From: Citrifermentans bremense
Lineage (GTDB): Bacteria; Desulfobacterota; Desulfuromonadia; Geobacterales; Geobacteraceae
NCBI RefSeq assembly: GCF_014218275.1
Contig: NZ_AP023213.1
Location: 1,714,001-1,778,000, forward strand
Length of the DNA stretch: 64,000 bases
Reading direction: 5' to 3'
Shown: positions 1 through 64,000 of the stretch, piece after piece
How positions within the stretch are numbered: the first letter of the stretch is position 1
Layout of the letters: each line of letters begins with the position of its first letter
The notes under the pieces: model-generated
Told to the model about the DNA's origin: nothing
The model's database searches: none
Seen by the model: only the letters and a program-made list of their open reading frames with translations
Position numbers and translations under genes: made by a program

Positions 1-1
1 C

Positions 2-781
2 AAAGGGGTCTTCGCTAAGGACGCCATCCTGCGCGTGATCGGGCACCTGGGGGTGAACGGCGCCACCGACCGCGTCATCGAGTTCGGCGGTCCCATCGTG
101 GCCCAGATGTCGATGGAATCCAGGATGACCCTCTGCAACATGGCGATCGAGGCGGGGGGCACCTCCGGCATCTGCATGCCGGACCAGGTGACCGTCGACT
201 ACCTCTGGCCCTTCATCTCCGGATCCTTTGCTTCCAAGGAAGAGGCGCTTGCCGCCTACAGCGTCTGGTGCTCCGACGCCGACGCCGAGTACGAGCAGGT
301 GATCGACCTCGACCTCTCCGACCTCGCCCCGCTTTGCACCTTCGGCTACAAGCCGGACCAGGTGAAGAGCGTGGCCGAGATGGCCGGCACCCAGGTGGAC
401 CAGGTCTACCTCGGCTCCTGCACCAACGGCCGCCTGGAGGACCTCAGGATCGCCGCCCAGATCCTCAAGGGAAAGAAGATCGCCTCCAACGTGCGCGCCA
501 TCCTTTCCCCGGCCACCCCGCAGATCTACAAGGACGCGGTCGCCGAGGGTCTGATCCAGATCTTCATGGACGCAGGGTTCTGCGTCACCAACCCGACCTG
601 CGGCGCCTGCCTGGGGATGAGCAACGGCGTCCTCGCCGAGGGCGAGGTCTGCGCCTCCACCACCAACCGCAACTTCATGGGTAGGATGGGCAAGGGGGGG
701 ATGGTGCATCTCCTCTCCCCTGCGACCGCAGCCGCCTCCGCCATCGAGGGGATGATCGCCGATCCGCGCAAGTACCTGTAA
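2..781 (+). CDS. leuC: 3-isopropylmalate dehydratase large subunit (C-terminal part)
   Basis: Large, iron-sulfur subunit of isopropylmalate isomerase, which interconverts 2- and 3-isopropylmalate in leucine synthesis. The gene is open at the left edge: the frame runs from base 2, so the 259 residues seen are the C-terminal part of a protein usually about 420 long. The three aconitase-type cluster cysteines are visible: one in GSCTNG (codon 419-421) and two in CGACLG (599-601 and 608-610). The C-terminal swivel-facing segment with HLLSPATAAASA is typical. leuD follows 96 bases downstream in the same direction, giving the usual leuCD pair. An internal GTG at 35 is not the true start, because conserved residues continue upstream. 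Confidence 0.95.
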   Translation, partial: KGVFAKDAILRVIGHLGVNGATDRVIEFGGPIVAQMSMESRMTLCNMAIEAGGTSGICMPDQVTVDYLWPFISGSFASKEEALAAYSVWCSDADAEYEQVIDLDLSDLAPLCTFGYKPDQVKSVAEMAGTQVDQVYLGSCTNGRLEDLRIAAQILKGKKIASNVRAILSPATPQIYKDAVAEGLIQIFMDAGFCVTNPTCGACLGMSNGVLAEGEVCASTTNRNFMGRMGKGGMVHLLSPATAAASAIEGMIADPRKYL

Positions 782-783
782 AC

Positions 784-818
784 CAATTGACAATGGACAA
801 TTGACAATTGACGATGGA
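784..818. repeat. Tandem heptamer repeat between leuC and leuD
   Basis: Five consecutive 7-base units with consensus CAATTGA (CAATTGA, CAATGGA, CAATTGA, CAATTGA, CGATGGA) start just after the leuC stop. Copies 2 and 5 vary at one or two bases. The unit is partly self-complementary. No function is evident; length changes here would alter leuC-leuD spacing only. Confidence 0.8.
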
Positions 819-877
819 CGCCCGCAGCTATGCCGCGCGTTCCTCTGATTCGCACTTCGACTTTCAGGAGATGAGAT

Positions 878-1405
878 ATGAAAAAATTTGGCGGCCCGGC
901 CCTCTTTCTGGACCGTAGCGACATAAACACCGACGAGATCATCCCGGCCAAGTACCTGACCGAGATCACCAAGGAAGACCTGAAGCCCTACCTGCTCGAA
1001 GACCTGAAACTACCGGGCTTCGATCCCAAGTCGGATAAGACTTTCGGCGCAGGCGTGGTCATCACCCGCGCCAACTTCGGCTGCGGCTCCTCCCGCGAGC
1101 ACGCACCCTGGGTCTTCGAGGTCAACGGCATCAACGTGGTGCTGGCGCAGTCGTTTGCCAGGATCTTCAGGCAGAACATGTTCAACTGCGGCATGGCCGC
1201 CATCGAGCTTTCCGCGGAGCAGATCGACCGCCTCTTCGGCTTTGCCGGTGCAGCCGACGCCACCGTCGACGTGGACGTGGAGAAAGGCACCCTCACCATC
1301 AAGGGGGGAGGGCGCGAGGAGTCGATGCAGTTCGAGATCTCTCCCTTCGACAAGGCTCTGGTTCTGGCCGGCGGCTGGGTGGATTACGCCGACAGCAAAT
1401 ACTAG
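878..1405 (+). CDS. leuD: 3-isopropylmalate dehydratase small subunit
   Basis: Small (swivel-domain) subunit that completes the isopropylmalate isomerase active site with LeuC. At 175 residues it is the short form seen in archaea and many anaerobes. The substrate-loop motif NFGCGSSREHAPW (about residues 65-77) and the segment FRQNMFNCG are characteristic. The ATG is preceded by AGGAGATGAGAT, an acceptable ribosome-binding site. It lies 96 bases after leuC and is followed by a strong intrinsic terminator, so the leu transcript ends here. A homoaconitase-type small subunit is the only close alternative; the pairing with leuC in a leucine context favours LeuD. Confidence 0.93.
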   Translation: MKKFGGPALFLDRSDINTDEIIPAKYLTEITKEDLKPYLLEDLKLPGFDPKSDKTFGAGVVITRANFGCGSSREHAPWVFEVNGINVVLAQSFARIFRQNMFNCGMAAIELSAEQIDRLFGFAGAADATVDVDVEKGTLTIKGGGREESMQFEISPFDKALVLAGGWVDYADSKY

Positions 1406-1436
1406 CAAGCCGGGTACGACAGCGTCTGAAAACTGT

Positions 1437-1473
1437 GAGGCAGGAGACCCGAAGGTCTCCTGCCTCTTTCTTT
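1437..1473 (+). terminator. Rho-independent terminator after leuD
   Basis: Perfect 13-bp stem GAGGCAGGAGACC / GGTCTCCTGCCTC with a CGAA tetraloop, followed by TTTCTTT. It ends the leu operon. Confidence 0.93.
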
Positions 1474-1488
1474 ATCTGCCCAGGCTGA

Positions 1489-1516
1489 TTGACAGTCGCG
1501 ACTTTGTTGACATAAT
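1489..1516 (+). promoter_or_regulatory. Sigma-70-type promoter upstream of the Mla-like operon
   Basis: TTGACA at 1489-1494 and CATAAT at 1511-1516, spaced 16 bases, directly after the leuD terminator. A second, weaker set (TTGACT at 1567-1572, TACTAT at 1591-1596) lies nearer the gene. Either could drive the operon starting at 1638; neither is tested. Confidence 0.55.
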
Positions 1517-1637
1517 CACCAATCAAGCTTTGCCGTTGTCACAGGCATCGCACACATTTATTTTGGTTGACTAGCCGCGACGGCAGCAGTTACTATCCGG
1601 GGCTGTCCCTATAACGAAAGGTTACGCCAAGAGGTTC

Positions 1638-3122
1638 ATGCCAGTTCTCAGGAAGTTCATAGCGGCATCTTTGTTGATGCTTGCCTTTGCCGGCTCAAGC
1701 AGCGCCGACGAGGGCGAGGGCAAGGTCGACGGCAAGGTCGAGGGAGAGAAAGGGAGCATCTTCACTATCTGGCCGCTCGTGGACTACCGCGAGAGCCCGG
1801 CTGAGGGCTTCAGCAACCTATCGCTTTTGGGCCCCATCGTGAAGTACCAGAAAAAGGGGGAGGATACCGACTTCGCCATCCGCCCCCTTTTCTACACGAG
1901 CAGCCACGAGAAGGAGAAGTCCGACTCCACCTATTACCTCTATCCCCTCGCGTACCACGAGAGCACCCCCGAGTCCGACACGACGACCATGCTTGGGCTC
2001 TTCCGCAAGACCACCTACCGGAAAGAAGAGGGGGCGGAGCAGGAAAAGTCGACCCTGCTTTTCCCGTTCTACGTCTCCGGAAAGTCCGACAAGTACGGCC
2101 CCTACCGCGCCGTCTTCCCGATCTACGGCAACATCTACGAGCGCTTCTGGCGCGACGAGTACCACTTTGTCCTCTTCCCGCTCTACGGCTCCACGGTGAA
2201 GAAGGGGACCACCACCAGGCACTACCTCTGGCCGATCTTCTCCAGCACCCGCGGGGAAAAGGAGGACGGCTTCGATGTATTCCCCCTCTACGGCCAGTCG
2301 CAAAAAGAAGGAGTCTACCAGAAGCGTTTCGTCCTCTGGCCCTTCTACCTCACCGAGAAGACCGGGCTCGACACGGACAACCCGACGCGGAAAAAGATCA
2401 TCTTCCCGCTCTACGCCTCGACCGACTCGCCCAAGAAGACCTCGCGAACCTATCTGTGGCCCTTCTTCGGCTATACCGAGGATCGCGAGAAGAAGTACGA
2501 GGAGGTCAACTACCTCTGGCCCTTGATCGGAACGGTGCGAGGCGAGAACCGGAGCAAGAACTCCTTCCTCCCCTTCTACTCGCACGAAACGCGCCCCGAA
2601 TGGGAGAAGAGCTGGTACCTCTGGCCCATCTACAAGCACGAGGAGATGAAATCCAACATCTTCGAGCAGGAAAACGACCGCGTGCTCTTTTTCCTGTACC
2701 GCAGCAACCACGAGTACTGGCCCAAGGACGGCCACGACAGGCAGCGCACCGCTTTGTGGCCGCTTTTCCTTTACAACAGGACCCCCGACGGGGTCTCCTC
2801 CGTCTCGCTTCCGGCGCCTGTCGAGCCCATACTGGACAAGGAAGGGATCGAGAAGAACTGGGCGCCTTTGTGGCGCATCTACCAGCGCCGCTGGGACCAG
2901 GCGGGAAATTCGGCCTCAACCCTTTTGTGGAACCTGTACTGGCACGAAAGGCGCGGCGACGAACTGGCCTACGAGCTTTTCCCGCTCATCTCCTACCGCA
3001 ACACCAAATCGGAGCGGGAGCTCAAACTGTTGAAGGGGCTGATCAGCCTGAAGCGCAACGGCGAAGAAGAGGATCTGAGCCTTTTGTGGCTCCCCTTCGG
3101 CCTCAAATGGGGGCATAAGTGA
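1638..3122 (+). CDS. Exported WPL/FPLY-repeat protein, unknown function
   Basis: I do not recognise a named family. The 494-residue product has an N-terminal signal peptide (about residues 1-23, likely cut near SSA-DE) and then about 20 copies of a short beta-strand-like motif of the form (Y/V)L(W/F)P(L/F/I)(Y/F), for example YLWPIFSS, VLFPLYGS, IIFPLYAS, ALWPLFLY. They recur every 20-30 residues, separated by charged Arg/Lys/Glu/Asp-rich turns. Such regular aromatic strands suggest a beta-barrel or propeller in the envelope. The stop overlaps the GTG start of the MlaE-type permease (GTGA, 3119-3122), so the two are translationally coupled and probably share a lipid-transport role. That role is inferred from context only. 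Confidence 0.85.
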   Translation: MPVLRKFIAASLLMLAFAGSSSADEGEGKVDGKVEGEKGSIFTIWPLVDYRESPAEGFSNLSLLGPIVKYQKKGEDTDFAIRPLFYTSSHEKEKSDSTYYLYPLAYHESTPESDTTTMLGLFRKTTYRKEEGAEQEKSTLLFPFYVSGKSDKYGPYRAVFPIYGNIYERFWRDEYHFVLFPLYGSTVKKGTTTRHYLWPIFSSTRGEKEDGFDVFPLYGQSQKEGVYQKRFVLWPFYLTEKTGLDTDNPTRKKIIFPLYASTDSPKKTSRTYLWPFFGYTEDREKKYEEVNYLWPLIGTVRGENRSKNSFLPFYSHETRPEWEKSWYLWPIYKHEEMKSNIFEQENDRVLFFLYRSNHEYWPKDGHDRQRTALWPLFLYNRTPDGVSSVSLPAPVEPILDKEGIEKNWAPLWRIYQRRWDQAGNSASTLLWNLYWHERRGDELAYELFPLISYRNTKSERELKLLKGLISLKRNGEEEDLSLLWLPFGLKWGHK

Positions 3123-3895
3123 CGCAATTTCTGGAACCGCTCGGCAAACGGGTGCTTTATTTCAACCAGGTGCTTGGGGAGATGGTCATCCTCCAGGGGA
3201 GGATCCTCTACTTCCTGCGCGAGGCGCCGCGCAACGTGCAGAGCATACTGACCCAGATGGCGGTGATCGGCTGGGACACGCTCCCGGTCGCCTCGGTGAT
3301 GGCCTTCTTCGTCGGGATGGTGCTGGCGCTGCAGACAGGGGTCGAGCTGCAGAAGTACGGTGGGCAGAACATCATCGGCGCCATCGTCGGGCACTCCATG
3401 GTGCGCGAGTTGGGTCCGGTCATGACCAGCTTTCTTGTCGCCGGGCGCTGCGGCTCCGCGATGGCCGCGGAGCTCGGGGTCATGACCGTGTACGAGGAGA
3501 TCGACGCGCTGAAGACCCTCGACATCGACCCGGTCCGCTACCTCGCCATGCCCCGTTTCATCGCCTGCATCATCTGCGTCCCTGCGCTCGTCATCTACTC
3601 CGACGTGATCGGGATCATCGGTGGGGCGCTGATCAGCAACCTGCACCCCCAGATCTTCGTTTCCTACTCGACCTACTACGACAGCCTCACCGACGCCCTG
3701 AAGATCAAGGAGATCGGCACCGGCCTCACCAAGTCGGTCGTCTTCGGCTCCATCATCGCGCTGGTTTCCTGCTACGTCGGTTTCAGCACCTCCGGCGGCG
3801 CGCGGGGTATCGGCCAGTCGACCACCAGGTCCGTGGTGCTGTCGTTCATGCTGATCCTGGTCGCGGACTATATCCTGACCAGGCTGCTCCTGTAG
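3119..3895 (+). CDS. MlaE/YrbE-type ABC transporter permease
   Basis: Inner-membrane permease of an MCE-type lipid transporter. The 258-residue protein shows the family block ELGPVMTSFLVAGRCGSAMAAELG followed by Y-EEIDALKTLDIDP, the part that contacts the ATPase and couples to lipid movement, and about five hydrophobic segments. It starts at GTG 3119, overlapping the upstream stop by four bases, and is followed 66 bases later by an MCE-domain gene. In Mla systems an MlaF ATPase is normally adjacent; none is encoded in this window near the gene, so it must use one from elsewhere or an unlinked partner. Start choice rests on the coupling, since no other good start lies upstream. Confidence 0.93.
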   Translation: MTQFLEPLGKRVLYFNQVLGEMVILQGRILYFLREAPRNVQSILTQMAVIGWDTLPVASVMAFFVGMVLALQTGVELQKYGGQNIIGAIVGHSMVRELGPVMTSFLVAGRCGSAMAAELGVMTVYEEIDALKTLDIDPVRYLAMPRFIACIICVPALVIYSDVIGIIGGALISNLHPQIFVSYSTYYDSLTDALKIKEIGTGLTKSVVFGSIIALVSCYVGFSTSGGARGIGQSTTRSVVLSFMLILVADYILTRLLL

Positions 3896-3961
3896 CACCT
3901 TGCCGCGCCCTTTGCGTGGCGCCGCAGCAGTTCTTTTGCTGTCTTGTCTTTTGGAGGATTT

Positions 3962-5032
3962 ATGGCTCTTTCGGTAGAAAAAAAGGTCGGCATCTTCTTC
4001 CTGTTCGGTCTCATCATCCTGGGGTTGCTTCTCGAGGTGGGTGAGAAATGGAACCCGTTCGAGAAGAACGTCCCCTACAAGACCTATCTCACCAGCATCA
4101 CCGGGCTGAAAGTCGGGGACCCGGTCCGCCTTGCCGGCGTCGACGTCGGGCGCATCAAGGGGATCAACATCCTGAACGACAAGATCGAGATCAACTTCGA
4201 GGTGAAGCCTGGCACCAGGATCAAGACCGACTCGGTTGCGGGCTTGAGGCTTACCAACCTTCTGGGAGGCCAGTTCCTGGGGCTTTCCTTCGGCTCTCCC
4301 AACGCCCCGCTTCTGGAGCCGGGCGGCGTAGTTAAAGGGAAGGACGTCGCCAACATCGACATCATCGTCGACAACCTGAGCGACGTGGTGAAGGACGCCA
4401 AGCAGTTCGTGAACAACCTGGACCGCAACCAGGACGTAGTGCTGAAGAAGATCTCCGTCATGCTGGACGAGAACCGCGGCAACCTGAGGGACTCCATCGC
4501 CAACATCAACAGCATCACCGGCAAGATGGACCGCGGCGAGGGATCGCTTGCGCTTCTCTTGAACGAAAGGAAGCTCTTCGACGACGCAAGCGGCGCGGTG
4601 GAGAGCCTGAAGAACGTGGCCGGGAAGATTGAGCGCGGGGAGGGGACCCTCGGGAAGCTGGTCAACGACGACTCGGTGTACCGCGACGCCTCCGCCCTCA
4701 TCGCCGACCTCAGGGCAGGCGCGAAAGACCTGAACGCTGGGATGAAGGACGTGAAGGAGATCACCGCCAAGGTCAACTCCGGCCAGGGGACCCTGGGCAA
4801 GCTGGTCAACGACGAGACCCTCTACACGGACCTGCGCGACGCCTCGAAGAACGTGAAGGAGATCACCCAGAAGATCAACTCCGGTCAGGGGACCCTCGGG
4901 AAGCTGGTCAACGAGGACCAGCTTTACCGCGACACCACCGCCACACTCAAGAAAGCAGAGCGGGCCATGGAAGGTTTGGGTGACGCGGGTCCGATCTCCG
5001 TGCTTGGTTCCATCGTGGGGACCCTCTTCTAA
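3962..5032 (+). CDS. MCE (MlaD-type) substrate-binding protein
   Basis: Periplasmic lipid-binding partner of the MlaE permease, held by an N-terminal membrane helix (about residues 8-26). The MCE domain follows at about residues 35-115, with GLKVGDPVRLAGVDVG and later RLTNLLGGQFLGLSFG. The C-terminal two thirds are helical and carry a repeated block of the form GEGTLGKLVNDDSLYRD, seen about four times, which probably extends as a helical needle across the periplasm. The ATG at 3962 is chosen over an upstream TTG because GGAGG lies at 3953-3957. At 356 residues it is longer than MlaD of E. coli and closer to Pqi/Yeb or mycobacterial Mce lengths. A terminator follows. Confidence 0.92.
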   Translation: MALSVEKKVGIFFLFGLIILGLLLEVGEKWNPFEKNVPYKTYLTSITGLKVGDPVRLAGVDVGRIKGINILNDKIEINFEVKPGTRIKTDSVAGLRLTNLLGGQFLGLSFGSPNAPLLEPGGVVKGKDVANIDIIVDNLSDVVKDAKQFVNNLDRNQDVVLKKISVMLDENRGNLRDSIANINSITGKMDRGEGSLALLLNERKLFDDASGAVESLKNVAGKIERGEGTLGKLVNDDSVYRDASALIADLRAGAKDLNAGMKDVKEITAKVNSGQGTLGKLVNDETLYTDLRDASKNVKEITQKINSGQGTLGKLVNEDQLYRDTTATLKKAERAMEGLGDAGPISVLGSIVGTLF

Positions 5033-5067
5033 ACGGCCGGCTCGCAGCTTCCGGGACGGCAGACAGG

Positions 5068-5104
5068 GGACAGGCTACTGTGGCAACGGTAGCCTGTCCT
5101 TTTT
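5068..5104 (+). terminator. Rho-independent terminator after the Mla-like operon
   Basis: Stem GGACAGGCTAC / GTAGCCTGTCC (11 bp, perfect) with a 10-base loop, then TTTTT. It closes the three-gene operon. Confidence 0.92.
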
Positions 5105-5138
5105 ACGGCCCGAACCTCCACCCCGGCCCGACCCGGTA

Positions 5139-5290
5139 CACAGAGGTCACGGGGGAAGGCCAGGGCGGACACAGAGATGAAACTTCCCGATCACGGATGA
5201 TCTTCTAAGAAAAGAGCTTCGGGGTTACACTTCAAAGTCTTTTGCTTTCGGGGGGTCCTCCGATTTTCCTCTGTGTCCTCTGTGGTGAAC
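5139..5290. repeat. Imperfect inverted repeat element
   Basis: Between the terminator and the next gene, the left side (5139-5180) carries CACAGAGG and ACACAGAG and the right side (5264-5290) carries their complements CTCTGTGT and CCTCTGTGGTG. The spacing suggests a foldback element of about 150 bp. It looks like a dispersed, noncoding intergenic repeat; copy number in the genome is unknown. Confidence 0.5.
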
Positions 5291-5329
5291 GCTTTGGTTT
5301 TTATTGAACCTTCCTCCGGAGGCCTTCCC

Positions 5330-6217
5330 GTGACTGACATCCTCGACATCGCCATCGGGACCATCACCATGCGTCCCTACGTCTTCGCCTTCTTCACCGC
5401 CTACCTCGTCGCGGCCGTGCCGCACCTTGGGTGGAAAAAGACGCTCCTTTTCACCGTTGCCGGCTACCTGATCGCCTTCACCTCCGAGTACAGCTCCATC
5501 AACACCGGCTTTCCCTACGGCTGGTACTACTACGTGGACACGACCCGGGACCGCGAGCTCTGGGTGGCGGGGGTCCCTTTCTTCGACTCGCTCTCCTACG
5601 TCTTTCTCACCTACTGCAGCTACGCCACAGCACTTTTGGTGCTGGGACCGGTGAAGAAGGCCGGGCGGGACCTGGTGCTTCTGGAGACCGGCCGCCTGAG
5701 GCGCTCCTTCTCCGTCTTGTTCCTCGCCTCCTTGTTCCAGGTGTTTCTCGACATCGTCACCGACCCGGTCGCCTTGCAGGGGAGCAGGTGGTTCCTGGGG
5801 AGGATCTACGGCTACAAGGAGGTGGGAGCGCATTTCGGGATCCCGCTTTCCAACTACCTCGGCTGGCTCCTGGTGAGCGCGCTGCTGGTAGCCGCCCTGC
5901 AGCTCATCGACAGGTTCGGAGGGAGAGGGGAGGAGAAGCCCGCCGGAGTCGCAGCGCCGCCTCTGCGAGCTTTCTACGGCCCCTTCCTCTACCTTTGCGT
6001 GATAGCCTTCAACCTCACGGTGACCCTCTACATCGGGGAGCGGCTGATGGCCATCACCGGGTTCTTCATCTACACCCTTCCCATCGCCATGGCGGGGGTG
6101 CTCCTTTTCCAGAAGGTGGACCGCTACCACAAGGACGAGCTGGCGGCGCACCTGGCGGAGTTTCCCTGGTCGAACGCGACCTCCACGGGAAGCGGGCGGC
6201 CCGGCGCATCCAATTAA
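5330..6217 (+). CDS. CruF-like carotenoid biosynthesis membrane protein (DUF422 family)
   Basis: Integral membrane protein of 295 residues with about seven hydrophobic segments. It resembles the DUF422 family that includes CruF and bacterioruberin hydratase, which add water to carotenoid end groups. The recognisable block is GYLIAFTSEYSSINTGFPYGWYYY, with FFDSLSYVFLTYCSY next. The start is taken as GTG 5330 because GGAGG lies at 5317-5321; a longer frame from 5273 would run back into the repeat element. No other carotenoid genes are in the window, so the substrate is unproven. The gene appears to be transcribed alone. Confidence 0.75.
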   Translation: MTDILDIAIGTITMRPYVFAFFTAYLVAAVPHLGWKKTLLFTVAGYLIAFTSEYSSINTGFPYGWYYYVDTTRDRELWVAGVPFFDSLSYVFLTYCSYATALLVLGPVKKAGRDLVLLETGRLRRSFSVLFLASLFQVFLDIVTDPVALQGSRWFLGRIYGYKEVGAHFGIPLSNYLGWLLVSALLVAALQLIDRFGGRGEEKPAGVAAPPLRAFYGPFLYLCVIAFNLTVTLYIGERLMAITGFFIYTLPIAMAGVLLFQKVDRYHKDELAAHLAEFPWSNATSTGSGRPGASN

Positions 6218-6306
6218 TCCTTCCTGATCCCTTTGAAAGGGCGGGTGCGTGTGGTATTTTTTGGCTGTTTTCGGAACCGAACTTCAAACTATAGCGGAGG
6301 CTTGAC

Positions 6307-6777
6307 ATGAAAAAGGCTGTTTCCCTCATGGCGCTTTGCGCCGTCTTCGGCGCCACGGCGGCTGCGTCTGCCGCGCAGACCGCTCTTCCCAGGGGGTACG
6401 AGAAGTGGGAGAAGAGCAAGGCCCGGATCAACACGGACAAGAAGTCGCTGTTCTACGGCATCCACTACATCTACGTGGACAAGAAGGCGATGAAGGGCTA
6501 CAAAAGCGGCGGGGCGTACCCCGACGGGAGCCGGTTCGTCGCGGTGAACTACTCCATTAAGGAAGAAAACGGCAAGCAGGTGCCGGGGAAGAAAAACATG
6601 ATCGTGGTGATGCAAAAGGACAGGACCCAGCAGCAGACCGGCGGTTGGCGCTTCGCCGGGTTCACGCCCGAGGGTAAACCTTCGGGACTCGACGGCAAGA
6701 GGGACTGCTTCGGGTGCCACGAAAAGGACGCCAAGGACAGGGACTACGTGATCTCCAGGTACACCGACTTCAAATGA
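6307..6777 (+). CDS. Cytochrome P460-like mono-heme periplasmic protein
   Basis: Small exported c-type cytochrome. The signal peptide covers about residues 1-23 (KKAVSLMALCAVFG...ASA-AQ). A single heme-attachment motif CFGCH lies near the C terminus at residues 134-138. The body, with YEKWEKSK, YPDGSRFV and GWRFAGFTPEGKP, matches the general plan of the cytochrome P460 / haem-binding family, where the heme motif is near the C terminus. Likely acts in periplasmic electron transfer or peroxide chemistry. It has a good ribosome-binding site (GCGGAGGCTTGAC) and stands alone between single genes. Confidence 0.85.
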   Translation: MKKAVSLMALCAVFGATAAASAAQTALPRGYEKWEKSKARINTDKKSLFYGIHYIYVDKKAMKGYKSGGAYPDGSRFVAVNYSIKEENGKQVPGKKNMIVVMQKDRTQQQTGGWRFAGFTPEGKPSGLDGKRDCFGCHEKDAKDRDYVISRYTDFK

Positions 6778-6895
6778 CGCTGCGTCCACAGCCGTCTCTT
6801 TTTTCCCCTTGAAAGCTTCCTCTCCTGGGATTCCCCCCCGCATCGGCAGCAGCAACCGGGCGGGGGGAACCCCTCCTAGACCCCAAACAACATGC

Positions 6896-6901
6896 TATAA
6901 T
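6896..6901 (+). promoter_or_regulatory. Extended -10 element upstream of the M16 peptidase gene
   Basis: TGCTATAAT (TATAAT at 6896-6901) lies 50 bases before the start codon at 6951. No convincing -35 box is seen 17 bases upstream, which is compatible with an extended -10 promoter. Confidence 0.45.
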
Positions 6902-6950
6902 TGCCGCCAGTGCAAACTGGAACGATTTCCATAGCTTTCAAGGAGCAACC

Positions 6951-8225
6951 ATGTCGACGACAGAAAACACTCCCCAGGTGCGCATGACCACCCTCCCCAA
7001 CGGGATCAGGGTGGTGAGCCAAAAGATCCCCGGCATGCAGAGCGCAGCCGTCGGGATCAGGAACGACAGCAGCACGAGGAACGAGCCGGAGGATTGCGCC
7101 GGCGCCTCGCATTTCATAGAGCACCTCCTCTTCAAGGGGACCCCCACCCGCAGCGCCGACCAGATCACCGACGAGTTCAACAGCATCGGCGCCCGCGCCA
7201 ACGCCTACACAAGCCAGGAGGAGGTCTTCTACTACGCGGTAGCGCTCGCCTCGATCATCCCGGCGACCTTCGACATCCTGGCCGACATGTTCGTCAACTC
7301 CTTTCTTCCCGAGAAGGAAGTGGAGAAGGAGCGCGCCGTGGTGCTGCAGGAGATCCTTATGAACCAGGACACCCCGAGCCGCTTCATCTACAACCAGTTT
7401 CACCAGGGGTTCTGGCAGGGGCATCCGCTGGGCACCCCCATCCTCGGCACCTCCGAGAGCATCGGGAGCATTCAAAGGAACCGCCTGATGGATTACAAGC
7501 TCTCCCACTATCTATCCAGCGCGACCATAGTCTCGGTCGCCGGCAACGTGGAGCATGACCGGATGGTGGAGCAGGCCGAACGGACCCTGGGCGCGCTTCC
7601 CAAGGGGGTTCCCCAGGTGAAAAAGCCGCAGCCTGGCTGGCGGAGCGCCGTCGGCGAGAACCGGCATTACCAGCGCCCCCTGGAGCAGACCCTCTTCTAC
7701 ATGGGGTACCCGCTGCCGCCGGCTGGAAACGAGCACCGCCACAAGCTTTCCGTATTCAACCAGATCCTCGGCACCGGGATGAACTCCCGCCTTTTCCGCG
7801 AGGTACGCGAGCGGCGCAGCCTCGCCTACACGGTCTACTCGATGATGTCCTCCTACACCGATTCCGCGGCGCTGATGATCTACGCAGGGACCAGCGCGGA
7901 CCGGGCCCAGGAGGCGGTCGACGTCTGCCATGCCGAGGTGCTGAGGTTCTGCGAGGAGAAGGTGAGCGCGGAGATGCTGGCGGCGGCCAAGGAGCAGATC
8001 CGCTCAGCCCGCCTGATGGCCCTCGACGACTGCGAGACCCAGGTGCGCAGGATCTCCAACACCACCTCGCTTCTGGGGGCGCCGGAGCCGGTGGGGGCTT
8101 CCCTGGAGGCGATCGCCGCGGTCACGGCCGAGGAGGTGAGGGACGTGGCGAGGCTTTTGTTCTCGGGGGTGGTGCCGCGGGTCGAGTCTGTGGGAACGGG
8201 CGAGGGCCCGGGACTGCCGCGCTAG
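6951..8225 (+). CDS. M16 family zinc peptidase (processing-peptidase type)
   Basis: Zinc metalloprotease of the pitrilysin / mitochondrial processing peptidase group, 424 residues. The inverted zinc motif HFIEH is at residues 54-58, and the distal acidic ligand lies in the block EKEVEKERAVVLQEI about 75 residues later, so the active site is complete. The C-terminal half (LGTGMNSRLFREVRERRSLAYTVYS) is the second M16 half-domain with the conserved R...Y pair. No signal peptide is seen; homologs of this size are usually cytoplasmic and are often near pnp or rpsO, which are not here. The start is supported by AAGGAG at 6940-6945. Confidence 0.93.
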   Translation: MSTTENTPQVRMTTLPNGIRVVSQKIPGMQSAAVGIRNDSSTRNEPEDCAGASHFIEHLLFKGTPTRSADQITDEFNSIGARANAYTSQEEVFYYAVALASIIPATFDILADMFVNSFLPEKEVEKERAVVLQEILMNQDTPSRFIYNQFHQGFWQGHPLGTPILGTSESIGSIQRNRLMDYKLSHYLSSATIVSVAGNVEHDRMVEQAERTLGALPKGVPQVKKPQPGWRSAVGENRHYQRPLEQTLFYMGYPLPPAGNEHRHKLSVFNQILGTGMNSRLFREVRERRSLAYTVYSMMSSYTDSAALMIYAGTSADRAQEAVDVCHAEVLRFCEEKVSAEMLAAAKEQIRSARLMALDDCETQVRRISNTTSLLGAPEPVGASLEAIAAVTAEEVRDVARLLFSGVVPRVESVGTGEGPGLPR

Positions 8226-8241
8226 CAAGGTTTGATTCGCC

Positions 8242-8274
8242 AACCCCCTCCCGCAAGGGAGGGGGTTGTTTTTT
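8242..8274. terminator. Rho-independent terminator between convergent genes
   Basis: Perfect 11-bp stem AACCCCCTCCC / GGGAGGGGGTT with a GCAA loop and GTTTTTT on the + side. It ends the M16 peptidase transcript and may also stop the opposing one. Confidence 0.9.
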
Positions 8275-8286
8275 GCCGGAGTGGGG

Positions 8287-8496
8287 TCAGCTCATCTCGT
8301 CTTCCCCGCCGGAGAGGTGGGGGAAGTGCTCGTGGTGCATCTCATGCTGCAGGTCCATCACCTTGCCGCAGGCGGTGCAGAGGTACTTGTCGCCGCTTTG
8401 CGTGTAGTCCGAGCGTTTGCAGGAGGGGCACCACACCCTGACGTCGCAATCGTGCCTGTCCGTTTCCACCGCCGTTGTCCCTTTATCTTCAGCCAT
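8287..8496 (-). CDS. Small zinc-ribbon protein
   Basis: A 69-residue protein with two CXXC knuckles, CPSCKR and CTACGK, separated by 14 residues, which form a single zinc ribbon. A His-rich C-terminal tail follows (HEMHHEHFPH). Function unknown. The frame stays open to 8754, but the ATG at 8494-8496 has AGGAGG at 8505-8510 and the upstream residues overlap the phospholipase-D gene, so the short form is chosen. It follows the PLD gene on the same strand after 38 bases and may be its last cistron. Confidence 0.75.
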   Translation of the reverse strand: MAEDKGTTAVETDRHDCDVRVWCPSCKRSDYTQSGDKYLCTACGKVMDLQHEMHHEHFPHLSGGEDEMS

Positions 8497-8534
8497 CTGT
8501 CGTACCTCCTTTTCCTGTTTTCCCCCTAATCCCA

Positions 8535-10058
8535 TCACAGGCCGATCATCATCTGGCTCAGCTTGAAAATCCCCTTGGCGAAGGAGCCAAGCTCCGACTT
8601 GGAGATGCTCTCGAAGAGAAACTCGCTGTCTAATGGCTGCTCCGGGTCGACCACCCGCGCTATCGGCTCGAGCGCGTCGGGCCAGTCGCTTTTTTCCAGC
8701 GTAGGGTCCGCCTGATACCTGCAAAGGCGTGCCTCGTGGTCGTCGGCCAGACATTCCAGGTGGCGGGTCAGGTTCTCGACGTTCTCGAACTTTTCCTCTT
8801 CCTCTAAGCCGTAGAGCCCCGCGTGCTCCGCCAAAAGGGAGGCGCGCAGCCGCCTGATCGCCGGGACCAGCGGGTCTTCCGGACCTGATGCTTCCCAGCT
8901 CACGTTCAGCTCCGTGTCGAGACCCATGCTCCTGTTGGTGGCGTTGGCCGAGCCTATGGTGAGAAAACGGTCGTCGATCGCCAGAAGCTTCGAGTGGATG
9001 AAGGTCATCTTCCGGTTGCCGTGGTCCATCTCGGCCGAAGAGTAGACGCTCAGCAGGTGCCCGGTCTTCTCGGCCACCTGCTGCAGCGAACGGATCATCT
9101 TCATCTGGGGGAGCCCGAGGAACAGCTCCTCGGTCAGCGGCAGGCGGTCCGGTAGCATCATGACGATCTGGAGCCGGGGGCGGTCGGGGAGCGTCATGCG
9201 CGCGACCAGGGTCCAGTAGATCGCCTGGGAGCTGAAATACTGGTTCTCCAGGTAGACCAGGTGCTCGGCCGACATGATGGCGTCCACGAACAGGCGGCGG
9301 ATCTCACCCACCTTGCGCTGTGTGGTCTGGGGCGCCGGGGCCACGGTGAGGCTCAGTGCGACTTCCCCCGCGGGGAGGGGCAAGGCGTTTGCCGGGAACT
9401 GCGGGGTCAGGGCGCCCGCCTGCGGCAGATTCAGCGGCGCGCCGCCGGAATCGATCCAGCGCTGCTGGAACAGTTCGAGCAGCACGCCGACCACCTCGCC
9501 GGTGTGATAAGTCTGGATGTCGTGGTAGGAGCCGTAACGGGTGCCGTCGACGTCGGCACGCAGCGGGTTGTCCCGTATGTGGCGCCGGTCGTCCCAGCGC
9601 GAGGAGCAGATATCCATCCCCCCTACGTAGGCGACGACGCCATCGGCCACGACGAACTTCTGGTGGTGCGTTGCTCCGTAGGCGTGCACGCTGTCGAAGC
9701 GGAAGTGGATGCGCTCGTTGCCGGACCAGTTGAAGATGATGTTCTGGAACCATTCTCTTTCCAGGGAGAAGACGGCGCTGAAGTCCCAGGCGAGGATATA
9801 GACCTGCAGCGACGGGTTCGCCTGGCAAAGGGCGTTCAGAAACTGCAGGAAGCGCACCTCCCCGGCTGCTTTCTCCTCCTCGCCGCGAAGAAGCTTCACC
9901 TCGGAGTCGAACTGCCATCCGGCGAGTAGCAGGTAGCTCCGGGCGGCAAGGGCCGTGTGGTAGAAGGCGCGATAGTAATCGCAGGCATCGACCAGCACCG
10001 CGTTGCTGTCGGCCTCATAGATCCCCATGCAGTTAAGGCCCGGCTTCAGGACGCTCAT
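8535..10058 (-). CDS. Phospholipase D / cardiolipin-synthase-like protein
   Basis: Phosphodiesterase of the PLD superfamily, 507 residues, with both HKD motifs: HHQKFVVADGVVAYVGG (about residue 131) and IHSKLLAIDDRFLTIGSAN (about residue 356). Each has H-x-K-x4-D and the trailing G-G/S-x-N, so the enzyme should be active. It probably hydrolyses or transfers phosphatidyl groups. There is no clear N-terminal membrane helix, unlike ClsA. The start overlaps the stop of the EEP-family gene by four bases, and a VTT-domain membrane protein gene is divergent next door. PLD, EEP and VTT proteins recur together, which points to phospholipid turnover. Confidence 0.88.
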   Translation of the reverse strand: MSVLKPGLNCMGIYEADSNAVLVDACDYYRAFYHTALAARSYLLLAGWQFDSEVKLLRGEEEKAAGEVRFLQFLNALCQANPSLQVYILAWDFSAVFSLEREWFQNIIFNWSGNERIHFRFDSVHAYGATHHQKFVVADGVVAYVGGMDICSSRWDDRRHIRDNPLRADVDGTRYGSYHDIQTYHTGEVVGVLLELFQQRWIDSGGAPLNLPQAGALTPQFPANALPLPAGEVALSLTVAPAPQTTQRKVGEIRRLFVDAIMSAEHLVYLENQYFSSQAIYWTLVARMTLPDRPRLQIVMMLPDRLPLTEELFLGLPQMKMIRSLQQVAEKTGHLLSVYSSAEMDHGNRKMTFIHSKLLAIDDRFLTIGSANATNRSMGLDTELNVSWEASGPEDPLVPAIRRLRASLLAEHAGLYGLEEEEKFENVENLTRHLECLADDHEARLCRYQADPTLEKSDWPDALEPIARVVDPEQPLDSEFLFESISKSELGSFAKGIFKLSQMMIGL

Positions 10059-10795
10059 GGCAGCTCCAGCGTGACGATCAGCGGCAGGTGATCCGAGGCC
10101 ACCCTGGTAAGCGGGGTCCTCGGCACGCTGACGCTGCGAACCTTGAGGTTGTGGGTGACGAACAGGTGGTCGATGCGCATGAAGGGGAGCTGGGTGGGCC
10201 AGGTTCCCCTGGGGAGGCGTCCCTTCACCTTGTGCTGCACGTCATGCAACTGCCTGGTGAGGATCCGGTACACCGACGACCCGAAGAGGGCGTTGAAATC
10301 CCCGCAAAGAACGGCCGGCGCCTCGCACTCCGGATGCCCGAGCCACTCCGGTCCCGTGATGGCCCTGGCCTGGCGTACCCGCTCGCCGCGGTTCAGCCCG
10401 AAATGCGTCGCCAGCACCTGTACCTTCACGCCGTGCAGCATCACCTGGGCCCAGAGCGCCCCCCTGCGCTCGAAGGAGGGATGCAGCGGCTCTGTTGGAA
10501 CCGCCCCGGCCTTGATCAGCTGCACCGGGGAGCGGCTCAGGATGGCGTTGCCGTACCCCCCCTCTTTCAGATGGATGGAGGAATGGAAATGGAACGACAT
10601 TTCAAGGGTCATGGCTATCAGGTGCGCCTGGTCGATCATCTCGGTGCGAGGGAGCCCCGCGTCGAGCTCCTGCAACGCCACGATGTCGGGGTTGCACCGG
10701 TCGATCACCTCGGCGATTCTGAGCGGGGAGAGCTGGCGGTCCGTGCCGATACAACTGTGGACGTTGTAGGTCATTACGGAAAAGGTACGTGACAT
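10055..10795 (-). CDS. Endonuclease/exonuclease/phosphatase-family hydrolase
   Basis: Metal-dependent phosphodiesterase of the EEP (DNase I / sphingomyelinase) fold, 246 residues. Motifs in order: MTYNVHSC (metal Asn), DIVALQELD (metal Glu), LATHFGLNRGERVRQA (His), LCGDFNAL (Asp/Asn) and ASDHLPL near the C terminus (Asp-His). All catalytic positions are present. No signal peptide. It is translationally coupled to the downstream PLD gene, so the substrate is more likely a phospholipid headgroup or related phosphodiester than DNA; this is inferred from context. Confidence 0.88.
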   Translation of the reverse strand: MSRTFSVMTYNVHSCIGTDRQLSPLRIAEVIDRCNPDIVALQELDAGLPRTEMIDQAHLIAMTLEMSFHFHSSIHLKEGGYGNAILSRSPVQLIKAGAVPTEPLHPSFERRGALWAQVMLHGVKVQVLATHFGLNRGERVRQARAITGPEWLGHPECEAPAVLCGDFNALFGSSVYRILTRQLHDVQHKVKGRLPRGTWPTQLPFMRIDHLFVTHNLKVRSVSVPRTPLTRVASDHLPLIVTLELP

Positions 10796-10956
10796 GGGTG
10801 GGGCTCCCGTCGCCAGACCCCGCTCGGCCGCCGCATTCTTGCAGGAGAGCGCAAATTATATAGTATTAAAAAACTTTTATAGAGTACCCAGCGCGAAAGG
10901 GATGTCAACGGCGTAGCGGGCGGGCGGAATGGGCGGAAAAGGAGGTAAGGGCGGCG

Positions 10957-11649
10957 ATGAGAAGAAGGCGGCTGGCGATGAAGGTGCTTGTCCTGGTGCT
11001 GATACTTGGGGTTGTGACCGCCACGAGCCTTTTCCTGGAGGACGACGCGTTCAGCGTGCGGCATGCGGGCGAGCACAGGGATTACCTGCTGCAGATGGCG
11101 CACCGGCACTACCTGAAGGCGGCGCTCCTCTTCGCGGCCCTTTTCTTCATGACCGCGTTCTTTCTCCCCGGGGCGCTCGCGCTCACCATCGCGGGGGGGA
11201 TGCTGTTCGGGGCTTTGCCCGCGACCCTTTATGTAACCGTAGCGGGAACCGCCGGCGCCATTGCCGCTTTCGAGGCGGGGCGTTTTCTATTGGGGCACTG
11301 GGTACAGCGGCACTTCGCGGAGCAGCTCTCGCGCTTCAACCGGGAGATGACCCACCATGGCCCGCACTACCTGCTGGTACTGCGGCTGCTCCCCTTGGCC
11401 CCTTTCTGTGTCATCAACTACGGCGCCGCCTTGACGAAGATTCCTCTGAAGACTTTCGCCTGGACCACGGTGGCCGGGATGCTCCCGGGATCTGCCATCT
11501 ACGCCTTCGCCGGTGCCCAACTGCGCTACGTGCACGAGGTCTCGGACCTCTGGTCCGGAAAGTCCATGCTCGCCATAGGGCTTTTGGCCATCTCGGCCCT
11601 GGTGCCGGTGCTGCTGCACCACTGGCCCCGGAGGGAAAGGGAAGGGTGA
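10957..11649 (+). CDS. TVP38/TMEM64 (VTT-domain) membrane protein
   Basis: Polytopic inner-membrane protein of the DedA / SNARE-associated superfamily, 230 residues. The central VTT block carries FFLPGALALTIAGGMLFG and a GTAGAIAAFEAGRFLLG segment, followed by LRLLPLAPFCVINYGAALTKIPLKTFAWTTVAGMLPG, with the conserved Arg and Pro residues. Members act as lipid scramblases or small-solute transporters. GGAGGT lies 11 bases before the ATG. It is divergent from the EEP-PLD pair, across a 160-base AT-rich gap that probably contains promoters for both directions. Confidence 0.88.
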   Translation: MRRRRLAMKVLVLVLILGVVTATSLFLEDDAFSVRHAGEHRDYLLQMAHRHYLKAALLFAALFFMTAFFLPGALALTIAGGMLFGALPATLYVTVAGTAGAIAAFEAGRFLLGHWVQRHFAEQLSRFNREMTHHGPHYLLVLRLLPLAPFCVINYGAALTKIPLKTFAWTTVAGMLPGSAIYAFAGAQLRYVHEVSDLWSGKSMLAIGLLAISALVPVLLHHWPRREREG

Positions 11650-11654
11650 TAAGT

Positions 11655-13130
11655 CTACTTCTGGCGCAGGTACTCGATCAGGAGCCGGACGCCGACGCCG
11701 GTCGCACCCTTGGGGGAGTAGGGGCGCGCCTTGTCGCTCCAGGCGGTGCCGGCGATGTCGAGGTGGGCCCAGCGGGTCTCCCCCACAAACTGCTTCAGGA
11801 ACCAGGCCGCCTTGATGGTCCCTCCGTCCCTGCTCCCGGAGTTCTTCAGGTCGGCGATGTCGCTCTTCATCCCCTCGCCGTACTCGTCCCAAAGCGGCAG
11901 CTGCCAAAGCCTTTCCCCGGTTTCCTCCCCTGCTTTTTTCAGGGCGTCCGCCAGGCGCTGATCGTTGCCGAGAAGTCCGCTCGCCTCGTGCCCCAAGGCG
12001 ACCACGCAGGCGCCGGTTAGGGTGGCGAGATCGATCATGGCTGCCGGCTTGAACTTCTGTGCGAAGTGCAGCGCGTCGCAGAGTATCAGCCGACCCTCCG
12101 CGTCCGTGTTGGTGATCTCGATGGTGGTCCCGGAGAGCGAGGTAAGGACGTCCCCCGGCTTGAAGGACTTGCCGTCGGGCATGTTCTCCGCCGTAGGGAC
12201 GATCCCGACGAGGTTCACCGGCAGCCGCAAAAGGGCCGCCGCTTCCAGCGTCCCGAACACTGCGGCCGCTCCCGCCATGTCGGTCTTCATCTCCTCCATC
12301 CCCGGTCCGGGCTTGATGGAGATCCCGCCCGAATCGAAGGTGATACCCTTGCCGACCAATACCACCGGGCGTCCCTTGGCCCCTTCGCCCTGGTAGCTGA
12401 CCACGATCAGGCGCGGCGGCATGGCCGCTCCCTTCCCCACCCCCAAAAGAGCGTTCATCCCGAGCGACTCCAGTTCCTCCTGCTCGTAGACCCGGCATTC
12501 CATGGCGTTTCGCGCCGCCATTTCCCGCGCGGCCTGGGCCAGGTACCCTGGCGTCACCACGTTCCCCGGATGCGACACCAGGTCGCGCGCGAGAAAGACC
12601 CCGCGGCAAAGCTTTTCCGCCTGCTCTGCCGTCGTCCTAGCCTCTGCCAATTCCTGCTCAGGGACCAGCAGGGTCATGGCATCGAAAGAGAAGCGCTCCT
12701 CCTTCTCCCTGGTCTTGTAAAGCTCGAACCTGTAGCTGCCGAGGAGGGCCCCCTCTAAGACGGCCTCCAGAGCCTTCGGGGGGCTGCAGCAAAGGTTGAG
12801 GGCCATGCTGAAGCGGGCGACGCGGGCACCCTGCAGCACCCCTACCGCACTTCCCGCTGCCCGGCGCAGCGATTCGCTGCTGATTTTCCCCTTCTTGCCG
12901 AGCCCCACCAGGAGGAGCCTTTGGGCCGGGAGCTTCCCCATGCTGTGCAAAAGCAAGGTCGCCCCGGGCTTGCCGCTGAACTCGCTGCTTTCAATAAGGG
13001 TGGTGAGATATCCGTCCAGCGCCTGGTCGCAGGCGGCGAAGAGGCCGTCACTGGCGTCTTCGAAGCAGCCGATCACCAGCGCTGCGGTAGCATGTTGCAT
13101 CGGGTCGTTGCAGGCGGTTTCTATCTTCAT
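11655..13130 (-). CDS. pepA: Leucyl aminopeptidase (M17)
   Basis: Cytosolic dinuclear-metal aminopeptidase, 491 residues, the normal length for PepA. The C-terminal catalytic domain carries LVGKGITFDSGGISIKPG (metal Lys/Asp), the M17 signature NTDAEGRLILCDAL and the later GFLGTG-region equivalent GETRWAHLDIAGTAW. The N-terminal macro-like domain is present, so a DNA-binding role known for some PepA proteins cannot be excluded. Monocistronic; it converges on the VTT gene with five bases between the stops. The start is ATG 13130; the codon context upstream is noncoding. Confidence 0.95.
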   Translation of the reverse strand: MKIETACNDPMQHATAALVIGCFEDASDGLFAACDQALDGYLTTLIESSEFSGKPGATLLLHSMGKLPAQRLLLVGLGKKGKISSESLRRAAGSAVGVLQGARVARFSMALNLCCSPPKALEAVLEGALLGSYRFELYKTREKEERFSFDAMTLLVPEQELAEARTTAEQAEKLCRGVFLARDLVSHPGNVVTPGYLAQAAREMAARNAMECRVYEQEELESLGMNALLGVGKGAAMPPRLIVVSYQGEGAKGRPVVLVGKGITFDSGGISIKPGPGMEEMKTDMAGAAAVFGTLEAAALLRLPVNLVGIVPTAENMPDGKSFKPGDVLTSLSGTTIEITNTDAEGRLILCDALHFAQKFKPAAMIDLATLTGACVVALGHEASGLLGNDQRLADALKKAGEETGERLWQLPLWDEYGEGMKSDIADLKNSGSRDGGTIKAAWFLKQFVGETRWAHLDIAGTAWSDKARPYSPKGATGVGVRLLIEYLRQK

Positions 13131-13336
13131 GGTGCCCTCGCGGTTGGAAGAGATCTGTCTGATAAGTGGGGTGCACTGCGCGAAATGTTCCGATGATTCT
13201 ATGTGAAGGCGATGCTTCAGTCAAATAAGACTAATGTAAAGGTCATAGATTCCGATATATGTCTGCGATCTACGAATCCAGGCAGTTCTGCTACAGGGTT
13301 GCGAGGCCCTGAAAGAACCCGAAAAAAGGAGAATCA

Positions 13337-15133
13337 ATGAACTATCGAGTACTGAGGAGGGGGTTGCACGGTATTTTGACAGTGGGCGCTTTGCTTGCCG
13401 CAGGTTGCGGCGGCGGGGGCGAGGCAGGGGTAGGGACCCCCTTGGGCAACAGCGTTCAGGGTGTCGTCGCCGACGGTTATCTAGAGAACGCCAGGGTGTT
13501 CCTGGATCTAAACGACGACAAGCAGTTCACCACCGGGGAGCCGACTGCGATGACCGCGGCGGACGGGAGCTACACCATTAACGGCGTGAGCGCTACGGAT
13601 CTGAGCACCCACGCCCTCGTGGTCCGCGCCGAAGCCGGCCAGACGAAAAACCACGAGGGTGCCAGCGCCACCACCCTTACCGACAGCTACGTCCTGTCCA
13701 CGCCTCCCAACGCCCCGAAGACTGCCGACGGGCAGGTGGTGATCACCCCCCTTACCACGCTGATCCACAACCAGATCGAGACCAACCCGGTGCTGGATGT
13801 GGCCGCAGCCGAGGCGGTGGTGAAAACGAACCTCGGAGTTGCCGATGCGACCAGCCTCTTCGAAGACTTCGTCCAGAAAAAAGGGGCAAGCCAGGAATAC
13901 GAGAAGGTGAGCCTGGTGGCGCAGGTGGTTGCCTCCGCGATCGGCAACAACATGTCCGCGGTCTCCGCGGCAGCGCCGACGGCTAATCTGAACGACGTCA
14001 TCAAGATGGTGGTATCCGAGGTGACCGCGAACCTTACCGCCATCTCGACCGCAGTGGACAGCGCCGCCCAAGGCGGCAACTTCGACCCGGCGACAGTCGC
14101 CACCAGCACCGTGACCATCGACACCAGCGACGCGGCAACGCTGCAGGCGAACCTCGAGCAGGCCGCGACCGCCCCGGTGGTCGGCTCCTTCCAGACCGCC
14201 CTCGGTTCCGACGGCTTCTTCTACCTCGACATGTATTACGACCTTGGGATGGTCACCTACGAATACGGCAAGGTGAAGCTCGGCGCCCAGGGAACCGACG
14301 GCTTCGCGCTCACCGAGGAGTTCTTCAACTACGACACGATCAACTCCGCCTGGGTCGCTGGAACCGAAAGCACAAACAACTATGTCCTCTCCAAGACCGG
14401 GTGGGTCCTCGAAGACGACAGCGCTGCCAAGGGAAAATTGGTCTTCAACGCAGACGGCACCGCCACCTGGACCAACGTCGACACCGGTGACAGCGAGATC
14501 ATCACCGTGAGCAAGATGGACGTGGCGGGCAAGGGGATCGCAAGTTTCGTGGCCAAGCAGAGCTCGCCCATCAAAGCGGGCGCCACCTTCCCGGCAGGGT
14601 CCGAAGCGTACAAGATGACCTTCACGCGCAAGAGCGACTACTTCTCCGTCTGGGTGGGAGGGTACCCCAACAGCATGCTGATGGACGTAGCCAAAGTCTC
14701 CGACATCCCCGCCAAGTTCCCGGCCGTCAGCGACCAGCTCAACGGCGGGCTTGGCATCGGGCGTGAGCTCTCGGTGCGCTTCTCCGGCTCCGGGACCAGC
14801 GGCACCTTGCTGTTCCTGGCGGCGGGGGCACCCCTGAGCCTGGAGGGTACCTGGAAGATAGTCGAGCCGGTCGTAGGCTACCCGGTGCTGGTGCTGGACG
14901 TGCCGCTTGCCTACCGCACCCAGTACCTGGACTACACTCCGGAAAAGATAATCTTCGCCCTGGTTAACGGCTCTATCCGTCAGGGAGAGGCGGAGTTCGC
15001 AAACGTGCCGAGGGTCGAGTCCGGCTACAACTTCAACAAGACCGCTTTCGACGCGATACTGGCGAATTTCACCCTTTCCACGGCAACCGCCGCGCCGAAG
15101 ACCGCCGCGAAGACCGTGCGCAAAAAGTACTAG
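13337..15133 (+). CDS. Large surface or periplasmic lipoprotein, unknown function
   Basis: 598-residue lipoprotein with the lipobox LLAAGC (Cys24) followed by a Gly-rich linker. Residues about 40-125 form a carboxypeptidase-regulatory-like beta domain (VVADGYLENARVFLDLNDDKQ and GSYTINGVSA), and DLNDDKQFTTGEP looks like a calcium-binding loop. A helical middle part (VLDVAAAEAVVKTNLGVAD) and a long beta-rich C terminus follow. Lipoproteins of this plan are common in Geobacter envelopes, but I cannot assign a function. The ATG has AAAGGAG at 13325-13331, a good ribosome-binding site, and a terminator follows. No lipoprotein-sorting rule for this group is known to me, so the membrane face is open. 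Confidence 0.85.
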   Translation: MNYRVLRRGLHGILTVGALLAAGCGGGGEAGVGTPLGNSVQGVVADGYLENARVFLDLNDDKQFTTGEPTAMTAADGSYTINGVSATDLSTHALVVRAEAGQTKNHEGASATTLTDSYVLSTPPNAPKTADGQVVITPLTTLIHNQIETNPVLDVAAAEAVVKTNLGVADATSLFEDFVQKKGASQEYEKVSLVAQVVASAIGNNMSAVSAAAPTANLNDVIKMVVSEVTANLTAISTAVDSAAQGGNFDPATVATSTVTIDTSDAATLQANLEQAATAPVVGSFQTALGSDGFFYLDMYYDLGMVTYEYGKVKLGAQGTDGFALTEEFFNYDTINSAWVAGTESTNNYVLSKTGWVLEDDSAAKGKLVFNADGTATWTNVDTGDSEIITVSKMDVAGKGIASFVAKQSSPIKAGATFPAGSEAYKMTFTRKSDYFSVWVGGYPNSMLMDVAKVSDIPAKFPAVSDQLNGGLGIGRELSVRFSGSGTSGTLLFLAAGAPLSLEGTWKIVEPVVGYPVLVLDVPLAYRTQYLDYTPEKIIFALVNGSIRQGEAEFANVPRVESGYNFNKTAFDAILANFTLSTATAAPKTAAKTVRKKY

Positions 15134-15150
15134 GGTTACCGCTGCAGGCA

Positions 15151-15191
15151 AAAAAAACCTCCCTGGGCCGGTGCCCGGGGAGGTTTTTTTT
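15151..15191 (+). terminator. Rho-independent terminator after the lipoprotein gene
   Basis: Long A-rich/T-rich stem AACCTCCC...GGGGAGGTT with an inner GGGC/GCCC stem and a run of eight or more Ts. The A tract on the left makes it usable from both strands. Confidence 0.9.
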
Positions 15192-15282
15192 CGTCAAAGA
15201 TGGTGCCGGGGACTCTGCCGCGGAGCGGCTGCGGGGCCCGAAGCAAAAGAAGCGGGGAGGGCGGGGCGGACGGAAGCAGGCG

Positions 15283-16635
15283 TCACTTGCACGGGTGCAG
15301 CATCTCGGCGAGCTCGAAAGCGAGCTCCACGCTCTGCTCGGCGTTAAGGCGCGGGTCGCAATTGGTCTGGTAGTTCAGGTGCAGGTGCTTGTCCAAAAGC
15401 TGGCGGCTCCCGCCGGTGCATTCGGTGACGTGGTCGCCGGTAAGCTCCAGGTGCACCCCCCCCGCGACGGTCCCCTCCGCCCTGTGTATCTGGTAGAAGT
15501 TCTTGATCTCGCGCAGGACGTCCTCGAATTTCCGCGACTTCTGGCCGTACTCGTTCTGGTAGGTGTTGCCGTGCATGGGATCGCAGCTCCAGACCACCTT
15601 GAATCCCTCCTGCTTGATCTCCCGCAAGAGCCTGGGGAGGTAGGAATCGATCTTGTCTGCGCCAAAGCGGGTGATCAGGGTGAGCCGCCCCGGCTCGTTG
15701 TCGGGGTTCAGCCGCTGCGCCAGCGCCTTCACCGTGTCGATGTCGTAGCTCGGGCCGACCTTCAGCCCCAGCGGGTTTCTCACCCCGCGCAAAAACTCGA
15801 CGTGCGCCCCCTCCAGCTGTCTCGTCCGGTCGCCGATCCAGAGCATGTGCGCGCTGCAGTCGTACCACCCGCCGCTGGTGGAATCCATCCGGGTGAGCGC
15901 CTCCTCGTAGTCGAGCAAGAGGGCCTCGTGGGAGGTGTAGAGCGTCACCTGGTTCAGCTGCGGGGTGTGCTGCGGGTCGAGCCCTATTGCGGTCATGAAG
16001 TTGATGGTCTTCCAGATCTGCCGGACCAGGTCCTCGTACTTCTGCCCCGCCGGAAGGGCGTCCAGCGAGGCGCGGTGCCAGGCCTGCACCCGCTCCAGCG
16101 AGGCGTAGCCCCCGAGGGTGAAGGAGCGGACCAGGTTGAGGGTGGCGGCGGCCCGGTAGTAACCCTCCAGCATCCGGCGTGGGTCCGGGGTTCTCGCCTC
16201 AAGGGTCGGCTCCGGGCTGTTCACCATGTCCCCGCGGTAGCTGGGAAGCTCGATCCCCTGCACCATCTCCGTGTCCGAGGAGCGGGGCTTCGCGTACTGT
16301 CCGGCGATCCTCCCTATCTTGATCACCCGCTTCTCGCCGGCGAAGGCGAGCACCACCGACATCTGCAGGATCACCTTCAGAAGCTCTCTGATGTCCGGGC
16401 CGGTGCAGCGCGAGAAATCTTCGGCGCAGTCGCCGCATTGCAGCACGAAGGCGCGCCCTTCCACCGCGTCGGCGAGCTGGGCCTTCAGCGTCTGGCACTC
16501 GCCGGCGAACACCAGCGGCGGGAGCTGGGACAGCGTCTTCTGCGTTTCCTCCAGCGCCGAGCCCGCAGGCCACACCGGTTGCTGCAAGGCGGGAAAAGAG
16601 CGCCAGCTCGATTTCGTCCATTTCTGGCTAGGCAT
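15283..16635 (-). CDS. Class II 3-deoxy-7-phosphoheptulonate (DAHP) synthase
   Basis: First enzyme of the shikimate pathway, condensing phosphoenolpyruvate with erythrose-4-phosphate. The 450-residue sequence is the plant/mycobacterial (class II) type: FVLQCGDCAEDF carries the metal Cys, then KIGRIAGQYAKPRS, HMLWIGDRTRQLEGAHVEFLRG, KVGP, and VVWSCDPMHGNT with the metal His. GGVHLELTGDHVTEC supplies the remaining ligands. Monocistronic and divergent from the C13 peptidase gene. Class II enzymes often respond to aromatic amino acids through extra N-terminal elements; regulation here is not visible. No attenuator-like leader was recognised. Confidence 0.95.
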   Translation of the reverse strand: MPSQKWTKSSWRSFPALQQPVWPAGSALEETQKTLSQLPPLVFAGECQTLKAQLADAVEGRAFVLQCGDCAEDFSRCTGPDIRELLKVILQMSVVLAFAGEKRVIKIGRIAGQYAKPRSSDTEMVQGIELPSYRGDMVNSPEPTLEARTPDPRRMLEGYYRAAATLNLVRSFTLGGYASLERVQAWHRASLDALPAGQKYEDLVRQIWKTINFMTAIGLDPQHTPQLNQVTLYTSHEALLLDYEEALTRMDSTSGGWYDCSAHMLWIGDRTRQLEGAHVEFLRGVRNPLGLKVGPSYDIDTVKALAQRLNPDNEPGRLTLITRFGADKIDSYLPRLLREIKQEGFKVVWSCDPMHGNTYQNEYGQKSRKFEDVLREIKNFYQIHRAEGTVAGGVHLELTGDHVTECTGGSRQLLDKHLHLNYQTNCDPRLNAEQSVELAFELAEMLHPCK

Positions 16636-16743
16636 GGGTTGACCTCTCTGCTACTTTAGTGTCTGCTGCGCCTGCGGCGCGGGCGCTGTCACGGCGCCTG
16701 CAATGGTAACAGGATTAGCCCCCGATTAAAAACAAAATGTTAA

Positions 16744-18294
16744 ATGAAATCAAGTGAAGCCAGGTCAAACCGGCTTTGGAAGAGGGACGTCGTGCTAGTA
16801 TTCACAGTCTTGGAAAGCGAAGAGCACCTGGAAACCGGGATCGAAGAGGGCGGGGGCGCCGAAGAAAAGGCTCGGGAAAAGACGCCCGGGCCGTGCGTCG
16901 CTCCCCCTGCGGCAAGCGGAAACAAGGGACGCCTCAGGAGTCTTTTGCGCGATCTCAAAGGGGGCGTGCGCCTCGCGCTTTTACTGCACTCCGACCTGGA
17001 GCGGCTTGACCCCGCTCCCGCGCGCCTCGTGCTCCTCGTTCTGGCCGACCTCGCGCTGAACTTCGTCTGTTCCTTCGTGCTGGTGGGGACCGGAGGGTAC
17101 TTTTCCTCTGCCTCGATACCGGGCTTCTTCTTTCACCTGCCGCTACTGCTGCTGTTGGGCCTTGCCGCGGGAAGGCTCCTCTGCCGTCCCGGGACTGCTT
17201 CCGCCGTCGCCGCCTCCCTCATCGCGGCGAGCATCCCCATCGAGCTTTCTCATGCCATCCTGGAAGGGGTGGCACAACTCCCCCACTTCCAAAGGCTCCA
17301 GGATTACCTGACAGCCCCCCACTACTACCGCTTCTACTGGTGGTGGGGAGCCGCGGCACTCCTTTTCCTGTTCCGCATCGACCCTGTCCGGGGGATGCGC
17401 CGGCTCAGGCTTCCCCTGCTTTTCGCCTTGCTGGTGCTCCCTCCGCTTTATTCCTTCCAGCGGGGCGACCTCTGGGCCAGCTCCGCGCAGGAGAGCGAGA
17501 GTGGCGAGCTGCGCTTGACCGATGAGGTGCTTGCTGCGCAGGCAAAGCTTCTGGACGGGGAGCTGGCCGCGCTGAAGCCGGGGCGGCCCGGCGCCATCGA
17601 CCTCTACTTCGTCGGTTTCGCGGGCGACGCCTCCCAGGACGTCTTCCTGAAGGAGCTCAACTACGCCAGGCGGCTTTTCGACCGGCGCTTCGGCACCTCC
17701 GGGAGGTCGGTGCTTCTGGCCAACAACCCGCAGAGCGCCACATCGCTTCCCTTCGCCAGCGCGGGGAACCTGGAGCGCACCCTGGTGCGGGTTGGCGAGG
17801 TGATGAACCGCGACGAGGACCTCCTGTTCCTTTACCTAAGCTCCCACGGCTCGGCGGACCACGAGCTCGCCGTGAACAACCCTCCTTTGGAGCTCAAGCA
17901 GCTGACGCCCGAGCTCTTGAAGCGCGAGCTGGCGCTAGCCGGGATCAAGTCGAAAGTGATCGTGGTCTCCGCCTGCTTCTCCGGCGGCTTTGTCCAGCCG
18001 CTGCAGGATGACGGAACCCTGGTGATCACGGCGGCGGACGCCACCCACGAGTCTTTCGGCTGCGGCTTCGGCGAGGACTTCACCTGGTTCGGCGAGGCGT
18101 TCCTGGAGGAGGCGCTGAACAACGAATTCTCTTTCACGGCGGGCTTCGAGCGTGCGCGGGAGACCATCAGGAAATGGGAGGAGGAGCGGGGCGAGACCCC
18201 GTCCAACCCGCAGATCTTTGTGGGGAAGGGGATCGAACCAAAGCTCGCACATATGGAGAAAGTTTTGAAGGAGGGGAAAATCCAGAAACCTTAA
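16744..18294 (+). CDS. Membrane-anchored C13-family (caspase-like) cysteine peptidase
   Basis: 516 residues in two parts. Residues about 95-245 hold five or six hydrophobic segments, beginning like a Yip1-type membrane domain. The C-terminal part is a C13 (legumain/GPI-transamidase fold) peptidase: the catalytic His is in YLSSHGS (His368) and the Cys in VVSACFSGGF (Cys411). The caspase-fold spacing is intact, with NNPQSATSLP before and AADATHESFGCGFG after. Substrate unknown. ATG 16744 has no clear ribosome-binding site; GTG 16792 with AGAGGG upstream is an equally possible start. The N-terminal 50 residues are Glu-rich and probably cytoplasmic. Confidence 0.85.
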   Translation: MKSSEARSNRLWKRDVVLVFTVLESEEHLETGIEEGGGAEEKAREKTPGPCVAPPAASGNKGRLRSLLRDLKGGVRLALLLHSDLERLDPAPARLVLLVLADLALNFVCSFVLVGTGGYFSSASIPGFFFHLPLLLLLGLAAGRLLCRPGTASAVAASLIAASIPIELSHAILEGVAQLPHFQRLQDYLTAPHYYRFYWWWGAAALLFLFRIDPVRGMRRLRLPLLFALLVLPPLYSFQRGDLWASSAQESESGELRLTDEVLAAQAKLLDGELAALKPGRPGAIDLYFVGFAGDASQDVFLKELNYARRLFDRRFGTSGRSVLLANNPQSATSLPFASAGNLERTLVRVGEVMNRDEDLLFLYLSSHGSADHELAVNNPPLELKQLTPELLKRELALAGIKSKVIVVSACFSGGFVQPLQDDGTLVITAADATHESFGCGFGEDFTWFGEAFLEEALNNEFSFTAGFERARETIRKWEEERGETPSNPQIFVGKGIEPKLAHMEKVLKEGKIQKP

Positions 18295-18305
18295 AAGGCC
18301 ACTCG

Positions 18306-18336
18306 ACAGGGATGCCTTTATACCCTCCATCCCTGT
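18306..18336. terminator. Hairpin between convergent genes
   Basis: Nine-base stem ACAGGGATG / CATCCCTGT with a 13-base loop between the C13 peptidase and tldD stops. There is no immediate T tract, so it may protect RNA ends rather than terminate. Confidence 0.35.
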
Positions 18337-18355
18337 TAAGCGCCTTGTTTTTGCC

Positions 18356-19738
18356 TTACCCTGCGCCGCCGACCGTGATCCCTGAGATGAGCAGGGTCGG
18401 CTGCGCGTCGGAGACCGGGACCCCCTGGCCGTCCTTGCCGCAGGTTCCGATCCCGAAACCGAGGTCGTTTCCCACCATGGTTATCTTCCTGAGCACCTCG
18501 GGGCCGTTGCCGGTGAGCGTAGCCCCCCGGACCGGCTCTCCCACCGCGCCGTTTTCGATCAAAAACCCTTCCGACACCTCGAAGACGAAGTCCCCGGTCA
18601 CCGTGTTCACCTGGCCCCCTCCCATACGCTTCACGAAAAGGCCTCGGTCCACGCTTCTCACGATTTCCGCGGGGTCGCTTTTGCCGGGGGCGATCAGCGT
18701 GTTGGTCATTCGGACTATGGGGCGCGTCCGGTACGACTCGCGCCTGCCGTTGCCGGTGGAGGCGCAGCCGTCCTTCATCGCCGAGAGCCGGTCGTACATG
18801 TAACCCTTGAGGACGCCGTTTTCCACCAGTACGGTCCTTTGCGCCGGGGTCCCTTCGCCGTCGAAGGCGAAGGAGCCGCGCGCGTTGGGTATGGTGGCGT
18901 CGTCAATCACGGTGACCAGTTCCGAGGCTACCTTCTCGCCCACCCTGCCGCGATAGACCGAGGTCCCAGCCTGCACCAGGTCCGCCTCAAGTCCATGTCC
19001 GATCGCCTCGTGCACCATGGTCCCCCCCGCCTCGCTGGAGAGGACGACCGGCAGCGGCCCCGAGGGGGCTTTGCGGGCTCCCAGCATCATCACCCCACGC
19101 GCGGCTGCCTTGAGCGCCAGCTCCTCGGGGGATGCCTGGTCGAAAAGCTCGAAGCCGCGCGCGGCGCCCAGCGGCTCGTAGCCGGTCTGGGTCACCTTGC
19201 CCTGCTGCGCCACCACCTGTACGACGAAGACGGTCGCCGTGCTGTTCTCCTCGTGGAATTCCCCCAAAGAGTTCACAGTCTGGACCTTCGTCTGCGCGTC
19301 GCGGTACATGGCCATGACCTGGCGCACCCTCTTGTCGAAACCGCGCGCCGCCCGGTCGGCCCGGTTCACCAGTGCGACCTTCTCGGCCAGCTCTATGCTG
19401 CCGGGAGCGATGCCGATGGGGAAACCCGGTGCCACCCTGCGCTCGCAGAGGTTGAACTCGGCGTAGGGGAGCCCCCCGCGTACCCCGCGGCTCACCGTCG
19501 CCGCCAGGCCCAGCAGTGACTCCTGACTCAATTGGTTGGTGTAGGCGTAGGCGGTCGAAAAGCCCGAGATCACCCTGATGCCGATGCCGCGGTCGGCGGA
19601 GGAGAGGACCCTTTCCACCTTGCCGTCCTCGCACATGACCGAGGTATAGGCGCCGTCCTCGTAGTAGATCTCGGCAAAGTCGCCGCCGGCGGAGAGGGCG
19701 CGGCGCAGTATGGCTGCGGCGTCTATGGTTTCGAGCAT
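18356..19738 (-). CDS. tldD: TldD-type metalloprotease subunit
   Basis: Subunit of the TldD/TldE (PmbA) protease that trims small peptides such as modified leader peptides and antitoxins. 460 residues. The zinc motif HEAIGHGLE (residues 243-247 for HExxxH) marks the catalytic TldD-type subunit; the block GGTMVHEA and the C-terminal GxGPEVLRKITMVGNDLGFGIGTCGKDGQ are also family features. Its start overlaps the 3' end of the small DUF4911-like gene by 16 bases, so the two form an operon. No TldE partner is present in the window, and no peptide precursor cluster is seen nearby. Confidence 0.93.
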   Translation of the reverse strand: MLETIDAAAILRRALSAGGDFAEIYYEDGAYTSVMCEDGKVERVLSSADRGIGIRVISGFSTAYAYTNQLSQESLLGLAATVSRGVRGGLPYAEFNLCERRVAPGFPIGIAPGSIELAEKVALVNRADRAARGFDKRVRQVMAMYRDAQTKVQTVNSLGEFHEENSTATVFVVQVVAQQGKVTQTGYEPLGAARGFELFDQASPEELALKAAARGVMMLGARKAPSGPLPVVLSSEAGGTMVHEAIGHGLEADLVQAGTSVYRGRVGEKVASELVTVIDDATIPNARGSFAFDGEGTPAQRTVLVENGVLKGYMYDRLSAMKDGCASTGNGRRESYRTRPIVRMTNTLIAPGKSDPAEIVRSVDRGLFVKRMGGGQVNTVTGDFVFEVSEGFLIENGAVGEPVRGATLTGNGPEVLRKITMVGNDLGFGIGTCGKDGQGVPVSDAQPTLLISGITVGGAG

Positions 19739-19986
19739 GGCTCCCCCTCCTGTGTCACCTCGGTGATCACGATTTCCTTGGCGATTTCATGCATCAGCGC
19801 CTCGATGTCACCGGCGAAGCAAAGCGGGAAGCTGACGCGGACGATGCCGCGCTTGCCGTCGATGGTGCTCATGGTGTTGAGCCCCTCGTAAGCCTCAAGT
19901 ATCGACTTCAGGTAGACCATGTCGCGGTTGGCCAACTGGTAGTAGCGGCTTCCCGTCTCCGTATATTTCGATGCCGGCTGTCCCAT
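19723..19986 (-). CDS. DUF4911-like small protein
   Basis: 87-residue cytosolic protein with YYQLANRDMVYLKSILEAYEGL and VRVSFPLCFAGDIEAL. The alpha/beta pattern matches the small DUF4911 family found beside tldD in deltaproteobacteria, as far as I recall it; the assignment is by memory. It precedes tldD and overlaps it by 16 bases, implying coupled translation and possibly an accessory role for the protease. AGGAGAGCC lies upstream of the ATG. Confidence 0.7.
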   Translation of the reverse strand: MGQPASKYTETGSRYYQLANRDMVYLKSILEAYEGLNTMSTIDGKRGIVRVSFPLCFAGDIEALMHEIAKEIVITEVTQEGEPCSKP

Positions 19987-20113
19987 TCTGGCTCTCCTGT
20001 CAACTTCTGGTTCCCCTTCGCTGCGGGTCGCATCTACATACCATCTGGCCGTTGAAAAGACAAATTTTCTTTGGCTCTTGCCTCTGCACGATCCTCTGTT
20101 ATTTTTCTAAGTC

Positions 20114-21421
20114 ATGAGATTAAACCATCTTAATAAATACTGGCTACGACCTAGATGCCCGTCCTTTCTGTTGGCGCAGCTTTGCTGCGCTTTGTTTTTA
20201 CTGCTTCTCATGGGAGAAGAGGCCCTGGCGGCGTACCGGGCCGACCTCTTGGTGCGGCTTGCCAACGAGGGTGATGCCTCGTATGTCGGCGCAGGGATAT
20301 TCGAGACGACAGCCCTGATTCAGTCCAAGTCACAGGCATCCTATTCCGGGTATCCCGCGCAATTCCGGGTCCAGGTGAAGAACGCCGGGGACCAGGCAGA
20401 CAGCTTCATCTTGACCGGTCCCGCAGGCGGCAGCGGCTTCACCGTGAGCTACCGGGACCAGGGCGGGGTGGAGCGCGCCTCAGAGTTATCCGCGGGGGGG
20501 TATCGTACCGAAAGCCTCGCTCCAGGCGCTTCCGCCGTGCTGCTGGTGCAGGTGACCCTGAGCCAGTTCACCCTGGGGGCGAGCTACCGTGTCCCGGTCA
20601 CCGCGGTCTCCGCCGGTGACGCGGCGTCGCTGGACCAGGTCAAGACCGAGACCGTCGCCTGCGGCCTTACCGCGGCGGTGACAGTTTCCGCGCCGCCGGA
20701 CGGAAGCGGAGCGCCCGGTTCCCTGGTCACCTACCCCTACACCGTCACCAACGTCGGCAACGCAGTGAACAGCTTCACTCTTTCACTGGGCGAGGGCTGC
20801 GCCTGGCCCGCGACCCTCTACGCAGACGACGGGGCGGGAGGCGGGATCGCCGGTGACGGCGTGCGGCAGCCCGGAGAGATGAACCGCTGCGTTTCCACCG
20901 GCCCGCTCGCCCCCGGCGCCTCCCATCGCTTCTTCCTTGCCGTCGTCATCCCGGAAACAGGCGTCGACGGCGCGCGGGCCGACGCCCGGCTGGCCGTTGC
21001 CGGTGAAGAGGCCAGCGGCAGCGACCAGGTTACCACCACCGCGCTGGCCGCGGTCCTCTCGCTCGTCGATGGGGTACGCAACCTCACCAAGGGAGGGGTC
21101 TTCGCCGCGAACGTCGATGCGGTCCCCGGAGACCTGCTCCAGTACCGGATGGCGGTCACCAACAGCGGCTCGGCGCCGGCCACGACGCTGCGGATCGAAA
21201 CCCCAGTCCCGGTCGGGCTCAAGCTGGCGCCCGATTCCCTGCTGCTATCCCTTGCATCCGAGGGGGAAGCGGCACCTTGCCCGGAGGCCCAATGCGGCCT
21301 GGCCTCGGCAACCGAAGGGAACATCGTCGCCCTTCTTGGCGAGGGGGCGAGCGACACGGTCGGCGGCACGCTCTCGCCTGGAAAAACCCTCTACCTCTTT
21401 TTCAAAGCTCAGGTCGAATGA
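20114..21421 (+). CDS. Exported DUF11-like repeat protein
   Basis: 435-residue secreted protein with a signal peptide (hydrophobic core about residues 18-36, cut near ALA-AY). The rest is two or three Ig-like beta modules of the DUF11/CARDB kind, each with a phrase such as FRVQVKNAGDQADSF, YPYTVTNVGNAVNSF, YRMAVTNSGSAPATT. These modules usually serve as surface stalks. It is the first gene of a unidirectional run that continues through the 2008-residue outer-membrane protein, FecR, kinase and GGDEF regulator, with only 21 bases to the next start. It may be a secreted partner of that large protein; this is inference. Confidence 0.82.
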   Translation: MRLNHLNKYWLRPRCPSFLLAQLCCALFLLLLMGEEALAAYRADLLVRLANEGDASYVGAGIFETTALIQSKSQASYSGYPAQFRVQVKNAGDQADSFILTGPAGGSGFTVSYRDQGGVERASELSAGGYRTESLAPGASAVLLVQVTLSQFTLGASYRVPVTAVSAGDAASLDQVKTETVACGLTAAVTVSAPPDGSGAPGSLVTYPYTVTNVGNAVNSFTLSLGEGCAWPATLYADDGAGGGIAGDGVRQPGEMNRCVSTGPLAPGASHRFFLAVVIPETGVDGARADARLAVAGEEASGSDQVTTTALAAVLSLVDGVRNLTKGGVFAANVDAVPGDLLQYRMAVTNSGSAPATTLRIETPVPVGLKLAPDSLLLSLASEGEAAPCPEAQCGLASATEGNIVALLGEGASDTVGGTLSPGKTLYLFFKAQVE

Positions 21422-21442
21422 CGATGTGAACTGGGGCAACCG

Positions 21443-24400
21443 ATGACGATCCCGGCAGGCAGGAAGATGAAGGGGTGGAGGTGGTTGCGCCTGATTGCGC
21501 TCGCGCTCCTATTTGCCCTGCCGCGTAACGCGTTCCCGCTTTCCTCGGCAGGAACCGTCATCAGGCACGATTTCACTGCCCGCTTCGCCACCCCCCTCCT
21601 GCGCGAGGTGCGCTCCAACCAGACCACAGTCAGCGTCAAGGACCTTTCCGACCCTGAACTGGTGCCTCCTCGTACCGCGACCACGAAAGCGTCAGTACCC
21701 GCCGATTTCCGTCATACCCTTACCAACCGGGGGAACCTTGCCGACAGCTTCAGGCTCAAGGCGTCGCTGGTCGACGCGGGCCTCCCGGAAAGCGGCCCGG
21801 TGCCGCAGCTTCGTTTTTACGCCGCAGACGGCGTGACCCCCATTGCCATCGACGCAGGCGGAGTCCAGGCGATCGGCCCCTTGCAGCCCGGCGCCTCCGT
21901 CGAGCTGATCTTGAGGGCAACGCCGCCGGCAGGGCGCGAGGGACGCGTGGCGCTGATCGCGGTGAGCGCCACCTCCGTGCTGGTCCCGGCGCGGAGCGCG
22001 AGCCTGACCAACCAGCTCCAGGTGCCGGCGGGGGGCGTTTCCTTTATGAAGGCAGTTTCCCCGGTGGGGGGCGTCCTTCCCGGGACCCTGTTGACCTACA
22101 GCATCGCGATTGGGAACAGCGGCGGGGCCCAGGTTGCAGCTGTCCGTGTGATAGATCCGCTGGATCCCCTCCTTGAATACCAGCAGGGGAGTGCCGCGCT
22201 TCCTGCCGGGGTTGCAGGAAACGTCAGTTTCGATGCGGCTACCCGGACCCTCGTCTTCGACATACCTTCGCTTCCAGCGGGTTTCAGCGGTGAGATCACC
22301 TTCAAGGCGCGCGTCCGTGACGACGCCCCGGGAAGCGCTTCCATCGTCAACACCGCCGGCGTCTCCAGCGCGGAGAGCGCCGTCCCCTCCCTCAGCAACA
22401 GCACTCTCAACACGGTGCTGGCCCGGTTGCTCCAGGTGACCAAGGCGGCCGGGAGCAGCGCAGCCGAGGCGGGCGACATCGTGCCCTACACCGTGCGCGT
22501 GCAGAACGTCGGGGATGGGGCGCTGAACCATGTCACCGTAGCCGACCGTGTTCCCCGCGGGTTCCGCTATCTCAAGGGGTCGAGCCATGTGGACGGGTTC
22601 GCCGTGGCGGATCCGGTGGGAGGGGGGCAGCAGTTGAGTTGGGACCTGGAGAGCCTGGAACAGGGAGCCTTCAAGGTGCTCAACTACCGCTTGGTGGTCT
22701 CGGCCGATGCCCCCGTCGGCACCGCCGTCAACTGGGCCAGGGCCACCGGCAGCCCCGCAAGCGGAGGGAGCGTCGTCTCTCCTCCCGCCAGCGCCTCCGT
22801 CAAGGTGAGATCCTCCATATTGGGGGATAAGGCCATCATCATGGGGAGGGTTTTCCATGACGGCAACGGCAACGGCGTTCCGGACCAAGGGGAGCCGGGC
22901 GAGGCCGGGGTGAGGGTGTACCTGGAGGACGGCTCCTTCGTCTTCACCGACAGCGAAGGCCAGTACAGTTTCACCGGGGTTTACGCAGGCGACCATGTGG
23001 TCAAGCTGGACCGCTCCACCCTGGACCCGCGGTTTGTGTCCGTGCCGTACAACACCGCATTTGCCGGGGTGGGGTGGTCGCAGTTCATCACCGTCCCCTT
23101 CGGCGGTCCGGCGCGCGGCGACTTCGCGCTCGCCGCGAACCCGGAAGCGCCGGCACCGCTGCCAGTAGGTCAGACAGGTCTGACAGGTCTGACAGGTCCG
23201 ACAGGTCCGACAGGTCCGACAGGTCCGGCAAGCCCGGCAAGCCCGACAAGCCCGACAAGCCCGACAAGCCCGACAAGCCCGACAAGCCCGACAAGCCCGA
23301 CCCCGTGGCCGGCTGCGGCCGCCGAGCTTGACGCCGCCGATGCCGTGGCGCGGGTCAGGCTCACCCCGGAGCGGGTGGAGCTTCCCGCTGACGACAAAAC
23401 CACAGTCCCCTTCAAGGTCGAGCTCCTGGACTCCGCCGGCAGGCGGGTCCCCGGCTCCGCCAGCGTCACGCTCTTCCTCGCCAAGGGGACCCTCCTGGAG
23501 CCCGACCTGGACCCGGCCCTCCCGGGCCACCAGGTCCGCGTCACCGACGGCCTCGGCGTCTTCCAGCTCCGCTCCGGCCGCGCTACCGGCAATGACCTGT
23601 TGATTGCCAGAGCGGGCAACGGCAGCGCAGCCCAGGCGGATCTCTTCTTCAGCCCCGACCGGCGCGACTGGATCCTGGTCGGCTTGGGCTCCCTCACCGT
23701 CGGGGGCAAAGCGGTGAGCGGCAACTTGGAGAAGATCGACAAGGACGACCGCTTCGACGAGGGGATCTTCCACGAGGAACGGCTCGCCTTCTTCACCAGG
23801 GGGAAGATCCTCGGCAAGTACCTCCTGACCGCCGCTTACGACTCGGACAAGGAACGTCGCGACGGGGTGTTCCAGGCGATCGACCCGGAAAAGTACTACC
23901 CGGTCTACGGCGACGCCAGCGACATCGGCTACGACGCGGAGTCGCGCGGCAAGATCTACCTAAAACTGGAAAGCGGCCGCTCCTACCTCATGGCAGGCGA
24001 CTACCGCACCGACCTCTCCGAAAACGAATTCTCCCGCTACGACCGGGCGCTGAACGGCGTGAAGTTCGAGATGAACACCAAGAGGGTCACGCTGAAGGGG
24101 TTTGAAAGCCGCACCGAGGAGACGGTGACGCGGGACGACATCCCCGGCAACGGCACCTCCGGCCACTACTTCCTCTCCAGGCGCGGCCTCTTCGAGAACA
24201 GCGAGCGGGTGAGGATCGAGGTGCGCGACCGCTACCACAGCGAACGGGTGATCTCGGTGACCGAGAAGGTCCGCTACGCCGACTACTCCATCGACTACCA
24301 GGCCGGGACCATCCTCTTCAAGGAGCCGGTCCCCTCCCTGGACCAGTTCCTTAACCCGGTCACCATCGTGGTCAACTACCAGGCCGAAGGCCCCGGGGAG

Positions 24401-27400
24401 GAACGCTACGTCTACGGCGGACGGGCGGAACTCCGAAGCGAAAACGGTTCCCATATCGGCGGCACCGCCGTGGTGGAGGAGCAGGCGCTTAAGGACAACA
24501 CCCTTTTCGGCCTCGACGCCGCCTGGCGCCTGGGCGAGCGCCTGACGCTGAAGGGGGAGGGGGCGGTCAGCGAAAACCTGGAACACGGCAGGGGGAGCGC
24601 CTGGAAGACCGAACTCGCCGCGCGCCCCATCGATCCGCTCCTCGTGAACCTTTATTACCGGAAGGTGGAGTCGGACTTCTTCAACACCTCGATGACCGGT
24701 ACCGAGCTTGGGACCGAGAAGTACGGAGGCCGGGCCGACTACCGGGTCGGGGCCGGCACCCTCCTCTTCGCCGAGAGTTTCCTGCACCGCTATGAACTTG
24801 GGGACCGGAAACTCTTCGCGAACCACGCCGGAATCGTGAAGAAATTCTCCTTGCTGCAGCTGGAGGGGGGCGTCAAGGTGGTGCGGGAGGAAGTGGACGG
24901 CCGAACGGAGGAATCCGACTTGGTCTACGCCGGTGTGATCGCCCCACTCACCAAAAAGCTCGATGCGACGCTCAGGCGCGAACAGCTTCTTTCCGCCTCC
25001 GGCGTCGCCGACTACCAGACCAAGACCTTCGCCAAGCTCGACTACCGGCTCACCGAGCGCACCAAGGCCTTTCTCACCGAGGAGTACCAGGAACGCTCAC
25101 CCCTCGTCCGCCAGGCCACCCTGTTCGGCCTGGAGAGCAGGCTCTCGGACCGGATGCGTCTCACCACCGGCTACCAGATGTCGAGCGGAGCCTCCGGCTA
25201 CTCCCAGCAGAGCAACGTCGACTTGAACACCCGGCTCATGGAGGGCGATGGCTTCAGGCTCGATTCCCGGACCGGCTACCAGATCGAGCACGCCCTGTCG
25301 CAGCAAAGGGGTCAGGCAATAGTCGGGTTGAACAGCCGTTACCGCGCGGCCGAAGGGCTCTACCTAAACTCCTCTCTGGAGCGGGTGCAGACGGTTGAGG
25401 GAAACAGCGGCACCCGCACAGCCTTCACCCTGGGTGGGGAGTACCTCCGCGCCAGGGACCTGAAGCTCTCCGGCCGCTACGAGGTGAGGACCGGCCCGGG
25501 GGAGACCGCCTCCCTCTACGGCGCCAACGCCGCCTACAAGATGAGCCCCTCGCTCACCCTCCTCGGCAAGCTCTCACTATGGGACCGCGACGCCGACGCG
25601 GGCGACGATGTCATCTTCGACGGCTACCTTGGGAGTGCCTTCCGCCCGCTGGCGGGGGAGCCACTACAGCTCCTCACCCTGGCGCGCTACAAGGTGGAAG
25701 ACAGGCGCTCCCTCCCCGGCTCCTTCGAAAGCCGCAGCGTCATCCTCTCCGCCGAGCCCACCTATCGCATCGTGAGCCGCTGGAACGCCCAGGGGAAATA
25801 CGCCGGGAAGCTCAATTGGGCCGAAGGGGCTGGGGGGATGATGCAGAGCTACACCGACCTGGTCCTGGCCGGGCTCTCCTACGACCTGGCGGAGCGCTGG
25901 GAGATCGCGGCCTACCTGAAGCTCATGAACCAGTACGACGCGGGGATGCACTCATTTGGAGCGGTCGGGAGCGCAGGCTACCGCGTCTATAAAAACGTCG
26001 TCTTTTCCGCCGGCTACAACTTCGCGAGGCTCGACGACCGCGATCTTACCGGCGAGACCTTCCAGGGGCAGGGCCCCTTCGTCGGCATCAAGGTGAAGTT
26101 CGACGAGGACATGTTCGAGTCGAGGGAGGCGAAGGCGATCCCCATCCCGATGCCCGCCCCGGTCTCCCTGCCCCCCCCCGCATTGGCTCCCGTGCCGGCG
26201 CTCCTGGTGCGGGCCGAGCGGCTGGACGAGCCGGTGCTTCTCTCGGGGAGCGCCGAGCTCTTCACCCTCTTGGTCAACGGCGAGCGGGCGAAGCTTCCTT
26301 CCACGGATGTGACGCTGACCCGGGAGCGCCTGGGCTCCCTGGAGCTCAAGGGTGGGCGGTTCCCGGAACCGCTCATCTTCCTGGCGAGCGTGGAGCAGCC
26401 GGAACAGGTAGGTTCCTGGACCCTCAAGGTGATGAACCGCGACGGGGAGGTGCTGCGGACGCTGCAGGGGACCGGGGCGCCCGAAAAGCGCATCCCCTGG
26501 CTCGGCGAGACCGACCGCCAGAAGGTGGAACAGGGGGAGATCTACCAGTACCAGCTGCAGGTCACCTACCTCGACGGCTCGGTCTTCTCCACCGGCCGCG
26601 AGCTCTTCGGCGTGAACCGCCGCGAGGCGGTGCTCCTGACGCTTTCCGGAGGCGCCTTCGTTTTCGACCGCTCGGAGCTTACCCTGGAGGCGAAACGCCT
26701 GCTCAAGGGGGCGGCACGGGTATTGCGGGCTCGCCCCCAGGAAAAGGTGATCGTCGAGGGGCACACCGACGCCATCGGGAGCGTGGAGTACAACATGGCG
26801 CTTTCCAGGAGACGGTGCGACGCCGCCGCCGATTACCTGGTACGGGAGGAGGGGATCGCCCCCTCTCGGCTGTTGCGGCGTTGGTACGGCAAGTCCCGCC
26901 CCGTCGCCGACAACGTCACCACCCCGGGCAGGAGGTTGAACCGCCGCGTCGAGTTGAAGGGGGACTTCAAAGAGCTGCACCCGGTCTCCCCCGACGACCG
27001 TTACCGGACCCAGCCCTTCGTGGTCATCAACGGCCGCACCATACCGGTCGACCGCCTGGGTCGCTTCGAGGCCACCTTCCCCGGCAACACCCTCGACCTC
27101 GACCTCGAGATGGGGGACTCGCAGGGGCGCTTCCTCGCCACCTCGCTCCCGCTTCCGGAACTGGCCGTGCACGAGCCTCTTGCCGAGACGCTTGTGGGGT
27201 ACGGTAAGGAAACCTCCGGCGTCAGGGTCGACGCCGACGGCAAGGGACACTGCATGCTTTCGGGGACGGTGGAAGGAAGCTCCATGGAGCTTGCGGGGAG
27301 GAAGGTTCCGCTCGACCCGGCGGGGGGCTTCAAGTACGAGCTCCCGCTTGCAGACGGCGAGCAGGTACTGGGGGTGGTGCTCAGAAACGGCTCCGGCTGC

Positions 27401-27469
27401 TCCAAGCTCATGAACCTGCGGCTGCGCTCCGAGCGCAGCACCGTGACACCCGTGCGGGGTGAGCCGTGA
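21443..27469 (+). CDS. Giant outer-membrane protein: DUF11 repeats, beta-barrel, OmpA domain
   Basis: 2008 residues. Order of parts: signal peptide; DUF11/Ig-like modules to about residue 455 (YSIAIGNSGGAQV, YTVRVQNVGDGAL); an SdrD_B-like module (about 465-545, GRVFHDGNGNGVPDQGEPGEAG); a GPT/SPT low-complexity stretch (about 575-622); an Ig-like domain (640-735); about 800 residues of alternating aromatic beta strands that look like an outer-membrane barrel (about 750-1555); a Pro-rich linker; an OmpA peptidoglycan-binding domain (about 1740-1840, VIVEGHTDAIGSVEYNMALSRRR); and a C-terminal beta tail. It should span the outer membrane with a surface stalk and bind the wall. ATG 21467 (MKGWRW) may be the better start. 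Its stop overlaps the FecR gene start. Confidence 0.88.
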   Translation: MTIPAGRKMKGWRWLRLIALALLFALPRNAFPLSSAGTVIRHDFTARFATPLLREVRSNQTTVSVKDLSDPELVPPRTATTKASVPADFRHTLTNRGNLADSFRLKASLVDAGLPESGPVPQLRFYAADGVTPIAIDAGGVQAIGPLQPGASVELILRATPPAGREGRVALIAVSATSVLVPARSASLTNQLQVPAGGVSFMKAVSPVGGVLPGTLLTYSIAIGNSGGAQVAAVRVIDPLDPLLEYQQGSAALPAGVAGNVSFDAATRTLVFDIPSLPAGFSGEITFKARVRDDAPGSASIVNTAGVSSAESAVPSLSNSTLNTVLARLLQVTKAAGSSAAEAGDIVPYTVRVQNVGDGALNHVTVADRVPRGFRYLKGSSHVDGFAVADPVGGGQQLSWDLESLEQGAFKVLNYRLVVSADAPVGTAVNWARATGSPASGGSVVSPPASASVKVRSSILGDKAIIMGRVFHDGNGNGVPDQGEPGEAGVRVYLEDGSFVFTDSEGQYSFTGVYAGDHVVKLDRSTLDPRFVSVPYNTAFAGVGWSQFITVPFGGPARGDFALAANPEAPAPLPVGQTGLTGLTGPTGPTGPTGPASPASPTSPTSPTSPTSPTSPTSPTPWPAAAAELDAADAVARVRLTPERVELPADDKTTVPFKVELLDSAGRRVPGSASVTLFLAKGTLLEPDLDPALPGHQVRVTDGLGVFQLRSGRATGNDLLIARAGNGSAAQADLFFSPDRRDWILVGLGSLTVGGKAVSGNLEKIDKDDRFDEGIFHEERLAFFTRGKILGKYLLTAAYDSDKERRDGVFQAIDPEKYYPVYGDASDIGYDAESRGKIYLKLESGRSYLMAGDYRTDLSENEFSRYDRALNGVKFEMNTKRVTLKGFESRTEETVTRDDIPGNGTSGHYFLSRRGLFENSERVRIEVRDRYHSERVISVTEKVRYADYSIDYQAGTILFKEPVPSLDQFLNPVTIVVNYQAEGPGEERYVYGGRAELRSENGSHIGGTAVVEEQALKDNTLFGLDAAWRLGERLTLKGEGAVSENLEHGRGSAWKTELAARPIDPLLVNLYYRKVESDFFNTSMTGTELGTEKYGGRADYRVGAGTLLFAESFLHRYELGDRKLFANHAGIVKKFSLLQLEGGVKVVREEVDGRTEESDLVYAGVIAPLTKKLDATLRREQLLSASGVADYQTKTFAKLDYRLTERTKAFLTEEYQERSPLVRQATLFGLESRLSDRMRLTTGYQMSSGASGYSQQSNVDLNTRLMEGDGFRLDSRTGYQIEHALSQQRGQAIVGLNSRYRAAEGLYLNSSLERVQTVEGNSGTRTAFTLGGEYLRARDLKLSGRYEVRTGPGETASLYGANAAYKMSPSLTLLGKLSLWDRDADAGDDVIFDGYLGSAFRPLAGEPLQLLTLARYKVEDRRSLPGSFESRSVILSAEPTYRIVSRWNAQGKYAGKLNWAEGAGGMMQSYTDLVLAGLSYDLAERWEIAAYLKLMNQYDAGMHSFGAVGSAGYRVYKNVVFSAGYNFARLDDRDLTGETFQGQGPFVGIKVKFDEDMFESREAKAIPIPMPAPVSLPPPALAPVPALLVRAERLDEPVLLSGSAELFTLLVNGERAKLPSTDVTLTRERLGSLELKGGRFPEPLIFLASVEQPEQVGSWTLKVMNRDGEVLRTLQGTGAPEKRIPWLGETDRQKVEQGEIYQYQLQVTYLDGSVFSTGRELFGVNRREAVLLTLSGGAFVFDRSELTLEAKRLLKGAARVLRARPQEKVIVEGHTDAIGSVEYNMALSRRRCDAAADYLVREEGIAPSRLLRRWYGKSRPVADNVTTPGRRLNRRVELKGDFKELHPVSPDDRYRTQPFVVINGRTIPVDRLGRFEATFPGNTLDLDLEMGDSQGRFLATSLPLPELAVHEPLAETLVGYGKETSGVRVDADGKGHCMLSGTVEGSSMELAGRKVPLDPAGGFKYELPLADGEQVLGVVLRNGSGCSKLMNLRLRSERSTVTPVRGEP
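23167..23300 (+). repeat. In-frame 9-bp tandem repeats in the giant protein gene
   Basis: About six units of the type ACAGGTCYG are followed by about eight of ACAAGCCCG (two with G for A). They encode Gly-Pro-Thr/Gly-Leu-Thr and then Ser-Pro-Ala/Ser-Pro-Thr triplets. Because each unit is nine bases, slippage changes linker length without breaking the frame. Confidence 0.92.
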
Positions 27470-28704
27470 GCGCCCGGGACCGCCTCAGGAAATTCGGTGG
27501 GCTTGCCCTGGAGACCGTCGCCTCCCTGCTCCTGGTCCTTTCGCTCTATTGGCTCTTCATGGTTTTTCTCTACGCACTCTTCCCATCCGGCACCCCGCTG
27601 AAGGAGATGCTGGAGAGCCGCTCGGAAGAGCTTCCGGCAAAAGACGGCGCCGGGCGCACGCCGGAGGCGGCGCTCAAATCCCTGGTCCGCGACGTCCGCT
27701 TCAGGCGCGGCAATTCGGTCGCCTGGGAGGGGGCCCGGGAGGGGATGCTTCTTTACAACAACGACGCCGTGCAGACCTTCGATCGCTCGGGCGCAACCTT
27801 GTCCTTTGCCCCCAGCGACCGCCTCACCATAGGTAGCAATTCGCTGGTCCTGGTCACCCGCCTGAACCAAAAGGTGGAGGGGGAGCCCACGGCCTACCGG
27901 GTACAGGTGGAGGGGGAGCTGCAGGGAAACCTGTCGAACGAGAAGAAGCTCCGCCTGGAGATCTCGGCGGCCGGGCACCTGGCCCGGGTCGCTTCCGGGG
28001 CCGCCCGGTTCCGCGTCACACCCAACGGCAACGCATCGAGCCTCGCGGTCTACGCCGGCGAGGTCAGGGTCCAGGGGAAGGACGGGTTCGTGCGGGTTCC
28101 AGCCTACCACGGCATCACCCTTAGAAGAGGGGTCGCGGCAGGCCCGGCGGTGCCGCTTCCGGAGGTTCCGATGCTCAAAAGCGACAAGCTCCTCTACCGG
28201 TTCCGCCGGCTGCCACCCAAGGTCCGCTTCGCCTGGAGCGGCAGGGCGGGGGAATACCATTTCCAGCTCGCGCGCGACCCGCGCTTCAAGAACCTGGTGC
28301 TCGACCGGAAGCTGGCCGTGCCGGAACTCGTCACAGGGACCCTCGACGCGGGGAGCTATTTCTGGAGGGTGAGCGGGATCACCGAGGCAAGGGAAGGGTT
28401 CTTCAGCCGCACCGGGCGCTGCGAGCTGCTGCAGTTTTTGAGAGCGCCCGAACTGAAGGTGGACTTCCCGCCGCAAAGCGCCGCTGCCGGAAGTTTCACC
28501 CTGACCGGGAGCGTTGAGCCGGGCGCCCGGGTCTACGTGAACGGGGTGGAGGTGCCCGGAGGCGGCGACGGGGGCTTCGCCCACAACCTGGTGCTCAAAA
28601 GCGGCGTCAACCTGATCAGGGTCGAGGCCGTCGACCAGGCGGGAAACGCCAGTTACGCTTCGCGCGTGATCTACGGGACCGGTGCCGGAGCGGAAGGTAA
28701 ATAG
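27466..28704 (+). CDS. FecR-domain membrane protein
   Basis: 412 residues: a short cytoplasmic start, one membrane helix (about residues 13-37), then a FecR-type periplasmic domain (about 70-225: VRDVRFRRGNSVAWEGAREGMLLYNNDAVQTFDRSGATLSF, with ARFRVTPNGNASSLAVYAGEVRVQG). C-terminal beta modules include VYVNGVEVPGGGDGGF, a PEGA/Ig-like fold. No sigma factor is adjacent, so classical FecI-FecR signalling is unlikely; proteins of this layout occur with surface or exopolysaccharide systems. It starts inside the stop of the giant outer-membrane gene (GTGA overlap) and is followed by the kinase after 11 bases, suggesting it reads the state of the surface structure. This role is inferred. Confidence 0.87.
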   Translation: MSARDRLRKFGGLALETVASLLLVLSLYWLFMVFLYALFPSGTPLKEMLESRSEELPAKDGAGRTPEAALKSLVRDVRFRRGNSVAWEGAREGMLLYNNDAVQTFDRSGATLSFAPSDRLTIGSNSLVLVTRLNQKVEGEPTAYRVQVEGELQGNLSNEKKLRLEISAAGHLARVASGAARFRVTPNGNASSLAVYAGEVRVQGKDGFVRVPAYHGITLRRGVAAGPAVPLPEVPMLKSDKLLYRFRRLPPKVRFAWSGRAGEYHFQLARDPRFKNLVLDRKLAVPELVTGTLDAGSYFWRVSGITEAREGFFSRTGRCELLQFLRAPELKVDFPPQSAAAGSFTLTGSVEPGARVYVNGVEVPGGGDGGFAHNLVLKSGVNLIRVEAVDQAGNASYASRVIYGTGAGAEGK

Positions 28705-28715
28705 AGGAGGACCGG

Positions 28716-30497
28716 ATGCATACCAGATTGAAATTCCCGCTCAGGTTCAAGATGCTCCTCTCCCAGTTGCTGGTGGTGTCAGTGGTGCTGAGCCTGATCA
28801 CCTTCACCATGGCGAACCTGTTCCAGGTCGACAAGACCGCCTACATCCACGACCTCACCTCCACGGTGGTGCTGCACACGGCGGAGGAGGCGAACGCGCT
28901 TCTGTCCGGATACCGGGAGCGGCTGAAGCTCTTCTCGCGTGTTTTGGCCGAGCCGGAGCTTTCGGGGCGCGACCAGGTGCTGCAGGGCTTTTTCGAAGAG
29001 TTCCGGGACTTCGTCCTGGTCACCCGCAGCGCTCCCGGGGGGGAACAGACGGTCTACGATCAGGCGGCGCTGCAGGCGGCCGGGGTGACCAAGGAGGAGA
29101 TACTCTCCTACCGGCAGTCCCATCCGGCGCCGGAGTCGATACCGGCAGGGCAGGTATACCTGGAGAACTCGACGCTCTCGGCCAAGCTCCCCACCTTGAA
29201 CCTCACCATCTCCGAGCCGGGGGCGGGCGGGGGCGCGCCGGTCACCACCACGGCCGTGCTGCGGCTGGACCGGCTGCAGGAGCTCGCCAAGCGCTCGCGG
29301 GTCTTCGACATCCTCCTTCTGGACTCGGCCGGGCGCTACCTGGCGCACAGGAACCCTGACCGGGTCGGTGTCGCAGTCAATCCCGAGTGGTGGCAGCGTG
29401 TGAAAGCTCCACACAGCTCCGGGATGACCATGGAGTACAAAAAACGCGGCCGGGAGATGGTGGGGGGATTCTCCCGTTGCGCGCTGGGCGGGCTGGTGGT
29501 CGGGGTGGAGATACCGAAAAGCGCCGCCTACCTCACCTCGAGGGAGCTTCTGAGCGACCTGCTCCTCCTGTCCCTGGCCCTTCTGGGGGGGGCGGCGCTT
29601 TTGAGCCAGTTCTGGTCGCGGCGCTTCACGAGGCCCCTGGAGAAGCTCTCCGCGGCGACCCGGATGGTGGGGCAGGGGCGCTTCGAGATCGAGGTCAAGC
29701 CCGATTCCGGCGACGAGATCGGCGCGCTGGCCAGTTCCTTCAACCAGATGGCGGCCGAGCTGAAGCTGCGCGAGAAGGCGCTCAAGGACCTCTACGGGCA
29801 GCTGGTCCATTCGGAGAAGATGGCCGCCTTCGGCGCGCTCGGCGCGGGGATCGCTCACGAGGTGAAAAACCCGCTCGCCGGGATCCTCGGCATCACCCAG
29901 CTCTCGCTCAGGGGGGGTGGTGCCGGGCACCCGCTGGAGAAAAACCTCCTGATCATCGAGAAGGAGACCAAGCGCTGCAAGACCATCATCGAGAACCTGC
30001 TCAAGTTCGCGCGCCAGGAGCAGGTGGAGTTCGGCGAGGTCGACATCCAGCAGGTGGTGGCGGATGCGCTTGCCATAGTCGACCACCAGCTCGGGATCAA
30101 CAGCATCAAGGTGGAGCAGGAACTGGAGCCGGGGATTCCTGCCTGCCGCGGCAACGCGAACCAGCTGCAGCAGGTGCTGATGAACCTGATGATCAACGCG
30201 CAGCAGGCGATGAGCGGGAAAACCGGGACGGTGAAGCTCTCCGCGCGGAAGCTGGACCAGGGGGGGGTGGAATTGAGGGTGGCGGACAACGGTCCCGGAA
30301 TCAGCAAGGAGATCCAAGGGAAGATCTTCGACCCCTTCTTCACCACCAAGCCGGCAGGGCAGGGGACGGGGCTCGGGCTCTCGGTCACCTACGGCATCGT
30401 CAAGGATCACGGCGGCGAGATCCACCTGGAAAGCGAGGAGGGGGTGGGGACCACCTTCATCATCACACTCCCCCCCTCCGCGGCGGGTACACCCTAG
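28716..30497 (+). CDS. Membrane sensor histidine kinase
   Basis: 593-residue kinase. A first membrane helix (about 17-36), a periplasmic sensor domain of about 230 residues resembling a double Cache fold, and a second helix (about 275-300) are followed by a HAMP domain (RFTRPLEKLSAATRMVGQG) and a HisKA box MAAFGALGAGIAHEVKNPL with His381 as the likely phosphorylation site. An HATPase domain (N box LMNLMINAQQAM, G1 VADNGPGISKE, GTGLGLSVTYGIVKDHGG) completes it. ATG 28716 has GAGGAGG upstream. The partner is the regulator 12 bases downstream. Confidence 0.95.
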   Translation: MHTRLKFPLRFKMLLSQLLVVSVVLSLITFTMANLFQVDKTAYIHDLTSTVVLHTAEEANALLSGYRERLKLFSRVLAEPELSGRDQVLQGFFEEFRDFVLVTRSAPGGEQTVYDQAALQAAGVTKEEILSYRQSHPAPESIPAGQVYLENSTLSAKLPTLNLTISEPGAGGGAPVTTTAVLRLDRLQELAKRSRVFDILLLDSAGRYLAHRNPDRVGVAVNPEWWQRVKAPHSSGMTMEYKKRGREMVGGFSRCALGGLVVGVEIPKSAAYLTSRELLSDLLLLSLALLGGAALLSQFWSRRFTRPLEKLSAATRMVGQGRFEIEVKPDSGDEIGALASSFNQMAAELKLREKALKDLYGQLVHSEKMAAFGALGAGIAHEVKNPLAGILGITQLSLRGGGAGHPLEKNLLIIEKETKRCKTIIENLLKFARQEQVEFGEVDIQQVVADALAIVDHQLGINSIKVEQELEPGIPACRGNANQLQQVLMNLMINAQQAMSGKTGTVKLSARKLDQGGVELRVADNGPGISKEIQGKIFDPFFTTKPAGQGTGLGLSVTYGIVKDHGGEIHLESEEGVGTTFIITLPPSAAGTP

Positions 30498-30509
30498 AGG
30501 AGGACGCGC

Positions 30510-31460
30510 ATGGACTTACTGGTTGTCGACGACGAGGAAACCCTGAGGAGCGTGGTGTCGCAGGTCCTTTCCGCAGACGGCTTCACGGTGGAGGAGGCGG
30601 CCAGCGGCGAGGAGGCCCTGGAGGCGTTCAGGAGCGTGAGCCATCCGCTGGTGATCACCGACATCAGGATGGGGGGGATGAGCGGCATCGAGCTCCTCAC
30701 CGAGATCAAGGAGCACAACCCCGACACCCAGGTGGTGATCATGACCAGCCACGCCTCGCTGGACAGCGCGCTCACCGCGCTCAGAGCCGGCGCCTACGAT
30801 TACCTGGTGAAGCCCTTCGAGAGCCTGGACCTGATCTCGGCGGTGGCGGGGAGGGCGGCGGAGAAGGCGCGTCTCGTGACGCAGAACCGGGAGCTATTGG
30901 AGCAGTTGACCCGCGCCAACGCGGAACTGAAGGAGGCGAACCTGGCCCTGAAGGAGCTCGCGGTTAGAGACGGTCTCACCGCACTCTACAACCATCGCTA
31001 CTTCCAGGAGGTGCTGGCGCTGGAGGTGGCGCGCTCGAAGCGCTATCAGAAGCAGTGCAGCCTGATCTTCATGGATGTCGACAACTTCAAGATGTACAAC
31101 GACACCAACGGGCACCCGCAGGGGGACGCGCTTTTGAAGACCCTGGCCCAGATCATGACCACGCACCTGCGGGTCTGCGACGTCGCGGCGCGCTACGGCG
31201 GTGAGGAGTTCGTGCTGCTGCTCCCGGAGACCCCCAAGGAGGCGGCGCTCGGCGTGGCGGAGGAGCTGAGGTGCAGGGTCGAGGGGCACCCCTTCCCCGG
31301 GGGAGTGACCCAGCCCCTGGGGAAGGTCACCATCAGCCTCGGCGTCGCGGCCTATCCCGGGGACGGGAGCAACGCGCCGGAGCTTCTCGACTTCGCAGAC
31401 CAGCTCCTCTACAAGGCGAAGAACAGCGGGAAAAACATGGTGGTGGCGGAGAAAGGCTGA
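30510..31460 (+). CDS. Response regulator with diguanylate cyclase (REC-GGDEF)
   Basis: 316 residues. The N-terminal REC domain has acidic residues DDEE, phosphoacceptor Asp51 in VITDIRMGG, Thr in VIMTSHAS and Lys in YLVKPF. A short coiled linker (about 130-150) leads to a GGDEF domain with signature RYGGEEF (GGEEF at 230-234), so it should make cyclic di-GMP. No RxxD inhibitory site is seen in the five residues before the signature. The operon thus links a surface structure and membrane kinase to c-di-GMP output. Last gene of the run; it converges on the U32 gene with ten bases between stops. Confidence 0.95.
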   Translation: MDLLVVDDEETLRSVVSQVLSADGFTVEEAASGEEALEAFRSVSHPLVITDIRMGGMSGIELLTEIKEHNPDTQVVIMTSHASLDSALTALRAGAYDYLVKPFESLDLISAVAGRAAEKARLVTQNRELLEQLTRANAELKEANLALKELAVRDGLTALYNHRYFQEVLALEVARSKRYQKQCSLIFMDVDNFKMYNDTNGHPQGDALLKTLAQIMTTHLRVCDVAARYGGEEFVLLLPETPKEAALGVAEELRCRVEGHPFPGGVTQPLGKVTISLGVAAYPGDGSNAPELLDFADQLLYKAKNSGKNMVVAEKG

Positions 31461-31470
31461 TGGTTTGTCT

Positions 31471-32910
31471 TTAGCTTTTCTCGCTCTTTTCTCGTCTGAT
31501 CAGATCGTACTCACCGGCGCCGGTGAGCTCTTTAAGGACGACCCGCTGGTTGGGGTGCGCCACCTGTAACGGGACGCCATCCTCGTCTTCCATCGCCTGC
31601 AGGATGAAGCGTGTGAAGCTCGTCCCCTGACCGATGAGCTCCAGGGCGTCCCCCAACTGCAGCCGGTTCCTTACCGTAACCAGGGTGCCGCCCCCCTTGG
31701 CTTCCCCCTCGACCAGTGCCACGAATTCGAAGTTCCTCACGTAACGCGAGAAGTACTCGTGGTCCACGTCGCGCGGCTTGCCCAGCAAGAAGCCGGTGGT
31801 GTACCCGCGGTGGCTGATCTTGGCGAGCTCCTCAAGCCATGCCGGGTTCATCCGGTACTTCTCCGGGTCCGCCCAGTAGCTGTCCAGCGCCTCGCGGTAG
31901 ATGCGGATCACACTGGCCGCGTAGTAGATCCCCTTCATCCTCCCCTCTATCTTCAGGGAGTGGACCCCGCTCTGCACCAGCTCCGGCAGGTGCTCGATCA
32001 GGCAGAGATCCTTGGAGTTGAAGATGAAGCTGCCGCTTTCGTCCTCGTGGATAGGAAAATACTCACCGGGGCGGCTCTCCTCCACGATGGCGTAGTTCCA
32101 GCGGCAGGGCTGGGTGCACTCCCCCTTGTTGGCGTCCCTGCCGGTCATGGCCAGGGAAAGGAGGCAGCGCCCCGAATAAGAGATGCACATGGCTCCATGC
32201 ACGAATACCTCGAGCTCCAGATCGCCGCAGTGTGCCGCAGTCTCGGCGATCTGCTCCAGCGGCATCTCGCGCGCAAGATTTACCCTTTTCACCCCCTGGG
32301 CCTGCCAGAAGCGCGCGGAGCGCCAGTTGGTGGTGTTGGCCTGGGTGGAGAGGTGGATCTCGCGGCCTGGATAGCGCTCCGCTATCAGCGCCACGACGCC
32401 GGGGTCGGCGGCGATGAGGGCGTCGAATGGAATCTCGCGGATCTCCTCCAGGTAGCGCTCCAACTCGGCCAGGTCCCCGTTGTCGGCAAAGGCGTTCACC
32501 GTCAGGTACACCTTGACGCCGTGCCGGTGCGCGTAGTCGACGGCGTGGGAGAGCTCGGTGAGGCTGAAGTTGCCGGCCAGGTTTCTAAGCCCGAACGACT
32601 TCCCCCCGAGGTACACCGCGTCGGCGCCGTAGCGGATCGCCACCTTAAGTTTCTCCATGTTCCCGGCCGGCGCCAAAAGCTCAGGCTTCACCCGTCCCTG
32701 ACGCTCCCCCTGCCCGGCACCTCCGGCAGGCGCCGTTGCCCCTTCTCCTGCTGCTCTCTCCAGATCCTTTCCCGTCAAGCTCCGCTCCTTTTGCTCCGGC
32801 TCAGCTGAGGCGCCGGTTTTGGCCGCCTTGCGGCGACGGCACACCGTAGCACATACGGCGCCGATAATGAACCCCCCAATAGGCGCTTTCCCCTTGACAT
32901 TGAGGGGCAA
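31471..32910 (-). CDS. U32 family protein (TrhP/YegQ-type tRNA hydroxylation)
   Basis: Member of peptidase family U32, whose studied bacterial members (TrhP, RlhA) hydroxylate tRNA or rRNA. Features: PELLAPAGNMEKLKVAIRYGADAVYLGG, the U32 signature region EVFVHGAMCISYSGRCLLS, cysteines in GRDANKGECTQPCRW for an iron-sulfur cluster, and SLKIEGRMKGIYYAASVIRIYREALD. The C terminus has a beta-barrel extension typical of the YegQ subgroup. The first 70-80 residues are low-complexity and unlike the family; the true start may be the TTG near 32780 (AAGGAG upstream) or the GTG at 32691. A signal anchor is therefore not implied. Confidence 0.85.
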   Translation of the reverse strand: MPLNVKGKAPIGGFIIGAVCATVCRRRKAAKTGASAEPEQKERSLTGKDLERAAGEGATAPAGGAGQGERQGRVKPELLAPAGNMEKLKVAIRYGADAVYLGGKSFGLRNLAGNFSLTELSHAVDYAHRHGVKVYLTVNAFADNGDLAELERYLEEIREIPFDALIAADPGVVALIAERYPGREIHLSTQANTTNWRSARFWQAQGVKRVNLAREMPLEQIAETAAHCGDLELEVFVHGAMCISYSGRCLLSLAMTGRDANKGECTQPCRWNYAIVEESRPGEYFPIHEDESGSFIFNSKDLCLIEHLPELVQSGVHSLKIEGRMKGIYYAASVIRIYREALDSYWADPEKYRMNPAWLEELAKISHRGYTTGFLLGKPRDVDHEYFSRYVRNFEFVALVEGEAKGGGTLVTVRNRLQLGDALELIGQGTSFTRFILQAMEDEDGVPLQVAHPNQRVVLKELTGAGEYDLIRREKSEKS

Positions 32911-32923
32911 AAGGCTTTAATTA
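32894..32923 (+). promoter_or_regulatory. Sigma-70-type promoter for the LysM gene
   Basis: TTGACA at 32894-32899 and TTAATT / TAATTA at 32917-32923, spacing 17-18, on the + strand. It leaves a leader of about 200 bases before the LysM start at 33134. The leader contains the hairpin GCAGAG...CTCTGC and an outer GGGGC/GCCCC pairing. Confidence 0.5.
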
Positions 32924-33133
32924 TGTTAAATTTTTTTGGGGCATTAGGGCAGAGCAGCCTCTGCTCTTAATCTGTGAGGCCCCGTCTGATGCGGTTTTAC
33001 GAGCCGTCCCCCTTCCCGTTTTTCCTCATGGGCGGGCGGAAATCTAATGAATGGTATTTCGGCAGTAGCACCTGCAGCCATGAAGCTTTGTACTTCGGAG
33101 GAGGGTGGGCCTTCGGGACCCCTTAAGGAGCGT

Positions 33134-34147
33134 ATGAAAAGAATCTTCTCTCTGGCACTGCTCTTTGTATGTCTGGCCGGCACCGCGCAACTTGCGGCGG
33201 CGGAACAGGAACAACCCACCATTTACACCATCGTTCCCGGCGACACCCTCTGGGGGCTCTCGCAGCGTTTTCTGAAGGACCCCTACTACTGGCCCAACCT
33301 CTGGGCCAACAACCAGTCCATCGGCAACCCACATTTCATCTATCCCGGGCAGCGGCTGCGCATCTACAGCGACCGGATCGAGATCGAGCCTGCGCCGCGC
33401 GCTGCGGCAGCGGCAGCGGCAGCAAAGTCCGCAGCAGAGGCGCCCCACGAGGAGGCCCCGCAGGCGGCGAGCTTCAGCACCACGGGTAGCGAAGGGTTCC
33501 TGCTGGAGAACGGCGCCCACCCTGCCGGGTTGGTCATCTCGCTGCACCAGAACCGTGAGATGGCCGGAACCGACGACATCGTCTACACCGACATCGGTCT
33601 CGACCAGGGCGCGAACGCCGGGGACCGCTTCTCCGTCTACAAGAAGATGGACCCGGTGAGCCATCCCGTCACCAACGTGATCCTCGGGCAGCAGGTCATG
33701 CCGCTTGGCGAGCTGCAGCTCTCCGAGGTGGAGGATAAGGCTTCCAAGGCGATCGTCACCAAGTCCTACCAGGAGATCAGCGCCGGCTCCTTCCTCCTTC
33801 CTTACCGGGACCGCAAGGTGACTGTGCCGCTTAAGTCCGCGGACCGCGACCTCGTCGGTTATATCGTCCAGACCCAGAACGGGAACACGGCCATAGCGGT
33901 GAACGACGTGGTCTTCCTGGACCTGGGCAAGGCGCAGGGGGCGCAGCCCGGCAACATGCTCTACATCGTGCGCGACGTCACGCCTGACCAGCGTTTCGCC
34001 GACTCCCGCATCGAAAAACTGCCGGTCGAGGTGGTCGGCGCGCTGGTGGTGGTGTCCACCGGCCTCAACAGTTCCACTGCAGTCATCGTGAAGAGCGTCG
34101 ACACCGTGTACCGGGGCGACCGCGTGGAGATGAGGAAAAGCAGGTAG
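33134..34147 (+). CDS. LysM-domain periplasmic protein
   Basis: 337-residue exported protein with a signal peptide (KRIFSLALLFVCLAGTAQLAAA) and an N-terminal LysM peptidoglycan-binding domain (YTIVPGDTLWGLSQRFLKDPYYWPNLW, ending YPGQRLRIY). An Ala-rich linker follows at about residues 85-105, then about 220 residues of beta-rich sequence with GANAGDRFSVYKK and AQGAQPGNMLYIVRD, two related modules of unknown role. The ATG at 33134 is chosen over upstream frames because AAGGAG lies at 33124-33129 and the signal peptide starts there. LysM proteins of this layout often sit upstream of dprA in Geobacter; dprA follows after 21 bases. Confidence 0.9.
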   Translation: MKRIFSLALLFVCLAGTAQLAAAEQEQPTIYTIVPGDTLWGLSQRFLKDPYYWPNLWANNQSIGNPHFIYPGQRLRIYSDRIEIEPAPRAAAAAAAAKSAAEAPHEEAPQAASFSTTGSEGFLLENGAHPAGLVISLHQNREMAGTDDIVYTDIGLDQGANAGDRFSVYKKMDPVSHPVTNVILGQQVMPLGELQLSEVEDKASKAIVTKSYQEISAGSFLLPYRDRKVTVPLKSADRDLVGYIVQTQNGNTAIAVNDVVFLDLGKAQGAQPGNMLYIVRDVTPDQRFADSRIEKLPVEVVGALVVVSTGLNSSTAVIVKSVDTVYRGDRVEMRKSR

Positions 34148-34168
34148 CAGGCCAAAGGGGGTAACCCC

Positions 34169-35248
34169 ATGGATCACTACTACTGGTTCGCGCTCAGGTC
34201 CGTGCCGCTGGTGGGAAACGTCACCTTCCTGCGGCTTTTGTCCCGCTTCGGGACGCCGGAGCGCGCGCTCAAGGCGTCGCTTGCGGAGCTCTCCGGAGTC
34301 AAGGGGGTGAGTCCGCAGGCTGCCGCCTCCATCGCCGGTCACGACTATGCCGAACTCGCGCGCAGCGAGTGCGAGAAGGTTCAGGCGTCGGGTATCGAAG
34401 TGGTCGACATCCTGTCCCGCCGCTACCCTCGCCTTTTGATGGAGATCCCGGACCCGCCCCCGTTCTTCTACCTCAAGGGGGAGCTTGACGGCAGTGAAAC
34501 CGCGGTCGCCATGGTCGGCTCCCGGCGTGCAACGCAGTACGGTCTTTGCACCGCGACGAGGCTTGCACGCGACCTGGCGCTGCAGGGGATAACGGTGGTT
34601 TCGGGGATGGCGCGCGGCATAGACACGGCGGCGCACTGGGGAGCGCTCAAGGCAGGCGGCCGCAGCGTCGCCGTTCTTGGTTGCGGCATCGATCTCGTCT
34701 ATCCGCCGGAGAACGGGGCGCTCTACCAGGCTTTGTCCGAAAACGGATCGCTCATCAGCGAGTTCCCCATGGGGACGCCCCCCCTGGCGGAGAACTTCCC
34801 TCGCCGCAACAGGATCATCAGCGCACTGTCGCGCGGCGTGCTGGTCGTGGAGGCGGGGGAGGGGAGCGGTTCGCTGATCACGGCGCATTACGCGCTGGAG
34901 CAGGGGCGCGAGGTCTTCGCCGTTCCCGGCAACGTTTCAGTGAGCGGCAGCCGCGGCGTGAACGGCCTGATCAAGGAAGGGGCGAAACTCGTGGAGCGGG
35001 TGGAGGATATCCTGGAGGAGCTGAGCCTTGAGCCGCAGGCGACGCTCCCCCTCCCGAAGCCGGGAAGCTTCGAGCTCACCCCTCAGGAGGCTGAGCTTTA
35101 CGCCCTTCTTTGCCAGGGGGCGCTGCAGATAGACGACATCATCGTGCAGAGCGCGTTGACAGCAAGCGAGGTTTCCGCTACCTTACTTCGCTTGGAAATG
35201 AAGGGAGCCATAGTCCAACTCCCGGGCAAGCGTTTCGCCGTGGCGTAA
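34169..35248 (+). CDS. dprA: DNA-processing protein DprA
   Basis: Loads RecA on incoming single-stranded DNA in natural transformation. 359 residues: an N-terminal SAM/HhH region (SVPLVGNVTFLRLLSRFG, ELSGVKGVSPQAAASI), the Rossmann-like core with MVGSRRATQYG, VSGMARGIDTAAHWGAL, VLGCGIDLVYPPEN and EFPMGTPPLAENFPRRNRIISALSRGVLVVEA, and a C-terminal winged helix. Order LysM-dprA-topA-trmFO matches the widely conserved dprA-topA-trmFO neighbourhood. No other competence gene is present here. Confidence 0.95.
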   Translation: MDHYYWFALRSVPLVGNVTFLRLLSRFGTPERALKASLAELSGVKGVSPQAAASIAGHDYAELARSECEKVQASGIEVVDILSRRYPRLLMEIPDPPPFFYLKGELDGSETAVAMVGSRRATQYGLCTATRLARDLALQGITVVSGMARGIDTAAHWGALKAGGRSVAVLGCGIDLVYPPENGALYQALSENGSLISEFPMGTPPLAENFPRRNRIISALSRGVLVVEAGEGSGSLITAHYALEQGREVFAVPGNVSVSGSRGVNGLIKEGAKLVERVEDILEELSLEPQATLPLPKPGSFELTPQEAELYALLCQGALQIDDIIVQSALTASEVSATLLRLEMKGAIVQLPGKRFAVA

Positions 35249-35289
35249 GCCCTTGCCCCAAAAGCGGAAATACCATACTAGGTGGACAC

Positions 35290-37629
35290 ATGTCTCATAA
35301 TCTCGTCATAGTTGAGTCTCCCGCCAAGGCGAAGACCATAGAGAAATTCCTCGGCCACGACTACAAGGTGCTGGCCTCCTTCGGTCACGTGCGCGCCCTT
35401 CCCAGCAAGCAGGGGTCGGTGGACACGGAGCACGACTTCGAGCCCAAGTACGCCGTGCTCCCCGAGAGCAAGAAGCACATCGACGCCATCAAGAAGGAGA
35501 TGAAGGGGATCACCTCGCTGCTTCTAGCGACAGACCCCGACCGCGAGGGAGAGGCGATCTCCTGGCACCTTCTGGCGGCGCTCGGCCTGGACGGGAAGAA
35601 GAAGCTCCCGTTCGAGATCAAGCGGGTGGTCTTCCACGAGATCACCAAGGACGCCATCGTGCACGCGGTGGAAAATCCCCGCGACATCGCCCTGGACCTG
35701 GTCGACGCGCAGCAGGCGCGCTCCATCCTCGATTATCTCGTCGGCTTCACCCTCTCTCCCTTCCTCTGGAAGAAGATCCGCTACGGCCTTTCCGCCGGGC
35801 GCGTGCAGTCGGTGGCGCTCAGGCTCATCTGCGAACGGGAGAAGGAGATCCAGGCCTTCAAGGAGCAGGAGTACTGGACCATCGCCGCGAAGCTCGAGAC
35901 CGCCAAGAAGCAGGGGTTCACGGCCACGCTGGTGGAGGCCGAGGGGAAGAAGCTAGGTAAGTTCGACATCCCGGACCAGGAGACCGCCTTCAAGCACTTC
36001 GCCAAACTCGGCGGCAAGGAATTCCCGCCGCAGGAAGGGGACGAAGCGGCAAAGACGCCGCTGGTGGTCGAGAACCCGGCGCACCCCGAGTACCGGGTCG
36101 ACAAGGTCACCAAGAGCGAGAGAAAGCGCCAGCCTTCTCCCCCTTTCACCACCTCCACCTTGCAGCAGGAGGCGGCGCGCAAGCTCGGCTTCTCCGCGAA
36201 GAAGACCATGTCCACCGCGCAGAAACTCTACGAGGGTATCGACGTAGGGGAGGGGGCCGTCGGTCTCATCACCTACATGCGTACCGACTCCGTGGCCCTT
36301 TCCAACGTGGCGCTGGAAGAGGCAAAATCGGTGATCACCTCGCTCTACGGCAAGGAATACGCGCTCGATAAGCCGCGCTTTTTCAAGAACAAGTCCAAGA
36401 ACGCACAGGAAGCGCACGAGGCGGTGCGCCCGACCTACATAGCGAAGACCCCGATCGAGCTGAAGAAGTTCCTGAGCTCCGACCAGTTCAAGCTCTACGA
36501 CCTGATCTGGAAGAGGACCGTCGCCTGCCAGATGGCGGAGGCGCTCCTGGACCAGACCTCGGTCGAGATCACCGCGGGCGAGGGATTCCGCTTCCGCGTC
36601 GCCGGGACCGTGATCCGCTTCGCCGGCTTCATGAAGCTCTACATCGAGGGTGTCGACGACGAGGCGGAGGACAAGGAGAAGGAAGGGCTGCTCCCGCCGC
36701 TCTCCGAGGGGGACGTGGTCAAGCTGCAGCATCTCCTCCCCGAGCGTCACTTCACCCAGCCGCCGCCGCGCTACACAGAGGCGAGCCTGGTGAAGACCCT
36801 GGAGGAGTACGGCATCGGGCGCCCGTCCACCTACGCCTCCATTATGAACACCCTGACCGAGAGGAAGTACGCGCGCCTCGACAAGAAGCGCTTCTTCCCC
36901 GAGGACGTTGGGATGGTGGTCTCGGACCTTCTCACCAACCACTTCACCCAGTACGTCGACTACAACTTCACCGCGAACCTCGAGGAAGAGCTCGACATGG
37001 TCTCGCGCGGCGAGAAGCAGTGGCGCCCGCTTCTGCACGAGTTCTGGGGTCCCTTCATCAACCTCTTGAAATTGAAGGAAGGGGAGGTGAACAAATCCGA
37101 CTTGACCACCGAGGCGACCAACGAGGTCTGCCCGGAGTGCGGCAAGCCCTTGGTGGTGAAGCTCGGCAAGTTCGGCAAGTTCTACGCCTGCACCGGCTAC
37201 CCCGAGTGCCGCTACATCCGTCCGCTGGACAAGGAGACGGGCGAGGTGGTTGAGCCCGTGGTTTCCGAGGAAGTATGCGACAAGTGCGGCAGCCACATGC
37301 TGATCAAGGACGGGCGCTTCGGCAAGTACCTGGCCTGCTCCGCCTACCCCAACTGCAAGAACATCCAGCCGCTGGTGAAGCCCAAGGGGACCGGGATCAC
37401 CTGCGCCGAGTGCGGCAAGGGAGAGCTGATCGAGAAGAAGTCCCGTTTCGGCAAGCTCTTCTACTCCTGCAACCGGTACCCCGAGTGCAAGTTCGCCCTG
37501 TGGGACCTCCCGGTGCAGCAGCCCTGTCCCAAGTGCGGCTTCCCGCTTTTGATCAAGAAGGTCTACAAGCGCGAGGGGGAATTCCTCAAGTGCCCGAAGG
37601 AAGGGTGCGACTACAAGAGCAACCAGTAA
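35290..37629 (+). CDS. topA: DNA topoisomerase I
   Basis: Type IA topoisomerase that relaxes negative supercoils, 779 residues. Toprim domain with VIVESPAKAKTIEKFLG and ATDPDREGEAISWHL; active-site Tyr in LITYMRTDSVALS; GIGRPSTYASIMNTL in the later core. Four C-terminal zinc ribbons (CPECGKPL, CDKCGSHM, CAECGKGE, CPKCGFPL sets) follow, one more than in E. coli TopA. The start is ATG 35290, with AGGTGG upstream and the family N terminus MSHNLVIVESPAKA. The frame remains open upstream to 35110, inside dprA, but that part is not family-like. Terminated by the hairpin at 37668. Confidence 0.97.
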   Translation: MSHNLVIVESPAKAKTIEKFLGHDYKVLASFGHVRALPSKQGSVDTEHDFEPKYAVLPESKKHIDAIKKEMKGITSLLLATDPDREGEAISWHLLAALGLDGKKKLPFEIKRVVFHEITKDAIVHAVENPRDIALDLVDAQQARSILDYLVGFTLSPFLWKKIRYGLSAGRVQSVALRLICEREKEIQAFKEQEYWTIAAKLETAKKQGFTATLVEAEGKKLGKFDIPDQETAFKHFAKLGGKEFPPQEGDEAAKTPLVVENPAHPEYRVDKVTKSERKRQPSPPFTTSTLQQEAARKLGFSAKKTMSTAQKLYEGIDVGEGAVGLITYMRTDSVALSNVALEEAKSVITSLYGKEYALDKPRFFKNKSKNAQEAHEAVRPTYIAKTPIELKKFLSSDQFKLYDLIWKRTVACQMAEALLDQTSVEITAGEGFRFRVAGTVIRFAGFMKLYIEGVDDEAEDKEKEGLLPPLSEGDVVKLQHLLPERHFTQPPPRYTEASLVKTLEEYGIGRPSTYASIMNTLTERKYARLDKKRFFPEDVGMVVSDLLTNHFTQYVDYNFTANLEEELDMVSRGEKQWRPLLHEFWGPFINLLKLKEGEVNKSDLTTEATNEVCPECGKPLVVKLGKFGKFYACTGYPECRYIRPLDKETGEVVEPVVSEEVCDKCGSHMLIKDGRFGKYLACSAYPNCKNIQPLVKPKGTGITCAECGKGELIEKKSRFGKLFYSCNRYPECKFALWDLPVQQPCPKCGFPLLIKKVYKREGEFLKCPKEGCDYKSNQ

Positions 37630-37667
37630 TAGAGTCGGATGGACAGTTCGATTGATGCTACCATGAT

Positions 37668-37695
37668 GCGGGGTCTTCGGACCCCGCTTCGTTTT
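37668..37695 (+). terminator. Rho-independent terminator after topA
   Basis: Perfect 8-bp stem GCGGGGTC / GACCCCGC with a TTCG tetraloop, then TTCGTTTT. It ends topA transcription. Confidence 0.9.
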
Positions 37696-37803
37696 CAAGG
37701 GAGCCGCAGAGCGAAGCAGAGCTTCCCATTGCCTTGCCACGGTTCACATGGAAATAGTGGGAGCATGCGTTAACTATCCCATGAGTACCAGACGTGGCTG
37801 AGG

Positions 37804-37843
37804 CGTCCCCCCCTTTGCGAAGGGGGGACAGGGGGGATTTGCT
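37804..37843. repeat. Palindromic intergenic repeat (CCCCCTTTGCGAAGGGGG type)
   Basis: CCCCCCCTTTGCGAAGGGGGG followed by ACAGGGGGGATTTGC between topA and trmFO. This motif resembles short REP-like elements that, when read on the complementary strand, encode [10 protein letters not shown]. Noncoding here. Confidence 0.6.
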
Positions 37844-37888
37844 TCTAGCGACGCCCTCTTTGAACAAGCAGTTTTTTCAGGAGAAACG

Positions 37889-39196
37889 ATGACGCAGGAA
37901 ATAACGGTAATAGGTGGAGGTCTCGCCGGTTGCGAGGCGGCATGGCAGGCGGCAAGGCGCGGGGTGAAGGTGCGCCTTTTCGAGATGAAGCCCAACACCT
38001 ACAGCGAGGCGCACCACCTTCCCGGGCTGAGCGAGCTGGTCTGCTCCAACTCGCTGCGCGGCGACTCCCTTGAGAACGCGGTCGGTCTTCTGAAGGAGGA
38101 GCTGCGTCGCCTGCACTCTCTCTTCATGGAGGGTGCCGAGGCTACCAAGGTCCCGGCAGGAGGGGCGCTAGCCGTCGACCGCGACCTCTTCTCGCAGTAC
38201 ATCACCTCCCGCATCGAAAGCCATCCCCTGATCGAGGTGGTCCGGGAAGAGGTGACGCGCATCCCCGAAGAGGGGATAGTGGTCGTCGCCTCCGGCCCCC
38301 TGACCTCCGGCCTCCTCGCCGAAGAGATCGGGCGCCTTGCGGGAAGCTACCTCTACTTTTACGACGCCATCGCCCCCATCGTCGCGGCAGATTCCATCGA
38401 CTATGATAAGGCCTTCCGCGCCTCGCGCTACGGCAAGGGGGATGGCGACGACTACCTAAACTGCCCGATGAACGAGGAGCAGTACCATGCCTTCGTGCGC
38501 GAGATCATTGCGGCCGAGAAGGTGGAACCTAAGAGCTTCGAGAAGGTGGTCCACTTCGAGGGGTGCATGCCGATCGAGGAGATGGCGAGCCGCGGCGTGG
38601 AGACGCTCCGCTTCGGGCCGATGAAGCCGGTGGGGCTCGTCGATCCGAGGGTCGGGGTGGAGCCGCACGCCGTGATACAGCTGCGCCAGGAGAACCGCGA
38701 GGCGACCATGTACAATCTGGTCGGCTTCCAGACCAAGCTCACCTGGCCCGAGCAGAAAAGGATCTTCCGGATGATCCCCGGGCTGGAAAACGCGCAGTTC
38801 CTGAGGCTCGGCTCCATGCACAGGAACACCTTCATCAACGCCCCCGAGCTCCTTTTGGCGACCTGCCAGCTGAAGAGCGACCAAAGGGTCTTCTTCGCCG
38901 GCCAGATCACCGGTGTCGAGGGGTACGTCGAGTCCGCCTCCAGCGGCTTCGTTGCCGGCGTCAACGCGGCAAGGCTCGCCAGGGGGGAGGAATCGATCGT
39001 TCCCCCGGCGGAGACCGCCATCGGAGCGCTGGCCAGGCACATCACCAACACCGAGGCCGCGCACTTCCAGCCCATGAACGTGAACTACGGCCTTTTCCCG
39101 CCTCTTCCCGGGCGGGTCAAGAAGAAAGAAAAGCGCGGCCTCTTGGCGCAGCGGGGGCTGGAAGCGCTGGATAAGTGGCTCCCGGAGTTGTCCTGA
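37889..39196 (+). CDS. trmFO: tRNA (uracil-5-)-methyltransferase, folate-dependent
   Basis: FAD- and folate-dependent enzyme forming ribothymidine-54 in tRNA. 435 residues. N-terminal dinucleotide-binding motif [19 protein letters not shown]; conserved blocks [23 protein letters not shown] with the catalytic Cys, [14 protein letters not shown], and [28 protein letters not shown], and the GidA-like C-terminal FAD block [31 protein letters not shown] 37889 follows AGGAGAAACG. Sits in the dprA-topA-trmFO order found in many bacteria. A small membrane protein gene follows 40 bases later. Confidence 0.97.
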
Positions 39197-39236
39197 CGGT
39201 TCACCTCGATAAGCCCCTTGGGGCGGGGAGGTCGGC

Positions 39237-39467
39237 ATGCAGAAAGACAAGGAGAAGACACAACTCGAGATCAGCGTCATAGGGCGCCTGATCTCGCTCG
39301 AGGCCTTTGCTTTCGTCATGGCGCTAGTATCGCTCGTCTACGGGGCCTGGGAGGACAGTTACTGGAACATCGCCCTGGGGATGGTGATCCTCGTGGGCAC
39401 TTCGCTCTTCGTGCTGAAGTGCCGGAACTGCCGCGGCAGGGACAGGGACAGGGACAGGGCGAAATAA
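39237..39467 (+). CDS. Small membrane protein
   Basis: 76 residues with two hydrophobic segments (about 15-35 and 43-60) and a Cys-containing, highly charged tail (CRNCRGRDRDRDRAK). GGGGAGG is eight bases before the ATG. It lies between trmFO and maf, 12 bases before maf, so it is part of that operon. Function unknown. Confidence 0.7.
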   Translation: MQKDKEKTQLEISVIGRLISLEAFAFVMALVSLVYGAWEDSYWNIALGMVILVGTSLFVLKCRNCRGRDRDRDRAK

Positions 39468-39479
39468 AGGAGAAGAACA

Positions 39480-40061
39480 ATGAAGAACGGCAGCATCGTG
39501 CTCGCCTCGGCGTCGCCCAGGCGGAGCGAGCTTTTGGAATCGGCGGGGATCCAGTTCCGCGTAGTCCCGGCGGACATAAACGAGGAGCCCCTCCCCGGGG
39601 AGGAGCCGGTCGATCACGTGCGAAGGCTCGCCGAAGGAAAGGCGCGCGCCGCGGCGGACCTGGCCGAAGGGAGATTTTTCCTGGGAGCCGACACCATCGT
39701 TCTTTGCGACGGCGAGATCATGGGGAAACCCAAGGACGCCGCCGATGCCGAGCGCATGCTGAAAAAGCTCTCCGGCGTCCCCCACGAGGTGGTCACCGGC
39801 TTCGCCATCTACGACCGGGAGCGCAAGGGGGCCGTGGTCGAGGCCATCAGGACCAAGGTCTTTTTCAAGCAGCTGCGCGACGAGGAGGTCCGGGACTACA
39901 TAGCCACCGGCTGTCCCTTCGACAAGGCGGGCGCCTACGCTATCCAGGGGGGCGCCGCCCACATGGTGCAGAAGATAGAGGGGTCCTACACCAACGTGGT
40001 CGGCCTGCCGCTTTGCGAGGTGGTGGACGCGCTGAGGGTGATAGGGGCGCTGGGTAGATAG
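39480..40061 (+). CDS. maf: Maf-family nucleotide pyrophosphatase
   Basis: House-cleaning enzyme that hydrolyses non-canonical or pyrimidine nucleoside triphosphates. 193 residues; IVLASASPRRSELLESAGI is the Maf signature, GADTIVLCDGEIMGKPKDAADAERML the nucleotide and metal site, and CPFDKAGAYAIQGGA the late motif. The GKP/DKAG pattern is the dTTP/UTP type (YhdE-like). ATG 39480 has AGGAGAAGAAC upstream. Eight bases separate it from yggS. Confidence 0.95.
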   Translation: MKNGSIVLASASPRRSELLESAGIQFRVVPADINEEPLPGEEPVDHVRRLAEGKARAAADLAEGRFFLGADTIVLCDGEIMGKPKDAADAERMLKKLSGVPHEVVTGFAIYDRERKGAVVEAIRTKVFFKQLRDEEVRDYIATGCPFDKAGAYAIQGGAAHMVQKIEGSYTNVVGLPLCEVVDALRVIGALGR

Positions 40062-40069
40062 GAGGGCGC

Positions 40070-40762
40070 ATGTCGGTAGCTGAGAACCTGGGCAAAATCA
40101 GGGAGCGCGTCAGGCTGGCGGCGCTGCGGGCGGGAAGGGATCCGGAATCGGTCCGGCTGGTGGCGGTCTCGAAGACCAAGCCTGCCGCGGCGATCGAGGA
40201 GGCCTTTGCCTGCGGCCAGCAGATCTTCGGCGAGAACTACGTGCAGGAGCTGGTAGGGAAAAAGGCGGAACTCTCGTCTGCGATCTCCTGGCACTTCATC
40301 GGCAACCTGCAGAGCAACAAGGTGCGCCAGATAGCCGGGATGGTCGACCTGATCCACTCGGTGGACCGGCTCTCGCTCGCCGCGGAGATCGACCGCCAGT
40401 GGGGGGCCTTGGGGAAGGTATGCGAGGTGCTGATCCAGGTCAACATCTCCCGCGAAGAGACCAAGGGGGGGACCAGCAGCGAGGAACTGCTCCAACTGGT
40501 GCGGGACGTGGCACGGCTGCCGCACTTGCGGGTCGTCGGGCTCATGACCATGCCCCCCTTTTTCGACGACCCCGAGGGGGCTCGCCCCTATTTCCGCGAA
40601 TTGAGAGAGTTGGCCGGCAAGCTTCAGGCTGCGGCCATACCCGGCGTCGAGATGCGGGAGTTGTCCATGGGGATGTCGGGGGATTTCGAGGCCGCCATAG
40701 AAGAAGGGGCGACGCTCGTGCGCGTAGGCTCCGCGCTCTTCGGGGAGAGGCAGTACCGCTAG
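40070..40762 (+). CDS. yggS: Pyridoxal-phosphate homeostasis protein YggS/PLPBP
   Basis: PLP-binding single-domain TIM barrel that buffers pyridoxal phosphate. 230 residues. The PLP lysine is in LVAVSKTKPAAAIEEA, followed by GENYVQE, WHFIGNLQSNKV and VLIQVNISREETKGG. The C-terminal phosphate site is LSMGMSGDFEAAIEEGATLVRVGSALFG. ATG 40070 follows TAGGAGGGCGC. In many bacteria this gene precedes proC or yggT-type membrane protein genes; here a small membrane protein gene follows 25 bases later. Confidence 0.95.
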   Translation: MSVAENLGKIRERVRLAALRAGRDPESVRLVAVSKTKPAAAIEEAFACGQQIFGENYVQELVGKKAELSSAISWHFIGNLQSNKVRQIAGMVDLIHSVDRLSLAAEIDRQWGALGKVCEVLIQVNISREETKGGTSSEELLQLVRDVARLPHLRVVGLMTMPPFFDDPEGARPYFRELRELAGKLQAAAIPGVEMRELSMGMSGDFEAAIEEGATLVRVGSALFGERQYR

Positions 40763-40787
40763 CCCTTGTTGAAAGAGGAGGTTTTCC

Positions 40788-41018
40788 TTGCAGCAGGAAA
40801 AGAAGGTTTCCAGACTCAGGCGCCCCTTCGTCATCGGGGGCGCGGCCATAGGCGCCGTCCTTTGCGGATGGTACCTCTACAACAACTTCGGCAGGGTGAC
40901 GCCGGTGCCCGATCCCATCTGGACCCGGTTCGTCAACCTCGCCGTCATCATGTTCCTTTGCATCTACCTGGCGAACCTGCTGAGGGTGGCAGTGGAGTTC
41001 TTCCTCAGGCGGCGCTAG
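40788..41018 (+). CDS. Small membrane protein downstream of yggS
   Basis: 76 residues, start at TTG 40788 with GAGGAGG at 40776-40782. Two hydrophobic segments (about 14-32 and 48-66) with a basic N terminus and a basic tail FFLRRR. It is the last gene of the trmFO-maf-yggS run and ends nine bases before a convergent gene. Function unknown; not a clear YggT homolog. Confidence 0.72.
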   Translation: MQQEKKVSRLRRPFVIGGAAIGAVLCGWYLYNNFGRVTPVPDPIWTRFVNLAVIMFLCIYLANLLRVAVEFFLRRR

Positions 41019-41027
41019 GGTCGGCTG

Positions 41028-41411
41028 CTACCACTCGCCCTCTTCGCGTACCTTTACCGGAACCGGCACCGTCTGCAGGAAGGTCGCTATCTTCTGGGCC
41101 ACCAGCGATTCCAAAACCGCGAACGCCATCGAGATCACCGCGTAGGCTCCCAGCGCTACAGCCATGGAGGCGGGAATCTCCAGGTCCTGCTGTGAACTCT
41201 TCACCATCCAGATCATGGCCACCGCCGCCGCGCCGCAACCGAAATGCCGCCTGACCCAGCCGTTTTGCTCTTCCAGCAGAGCCTGCAGTTGCTCGATCTC
41301 GCCCTCAAGGCAGCGCTCCTCAGCCACGAGCCAGGAGAGGTAGATCCTCGGCAACATGACAGCAGTCATGGTCAAGGTGACGGTGGCCATCAACGCGGTG
41401 AACATGTTCAT
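41028..41411 (-). CDS. Membrane protein, unknown function
   Basis: 127 residues. Hydrophobic segments at about 5-25, 58-72 and 82-103, with a charged helical region EERCLEGEIEQLQALLEEQNGWVRR between the first two that could form a short coiled coil. No family recognised. Codon use and GC match the chromosome. The upstream side is a 340-base gene-free gap. Confidence 0.6.
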   Translation of the reverse strand: MNMFTALMATVTLTMTAVMLPRIYLSWLVAEERCLEGEIEQLQALLEEQNGWVRRHFGCGAAAVAMIWMVKSSQQDLEIPASMAVALGAYAVISMAFAVLESLVAQKIATFLQTVPVPVKVREEGEW

Positions 41412-41750
41412 GCATTACCCCCTGGCTTCGTGTTTACGCTGCTTTCCTTTTCATAGCAGGAAAGAAGCCGAAACCGGCGCAACGGGGATTTTATCTCATT
41501 AACGTTACTCTCCTCCCCGTAATCATTAAGGATTATCTTCCGACTTCACGCGCAGTTTCCAGCAGACCTCTGGTTAAACCTCATACAGCTGTGCGCCATT
41601 TGAACAATCGGGCTGCGACATTCTCGCCAAATGACGCAAAAGTTGCACCACTCCAACTTGTGGAAACGCTCCCTTGAGAAAAATTAAGTTGTCACTGGCG
41701 CACCCTTCATGCTAACGCTGACCGGTTACGATCAAACTCCAGGAGCATTC
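41412..41750. other. Gene-free gap before the ABC-F gene
   Basis: About 340 bases with lower GC than flanking genes. I see no open reading frame with a ribosome-binding site, no strong hairpin and no convincing promoter boxes; promoters for the two divergent neighbours must lie here. Confidence 0.5.
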
Positions 41751-43373
41751 ATGATCCATCTGTCCAACATCACGAAGCAGCACGGCTCGCAGGTCCTCTT
41801 CCGCGAGGCGAGCTTCCAGATACTCCCCGGCACGAGGACCGGCCTCGTCGGTCCCAACGGCGCGGGAAAGACCACCCTCTTTCGCATCATCACCGGCGAG
41901 GAGGAGGTCGACGCCGGTGATATGACGCTGGCGAAGAAGACGACAATCGGCTACTTCTCTCAGGACATAGGCGACATGCGCGGGCGCTCCGCGCTGCAGG
42001 AGGTGATGGCGGTCTCGGCCGAAACGGTGCGCCTTGCCGCCGAGCTGAAGCAGATGGAAGAGCAGATGGGGCTCCCCATGTCCGACGACGACATGGCTTC
42101 TCTTCTGGAGCGCTACGGCTCCGCGATGGAGGAGTTCGAGCACCGCGGCGGCTACGACCTCGATTCGCGCGCCCAGGAGGTCTTGACCGGCCTCGGCATC
42201 GGGCCGGACCGCTTCCATAACCCCGTGGAATCGTTTTCCGGCGGCTGGCGCATGCGCGTTGCGCTCGCCGGCATCCTCACCCTGCAGCCCGACGTATTGC
42301 TTCTGGACGAGCCGACCAACCACCTGGACGTGGAATCGATCATCTGGCTCGAAGAGTGGCTTGCCAGCGAGTTCAAGGGGGCCCTTTTGATGACCAGCCA
42401 CGACCGCGACTTCATGAACCGCGTGGTGACCCGGGTCATCGAGGTGGCCAACAAGACGGTGACGACCTACGGCGGCAACTACGACTTCTACGAAAAGGAG
42501 CGTGACATCCGCCGCGAGCAGCTGATCGCGAGCCACAAGCGCCAGCAGGAGATGCTCGCCAAGGAGGAGGAATTCATCGCCCGCTTCGCCGCCCGCGCCT
42601 CGCACGCAGCGCAGGTGCAGTCCCGGGTGAAGAAGATCGAGAAGATCGAGCGCATCGAGATCCCCCCCGAGGAGCGGGTGGTCCGCTTCGAGTTCGCCGC
42701 CCCACCTAGAAGCGGCGACGACGTGGTGGTCATGGATGCGCTCGGTAAGAGCTGGGAACAGCCCGACGGCTCGGCGCAGCCCATTTTCTCCGGGGTCACC
42801 GGGGTCATCAAGAGGCTCAGCAAGATCGCGGTGGTCGGCGTGAACGGCGCCGGGAAGTCCACCTTCCTGAAGGTGCTGGCCGGCGAGACCGAGCCGAGCC
42901 AGGGGAGCGTGGCGCTCGGGGCGAACGTGGAGCTAGGCTACTTCAGCCAGCACGCCATGGAGATCCTCGATCCCAAGAAGACCATCTTCGAGACGGTGCA
43001 GGACGTGATACCGCTGGCCACCATCGGCGTCATCCGGAACCTGCTCGGCTCCTTCCTGTTCCAGGGGGACGACGTGGACAAGCGGATCGAGAACCTCTCC
43101 GGAGGGGAGAAGAGCCGCGTGGTCCTCGCGACGCTCCTGGCCAGGCCGGTCAACTTCCTGGTGTTGGACGAGCCGACCAACCACCTCGACATCCGGTCGC
43201 GCGAGATCCTCTTGAACGCGCTGGCCGACTTCGCCGGGACCGTGGTTCTGGTCAGCCACGACCGGCACTTCCTGCGCCTTTTGGTGGACCGCGTCATCGA
43301 GGTGGACCACGGCGAAATGAGGCTCTACGAGGGGGATTACGACTACTACCTCTCCAAGACCCATCACGCCTGA
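41751..43373 (+). CDS. ABC-F family ATPase (ribosome-associated type)
   Basis: Soluble protein of 540 residues with two ABC cassettes and no membrane part, the ABC-F plan of translation factors such as EttA, Uup and YbiT. First cassette: Walker A GPNGAGKTT, signature SFSGGWRMRVALAG, Walker B LLLDEPTNHLD. Second: GVNGAGKST, LSGGEKSRVVLA, LVLDEPTNHLD. Both have SHDR switch His. The inter-domain P-site linker (about 245-320) is long, charged and helical (KRQQEMLAKEEEFIARF). ATG 41751 is chosen because CAGGAG precedes it; the frame extends 14 codons upstream. The exact subfamily is not assigned. Confidence 0.93.
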   Translation: MIHLSNITKQHGSQVLFREASFQILPGTRTGLVGPNGAGKTTLFRIITGEEEVDAGDMTLAKKTTIGYFSQDIGDMRGRSALQEVMAVSAETVRLAAELKQMEEQMGLPMSDDDMASLLERYGSAMEEFEHRGGYDLDSRAQEVLTGLGIGPDRFHNPVESFSGGWRMRVALAGILTLQPDVLLLDEPTNHLDVESIIWLEEWLASEFKGALLMTSHDRDFMNRVVTRVIEVANKTVTTYGGNYDFYEKERDIRREQLIASHKRQQEMLAKEEEFIARFAARASHAAQVQSRVKKIEKIERIEIPPEERVVRFEFAAPPRSGDDVVVMDALGKSWEQPDGSAQPIFSGVTGVIKRLSKIAVVGVNGAGKSTFLKVLAGETEPSQGSVALGANVELGYFSQHAMEILDPKKTIFETVQDVIPLATIGVIRNLLGSFLFQGDDVDKRIENLSGGEKSRVVLATLLARPVNFLVLDEPTNHLDIRSREILLNALADFAGTVVLVSHDRHFLRLLVDRVIEVDHGEMRLYEGDYDYYLSKTHHA

Positions 43374-43412
43374 TCTTTAGAGATACAGGATTAAGCTCAG
43401 TTAGATTCTTGT

Positions 43413-43441
43413 TTGCTTGCCGCTCCGCTCCATGCTATAAA
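43413..43441 (+). promoter_or_regulatory. Sigma-70-type promoter
   Basis: TTGCTT at 43413-43418, 17-base spacer, TATAAA at 43436-43441 with an upstream TG (extended -10). It lies 38 bases before the start of the 130-residue hypothetical gene. Confidence 0.55.
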
Positions 43442-43479
43442 GGCAAGCACTTTACAATGCCATCGAAAAGGAGAGCACC

Positions 43480-43872
43480 ATGTCCAACAACAAGAAAAAC
43501 GAGATGACCTTTAAATACATCTTCCAATACGACTACAACCCGATCTACGTGAACGGAGCCCACGGCGGCATCTCTCCGCGCGGCGAGCTGGTGATGAACT
43601 TCTACCTTGAGCGCCAGCCGCTCCCCAACTCCATCACCCACGAGATCACCCCTGCCGGCACCATCGGTCCGGAGACCGAGGTTGAGCCTGCGGACCTGAC
43701 CCGCAGCCTGGTGCGCCAGGTGATCAACGGCGTGGTGGTGAACTACAACACCGCGCGCGAGCTACACTACTGGCTGGGCGAGAAGCTGAAGGAGATGGAA
43801 GCCCTGGAGCAGGCGAGGAACGCGGCGATCGCTGCGGCGCAGCAGGCGGCAGGCTCCGGCCAGGTTCACTAA
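43480..43872 (+). CDS. Conserved-looking cytosolic protein, unknown function
   Basis: 130 residues without signal peptide or membrane segment. The N-terminal two thirds look beta-rich (FKYIFQYDYNPIYVNGAHGGISPRGELVMNFYLERQPLP) and the C terminus is an Ala/Glu/Gln helix. AAAGGAG is placed well before the ATG. The promoter-gene-terminator arrangement indicates a single-gene unit. The beta part suggests a small barrel; no family recognised. Confidence 0.75.
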   Translation: MSNNKKNEMTFKYIFQYDYNPIYVNGAHGGISPRGELVMNFYLERQPLPNSITHEITPAGTIGPETEVEPADLTRSLVRQVINGVVVNYNTARELHYWLGEKLKEMEALEQARNAAIAAAQQAAGSGQVH

Positions 43873-43900
43873 AAGGCGGACCGGGCATCACCCTTGACCG

Positions 43901-43942
43901 AGGGGCGGGCTCCTTTCCAGGGGTTCCGCCCCTTTGAGTTTC
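43901..43942 (+). terminator. Probable terminator
   Basis: Stem AGGGGCGG / CCGCCCCT with a 17-base loop, followed by TTGAGTTT. The T tract is interrupted, so efficiency is uncertain. Confidence 0.55.
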
Positions 43943-43954
43943 CATCAGCTAACG

Positions 43955-44068
43955 GCATCGCACACGGATTTAGCGGATGACGCGGATAACGGCAGATTAA
44001 GCTAGAGCAGGGGTTTTGTTTGATCCGAAGTTATCGGTTTCGATCCGCGTCATCCGTGTGCGATGTGC
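43955..44068. repeat. Inverted repeat element (GCATCGCACACGGAT type)
   Basis: Left arm 43955-43988 and right arm 44043-44068 are inverted copies around CATCGCACACGGAT and GACGCGGAT. The left arm carries an extra nine bases that duplicate part of itself. The 54-base middle is AT-richer. It looks like a dispersed noncoding foldback repeat. Confidence 0.7.
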
Positions 44069-44100
44069 TCTTAGGGTTTTGATTTTTTGCAGAGGATAAG

Positions 44101-45300
44101 ATGTCGAAAGCATGCACGGTAGGACCGGAATCGGTGCGGATGATAGAACTGGGGCACCCGTGGATCATCGCCGACAGCTACACCAAAAAGTGGCCGGCGG
44201 GCGAGGCGGGCGACCTGGTGGAGCTCGTCGACCCGGCTGGGCGTTTCCTGGCCCAGGCGCTCTTGGATCCCAAAGACCGGATCGTGGCCCGGGTGCTGTC
44301 GCGGGAGCGGATGCGCCTGGACCGGGGGTGGGTGAAGGAGCGGCTGCAGCGGGCGATCACACTCAGAAGAGACCATGCCGGGCTCATAGACACCGACGCC
44401 TACCGCCTGGTCAACGGCGAGGGGGACCTCCTTCCCGGGCTCACTGTGGACCGCTACGGCGACTACCTCATGGTGCAGATCTACTGCTCGGGGTGGCGCA
44501 GGCACCTGAAGCTGGTGACGCAGGCACTGGAGGAGTTATTGGAGCCTGCCGGCATCTACGAGAAGGGCCGTCCCCAGAATACGCGCGAACTGGAATCGGG
44601 TGGGGAGGGGAAGAAATACGGGCATCTGCTTTCCGGAAAGCCCGCTCCGGAACCGCTCCTGGTGCTGGAGAACGGGCTCAGCTTCCAGGTGAGCCTTGAG
44701 CGCGGTCTCAATACCGGCTTGTTCCTCGACCAGCGCAAGAACCGGCGCGACCTGATGGCCCGGGTGCAGGGGAAGCGCTTCTTGAACCTCTTCAGCTATA
44801 CCGGCGCCTTCTCCGTCGCCGCAGCCGCGGCCGGTGCCAGCCTCGTCACCAGCGTGGACGCCTCGCCTGGGTACATGGAGCAGGCGCGCTCAAACTTCAG
44901 CGTCAACAGGATGAACCACAAGCGCCACGAATTCCTGGTAGGCGACTGCCTGAACGTGCTCGACGACCTGGCGCGGCAGAAAAAATGCTACGACGTGGTC
45001 CTCATGGACCCGCCGTCTTTTTCCACCACGTCCAAGAGCCGCTTCACCACGCGCGGCGGGACCGCGGACCTGGTCGCCGCCGCCATGAAACTTTTGAAAG
45101 GGGGAGGGTTGCTGATCGCCTCCTCGAACCATCAGAAGGTGGATCTAGCCGATTACCTGAAGGAGTTGCGTCGCGGCGCGCTCCAGGCAGGGGGGACGCT
45201 GCAGGTGGTCTCGCTCTCCGGGCAGCCGGAGGATTTCCCTTACCCGGTCACCTTCCCGGAGGGGCGCTACCTCAAGTACGCCATCTGCGTCAAGGGGTAG
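44101..45300 (+). CDS. RlmI/RlmK-type 23S rRNA (cytosine-5) methyltransferase family protein
   Basis: 399-residue class I SAM-dependent methyltransferase. N-terminal PUA domain (about 1-85: HPWIIADSY, GDLVELVDPAGRFLAQALLDPKDRIVARVLS), an EEHEE-like middle domain (LPGLTVDRYGDYLMVQ), and a Rossmann methyltransferase domain with GLFLDQRKNRRDLM, LNLFSYTGAFSVAAAAAGA (SAM site), SVDAS and VVLMDPPSF (catalytic motif IV). The layout is that of RlmI (m5C1962). The middle domain has an insert of about 20 residues (NTRELESGGEGKK) that is often present in homologs. ATG 44101 follows AGAGGATAAG. Convergent with hemerythrin. Confidence 0.9.
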   Translation: MSKACTVGPESVRMIELGHPWIIADSYTKKWPAGEAGDLVELVDPAGRFLAQALLDPKDRIVARVLSRERMRLDRGWVKERLQRAITLRRDHAGLIDTDAYRLVNGEGDLLPGLTVDRYGDYLMVQIYCSGWRRHLKLVTQALEELLEPAGIYEKGRPQNTRELESGGEGKKYGHLLSGKPAPEPLLVLENGLSFQVSLERGLNTGLFLDQRKNRRDLMARVQGKRFLNLFSYTGAFSVAAAAAGASLVTSVDASPGYMEQARSNFSVNRMNHKRHEFLVGDCLNVLDDLARQKKCYDVVLMDPPSFSTTSKSRFTTRGGTADLVAAAMKLLKGGGLLIASSNHQKVDLADYLKELRRGALQAGGTLQVVSLSGQPEDFPYPVTFPEGRYLKYAICVKG

Positions 45301-45314
45301 CGCCGGATAGCGCC

Positions 45315-45722
45315 TCAGCTCTCGCCGCAGTCGTGCAGGTGCTTGCTGTAGCGCTTGTCGGTCAGTTCGATGTGGTTCAGCACCCAGCTGGACAAAAAGG
45401 TCAGCAGTTCCAGGGAGAGGCCCGGTTTTCTCGCGTCGAGCTTCTCCTTGAAGGCGAAGGCCTTGGCGATGAACCTCTGGTGCTCCAGTTCATGCAGGGC
45501 CATTTCAGGGTACTTGTGCTTGCGGAAAAGCTCTTCCTCGAGCGCGAAATGAACCTGGGCGTAGTTGAACAGGTTGGTGAGGATGTCTTCGACCATGTCC
45601 TCGCCGGCTTTCTCCCTTATGGCGGTGTCGAGCTCGCCCATCATCTGGATCAGCCTGCAATGCTGCTCGTCGATCTTGGCTATTCCTACGCTCATGCTTT
45701 CAGACCATTCGACCATTTCCAT
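45315..45722 (-). CDS. Bacteriohemerythrin
   Basis: Non-heme di-iron oxygen-binding protein, 135 residues, single domain. Iron ligands follow the family pattern: an early His in IDEQHCRLIQMMGELD, HFALEEELF, HELEHQRF and HIELTDKRYSKHL, so the site looks complete. Likely supplies or senses oxygen in the cytoplasm. The start is ATG 45722 (MEMVEW), preceded by AAAGGGAGAG; nine residues further upstream are not family-like. Divergent from the next gene. Confidence 0.93.
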   Translation of the reverse strand: MEMVEWSESMSVGIAKIDEQHCRLIQMMGELDTAIREKAGEDMVEDILTNLFNYAQVHFALEEELFRKHKYPEMALHELEHQRFIAKAFAFKEKLDARKPGLSLELLTFLSSWVLNHIELTDKRYSKHLHDCGES

Positions 45723-45824
45723 TGATCTCTCCCTTTGTCGCGCATGCATCTGTCGATTGTGGCGACCTGCAGCACTGCGTGTTATGTTTGGATTTGCTTT
45801 CCACTGTCCCTGCCGGAGCGTGTG

Positions 45825-46418
45825 ATGCCAAAGCCCGAAGAAGAACTCCAGATCGCCTGCCAGCAGATCCTGCTACCCGACGCGTCGGTTTTCTCGGTGC
45901 AGTGGGTGGATCTCCCCCTCTTTCCCGGCTCCGGCATCGGTGCCCGTCAGCTGCTGGAGCAGTACTTCGAGGTGATCAGGCGCTGCACCCTGGGCTTTGT
46001 TCGCCCTGCCGAAAACGCGGACGGGGTACACTTCCGGGTCCTGTCGACGCGCTTTGCGCTCCTCTCTTTCGAGCCTGCAAGGTACGAGGCCGGCGATGAG
46101 CTGGAAGCGGTGCATCTCTGTATCGCCGGCGGCTTGCTGGTGCAGGCGGGGGAGTGCGGCAGGGGGATGTTCTCCCTGCTTGAGCAAAGACGCCCCGACG
46201 GGGTGCGGGTCACCGTCGAGCTTTCCGACTACTGCCCGCTTCTCCTCGGGAGCAGCACCCCCTCCAGGCTGCGCAAACTCCTCTACGGCCTCACCCAGTC
46301 CTACTTCCACAAGGTGGTGACGGTGAAGTACCTCTCCCACCTCTACCGTTTCCTTACCGGCACCAAACAGCGGGCCCGCGTGAAAAAGGTTCAGGTGCGA
46401 CAGGGGACGGAGATCTGA
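45825..46418 (+). CDS. Cytosolic protein, unknown function
   Basis: 197 residues, alpha/beta, no signal peptide. Visible segments: QILLPDASVFSVQWVDLPLFPGSGIGARQ, CTLGFVRPAENADGVHFRVLST, and a C-terminal basic region LYRFLTGTKQRARVKKVQVRQG. The ATG at 45825 is chosen because GGAGC lies ten bases before; the frame also reads 30 codons upstream through the divergent intergenic region, without a ribosome-binding site. No family recognised. Confidence 0.7.
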   Translation: MPKPEEELQIACQQILLPDASVFSVQWVDLPLFPGSGIGARQLLEQYFEVIRRCTLGFVRPAENADGVHFRVLSTRFALLSFEPARYEAGDELEAVHLCIAGGLLVQAGECGRGMFSLLEQRRPDGVRVTVELSDYCPLLLGSSTPSRLRKLLYGLTQSYFHKVVTVKYLSHLYRFLTGTKQRARVKKVQVRQGTEI

Positions 46419-46514
46419 CTATTTACTTTTCGGTTATTGGCTCTGCTACTTGAGGAATTTAACAGTGGCGGGGGGAATGGACTAAAAGGTAGATAAAGGG
46501 GAGAGGCTGCTTCC

Positions 46515-46694
46515 TTATTTATCCTTTTCGGGGTGGTTGAGCGCCTCGTACAGGGCTATCTGTTCGGCGCTGGAGAGTTTTTTGCCGCAACCCTTCTTCC
46601 CCCTGCACATCCTGCAGCGGTCGTCCGAGCACCACTGGCAGAAGTTGCAGTCGGCGCAGGGGTGTTTCTTGCAGTTTTCCTGGTGATCCGCCAT
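46515..46694 (-). CDS. 59-residue cysteine-rich protein
   Basis: Very short reading frame with an unusually dense Cys pattern: eight of the first 36 residues are Cys, arranged as CKKHPCADCNFCQWC, then CRMC and GC. The C-terminal 22 residues are an ordinary amphipathic helix (SSAEQIALYEALNHP). The regular CxxC/CxxxC spacing suggests metal binding, zinc or a 4Fe-4S cluster, more than a toxin-like fold. It begins at ATG 46694 with a weak GGAAG site. It lies downstream of the polysaccharide deacetylase on the same strand, beyond that gene's terminator. Confidence 0.65.
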   Translation of the reverse strand: MADHQENCKKHPCADCNFCQWCSDDRCRMCRGKKGCGKKLSSAEQIALYEALNHPEKDK

Positions 46695-46730
46695 CTTCCG
46701 TTTCTCCCGGCTGGACCTGCCGCCGTTGCC

Positions 46731-46790
46731 AAAAAAACGGGGGCGGCTTCCCCGCGGCGTAGGTGACGCCGCTTTCGGGAAGCCGCCCCC
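46731..46790 (-). terminator. Rho-independent terminator after the deacetylase gene
   Basis: On the minus strand, a perfect 14-bp outer stem (46739-46752 pairs with 46777-46790, GGGGGCGGCTTCCC) with an inner GCGGCGT / ACGCCGC stem, followed by seven Ts (46737 to 46731). Confidence 0.92.
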
Positions 46791-46802
46791 GGCTCACATC
46801 GA

Positions 46803-47624
46803 TCAGTAGACGATGTTTCTCTTGGGGGCCTTCCCTTCCACGATCTGGGCGAAACCCTTCCCCTGGTCCGAGTTGATCAGCAGGTAACGCGGGAGCTTGT
46901 TCACCCTGTCCTGGGCGGTTGCGTGGTGCGCCTCGATGGTGAAGGTAGCCACGTAACCGGCATCGGCCGCCTTCTTCAAAAGGTAATCGTCATAGATGCC
47001 GAAGGGCCAGGCCAGCAGGTCGACCTTGGTCCCCAGCTGGGATTCCAGGCGGTCCTTCGATTTCTTGAGCTGTATCTGCACCGACTTCTCGAACTCGGCC
47101 GGTGTCATCTTTTTCTTGTCGCGCTTGAAGTTGGGATGCCAGAAGGTGTGCGACTGGATGTCGAACCCGTTCTTCTGCAGGGTGCGCAGCTGGTCCCAGG
47201 TCATCGCGTACTTCGCGTTGGAGATGGCGGAGGGGTAGACGAACACGGTGACGGGGACGTTGTATTTCTTCGCAAGGGGGAGCATGTCCGAGTAGACCGA
47301 CTTGTGCGCGTCGTCCTCGACGATGACCACGGACTTGGGCGCCGGCGCGGGGCCCTTCTTCAGGTAGTAATCCACCAGCTTGCGCAGCGGGATGACGGTG
47401 TAGCCGTTATCTTTCAGGTACTTCAGGTGCGATTCGAAGACGCTGGTCTTGATGGTCATGCCGTCGGCGACGGTCGGGCCGAAGCGGTGGTAGAGCAGGA
47501 TGGGGACGTTGACCCCCTGGGTAACGGCGGGGGCGTTGGCCTTTATCACGGGACCAGCCGCGTGTGCGCCTGGGGTTAGCATGAGGGTGGCGGCGAGCAG
47601 CAGCAAAAGGATTCTGCACTTCAT
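46803..47624 (-). CDS. Exported polysaccharide deacetylase-family protein
   Basis: 273 residues with a signal peptide (CRILLLLLAATLMLTPGAHA). The NodB-type domain has ILLYHRFG, motif 1 as VIVEDDAHKS (the catalytic and metal Asp pair is kept, but the usual DDG Gly is Ala and is followed by His), motif 2 SHTFWHP with both metal His residues, and motif 3-like LAWPFGIYDDYLL. It probably removes N- or O-acetyl groups from envelope or biofilm glycans. ATG 47624 is the start of the signal peptide, with GAGGTC upstream; the longer frame to 47819 lacks family features. Confidence 0.87.
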   Translation of the reverse strand: MKCRILLLLLAATLMLTPGAHAAGPVIKANAPAVTQGVNVPILLYHRFGPTVADGMTIKTSVFESHLKYLKDNGYTVIPLRKLVDYYLKKGPAPAPKSVVIVEDDAHKSVYSDMLPLAKKYNVPVTVFVYPSAISNAKYAMTWDQLRTLQKNGFDIQSHTFWHPNFKRDKKKMTPAEFEKSVQIQLKKSKDRLESQLGTKVDLLAWPFGIYDDYLLKKAADAGYVATFTIEAHHATAQDRVNKLPRYLLINSDQGKGFAQIVEGKAPKRNIVY

Positions 47625-47812
47625 TTCTTGGTAAGACCTCCGGACTTTGGTTCCCTTTCTTCGGAAAGGGCGCAGCAGCCACCTACCATAGCAGAAACTC
47701 CTGAAATGTGAAACGCCGAAAGAGCGGAAGGAAATTGCCGGCCCCCTTGGGCTCGTTCCGGGATGGTACAATTGCTCTCGTTGCGCCCAGACCAGAAAAA
47801 GGAGGGTTTTCC

Positions 47813-48259
47813 ATGACACAATACCTGGTGAAATGCGGCTCCTGCGGGGCCTCGAACCGTATCCCTGCCGAAAAGGAGGGCGTCGCCGGGCAGTGCGGCA
47901 ACTGTCGCGCCAAGCTCCCCGTGCTTTACCTTCATCCCCAGCAGTTGAACGACGACAGCTTCGACGCCTTCATCTCAGGGTACAACGGCCCCGTGCTCGC
48001 CGAGTTCTGGGCTCCCTGGTGACCCCACTGCGTCTCATTCGCACCGGCGGTGCGAAAGGTGGCTGAACTTCTGGCGGGAGAGGCGGCGGTGGTGCAGATC
48101 AACAGCGACGAGAGCCCGCGGCTCTCCGCGCGTTTCATGGTCCGGGGGATTCCCGTGGTTCACCTGCTGCGCAAAGGCTCCTCCGTCGGCCAGCTTCAGG
48201 GCGCGCAGAGCGCGGAGTCGGTGGTTAGCTGGTTCAGGCGCAGCGCAAGGGACAGATAG
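47813..48259 (+). CDS. Thioredoxin-2-like selenoprotein (UGA-encoded Sec70)
   Basis: Thiol-disulfide oxidoreductase with the TrxC plan: an N-terminal zinc ribbon (CGSCGASNRIP, CGNCRAKLP), then a thioredoxin domain. The active site reads FWAPW-[UGA]-PHC-VSFAP; the UGA at 48020-48022 falls exactly on the first Cys of WCGPC, and the second Cys (Cys73) is kept. The frame continues 79 codons to TAG 48257 with DxSPRLSARFMVRGIPVV, including the cis-Pro. Total 148 residues with Sec70. A hairpin directly after the UGA fits a bacterial SECIS. The ATG has GGAGGG six bases upstream. Read as two genes, neither half would be a functional thioredoxin. The selA, selB, selC and selD genes must be elsewhere. 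Confidence 0.88.
48020..48062 (+). promoter_or_regulatory. Candidate bacterial SECIS element
   Basis: Begins at the UGA codon. A perfect 8-bp stem TTCGCACC (48038-48045) / GGTGCGAA (48049-48056) has a GGC loop about 24 bases after the UGA, with a possible lower stem CCAC (48025-48028) / GTGG (48059-48062). Distance and coding overlap match SECIS hairpins read by SelB; the loop starts with G as in known elements, but sequence conservation is low so this is a structural inference. Confidence 0.65.
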
Positions 48260-48325
48260 GCTCAATTGACAGTCGGCCCAGCTTTGGCAGACTTACTTAG
48301 TACATACAATGGAGAGGGAGGGAGT

Positions 48326-48472
48326 ATGACCAGAGATCAGTTGCAGATTCTGGAGAACCAGTTGGTGGCGAACTGTCAATACAAGGGGGTTCAGCCCACT
48401 GTGCACAAACTTCTGGAAAGCCTGTATGAGGGAAAGAGCCTGGATCAGATACTTGAAGAGCTGTTGGAATAA
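48326..48472 (+). CDS. Small helical protein, unknown function
   Basis: 48 residues, mostly helical (QLQILENQLVANCQYKGVQPTVHKLLESLYEG), ending in EELLE. ATG 48326 has GGAGGGAG immediately upstream. Acidic, no membrane segment. It may be a short regulator or chaperone; nothing more can be said. Confidence 0.55.
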   Translation: MTRDQLQILENQLVANCQYKGVQPTVHKLLESLYEGKSLDQILEELLE

Positions 48473-48546
48473 CTTTGACAGCATGCGGCCATTAGATGTA
48501 GATAACTATGGCGGCGGCAATGGCCGCCATAAAAGGAGGATCCCAT

Positions 48547-49170
48547 ATGAAAAAGACAGTTTTGGCTTCCATGGTGGTAGTGGCAGCTCTGGCGCTCCCC
48601 GGTATCAGCTCTGCGGCTTCCATGCGTCCGGGTCCGTACGTTTCCGGCTTCATCGGAGTGACCATTCCCTCGGATATCCATGCCGGAGGGGATTTCAACG
48701 ACACGGTGAACTTTGACCCCGGGCTGAACATCGGCGGGACCGCGGGCATGGACTACGGCACGCTGCGGCTCGAAGGGGAGATATCCTACAAGGAGGGGAA
48801 CGTCGACACCATCTTCGACAAGGACTCCGGTATCAGGTACGCCAATACGGACGTGAGCCTCAATGCCACCGCGTTCATGGCGAACATGTTCATCGACCTG
48901 CATAACAACGGCCCGATCACCCCCTACTTGGGCGGCGGGGTCGGCTTTGCCGTTTTGAGCCTCGACGATGAGTTCGGCGATTTCTACACCGGCGACGATG
49001 AGGTGGTGTTCGCTTACCAGGCGGGCGGAGGGCTCGAGGTCCCGCTGAACCGGCATATGTCGCTGGACCTGGCTTACCGATATTTCCGCACCTCCCAAGC
49101 CAACTTTGCCGACACCCGGATGGAGTTCGAGAGCCACAACGCCACCCTGGGATTGAGGGTCAAATTCTAA
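48547..49170 (+). CDS. Small outer-membrane beta-barrel protein
   Basis: 207 residues with a signal peptide (KKTVLASMVVVAALALPGISSA) and about eight amphipathic beta strands, such as PYVSGFIGVTIPS, GTLRLEGEISYKEG, VSLNATAFMANMFIDL, PYLGGGVGFAVLSL, FAYQAGGGLEVPL and SLDLAYRYFRTS. The C-terminal residue is Phe (LRVKF), the usual signal for BAM-mediated insertion. The plan fits OmpX/OmpA-type eight-stranded barrels. ATG 48547 follows AAAGGAGGATCC. A leader hairpin GGCGGC...GCCGCC lies just upstream. Confidence 0.87.
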   Translation: MKKTVLASMVVVAALALPGISSAASMRPGPYVSGFIGVTIPSDIHAGGDFNDTVNFDPGLNIGGTAGMDYGTLRLEGEISYKEGNVDTIFDKDSGIRYANTDVSLNATAFMANMFIDLHNNGPITPYLGGGVGFAVLSLDDEFGDFYTGDDEVVFAYQAGGGLEVPLNRHMSLDLAYRYFRTSQANFADTRMEFESHNATLGLRVKF

Positions 49171-49572
49171 GGAGTGAGAGCGCAAGCGGGAGTTGAAGCA
49201 AGCGGCATCTGCTGAAGGGGTGCCGAGCGCTGCCTCCCCTGGGAGAGCCCCAGGGGAGTGATTGAGAAAAAACAAGTGAAAGGGCCAGGTACGTCATCGG
49301 ACGAGCCTGGCCCTTTTTCTTTTCCAGCCGTGAAGCTGTGTTGTCCCATTGAGGCAGCTAGCCTCCCTTATTACCATGGGACTGGTGCGACTTCGCCCGA
49401 CTTTTTTGGAAAAAGTGTGATTGTGTGTTCCCAATCACAGACCGAAACGTTGATTATCCGTAGCTTCGACCGTGTCTGAAGCTGGATTTTAGTTGATGGA
49501 CCCCCATTCAAGCGTCGTATCGAGTATCGAGTGATCTAGCGAAAACTATCACAGCGGCAATGGAGGTCGGAC
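49171..49572. other. Gene-free gap with a terminator
   Basis: About 400 bases. It contains the terminator described separately and a GC-moderate middle section with GCAGCTAGCCTCCC and GGGACTGGTGCGACTTCGCCCGA that looks structured, but I cannot name it. No credible reading frame. Confidence 0.4.
49279..49320 (+). terminator. Rho-independent terminator after the barrel gene
   Basis: Perfect 11-bp stem AAAGGGCCAGG / CCTGGCCCTTT with a 16-base loop, then TTCTTTT. Confidence 0.88.
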
Positions 49573-49800
49573 ATGGCACACAGAGACAGGACGAACACCA
49601 AGAAAACGGACCGCTTTGACTATTGTTTTCTCGAAGTGCAGCTGAAGAAAAAAGGGAAGCTGTCCGAGGATCCCGACCAGGTGCGCCTGGTCACGGTCGA
49701 CAATCAGCTGGAAACCATACTCTTTGTGCGCAACAATCTGGACGCGTGCATCGAAAACATCGCCCTGGTCAGAAGAACGGAGACGGGACAGAAAAGGTGA
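49573..49800 (+). CDS. Small charged protein, unknown function
   Basis: 75 residues, rich in Lys, Arg and Asp, with a beta-like middle (YCFLEVQLKKKGKL, VRLVTVDNQLETILFVRNN). GGAGG lies eight bases before the ATG and a terminator follows at 49829, so it is a single-gene unit. It is the last gene before the base composition changes. Confidence 0.6.
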   Translation: MAHRDRTNTKKTDRFDYCFLEVQLKKKGKLSEDPDQVRLVTVDNQLETILFVRNNLDACIENIALVRRTETGQKR

Positions 49801-49828
49801 TCGTCGTTTCGAGAGTGACGGCAAATAA

Positions 49829-49856
49829 AAAGGCCAGGTCGTAAGACCTGGCCTTT
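49829..49856 (+). terminator. Rho-independent terminator; likely edge of the core region
   Basis: Perfect 12-bp stem AAAGGCCAGGTC / GACCTGGCCTTT with a GTAA loop and weak T tract. Sequence beyond this point differs in composition and gene density. Confidence 0.85.
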
Positions 49857-49859
49857 GCT

Positions 49860-50751
49860 GTTTGCATGGTGGGCGATACTGGGTTCTGTGATGGCTTCAA
49901 ATCGGGGTTCAGCAACCATCTTTCAAACCAGCACACCAAACCACAACCGACTCGTAAGCCAGCTACTTCCCGAGTCTTTCCCCTGCAACAGTAGCCACAG
50001 CCTCTTCCAGCACCCTGCTTCGTCCTGATGTTCACACGACACGGTCGTGTGGTAGTTGATGTGGCAATATACCAGAGCATCGGAGCAGGTGTCCATCCCC
50101 CACGCCGTAACACTTCACTCCCAGAGCCACGTCAAACCTGCATCGAAACCTGCACCAGACGCTCATATTCCCGCTCTGGAGCCTTTGTTATTGGTCTACC
50201 TCCCGATACACCATCCAGCAACCAATCCACCAGCAGCAACTGAACTCCGCTTGTACCGACCTGACTAATTTAATAGACAGCAGTCCGAATCTGGATTAAA
50301 ATGACTCTGTCGTCCGTGACGACTGTGTGTTTTATCTTTCTGTATTCTACAACTTTACTCCTGCCACATTACATCTCCACTCATTTCCAAATCTCCAATT
50401 CTATCTTGGATTAACAATCCAATCTCGATTCCATAAAAAACAATATGAAGCCGTATCAGCAATCAATAATTTAATTGGTGATTACCGGAACCCGTGATAC
50501 GGTCAAATCAGGTTGAGCAACAGTCACTGGTGATGAAGGTTACAGTCGATGGTTGACCGCAGGTCAGAGTACCCTACCAAGTAGATCCTCTCGTAGCTCC
50601 AGTTACTACCCCTCACCACATAACCCCATGCGGGACATCTGGGCCGGTTTGCCATTCTCCGGTCGTTGCGGACGTGCGTCTTCAGCTCCCGTCAACCGAT
50701 CAGGACAACTGCATCCAGAGTAACCGCTGGAAATCAAAGGAGAATACGCAA
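49860..50751. other. Gene-free gap with palindromes
   Basis: About 890 bases without a convincing gene. It holds a perfect hairpin CACACGAC-ACG-GTCGTGTG (50033-50051), the palindrome TTGGATT-AAC-AATCCAA (50406-50422) and an AT-rich stretch around 50,400-50,490. A similar AATCCAA/TTGGATT palindrome recurs at 52526-52541, beyond the polymerase-like gene. Confidence 0.5.
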
Positions 50752-50949
50752 ATGAAAGAAGAGCATCTGTCTGGAATTAGTTCCAAATGGGAAAAAATTG
50801 CAACGCAAAGGGAACGCAACGACGCACATGCCAGACGTGCAATGCTGGAGAGCATGTCGAAAAGTAGCTCACGAAGAACGCTAGGAAGTTTCTGTGGCTC
50901 AGGCTCCAACCAACCATCCAGCAACATCCACAGCAGGGGGGCGAGATGA
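50752..50949 (+). CDS. Small basic protein upstream of the PolA-like gene
   Basis: 65 residues, charged and helical (HLSGISSKWEKIATQRERNDAHARR), with a Ser/Gly-rich tail. AAAGGAG lies ten bases before ATG 50752, and the stop overlaps the next start (ATGA at 50946-50949), so the two are translationally coupled. The function is unknown; size and coupling would suit a regulator or accessory factor. Confidence 0.6.
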   Translation: MKEEHLSGISSKWEKIATQRERNDAHARRAMLESMSKSSSRRTLGSFCGSGSNQPSSNIHSRGAR

Positions 50950-52244
50950 CACCAGAAGAACTCGACAACTCGATCCCGCTGAACACCAGCGAATTCTGGT
51001 ACAGAGTCGATGCACCAGAGATCATCTCCACGATCTGGACAGTTGTCTACGGGGCCGACAAGTACCGACCGGACAGCAAACAGGCTAACCACATCAGGCT
51101 GCTTCTATCGAAATTGTACACCTGCCACATGAGCGGGTACGACTGTATCGGGTACTCAAGGTACGGGGTGAGCTACAGACTCAAAAACCCTAAGAATGTA
51201 CTCCAGTTGAGCTTCCGAGTAACTACGGCCATCATAGATGCGCTTTACAGCGCAGGTTACATTGAAGACTGGAGAGGGTTCACCTACGCAGATAAGTCAT
51301 CACGCATGAGAGCCAATGCGTCGCTGATCGCCTTGATCGAGGACGTACAGCGGCCAATCGCATTACCGCTCAACCACAGGATCCCCGACGACTCATTGTT
51401 CATCAAATTCAAAGACCATGAAAAGAATCGGATACCATTCGTTCACGACGAGTTCACCCTCGCGTGGAACCAGCAGTTAATCGACTACAACCGCCTTCTT
51501 GCCAGAAGTTCTCTTTCCCTTTCCTGCCCGATTCCCGAGAGGGTGAACTTCGACCGACGCATCGTAACCCGCACCTTCAACGACGAGAGTCTGCGGCTGG
51601 GAGGACGGTTCTACGGTGGCTGGTGGCTACGAATAGAAAGCAACTACCGCAAGCACATCCTGATCAACGGGGAGCCAACGGTGGAGATCGACTACAAGGG
51701 GATTCACGTATTCCTCGCCTACTTGATGGAGGGGATCGACTGTTTCAAGCTCTTCGACGGAGATCCATATGTTATCGACGCCCCCGATCTCGGGATGGAA
51801 TGGCGGAAGGTAACGAAAGCCGTAACTCTGAAATGCCTGAATGCCAAGAGCAGAAAGGAGGCTGCTGCCAGCATCAACAGCGACATGAACCTGAAGGAGA
51901 AGGAGGGGAAGAAGAACAAGAAGAAAATCAAAAGACATCCGAAGTACAAGCCGAGCCAACTGGTTGATATGTGCATCGAGAAGCATCCTCTTATCAATCA
52001 CTACTTCAATTCCGACTGCGGTAAGATGCTCCAGTTCTACGATTCGCACATCGCATCGCAGGTGATTCAACACTTCCTCGTTTCCGAAATTCCGATTCTC
52101 CCTGTCCACGACAGCTTCATCTGCCAGAGACGACATGCCGATAAACTCGATCAGGTGATGAAGAACGTTGTCGAAACGTCATACGGACTGGAACCGATCA
52201 CGAAGTGGAACATGGTTTGCGAACAATCTGAGGATGTTGAATGA
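50946..52244 (+). CDS. Putative minimal family-A DNA polymerase-like protein
   Basis: 432 residues, no named family recognised with certainty. Three blocks resemble the palm and fingers of family-A polymerases: motif A-like GEPTVEIDYKGIHVFLAY (Asp249), motif B-like WRKVTKAVTLKCLNAKSR (about 284-301) with Arg/Lys in suitable places, and motif C-like ILPVHDSFI (His388-Asp389), as in the VHDE of PolA. The conserved-looking RLGGRFYGGWWLRIESNYRKHI precedes motif A. There is no exonuclease domain, and the N-terminal 200 residues are unlike PolA. A Lys-rich insert (about 318-335) follows motif B. It could be a primase-polymerase or replication protein of a mobile element. This is inferred from motifs only. 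Confidence 0.55.
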   Translation: MTPEELDNSIPLNTSEFWYRVDAPEIISTIWTVVYGADKYRPDSKQANHIRLLLSKLYTCHMSGYDCIGYSRYGVSYRLKNPKNVLQLSFRVTTAIIDALYSAGYIEDWRGFTYADKSSRMRANASLIALIEDVQRPIALPLNHRIPDDSLFIKFKDHEKNRIPFVHDEFTLAWNQQLIDYNRLLARSSLSLSCPIPERVNFDRRIVTRTFNDESLRLGGRFYGGWWLRIESNYRKHILINGEPTVEIDYKGIHVFLAYLMEGIDCFKLFDGDPYVIDAPDLGMEWRKVTKAVTLKCLNAKSRKEAAASINSDMNLKEKEGKKNKKKIKRHPKYKPSQLVDMCIEKHPLINHYFNSDCGKMLQFYDSHIASQVIQHFLVSEIPILPVHDSFICQRRHADKLDQVMKNVVETSYGLEPITKWNMVCEQSEDVE

Positions 52245-52628
52245 AGTTATTCAATACATAGAATACAAACCTAACCTTTCACATTACGCATCTCGTTTTC
52301 GTGATCCCTGCAACAGCCAGTAATTCCGACAACCTCAATTACATCAGGCCAATCTCAGAAGGCGATGCTCCTGCAAAAACGAGTTGCGTAATGTGAAAGG
52401 TTTATTTGTAGTGGTGTGTATAGATATACGAGAGCAACACCTTCGAAGCCAACCACCACCGTATCAATAGCCCGAGGTCGAGTGAGATCCTGTGACATCG
52501 GAAAAAAAACTACCACTAGGATTGTAATCCAAGTTTGGATTTGATACTATCACAACGTCTTAGATGCTAAAGATAGCATGGAAGGGGGTGCGATATGGCG
52601 GTGGTTGGATACGCGAGGGTTGACGTGT
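52245..52628. other. Gene-free gap after the PolA-like gene
   Basis: Contains the 29-bp inverted repeat, a palindrome AATCCAA-GT-TTGGATT (52526-52541) and the start of a truncated recombinase gene. No intact gene is seen. Confidence 0.5.
52273..52402. repeat. 29-bp inverted repeats flanking 72 bp
   Basis: Left arm 52273-52301 begins AACCTTTCACATTACGCA; right arm 52374-52402 is its inverted copy with two mismatches in 29. The 72-base middle has no reading frame. It could be a MITE-like foldback, a recombination site or a long hairpin terminator. No target-site duplication is obvious. Confidence 0.8.
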
Positions 52629-52657
52629 TTATACCCCGATTTTTAGCTGAACCGTGA
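52595..52657 (+). pseudogene. Truncated serine recombinase (first codons only)
   Basis: ATG 52595 follows AAGGGGGTGCG and reads MAVVGYARV, the N terminus of resolvase/invertase-type serine recombinases (usually GYARVST), which holds residues before the catalytic Ser. After nine codons the family resemblance stops and the frame ends at 52657. The gene appears cut at about 52625 by a deletion or insertion joining it to the end of the HEPN-like gene. Confidence 0.55.
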
Positions 52658-53594
52658 GCAAATCAGACACAAACCCTTGTAAAGCCGCTGCACATTTCCC
52701 AACAGCCTGCTGAGATGGTGGAGGAGTCTCACCATGCACTAATTTGCTCCGCAACCCGTAAGAGTACGAGAAAAAAGCTGGAGCACTTCTCCCCGCATAC
52801 ATTCGTTCGCCAAGTCTCTCCTGTGCGAGACGCCGTCCTCCCTGATTGATCGACTCATTTCGGAGCCATCGCAAAGAACCACGCATCGAAGCCCTGTCCT
52901 CGGGAGAAAGCGTCGAAGAACTCTCTGTTGCTGCGATCATAGCTTCGACATGTGCAACAGCTTCAGTTGATCGGACCTTCAACTCAATTAGAGCCTCCAC
53001 TGCCATTACCAGCAAGATCAATCTTGATTCAGGTGTCGTTTGGAAAAAAGAGGCGTTAAACATTTCCAGCGAAAGTCGTTCCCGTTCAGATAAAGATATT
53101 GTCGTCTCAAGAGCGTTAGCCAATATACCCTCAAAACCCTTTTGCCCCACTCCTGTACGGATGTCGGAGTTCAGTGAAGCGAACTTCGGAGGAGGATCTG
53201 TTTCATACACCATCAGCCCATGAACATCGTTCAATATGGGGGTGCCGGATTGGGCTGAAATTTGGTTTAAGAAGAGTGGCGAGATCCATGATGTCGGCCC
53301 CCTGTGGCCATAATCCGCGCCAACGCGTAGTCTTGCCAGTGTAACAGCAAGTGCATCGAGCGATTTTTTTCCTGCTAGTTCAGCATCTTCTTTTGTAGCG
53401 TATCCAGTGCTTTCAAGGATCAAATCTTTCGACCGTTGAATCGGGACGTTAGGGTCATGGGAGCGAAGGATGAGCGAAGACATGCTCGGACCCGGCTTCA
53501 GATGCAAGACCGGGACCTCGATATTTATTTCGGTGGAAGCGCGTTTGAACCGCAGTCTAAAGCTGTATGTCATCTCAATATTCCCACTTCCCAT
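52629..53594 (-). CDS. HEPN-like domain protein, unknown function
   Basis: 321 residues without signal peptide. The C-terminal 130 residues are helical and end with FFSYSYGLRSKLVHGETP; Arg282 and His287 give the Rx4H motif of HEPN domains, many of which are RNases in toxin, abortive-infection or CRISPR systems. The stretch RLILLVMAVEALIELKVRS about 90 residues earlier resembles the first helix of such domains. The N-terminal half is beta-rich and unrecognised. No antitoxin-like (MNT) neighbour is seen. The start lies in an unclear context, so the N terminus may be shorter. Confidence 0.6.
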   Translation of the reverse strand: MGSGNIEMTYSFRLRFKRASTEINIEVPVLHLKPGPSMSSLILRSHDPNVPIQRSKDLILESTGYATKEDAELAGKKSLDALAVTLARLRVGADYGHRGPTSWISPLFLNQISAQSGTPILNDVHGLMVYETDPPPKFASLNSDIRTGVGQKGFEGILANALETTISLSERERLSLEMFNASFFQTTPESRLILLVMAVEALIELKVRSTEAVAHVEAMIAATESSSTLSPEDRASMRGSLRWLRNESINQGGRRLAQERLGERMYAGRSAPAFFSYSYGLRSKLVHGETPPPSQQAVGKCAAALQGFVSDLLTVQLKIGV

Positions 53595-53937
53595 GCGCCA
53601 ACCACGCTCTATTCAACTCTTCCCGGTACTGCCGCCACATCGGCATTAGCTGGTCCATCAACGCGGTAGAGCAGTCCGTTATCACTGACTAAGCTAACAG
53701 CACCACATATGGCACAAGCCTCTGAATTGGGTGTGACCTTGGCATTGCATTAGATAAACAGGGATACTACTGCCTCCTCTGCGCTAATGCAATAGCATTA
53801 AAGAGAGGTTGTGTTCTCAACGCGGGACGTCCATGGGGCAGGGAATCTGTCATAGAGCCAGAATATGAAATGATTTAAATCTCAACTCATATGTGGTAGT
53901 TTCGAGTCGCATGATTTCATGAGGGGAGACATTGGCA
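53595..53937. other. Gap between divergent genes
   Basis: About 340 bases. Both strands carry short CxxC-coding stretches (for example YYCLLCANAIALKRG on the + strand near 53765-53810) but no start or continuous frame. They may be gene remnants; nothing is firm. Confidence 0.3.
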
Positions 53938-54678
53938 ATGAATTTGGTGGTCGTATTAGCAATCGTTGTCATTCTTGTTGGGCTGTTAGCCGCTCTGAAG
54001 ATCAAGTCACCAACTAAGGACGGTAGTCTTGCTTTCCAAAGCCGAGAGCCGTTTTTATCTCCTGCGGAGCGATCATTCCTCGGGGTGCTCGAACAGGCTC
54101 TGGACAACAACTACCGTGTGCTTGGGAAGGTTCGCCTCGGCGATCTTATTAAACCAGCAAAGGGGTTATCCAAAAGCAAGCGTGTCAGTGCGCTGAACAA
54201 GGTTAACCAGAAGCATGTTGATTTCGTGGTTTGCTCCTCAACGGATCTTGCGGTTCTCGGTGTGGTTGAACTGGATGACCAGTCGCATGGCCGGGAAGAC
54301 CGAGCAGAGAGGGATCTCTTTGTTGATGAGGCATTGAGTGGTGCTGGCATACCCATCGCACGATTTTCTGCGAAGAAGGGGTATCAGATCCAAGAGGTTA
54401 GGACCAAGTTGGCCGATATGTTTAAGATAACCTTGATTGGATCCGCATCCACGCTTCCGCAAGCTCAGGAGCCTACTCCCCCACAAGCCGTTTTGAAAAG
54501 TGAACCGGGATCGACGCCGACGGTCGCGCAGCCAGAACACATGGAAATGATACCGATGTGCGAAAGGTGTGGTGCGACCATGGTCAAGCGACAAGCCAAG
54601 AACGGGGAGCATGCCGGAAAATTCTTCTGGGCATGCTCGACCTTTCCCAAGTGCCGTCAGGTGGTGGCAATAACGTAA
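53938..54678 (+). CDS. DUF2726-like protein with topoisomerase-type zinc finger
   Basis: 246 residues. An N-terminal membrane helix (about 3-22, VVVLAIVVILVGLLAAL) is followed by a DUF2726-like domain (about 45-165: LSPAERSFLGVLEQALDNNYRVLGKVRLGDLI, VDFVVCSSTDLAVLGVVELDDQSH, AGIPIARF), a fold related to restriction endonucleases. The C terminus is a single TopA-type zinc ribbon (CERCGATMVKR, FWACSTFPKC). The layout suggests a membrane-tethered nuclease or DNA-binding protein. ATG 53938 is used; TTG 53932 is nearly as good. The next gene starts 17 bases downstream. Confidence 0.8.
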   Translation: MNLVVVLAIVVILVGLLAALKIKSPTKDGSLAFQSREPFLSPAERSFLGVLEQALDNNYRVLGKVRLGDLIKPAKGLSKSKRVSALNKVNQKHVDFVVCSSTDLAVLGVVELDDQSHGREDRAERDLFVDEALSGAGIPIARFSAKKGYQIQEVRTKLADMFKITLIGSASTLPQAQEPTPPQAVLKSEPGSTPTVAQPEHMEMIPMCERCGATMVKRQAKNGEHAGKFFWACSTFPKCRQVVAIT

Positions 54679-54695
54679 GGAAACAGGGAGATCCT

Positions 54696-55445
54696 GTGCC
54701 AGACAAAGACCGAGAACGATATTACTTATCACGCCTCCGTGAGTGTTTGTCAGACATTCCCGAGAGTGAACCATCAGAGCCAGAGCCACCGGACTTTCTG
54801 TTCGAATCACCGGACAGCCGACTCGGTATCGAGTTGACTACATTTTTTTACCCCCCTGAACCAAACAAGCAGCCACAGCAAGAAATCCAAAGTCTTCGAA
54901 ACTACATAACCAGACGTGCAAAGGAAATGCACGCCGACGCTGGTGGCCCTGCATTGTACGTCACCACTTTCTTCAATGGAAACTTCCCCATTTGGAAGAA
55001 GGACATTTCTCGCCTTGCTCGCTGTCTCGCTGATGCAGTCTTTCAGGCCTCAGTACCGACGTCGGTCAAAGATAAGGCTGTTACCTTAGGGCACGCTGAA
55101 CTGCCGCAGGAGATACTTAACGTAAGAATCCACGGTAGCGTAGATGGTATCGATAACCTGTGGTATGCCAGTTCTGGTGGATGGGTGGCGTCAATTGGCT
55201 CTGACCATGTCCAGCAAGAGATTGACAGGAAGAGGAAGAAGGCCGTTGCTGCTAGACGGCACTGCGAAGAGTTGTGGCTGGTTATTGTCAATGATGCTTT
55301 CGAGAAAGGAGCACCAGCTGATCTCGTAGATGTTGCAAAGACCCATGCATACAGTCATGAATTCGACAGGCTACTGTGGCTAGAGCCGCATATCCCGCGC
55401 GTCTTCGACCTTTGCAGGACCGTCTCTGACTCTTATGCAAAATGA
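54696..55445 (+). CDS. Possible PD-(D/E)XK-like protein, unknown function
   Basis: 249 residues. PPDFLFESPDSRLGIELTTFF (about residues 32-52) resembles the core of restriction-endonuclease-like proteins, with an Asp and an IE-hydrophobic-T pair, but the expected Lys is replaced, so activity is doubtful. The rest is alpha/beta with RKRKKAVAARRHCEELWLVIVNDA. Start GTG 54696 has AGGGAG upstream; a longer frame overlapping the DUF2726 gene is rejected. It lies between the DUF2726 gene and an HNH gene on the same strand, which fits a three-gene defence or restriction cassette; this is an inference. Confidence 0.5.
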   Translation: MPDKDRERYYLSRLRECLSDIPESEPSEPEPPDFLFESPDSRLGIELTTFFYPPEPNKQPQQEIQSLRNYITRRAKEMHADAGGPALYVTTFFNGNFPIWKKDISRLARCLADAVFQASVPTSVKDKAVTLGHAELPQEILNVRIHGSVDGIDNLWYASSGGWVASIGSDHVQQEIDRKRKKAVAARRHCEELWLVIVNDAFEKGAPADLVDVAKTHAYSHEFDRLLWLEPHIPRVFDLCRTVSDSYAK

Positions 55446-55469
55446 CTGTGTCTCACTGAGGAGGCGCTG

Positions 55470-56474
55470 ATGAAGGGACAAGTATTCACCGTCGCAAAGC
55501 TCCACTACATTAACGGCGTCGTGTTCAAAGCCGCAGAGTCTCGAAGTACAACCATTGAGACCTTGGCAGGGAGCTATCCCGAAACGACCAAAAGTGGCAA
55601 TGCGAAGCACCCCGAGAAAAGAGTGCGTGACCTCGTTCGCCTTGCCGCTGGGGTTGGACTGCTAACTCTGGACAAGCATAAGGTCGATATAACCGAACTC
55701 GGGCAGAGGTATTACCATGCCCGAAGCCCTCTTAAATGGGGACTCTCGGATAAGCAGCGTGTAATTCTCCAGCAATACATTCTGGAAGATCCATATCGCA
55801 CGGAGACGATCTACGCCATCACGACCCTCCTCTTCTTGACTAAAGCTGGATACAAAGGAGACAAGCTGTCGAGACAGTACGCGATTGAAATCGGGAAAGC
55901 GGCAGCTTGGAAGTCGGACGTGACCTATGCGGGGTTTACGAAGTTTGGTCTGAGTTATATCGAAGAGTTGGGCCTCATGCAGGTATCTGAAAGTGATTTG
56001 ATGGCTGGTGGCCCCTCAGCCGAGGAACGGTATCAGGAGAAGGTCAACACTGTAAATCTCATAGTGTTGCCGGAAGGCCAACTCCCGGCACCAATGCCTG
56101 CGACCATAGGTAGAAGGGTGAGATATCCCAGCAACCCAAGGATCTCAAAGACCGCTCTGGTTGCAGCAGATTTCAAGTGTGAGCTGGATTCCAAGCACAT
56201 CACCTTCAGAAATTGTGCATCCAATAATCAATACATGGAAGCTCACCATCTGGTCCCAATGAGCAAACAGGGACTGTTCGATGTGCGGCTGGACGTACCG
56301 GAAAATATTCTGTCACTCTGCCCAACATGCCACAGGAAGATACACCTTGCTGACGATGCAGAACGAAAGGCTACGGTCGAGAAGGCTTTCCGTCTGAAGG
56401 CGAAGGGGCTTCCGACCCGAGGGATCCACATCGACTTTAAAAGGCTTTGCCAGCTTTATAGTTTTCCAACTTAG
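55470..56474 (+). CDS. HNH endonuclease domain protein
   Basis: 334 residues. The N-terminal 200 are helical and include a winged-helix-like region (LAGSYPETTKSGNAKHPEKRVRDLVRLAAGVGLL). The C terminus is an HNH nuclease: FKCELDSKHITF, then YMEAHHLVPMSKQGLF, and LDVPENILSLCPTCHRKIHLAD with the metal Cys pairs, AHH and final Asn/His. The fold resembles nucleases of restriction (McrA-like) systems. ATG 55470 follows GAGGAGG. It ends the cassette that starts at 53938. Confidence 0.82.
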   Translation: MKGQVFTVAKLHYINGVVFKAAESRSTTIETLAGSYPETTKSGNAKHPEKRVRDLVRLAAGVGLLTLDKHKVDITELGQRYYHARSPLKWGLSDKQRVILQQYILEDPYRTETIYAITTLLFLTKAGYKGDKLSRQYAIEIGKAAAWKSDVTYAGFTKFGLSYIEELGLMQVSESDLMAGGPSAEERYQEKVNTVNLIVLPEGQLPAPMPATIGRRVRYPSNPRISKTALVAADFKCELDSKHITFRNCASNNQYMEAHHLVPMSKQGLFDVRLDVPENILSLCPTCHRKIHLADDAERKATVEKAFRLKAKGLPTRGIHIDFKRLCQLYSFPT

Positions 56475-56504
56475 GCTGGCGGATCAAAGATTTCAGCCGC
56501 AGTG

Positions 56505-56665
56505 CGAGCCTGCAAGCATCTGGCACAGTCACCGATAGAAAAGGTCGTGCCTGGTGGACAGACCGGTGCTGATAGTGGCGGACTGGATGAAGCGATGGAG
56601 CAGGCATTCCAGTAGGCGAAACTGTCGGAAGGAAGACTGGCCCCCATGTGGGAAAGTGATATTAC
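56505..56665 (+). pseudogene. Remnant resembling a putative molybdenum-carrier (GGQTG) protein
   Basis: In one frame the DNA reads IEKVVPGGQTGADSGGLDEAMEQA and then a stop; after a shift of one base the next stretch reads GIPVGETVGRKTGP. Together these match the order GGQTG-D...LD-A...GIPVGG...GR of the putative molybdenum-carrier / Rossmann-type family. No start codon and no ribosome-binding site are seen. Probably a degraded copy; the match is from memory of the family pattern. Confidence 0.45.
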
Positions 56666-56682
56666 TTCTAAAGAGGAATGAA

Positions 56683-57132
56683 ATGATCAACGAGATTTCG
56701 ATTGACGAGATACGTGCATCGGTGGGGAAAATGCCCCCTGAGGAAAGGGAGAAGGCGCTTTCACTTCTGTCTTCAATGAAAGTTGACTTGAGCAAAAGTA
56801 GGGGCGAGTTAACAGGCACAGGCGTGTCAGCCTTCATTTTTCAAAACACCGTCCACCCTGCATATTCCCACAAAGATGTATTCGTCAAAGTCGTTGAACT
56901 TCTCGTTAAAAAATGCCCAGAGCAGGAGGAACTCCTCTTCAGGATTAAGGGAACCAAAAAGAAGTATTTTTCAAGATCAGTATCCGATTTCAAGCACGGG
57001 TACGAACGAATTAGAGGAACTGATATTATAGTAGATACAAATGATAATGCAGCACAGCTTAATCGTAGATGCCAAAGAGTTCTTCAAGCTTTCGGCATAG
57101 CCCCATCTTCGCTTATCATCATTCCCAAATAA
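56683..57132 (+). CDS. Protein of unknown function
   Basis: 149 residues, no signal peptide. ATG 56683 has AAAGAGG ten bases upstream. The N terminus is helical (SIDEIRASVGKMPPEEREKALSLLSSMKVDL) and the C terminus alpha/beta (IKGTKKKYFSRSVSDFKHGYERIRG, QRVLQAFG). Low GC compared with the chromosome. No family recognised. The next gene starts 33 bases later. Confidence 0.6.
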   Translation: MINEISIDEIRASVGKMPPEEREKALSLLSSMKVDLSKSRGELTGTGVSAFIFQNTVHPAYSHKDVFVKVVELLVKKCPEQEELLFRIKGTKKKYFSRSVSDFKHGYERIRGTDIIVDTNDNAAQLNRRCQRVLQAFGIAPSSLIIIPK

Positions 57133-57165
57133 AGTGACTTTCGCCTTCCATGTGGGACATTTATT

Positions 57166-57915
57166 GTGCAGATTGAGAATCTAGATACTCAGTTTGATAG
57201 TAACTTCAACCAATTGGGCCAACTGAAATGGTTCCCTTGGGTCGGAGATTTGTATGCATCTTCTTCAGAAGGAAGTAGACTATTCTTTCTTGGTGAAAGC
57301 TGTTATGACTGGGGTAGCAGCTCTGCTCCTGAAAGATTAAAGCAAAATACCTTTACCAGAGAGATGGTGGGAAAATCCCACGGCATAAACCCGAAGTCCA
57401 AGGAGAAATTTTTTAGAAACATGGAGAGAGCCTTTTACCTTAAAGGAAAGGTTTCGATAGATGCTAGAGTAAAGCTTTGGAGGTCTGTTTGCTTCCACAA
57501 TCTAGTGCTTAGACCCATGGCGAGTGTCAAGCAAAGACCTTCTTTGGTTGACTATATAGATGGTTGGAAGGTTTTCTTCACGTTGGCGGAAATAACTAAA
57601 CCGAATGTCTGTATTTTCGCTGGAACTGATTGGAAAAAACTTCACTCCTTCAAAGAGGTTGCGAGAGAGAGTGACAATGTTGTCATGCCTCAGACATGGC
57701 GAAAAAAGGTTGGTCGGAGTCGAGGAAGCCACTTAATTGTAACAACAAGGAGGGGTCATTCTTTTTCGGTTGTGTTTATCAAACACCCAAGCATGTCCTT
57801 CAGTTGGAAAATGTGGGGTACGTTTGTCCGAGAACAACTAAACCAAATCGAGTCATCTCCAGACATATTAGTTTCCCCTGCTTTTCCAGATCAAGCATCT
57901 GCATATATGCCTTGA
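57166..57915 (+). CDS. Uracil-DNA-glycosylase-superfamily-like protein (tentative)
   Basis: 249 residues. The segment SRLFFLGESCYDWGSSS (about 38-54) has the early glycine-rich FLGES form seen in distant UDG-superfamily-like proteins; KPNVCIFAGTDWKKL (about 146-160) could be a core strand, and FIKHPSMSFSW (about 206-216) resembles a late His-containing motif. I would not name an activity. The start is GTG 57166 without a strong ribosome-binding site. The last 15-20 codons run into the antisense of the degraded HNH copy, so the C terminus is probably not original. Confidence 0.45.
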   Translation: MQIENLDTQFDSNFNQLGQLKWFPWVGDLYASSSEGSRLFFLGESCYDWGSSSAPERLKQNTFTREMVGKSHGINPKSKEKFFRNMERAFYLKGKVSIDARVKLWRSVCFHNLVLRPMASVKQRPSLVDYIDGWKVFFTLAEITKPNVCIFAGTDWKKLHSFKEVARESDNVVMPQTWRKKVGRSRGSHLIVTTRRGHSFSVVFIKHPSMSFSWKMWGTFVREQLNQIESSPDILVSPAFPDQASAYMP

Positions 57916-58230
57916 TCGCCTCTTCGAACTCCTCATCAGACCACTTCGTTGGCTGCTCAGAAATTTTTGAGTCTGGCCATTGTGTGGCAGTTGGGACGAA
58001 GATTCTACTGTTAGGTCGAATCTAACCCTTCCCATCCCATCCGTCTCGATCTTTAGATGATGCGGCTCAATCGCGGGATCCTTTTTGTTCTGAAGGTGAT
58101 CCAGATGGCTCTTCACCCTCGAAGTTGGGCATCCAGCCATTTTGGCGCCGATCTGCATCACTGCCAATTGGGACGTACAGGTTGATGGTGCGGAGTTTAC
58201 TGACGGTAACAAGCGTAGCACCGGACTGGT
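57868..58230 (-). pseudogene. Frameshifted, truncated paralog of the HNH gene at 59586-60626
   Basis: On the minus strand one frame reads TSRVKSHLDHLQNKK...RVRFDLTVESS, matching VRVKRHLSHL...KVRFDLEAVSK of the intact HNH protein. After a frameshift near 57970-58010 another frame reads TKWSDEEFEEAIKAYMQMLDLEKQG, matching EKWTDDEFEAAVKAYLWMLEQERDG. The HNH nuclease domain itself is missing. The copy is divergent, not a recent duplication. Confidence 0.72.
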
Positions 58231-58407
58231 AGATGAGGTTGCTAACGGAGATCCACCCGGTGTCTTCGTATGAGAGTAATTGCATCAAAACGACAGTTGA
58301 ATTATCACCCTAGCAAAGGTCATAGATTTGAGCGATTGCATAGCACCCGTCACGGGATAAACTGAGAAAGTAATACCTATCTCGACAACATCTGGAGCGG
58401 AAAGCCA

Positions 58408-58728
58408 ATGGACCTACAGACAGCTTGTCGCATACTTGGGGTTGAAGAAAATACTTCTACAGAGGCTCTTGACGCGACGAAAAAAAAACTATTGAAAGCA
58501 TTACATCCCGACAAGCACCCTCCGCAACAAGCAGAAATTTTCACAAGGATGACAAGAGATGTAATCGAAGCCGCACAGTTTCTAGAAAAATATGTTTGTT
58601 CTCACCAAGATCGAAAAACAAAAAGTGAAAAAACCAAAACGTTGAGTCCATTGAAACTGTTTTGTTTAGAGAGGGACCTCAACACACAGGTGAAGGCAAA
58701 TCTTCTTCTAGGATGGGCTCATCAGTAA
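58408..58728 (+). CDS. J-domain protein
   Basis: 106 residues. The first 65 form a J domain: TACRILGVEENTSTEALDATKKKLLKALHPDKHP, with the HPD tripeptide needed to stimulate an Hsp70. The C-terminal 40 residues are basic (KTKSEKTKTLSP) and unlike DnaJ. Such small J proteins act as adaptors for DnaK. The start is ATG 58408. Its 3' end overlaps the next gene by 16 bases. Confidence 0.78.
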   Translation: MDLQTACRILGVEENTSTEALDATKKKLLKALHPDKHPPQQAEIFTRMTRDVIEAAQFLEKYVCSHQDRKTKSEKTKTLSPLKLFCLERDLNTQVKANLLLGWAHQ

Positions 58729-59165
58729 TATTATACAATAAGCATTATACTTATGACAAAACACTTGCTATAGCTGTTAATAAACTCGATGTTAACTTCA
58801 CTTGGTCGCAGACTTCGTTTGGAGTTAGAACAGAGCAAGCTGGATGTGCTTTGTATTTGACACTTGCAAATAGAACCAAAAAAATGGTTGAAAGGATATA
58901 TGTTGCAGGAAATTGTTACTTACTCGACAACGACGGAAACCAGTATTCATCGGTTGACAATAACTTTTATTGGATGGATGGGCGTTCTTCAAGTTTTAAC
59001 GCCCATTCATCTGTGTTAGCTCCAAATGCGAGGCTGCAAGGTTTTGTATTATTTCCTAAGCTTAGATCATTCCAGAAATTTAAGAGATTCTTTTTCAAAT
59101 GTGAATTTTGGATTGACTCTGAGATGCATCAAGGGAACTATGACGTAGAGTTGATATGGCCTTGA
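58713..59165 (+). CDS. Protein of unknown function overlapping the J-domain gene
   Basis: 150 residues, low GC, mostly beta with many aromatic residues (GVRTEQAGCALYLTLANRTKKMVERIYVAGNCYLLD, ARLQGFVLFPKL). ATG 58713 overlaps the J-domain gene by 16 bases, so they are probably coupled. It may be a small Ig-like or jelly-roll domain. No family recognised. Confidence 0.6.
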   Translation: MGSSVILYNKHYTYDKTLAIAVNKLDVNFTWSQTSFGVRTEQAGCALYLTLANRTKKMVERIYVAGNCYLLDNDGNQYSSVDNNFYWMDGRSSSFNAHSSVLAPNARLQGFVLFPKLRSFQKFKRFFFKCEFWIDSEMHQGNYDVELIWP

Positions 59166-59199
59166 CTGCAACCATTTTTCCCACTGCACTTAGGGTGCC

Positions 59200-59565
59200 T
59201 CAATACAACCCCTTCTCCGGGATGCAGTACCTCACTCCACCCTTCGGATTCTCCATGTCGCCAACGTACCTTGGGATGACATGGCAGTGGAAATGCATCA
59301 CAGACTGCCCTGCTGCGGCTCCGCAATTTATTCCGAGGTTATAGCCGTCAGGTTCATGGTCCTCCTCAATGATGATCTTTACCGTCTCGATCAGGTGGAC
59401 AAGTTCCTCCTTCTCCTCTGGTGATAGATCAAAAAAAGTCTCCTTCACCTCTTTGGAGATGATCAGGTGGTGGCCGGGGGACACCGGGAATCCATCTTCT
59501 ATCACAAAGAATCTCTCCGTCTCTAGAATCCAGCGGTCGGCTGGCAGTTCGTAAAAATCTTTCAC
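59200..59565 (-). CDS. HIT-family nucleotide-binding protein
   Basis: 121 residues. Histidine-triad hydrolase: the signature HFHCHVIPRY (about 94-103) carries the H-x-H-x-H triad, with the earlier block VEDGFPVSPGHHLIISKEV and GYNLGINCGAAAGQSVMH. Probably hydrolyses adenosine phosphoramidates or similar nucleotides. It is compact and intact. ATG 59565 follows AGGAGTCGC. Downstream of the HNH gene on the same strand after 20 bases. Confidence 0.9.
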   Translation of the reverse strand: MKDFYELPADRWILETERFFVIEDGFPVSPGHHLIISKEVKETFFDLSPEEKEELVHLIETVKIIIEEDHEPDGYNLGINCGAAAGQSVMHFHCHVIPRYVGDMENPKGGVRYCIPEKGLY

Positions 59566-59585
59566 CTAAGCGACTCCTTTTATAA

Positions 59586-60626
59586 TTACTCCCTCACCAA
59601 CCTCGGCACGCTGAGGTAGATACTCTGCAAAAACGACATCCGGTCACTGGAGTGATGACATCGACGGTGGCAATTGGGGCAGACTGCGACTGCATTCGTG
59701 TGGGTATCTGAGCCCTTCTCCGATAATTGCTTGAGGTGATGAACTTCCAAGAATGGCTCCCCTACCAACGTTGAAAAGGGGGCGGGGTTACCACATGCTT
59801 CGCATACACCTTTAGCGTTCTCCAGCACCCATGCTTTCACTACTGGGTCCCGAACAAATCCGGTAGAAGTCCCGGTGGTTTGCTTGGCTGTTTTTTGCCC
59901 TTTTGGAGGTGCGAAGACGTCTACTTTCTTCCTAAGCTTCTGTACCCTTTCCTCCAGTACGTCTGGGTCTTCAGTGGGAATATAGTCAGCAGGGTCATGG
60001 TAGTTTAGCCTAGTTAAAAGCTCCATGATCTTCTTTTTACCATCAGGTCCTACGTTCTTAGCCGGAACATACCCTGTGACATGCGGCATGGAAAGTTCCA
60101 CCAGCACAGCAGAAATGTTCTGCATCCGGTACTCGACTGAAGCTTTTGTCCGGCTTGCCAGCGGTCCTTCGCGAAGAGTTACGTTGACATCGCTTTTCTT
60201 ATATGGTTTCCCATCCCTCTCTTGCTCAAGCATCCAGAGATATGCCTTAACGGCAGCTTCAAATTCATCGTCAGTCCACTTCTCGGAAACGCCACCTTTT
60301 TTTTCCACATCATCGCCTTTACTGACCGCTTCAAGATCGAATCGGACTTTCCCATCATCTTTTATCCTCAGTCTGTGTGAAGCCATGCCTTGGTGGGTGT
60401 CATCGGTAAGGTGAGACAGGTGGCGCTTTACACGAACAATCGAAGTTCCAGCCGCCACTGCAATTTCCTCAACAGAAGATTCCCCCTTGAGGACTGCAAG
60501 GTCAATCACTCCAGCCTGCTTGTCTTCCTGATGTCTAAGCCACGTTCTTCCATACAGTGTTGCTGGACGCTTCCCTGCCAGCACGTCCAGTGTATCCTCA
60601 AAGTCTCTCGCATGTCTGTTGGTCAT
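59586..60626 (-). CDS. HNH endonuclease domain protein with N-terminal helix-turn-helix
   Basis: 346 residues. The N-terminal part has a helix-turn-helix-like SVEEIAVAAGTSIVRVKRHLSHL (about 51-73) and the block WTDDEFEAAVKAYLWMLEQERDG. The C-terminal HNH nuclease reads GVCEACGNPAPF, FLEVHHLKQLSEKGSDTHTNAVAVCPNCHRRCH, with both Cys pairs, the catalytic VHH and the following Asn/His. A degraded paralog lies at 57868-58230. Possibly a McrA/Type IV-like restriction protein. Confidence 0.85.
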   Translation of the reverse strand: MTNRHARDFEDTLDVLAGKRPATLYGRTWLRHQEDKQAGVIDLAVLKGESSVEEIAVAAGTSIVRVKRHLSHLTDDTHQGMASHRLRIKDDGKVRFDLEAVSKGDDVEKKGGVSEKWTDDEFEAAVKAYLWMLEQERDGKPYKKSDVNVTLREGPLASRTKASVEYRMQNISAVLVELSMPHVTGYVPAKNVGPDGKKKIMELLTRLNYHDPADYIPTEDPDVLEERVQKLRKKVDVFAPPKGQKTAKQTTGTSTGFVRDPVVKAWVLENAKGVCEACGNPAPFSTLVGEPFLEVHHLKQLSEKGSDTHTNAVAVCPNCHRRCHHSSDRMSFLQSIYLSVPRLVRE

Positions 60627-60681
60627 GCTTCGCCACCCTCCTCGTCAAACATCATACTCCTCAAGCATCGACTAAAACCTA

Positions 60682-61689
60682 TTACCTCCGGCTATTGTTC
60701 AGCACCGTAATCATCCTCCTGTAAAACGGGTCGTGCTCAGGGCTGTACGATAGCGACCCTCCCCAATAATGCGGGCCGAGAATCATCCTGACTTTACCGT
60801 AATGCCTCTCCAAGCACGACCTACGCGCATCAGGAGTTTTCCCCAGTGATGCAATGATCCTCCTCTTCCAAGGGTGGTTGGAGCCGATGATGTTCTCGTT
60901 CCGGGCAATTAGCTTCCGCATGTAGTGCTCACCAACCAACCTATCCGACTTCTGTGTATTGCAGAAGGAATGGGAGAGCACCAGATTCCAAATCTCGTCG
61001 TGCTGCAAGACCTGCCGGGGGAGGACGTGATCAACATGGATGTCATCTGGCGGAATCGGCTCGCCGCAGTAGAAGCAGGTGTTGCCTTGGTATCCTTGGA
61101 GGAAAGGAATATTGCTGGTTAGGTTTTTCCTTTTGTACCCATTCTCAAGGTAGGTCAGACGGAGGTCGTTCGAGAGGACGAAGTTCTCTTGCTGAATTGA
61201 GAAGGCCCCCTCCAGTAGGCTCCATCTGGCATCCAGTTCTTCTTCCAGTTCAGTCGTGTCGGCCTCGACAATGCGGTGGAGATCGTCCGTAAGGATCAGC
61301 TCTTTGCCGAAGTCAAAGCGGTAGAACTTCCCCTTGAACGACTCGTCATTCCCGAGGTTGTCGAACCTTCGGATGACATCGCCGAATGCGTTGGCTCCGA
61401 CTTCCTGAATCGCCTGATCAAGGGACAGCTTCCCCGCTAGATGGAGCTTGACGATCCGCTCCATGACCGTCTGCCGGGACGGCGTTGCCTGTTGTGGCAT
61501 TGGATCATGGGACAGGCGTTGTTGGTACTGAAGGAGGAACTCCGTCGAGAGCTGCTCCCAAGTAACTCTGGTCTGCCCATGCTCGGCAAGAGAGAGGAGG
61601 GTCTTCCCTAGAGCGATTTTGTACGTCGCCTGATTGAGGCCAAAAAGTATTAGAGCTTTCCAATAGTCTTTGTCGGTGAACGCCATCAT
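60682..61689 (-). CDS. HNH endonuclease domain protein
   Basis: 335 residues. The C-terminal HNH domain reads NTCFYCGEPIPPDDIHVDHVLPRQVLQHDEIWNLVLSHSFCNTQKSDRL: one Cys pair, the VDHVLPR catalytic box of the Cas9/HNH type and the metal Asn/His. The N-terminal 200 residues are helical (FLLQYQQRLSHDPMPQ, MERIVKLHLAGKLSLDQAIQEVGANAFGDVIRRF) and may bind DNA or a partner. The start context lacks a good ribosome-binding site. It is preceded on the same strand by the EVK nuclease-like gene after 184 bases. Confidence 0.82.
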   Translation of the reverse strand: MMAFTDKDYWKALILFGLNQATYKIALGKTLLSLAEHGQTRVTWEQLSTEFLLQYQQRLSHDPMPQQATPSRQTVMERIVKLHLAGKLSLDQAIQEVGANAFGDVIRRFDNLGNDESFKGKFYRFDFGKELILTDDLHRIVEADTTELEEELDARWSLLEGAFSIQQENFVLSNDLRLTYLENGYKRKNLTSNIPFLQGYQGNTCFYCGEPIPPDDIHVDHVLPRQVLQHDEIWNLVLSHSFCNTQKSDRLVGEHYMRKLIARNENIIGSNHPWKRRIIASLGKTPDARRSCLERHYGKVRMILGPHYWGGSLSYSPEHDPFYRRMITVLNNSRR

Positions 61690-61873
61690 GTAAATGCTTC
61701 TAGCAATTCCTCTCTTTAAGTCAACAGCGCTCTGTTTAAATTATCTATCCCTATTGCTCCGGATGGTATGAACCGGGTGGCGTCAGCAAAGCTAATACGG
61801 TCGTGTACAGTCGTCCTAGCGGGTGGAACAGCTTATTGAAAGAGCCGACTCGGCTGATGTTGGACTCGTCAAG

Positions 61874-62893
61874 CTACTTAGACAGGTTTGGGGTGAGTAT
61901 GGTTGTCTTCACCTTGTCCATTTGAAATACGACAACCTGAATGTTTAGCCGTGATAGTGCTGCCTTCAAATCATCGGCGATTGGCTCATCGTGTGGAAGC
62001 ACTATTACTCGTCTGCAATCTGAAGCTGCTCCGTGTACCATGAGTTGCCCGATGGCAGAGTAGACATTTTGTCGCGCCGTACTTGTCTTCACCTCATAGA
62101 CCTCGATGAGATCAGTTCCCTGTAGTATCCCAAAATCTATCAACACGTTTTTGACTGGTCTTGCAGTTTTCGGAAGAGAAAGAGAGCAACGCCAATCCTT
62201 CACTGCGTCAACGACTTCCCCGTGTCGGGATAGGTAATCAATTTCCGATGAGCGCTTTCCTTTTCGCCGTCCTTTGGACTCTGAATAAAAATCTTCAAAA
62301 GCCCTTTGTTTTTGCTGAAATTCAGGTGTATCTATTTCTTTATCACGTACTGCTTGCTTGAATGCTGCAATAGCGTCGATGTATTGCGTTGAGGATTTCG
62401 TTGCTGCCGCTCCTTCAATGGGCATGACGATGACTCCGTCCCTAATGCGTCCAGAAGAGCAACCAACTTCAACAAGAAGCTGATTTGACCATGAGAGGAA
62501 GGCGCTTTTCCCAACACCTTTCCTGCCCCCCCCTACACCACCAGAGTGCATTAGGTAGATTGTTCCGGTGTTGTTGTCACGCCCGAAAAATCCTTCGATC
62601 TGTGCGTCTATTCCTTCGTAGGGGATGTTAATTTCAACCGAAATTTGCAAACCTGTTTTCTCTGCAAACAGACCAAACCAGTTCAATTTTCGAGGGTGTT
62701 TCTCCTCCTTACCATTACAATCAGCGGACCAAAACCAATGGCTTCCGTTTGTGGTGACCTTTGCGTTTGGAATGTTCCCACCCGGATAGCCAATCGCTTT
62801 TACTGCGACCCGAGTGAATTCTCGCCGCATGGTTCTTTCCAGAGTACGTTGTGCCTCTGCGATCTCTGTTTTTGATTCTAGCAGTGTGAACAT
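61874..62893 (-). CDS. PD-(D/E)XK-like protein (restriction-type)
   Basis: 339 residues. A C-terminal restriction-endonuclease-like core reads NVLIDFGILQGTDLIEVYEVKTSTARQNVYSAIGQLMVHG: Asp, then EVK with hydrophobic strands and a helix, the arrangement of PD-(D/E)XK nucleases. The N-terminal 170 residues (WFWSADCNGKEE, FFGRDNNTGTIYLMHSGGVGGGRKGVGKSAFLSW) are unrecognised; the Gly-rich GGGRKGVGKS recalls a P-loop but lacks its context. Likely part of a restriction or anti-phage set. Confidence 0.65.
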   Translation of the reverse strand: MFTLLESKTEIAEAQRTLERTMRREFTRVAVKAIGYPGGNIPNAKVTTNGSHWFWSADCNGKEEKHPRKLNWFGLFAEKTGLQISVEINIPYEGIDAQIEGFFGRDNNTGTIYLMHSGGVGGGRKGVGKSAFLSWSNQLLVEVGCSSGRIRDGVIVMPIEGAAATKSSTQYIDAIAAFKQAVRDKEIDTPEFQQKQRAFEDFYSESKGRRKGKRSSEIDYLSRHGEVVDAVKDWRCSLSLPKTARPVKNVLIDFGILQGTDLIEVYEVKTSTARQNVYSAIGQLMVHGAASDCRRVIVLPHDEPIADDLKAALSRLNIQVVVFQMDKVKTTILTPNLSK

Positions 62894-62919
62894 AGCGCTC
62901 CTTGCGAGTACAGGATTTT

Positions 62920-63672
62920 TTAGATGACGGCGATCACCTTTCCAACGAAACAGTCCACTCCACCAACCGAGAAATGGCCGTACAAACGATTCGGTGCTAC
63001 CGTGATTCCGTCAGAGCACAGCGTCTGAACAAATCTTTCGAAATCGCGGTGGTTTCGACTAAGATTTTCCATGAAAGTTAGATCGGTGTGAAACTCATGG
63101 ACCACAAAGGCGGCTAGAGATGAAGAGTCAAGTTTTGCTTGAAGCGCAGTCCCGCATATCGCGGCCAACAACTGGTATCGGACTGCGCCCCACCTCGATT
63201 CTGTTGGCACTCCAGTCTCTCCGACCATCTGAAGGAGAGCCTGAATCCTCTCGGGAGCCTTGGTGGAAATCCCAGACTCGCGTCGTTTCATCGCCCGTCG
63301 CCAGTATTCAGCTACGGTTTCATTTCCGAACGCTTCGTCTGCTTTGGCTTCAATGCACACCGTGAGCCGATGGACAGTTGCCTCACCTATCAGAGCGAGA
63401 TCATGATTTCGCCCTTCCCCACGCTGGGGGAGGCGGGTCACCTTCTCCGGTACTCCACTCAGCAGCTTCACCCCACGGAGCCACGACGTCGAGAGGAGTA
63501 GCGTTTGAAGCTCCGCCGGAACCGATAACGTATCTCCCCGGAACCATGCCTTTGCAAGCTCCATAGCACTACGGCCCTCCTTCCACTGGTACTCTCTCTT
63601 GGGGCGTGTCCAGTCCTCCCAGCGTAGGATCGACATTCCGTCCGGTCGATACAGTGTCAGCGTCTTTGTCAT
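62920..63672 (-). CDS. PD-(D/E)XK-like protein
   Basis: 250 residues. Core reads RNHDLALIGEATVHRLTVCIEAKADEAFGNETVAEYWRRAMKRR: an Asp, then IEAK with following charged helix, typical of the nuclease superfamily. The C terminus holds SLAAFVVHEFHTD and a Gly-rich end (GHFSVGGVDCFVGKV), as in type II-like proteins. No signal peptide. Same strand as the EVK protein, 26 bases upstream of it, so the two form a pair. Confidence 0.65.
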   Translation of the reverse strand: MTKTLTLYRPDGMSILRWEDWTRPKREYQWKEGRSAMELAKAWFRGDTLSVPAELQTLLLSTSWLRGVKLLSGVPEKVTRLPQRGEGRNHDLALIGEATVHRLTVCIEAKADEAFGNETVAEYWRRAMKRRESGISTKAPERIQALLQMVGETGVPTESRWGAVRYQLLAAICGTALQAKLDSSSLAAFVVHEFHTDLTFMENLSRNHRDFERFVQTLCSDGITVAPNRLYGHFSVGGVDCFVGKVIAVI

Positions 63673-63872
63673 CTTCTCGCTCCTGTGAGGTAGCTAGACC
63701 GCTATAACCTGATGTCAGCCACTGTATAGCACGGATCGACATTCAAACGTAGCACTTTCTAATCTCACCTAGAACTGAACCGCTACGGCGGTCAAGAACG
63801 TTCTGGGAACGGAGATTTTTCGGGAAATCCATGGCGGATAAATAGATGTGACTCCAGTCGAATGAGGAACTT

Positions 63873-64000
63873 ATGGCCACAAACTACGGATACATCGACG
63901 TCCCCGCCACCACGCCGGAGCACTATGCCCAGCATTACGGGATCCTTGCCTTTGCCACGAACAACGGACTTGGACCTGTCCACTTCGTCAACGAGTCCGC
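63873..64000 (+). CDS. Start of a protein-coding gene, cut by the window edge
   Basis: An open frame from ATG 63873, with TGAGGAAC as a ribosome-binding site, encodes 42 residues (NYGYIDVPATTPEHYAQHYGILAFATN...) up to the right edge without a stop. Not enough is present to assign a family. Confidence 0.45.
   Translation, partial: MATNYGYIDVPATTPEHYAQHYGILAFATNNGLGPVHFVNES

Follow-up and report, generated by a model that had tools for sequence, protein, structure and literature searches.

Is the in-frame UGA of a small thioredoxin-like gene in Citrifermentans bremense a stop codon or a site of selenocysteine (Sec) insertion, and does the protein that it interrupts stand apart from its relatives? 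To answer this question, we analyzed a 64,000-nucleotide stretch of C. bremense DNA (the window) together with genomes from the host's family, order, and phylum. A comparison of orthologs makes it very probable that the gene specifies a selenocysteine thioredoxin with Sec in the first catalytic position; the protein is an ordinary case of a kind already known in Geobacter-like bacteria. The features of the locus are as follows.

47813-48259, + strand: Sec-thioredoxin gene of 148 codons, ATG to TAG, from the open reading frame, Pfam, and dN/dS
47834-47905, + strand: cysteines of the putative zinc ribbon, CxxC...CxxC, residues 8, 11, 28, and 31, from conservation
48020-48022, + strand: UGA very probably read as selenocysteine, residue 70, the first position of W-U-P-H-C, from the ortholog column
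48023-48031, + strand: P-H-C, the middle dipeptide and resolving Cys, residues 71-73, from PHC in 84/85 genes
48038-48056, + strand: candidate SECIS hairpin with an 8-bp stem and a 3-nt loop starting with G, from comparative sequence
48152-48154, + strand: cis-Pro codon, P114 in GIPV, invariant in 26/26 alignment rows, the cis geometry being that expected of the thioredoxin fold

The frame reads from the ATG at 47813 to the TAG at 48257-48259, and the TGA at 48020-48022 is its sole in-frame TGA, such that standard codon tables would terminate the protein at codon 69. An initial sequence-only reading of this DNA had proposed that the frame continues past the UGA for 79 codons; the continuation stands, with the count corrected to 78 sense codons. 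The window protein matches Pfam Thioredoxin over residues 43-141 (81.9 bits) and Pfam Zn_ribbon_Thio2 at 24.5 bits, under the 27.1 cut-off. All four zinc-ribbon cysteines are invariant in 26/26 alignment rows, and 82 of 85 distinct genes show the pattern; the three that do not are truncated or contain masked letters. The predicted structure is a plain thioredoxin domain of ≈105 residues plus a zinc ribbon, over both of which PDB entries 2ppt and 3p2a align. The thioredoxin fold, CxxC-type site, and cis-Pro by which the superfamily is recognized are thus present, as are the zinc-ribbon cysteines that the sequence-only reading had also described. The best NCBIfam match is TrxC (NF008229), at 98.5 bits versus a 125-bit equivalog cut-off, with two Cys-containing relatives at 101.4 and 98.3 bits; no NCBIfam selenoprotein model scores above its own cut-off for the window protein. 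Because the score lies under the equivalog cut-off, the designation "TrxC-like" given at the outset is apt, whereas "TrxC" is not.

Within the host's family, matches are found in 38/48 genomes at E≤1e-20, with TGA at all 40 places. At the level of the order, 102/141 genomes match at E≤1e-15, many through an ordinary thioredoxin alone; the ortholog itself is found in 84/141, of which 72 have TGA only and 12 a Cys codon only. No ortholog passes the threshold used in the remaining 57/141 genomes, and the protein is therefore inessential to the lineage. Once 13 identical copies are dropped, the 98 loci reduce to 85 distinct genes, with 73 TGA, 8 TGC, and 4 TGT at the active-site codon. Every ortholog thus has either UGA or Cys in this column, which places the UGA at the first catalytic Cys as originally proposed. 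The recurrence of TGA at exactly this column in 73 distinct orthologous genes excludes chance and sequencing error; since it arises independently in other genomes, it is no miscalled TGC or TGT, the base error that the sequence-only reading had asked to be checked.

If the UGA were instead a true stop, the product would be only a 69-residue zinc-ribbon piece and the remainder a dead remnant. A 69-codon frame does end at the UGA, and some copies in other genomes may be decaying, with extra stops in ortholog L037 and an early stop in L074. However, dN/dS in 8/8 ortholog pairs is below 0.29 after the UGA (0.036-0.285), much like the values below 0.27 before it (0.08-0.26), and low ratios on both sides imply that translation continues beyond the UGA. 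The frame is moreover kept in 73 distinct genes, Cys stands at the position in 12 relatives, and the SECIS is conserved. On these comparative grounds, a true stop is highly improbable and already refuted by purifying selection downstream of the UGA. Decoding as some other residue, for example, Trp via a suppressor tRNA, has a negligible chance of being correct: an open frame across the UGA is by itself silent on the inserted residue, but Cys is the alternative in 12/12 non-UGA genes, and at a catalytic position, the SECIS is weaker where Cys replaces UGA, and the host genome encodes the whole Sec machinery.

That machinery, which the sequence-only reading had singled out as a check on the Sec assignment, is found in full in the complete 4.46-Mb host genome: selA (601 bits), selB (395 bits), selD (362 bits), and a tRNA-Sec, selC, with anticodon TCA (74.9 bits). 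The host selD frame itself has an in-frame TGA (G000:C1:3892030-3892947; L147), and SelD is therefore probably a selenoprotein here. A separate observation concerns ortholog L037 (1501-1926), which contains one TAA and a second TGA beside the Sec codon in a genome that is 78% complete, and is either a decaying copy or a product of poor assembly.

The window hairpin (TTCGCACC-GGC-GGTGCGAA, 48038-48056) starts its stem 15 nt and its apical loop 23 nt downstream of the UGA; the spacing of about 24 bases first reported for it fits the loop. Folded alone, this hairpin has a z score of -0.58, with 52/200 shuffles folding as well, and a search of the window with Rfam at gathering thresholds gives no match; unlike single-sequence folding, comparison across orthologs is what leads us to call it functional. 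Hairpins of the 73 Sec genes barely depart from the form TTCGCACC-GGY-GGTGCGAA, and the first loop base is G in 73/73, G in a small apical loop being the bacterial SECIS rule as set out in PMC1088965. All six inner pairs are kept in 72/73 distinct Sec genes versus 2/12 Cys genes; three further Cys genes keep 5/6 pairs, leaving five of the 12 (three with five and two with six inner pairs) without clean decay. The mean folding energy is -13.2 kcal/mol for Sec and -8.0 kcal/mol for Cys genes, and the mean z score relative to synonymous recoding is -1.0 for Sec and +0.5 for Cys (p values of 3e-6 for energy and 5e-6 for z, both of which ignore relatedness).

The codons under the hairpin are also frozen beyond the needs of the protein, with GCA in 71/73, CCG in 73/73, and GTG in 73/73 genes, compared with 21%, 48%, and 40%, respectively, of their amino acids' codons elsewhere in the same genes. 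In a set of 64 distinct hairpin sequences, pairing holds in 98.4% of cells (mean of shuffles 96.8; the observed value is reached by 0/500), and changes on both sides are found in 3/8 pairs (reached by 4/500), with a count of further pair types that is not unusual (92/500). The two-sided change from C-G to U-A entails an Arg-to-Gln substitution in four genes, a cost of keeping the pair that points to constraint of the protein by the RNA. Judged by its conservation across orthologs, the hairpin behaves as a bacterial SECIS.

The active-site motif is [W/T/S][U/C]PHC in 84/85 distinct genes and CTHC in one, and UPHC is, as far as the aligned genes tell, the rule of this family and no oddity. The Trp preceding the active residue is replaced by Thr in 15 genes and by Ser in one. 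Four genomes harbor both WUPHC and TUPHC paralogs (G024, L031/L057; G039, L085/L107; G051, L110/L095; G060, L058/L035), which marks the Thr form as a second subfamily whose role may differ. A wider search of the phylum gave matches in 108/395 genomes, and outside the order, where 102 genomes match, we inspected the motif at 24 loci: 16 are WCGPC, three WCGAC, two WUGHC, and one each WCAPC, WCGHC, and HCGVC. With PHC in 0/24 of these loci and in both Sec and Cys forms within the order, the Pro-His pair is a mark of the lineage. The window protein shares an N-terminal zinc ribbon and thioredoxin fold with TrxC, but its UPHC differs from WCGPC, the typical TrxC active site.

Thioredoxin selenoproteins were listed for G. 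metallireducens, G. sulfurreducens, and G. uraniumreducens in 2006 (PMC1794560, Table 3), and GSU3446 was named a TGA-containing thioredoxin in 2007 (PMC1914089, Table 1), the one source naming this locus in the literature searched. The suggestion in the sequence-only reading that Sec together with Pro-His is unusual was therefore overstated, given that UPHC is conserved across the lineage and proteins of this kind have been in print since 2006 and 2007. GSU3446 resembles the window gene as a thioredoxin with an in-frame TGA from the same bacterial order and, by locus number, adjoins the complex I cluster (GSU3429-GSU3445; PMC5585712); the window's own copy differs in having no adjoining nuo genes. 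Sec-thioredoxins more generally (UxxC; PMC9312934 and PMC13188914) share the N-terminal Sec of the CxxC motif and the Pfam Thioredoxin domain, but the entries in these reviews give UxxC alone and name no zinc ribbon. A search for selenoprotein literature tied to the names Geomonas or Citrifermentans found none, and the closest named relative found is C. bremense R1, with a protein 86% identical. What is new here is the extent of the family, the Sec-to-Cys reversals, and a peroxiredoxin-SecTrx-nuo gene order in a sister clade.

In the window, the gene is flanked by a divergent polysaccharide deacetylase, a 48-residue open reading frame, and an outer-membrane barrel; the short frame (48326-48472), between the Sec-thioredoxin and barrel genes, has no Pfam match. 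Among 17 rows of the sister clade, nuoA (Pfam, 109 bits) follows the Sec-thioredoxin in 15, one of the two exceptions ending at a contig edge, and a fused nuoBCD (1558 bits; cut-off 1156) follows in 14. In 8/17 rows, a gene for an AhpC/TSA peroxiredoxin (131 bits) precedes the thioredoxin gene in the same orientation, ending within ≈80 nt of it in four and ≈460-500 nt upstream in the other four; PrxQ and thioredoxin-dependent thiol peroxidase are the NCBIfam models closest to this peroxiredoxin, which reaches the cut-off of neither. By synteny, with GSU3446 and the sister-clade genes both beside complex I, the window gene is probably the ortholog, on the Citrifermentans/Geomonas side, of the Sec-thioredoxins reported from Geobacter.

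The peroxiredoxin-SecTrx-nuo order is absent from the window's own locus. In the flanks examined outside the sister clade, often 1.5 kb only, nuo is found solely at L116 and no peroxiredoxin was seen. Just 29/85 rows have ≥3 kb on both sides for neighborhood clustering, which leaves synteny beyond the sister clade thinly sampled; the clustering is also noisy, because overlapping antisense frames cluster too, and we therefore used individually checked genes.

As to mechanism, SelB would bring Sec-tRNA(UCA) to the UGA, directed there by the SECIS hairpin a short distance downstream. By analogy with thioredoxin, Sec70 would then act as the nucleophile on a substrate disulfide or sulfenate, and Cys73 would resolve the mixed selenosulfide. 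The Pro-His pair should render the active site less reducing than that of the usual thioredoxin: in Archaeoglobus fulgidus Trx3, PH raised the potential by 66 mV, from -287 to -221 mV (PMC4395160), from which a mildly less reducing thioredoxin would be expected here. The peroxiredoxin-SecTrx-nuo order in the sister clade hints at a peroxiredoxin-reducing role, and we tentatively propose, as the likeliest function though at less than even odds, that the window protein rapidly reduces a peroxiredoxin or similar thiol enzyme and is recharged by TrxB, a thioredoxin reductase being present in the host genome (389 bits).

A genuine Sec protein might instead oxidize or isomerize cytosolic thiols by DsbA-like chemistry. 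UPHC resembles the CPHC of DsbA, with Pro-His between the two active-site residues, and the shift in Trx3 potential is in keeping with such chemistry. The same report concludes, however, that CPHC on a thioredoxin scaffold is nearer to thioredoxin than to DsbA (PMC4395160). The predicted structure of the window protein is that of a plain thioredoxin plus zinc ribbon and lacks the helical insertion domain of DsbA. DsbA is also periplasmic, whereas the N terminus of the window protein has no signal peptide apparent by eye; this protein is presumably cytosolic, in a genome that encodes thioredoxin reductase. An oxidase is thus the less likely reading, and we regard it as unlikely relative to a thioredoxin of diminished reducing power.

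Of the new observations, the most useful is the repeated replacement of Sec by Cys, accompanied by decay of the SECIS. We built a quick maximum-likelihood tree of the 85 proteins with the active residue masked, in which 38/82 inner branches are weak. The placement of Cys within Sec rows needs three changes, two of them forced by well-supported branches, and a constraint that joins every Cys row in a single group is rejected (AU p 9e-9). One clade (support 93) takes in ten of the Cys rows, whose hairpins are mostly degraded. L084 (3958-4392, - strand), an intact gene with a TGT codon and an intact SECIS-like hairpin, groups beside L078 (support 86), which has TGA. L117 (4073-4447, + strand), a Cys form inside the Thr-type group, also has an intact hairpin; with no start codon in its aligned frame and the beginning of the zinc ribbon missing, this copy may be damaged at its 5' end. 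L084 and L117 apparently represent recent Sec-to-Cys changes with fossil SECIS, and the simplest reading of the alignment and tree is two such recent reversals plus one older.

It is quite unlikely that the Cys forms are ancestral and that Sec arose several times, with no reversals. Zinc-ribbon thioredoxins in the outgroup are mostly Cys (22/24 loci examined outside the order), and the tree is quick and has many weak forks. The Cys rows are nonetheless nested among Sec rows with three changes in total, and the intact SECIS without UGA in L084 and L117 is hard to explain unless UGA stood there earlier. Reversal from Sec to Cys therefore remains our preferred reading. We found selA in 10/12 Cys genomes versus 67/72 Sec genomes (the latter counted from the list), with no clear link between the Cys form and loss of the Sec machinery, and the change thus did not generally follow such loss. 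Incomplete assembly probably accounts for some of the missing selA matches, given that G034 lacks one yet has selB and a UGA gene.

The 2006 survey recorded zero Sec-to-Cys events among its seven thioredoxin selenoproteins (PMC1794560, Table 1), and a 2026 review describes prokaryotic Sec-to-Cys changes as still rare and documented mainly in formate dehydrogenase and SelD (PMC13188914). A search for bacterial "fossil SECIS" with selenocysteine gave only titles on ciliates, viral infection, and insects. Given this rarity, dated thioredoxin reversals would permit a direct comparison of Sec and Cys, for example, in L078 and L084; the 73 Sec and 12 Cys versions of this small soluble protein display an RNA signal that visibly decays once Sec is gone. 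Taken as a whole, the lineage may possess a Sec-thioredoxin whose Pro-His pair is tuned for a dedicated relay of peroxide or sulfenate in the cytosol, next to complex I, and in which Sec was lost to Cys at least two to three times, mostly in selenoprotein-making genomes, leaving fossil SECIS; this composite is possible but falls short of an even chance. If true, genes with Sec, genes with recent Cys and a fossil SECIS, and genes with old Cys would together form a natural series in which to test the benefit of selenium in a thioredoxin.

Finally, the two WUGHC zinc-ribbon thioredoxins outside the order come from a single other family of the phylum, one in each of two genomes (L143, match 1501-1911; L144, 1501-1914). 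They resemble the window gene in their in-frame TGA at the same column and in a strong downstream hairpin (-15.6 and -18.0 kcal/mol, respectively), but have GH in place of PH, and probably represent an independent gain of Sec.
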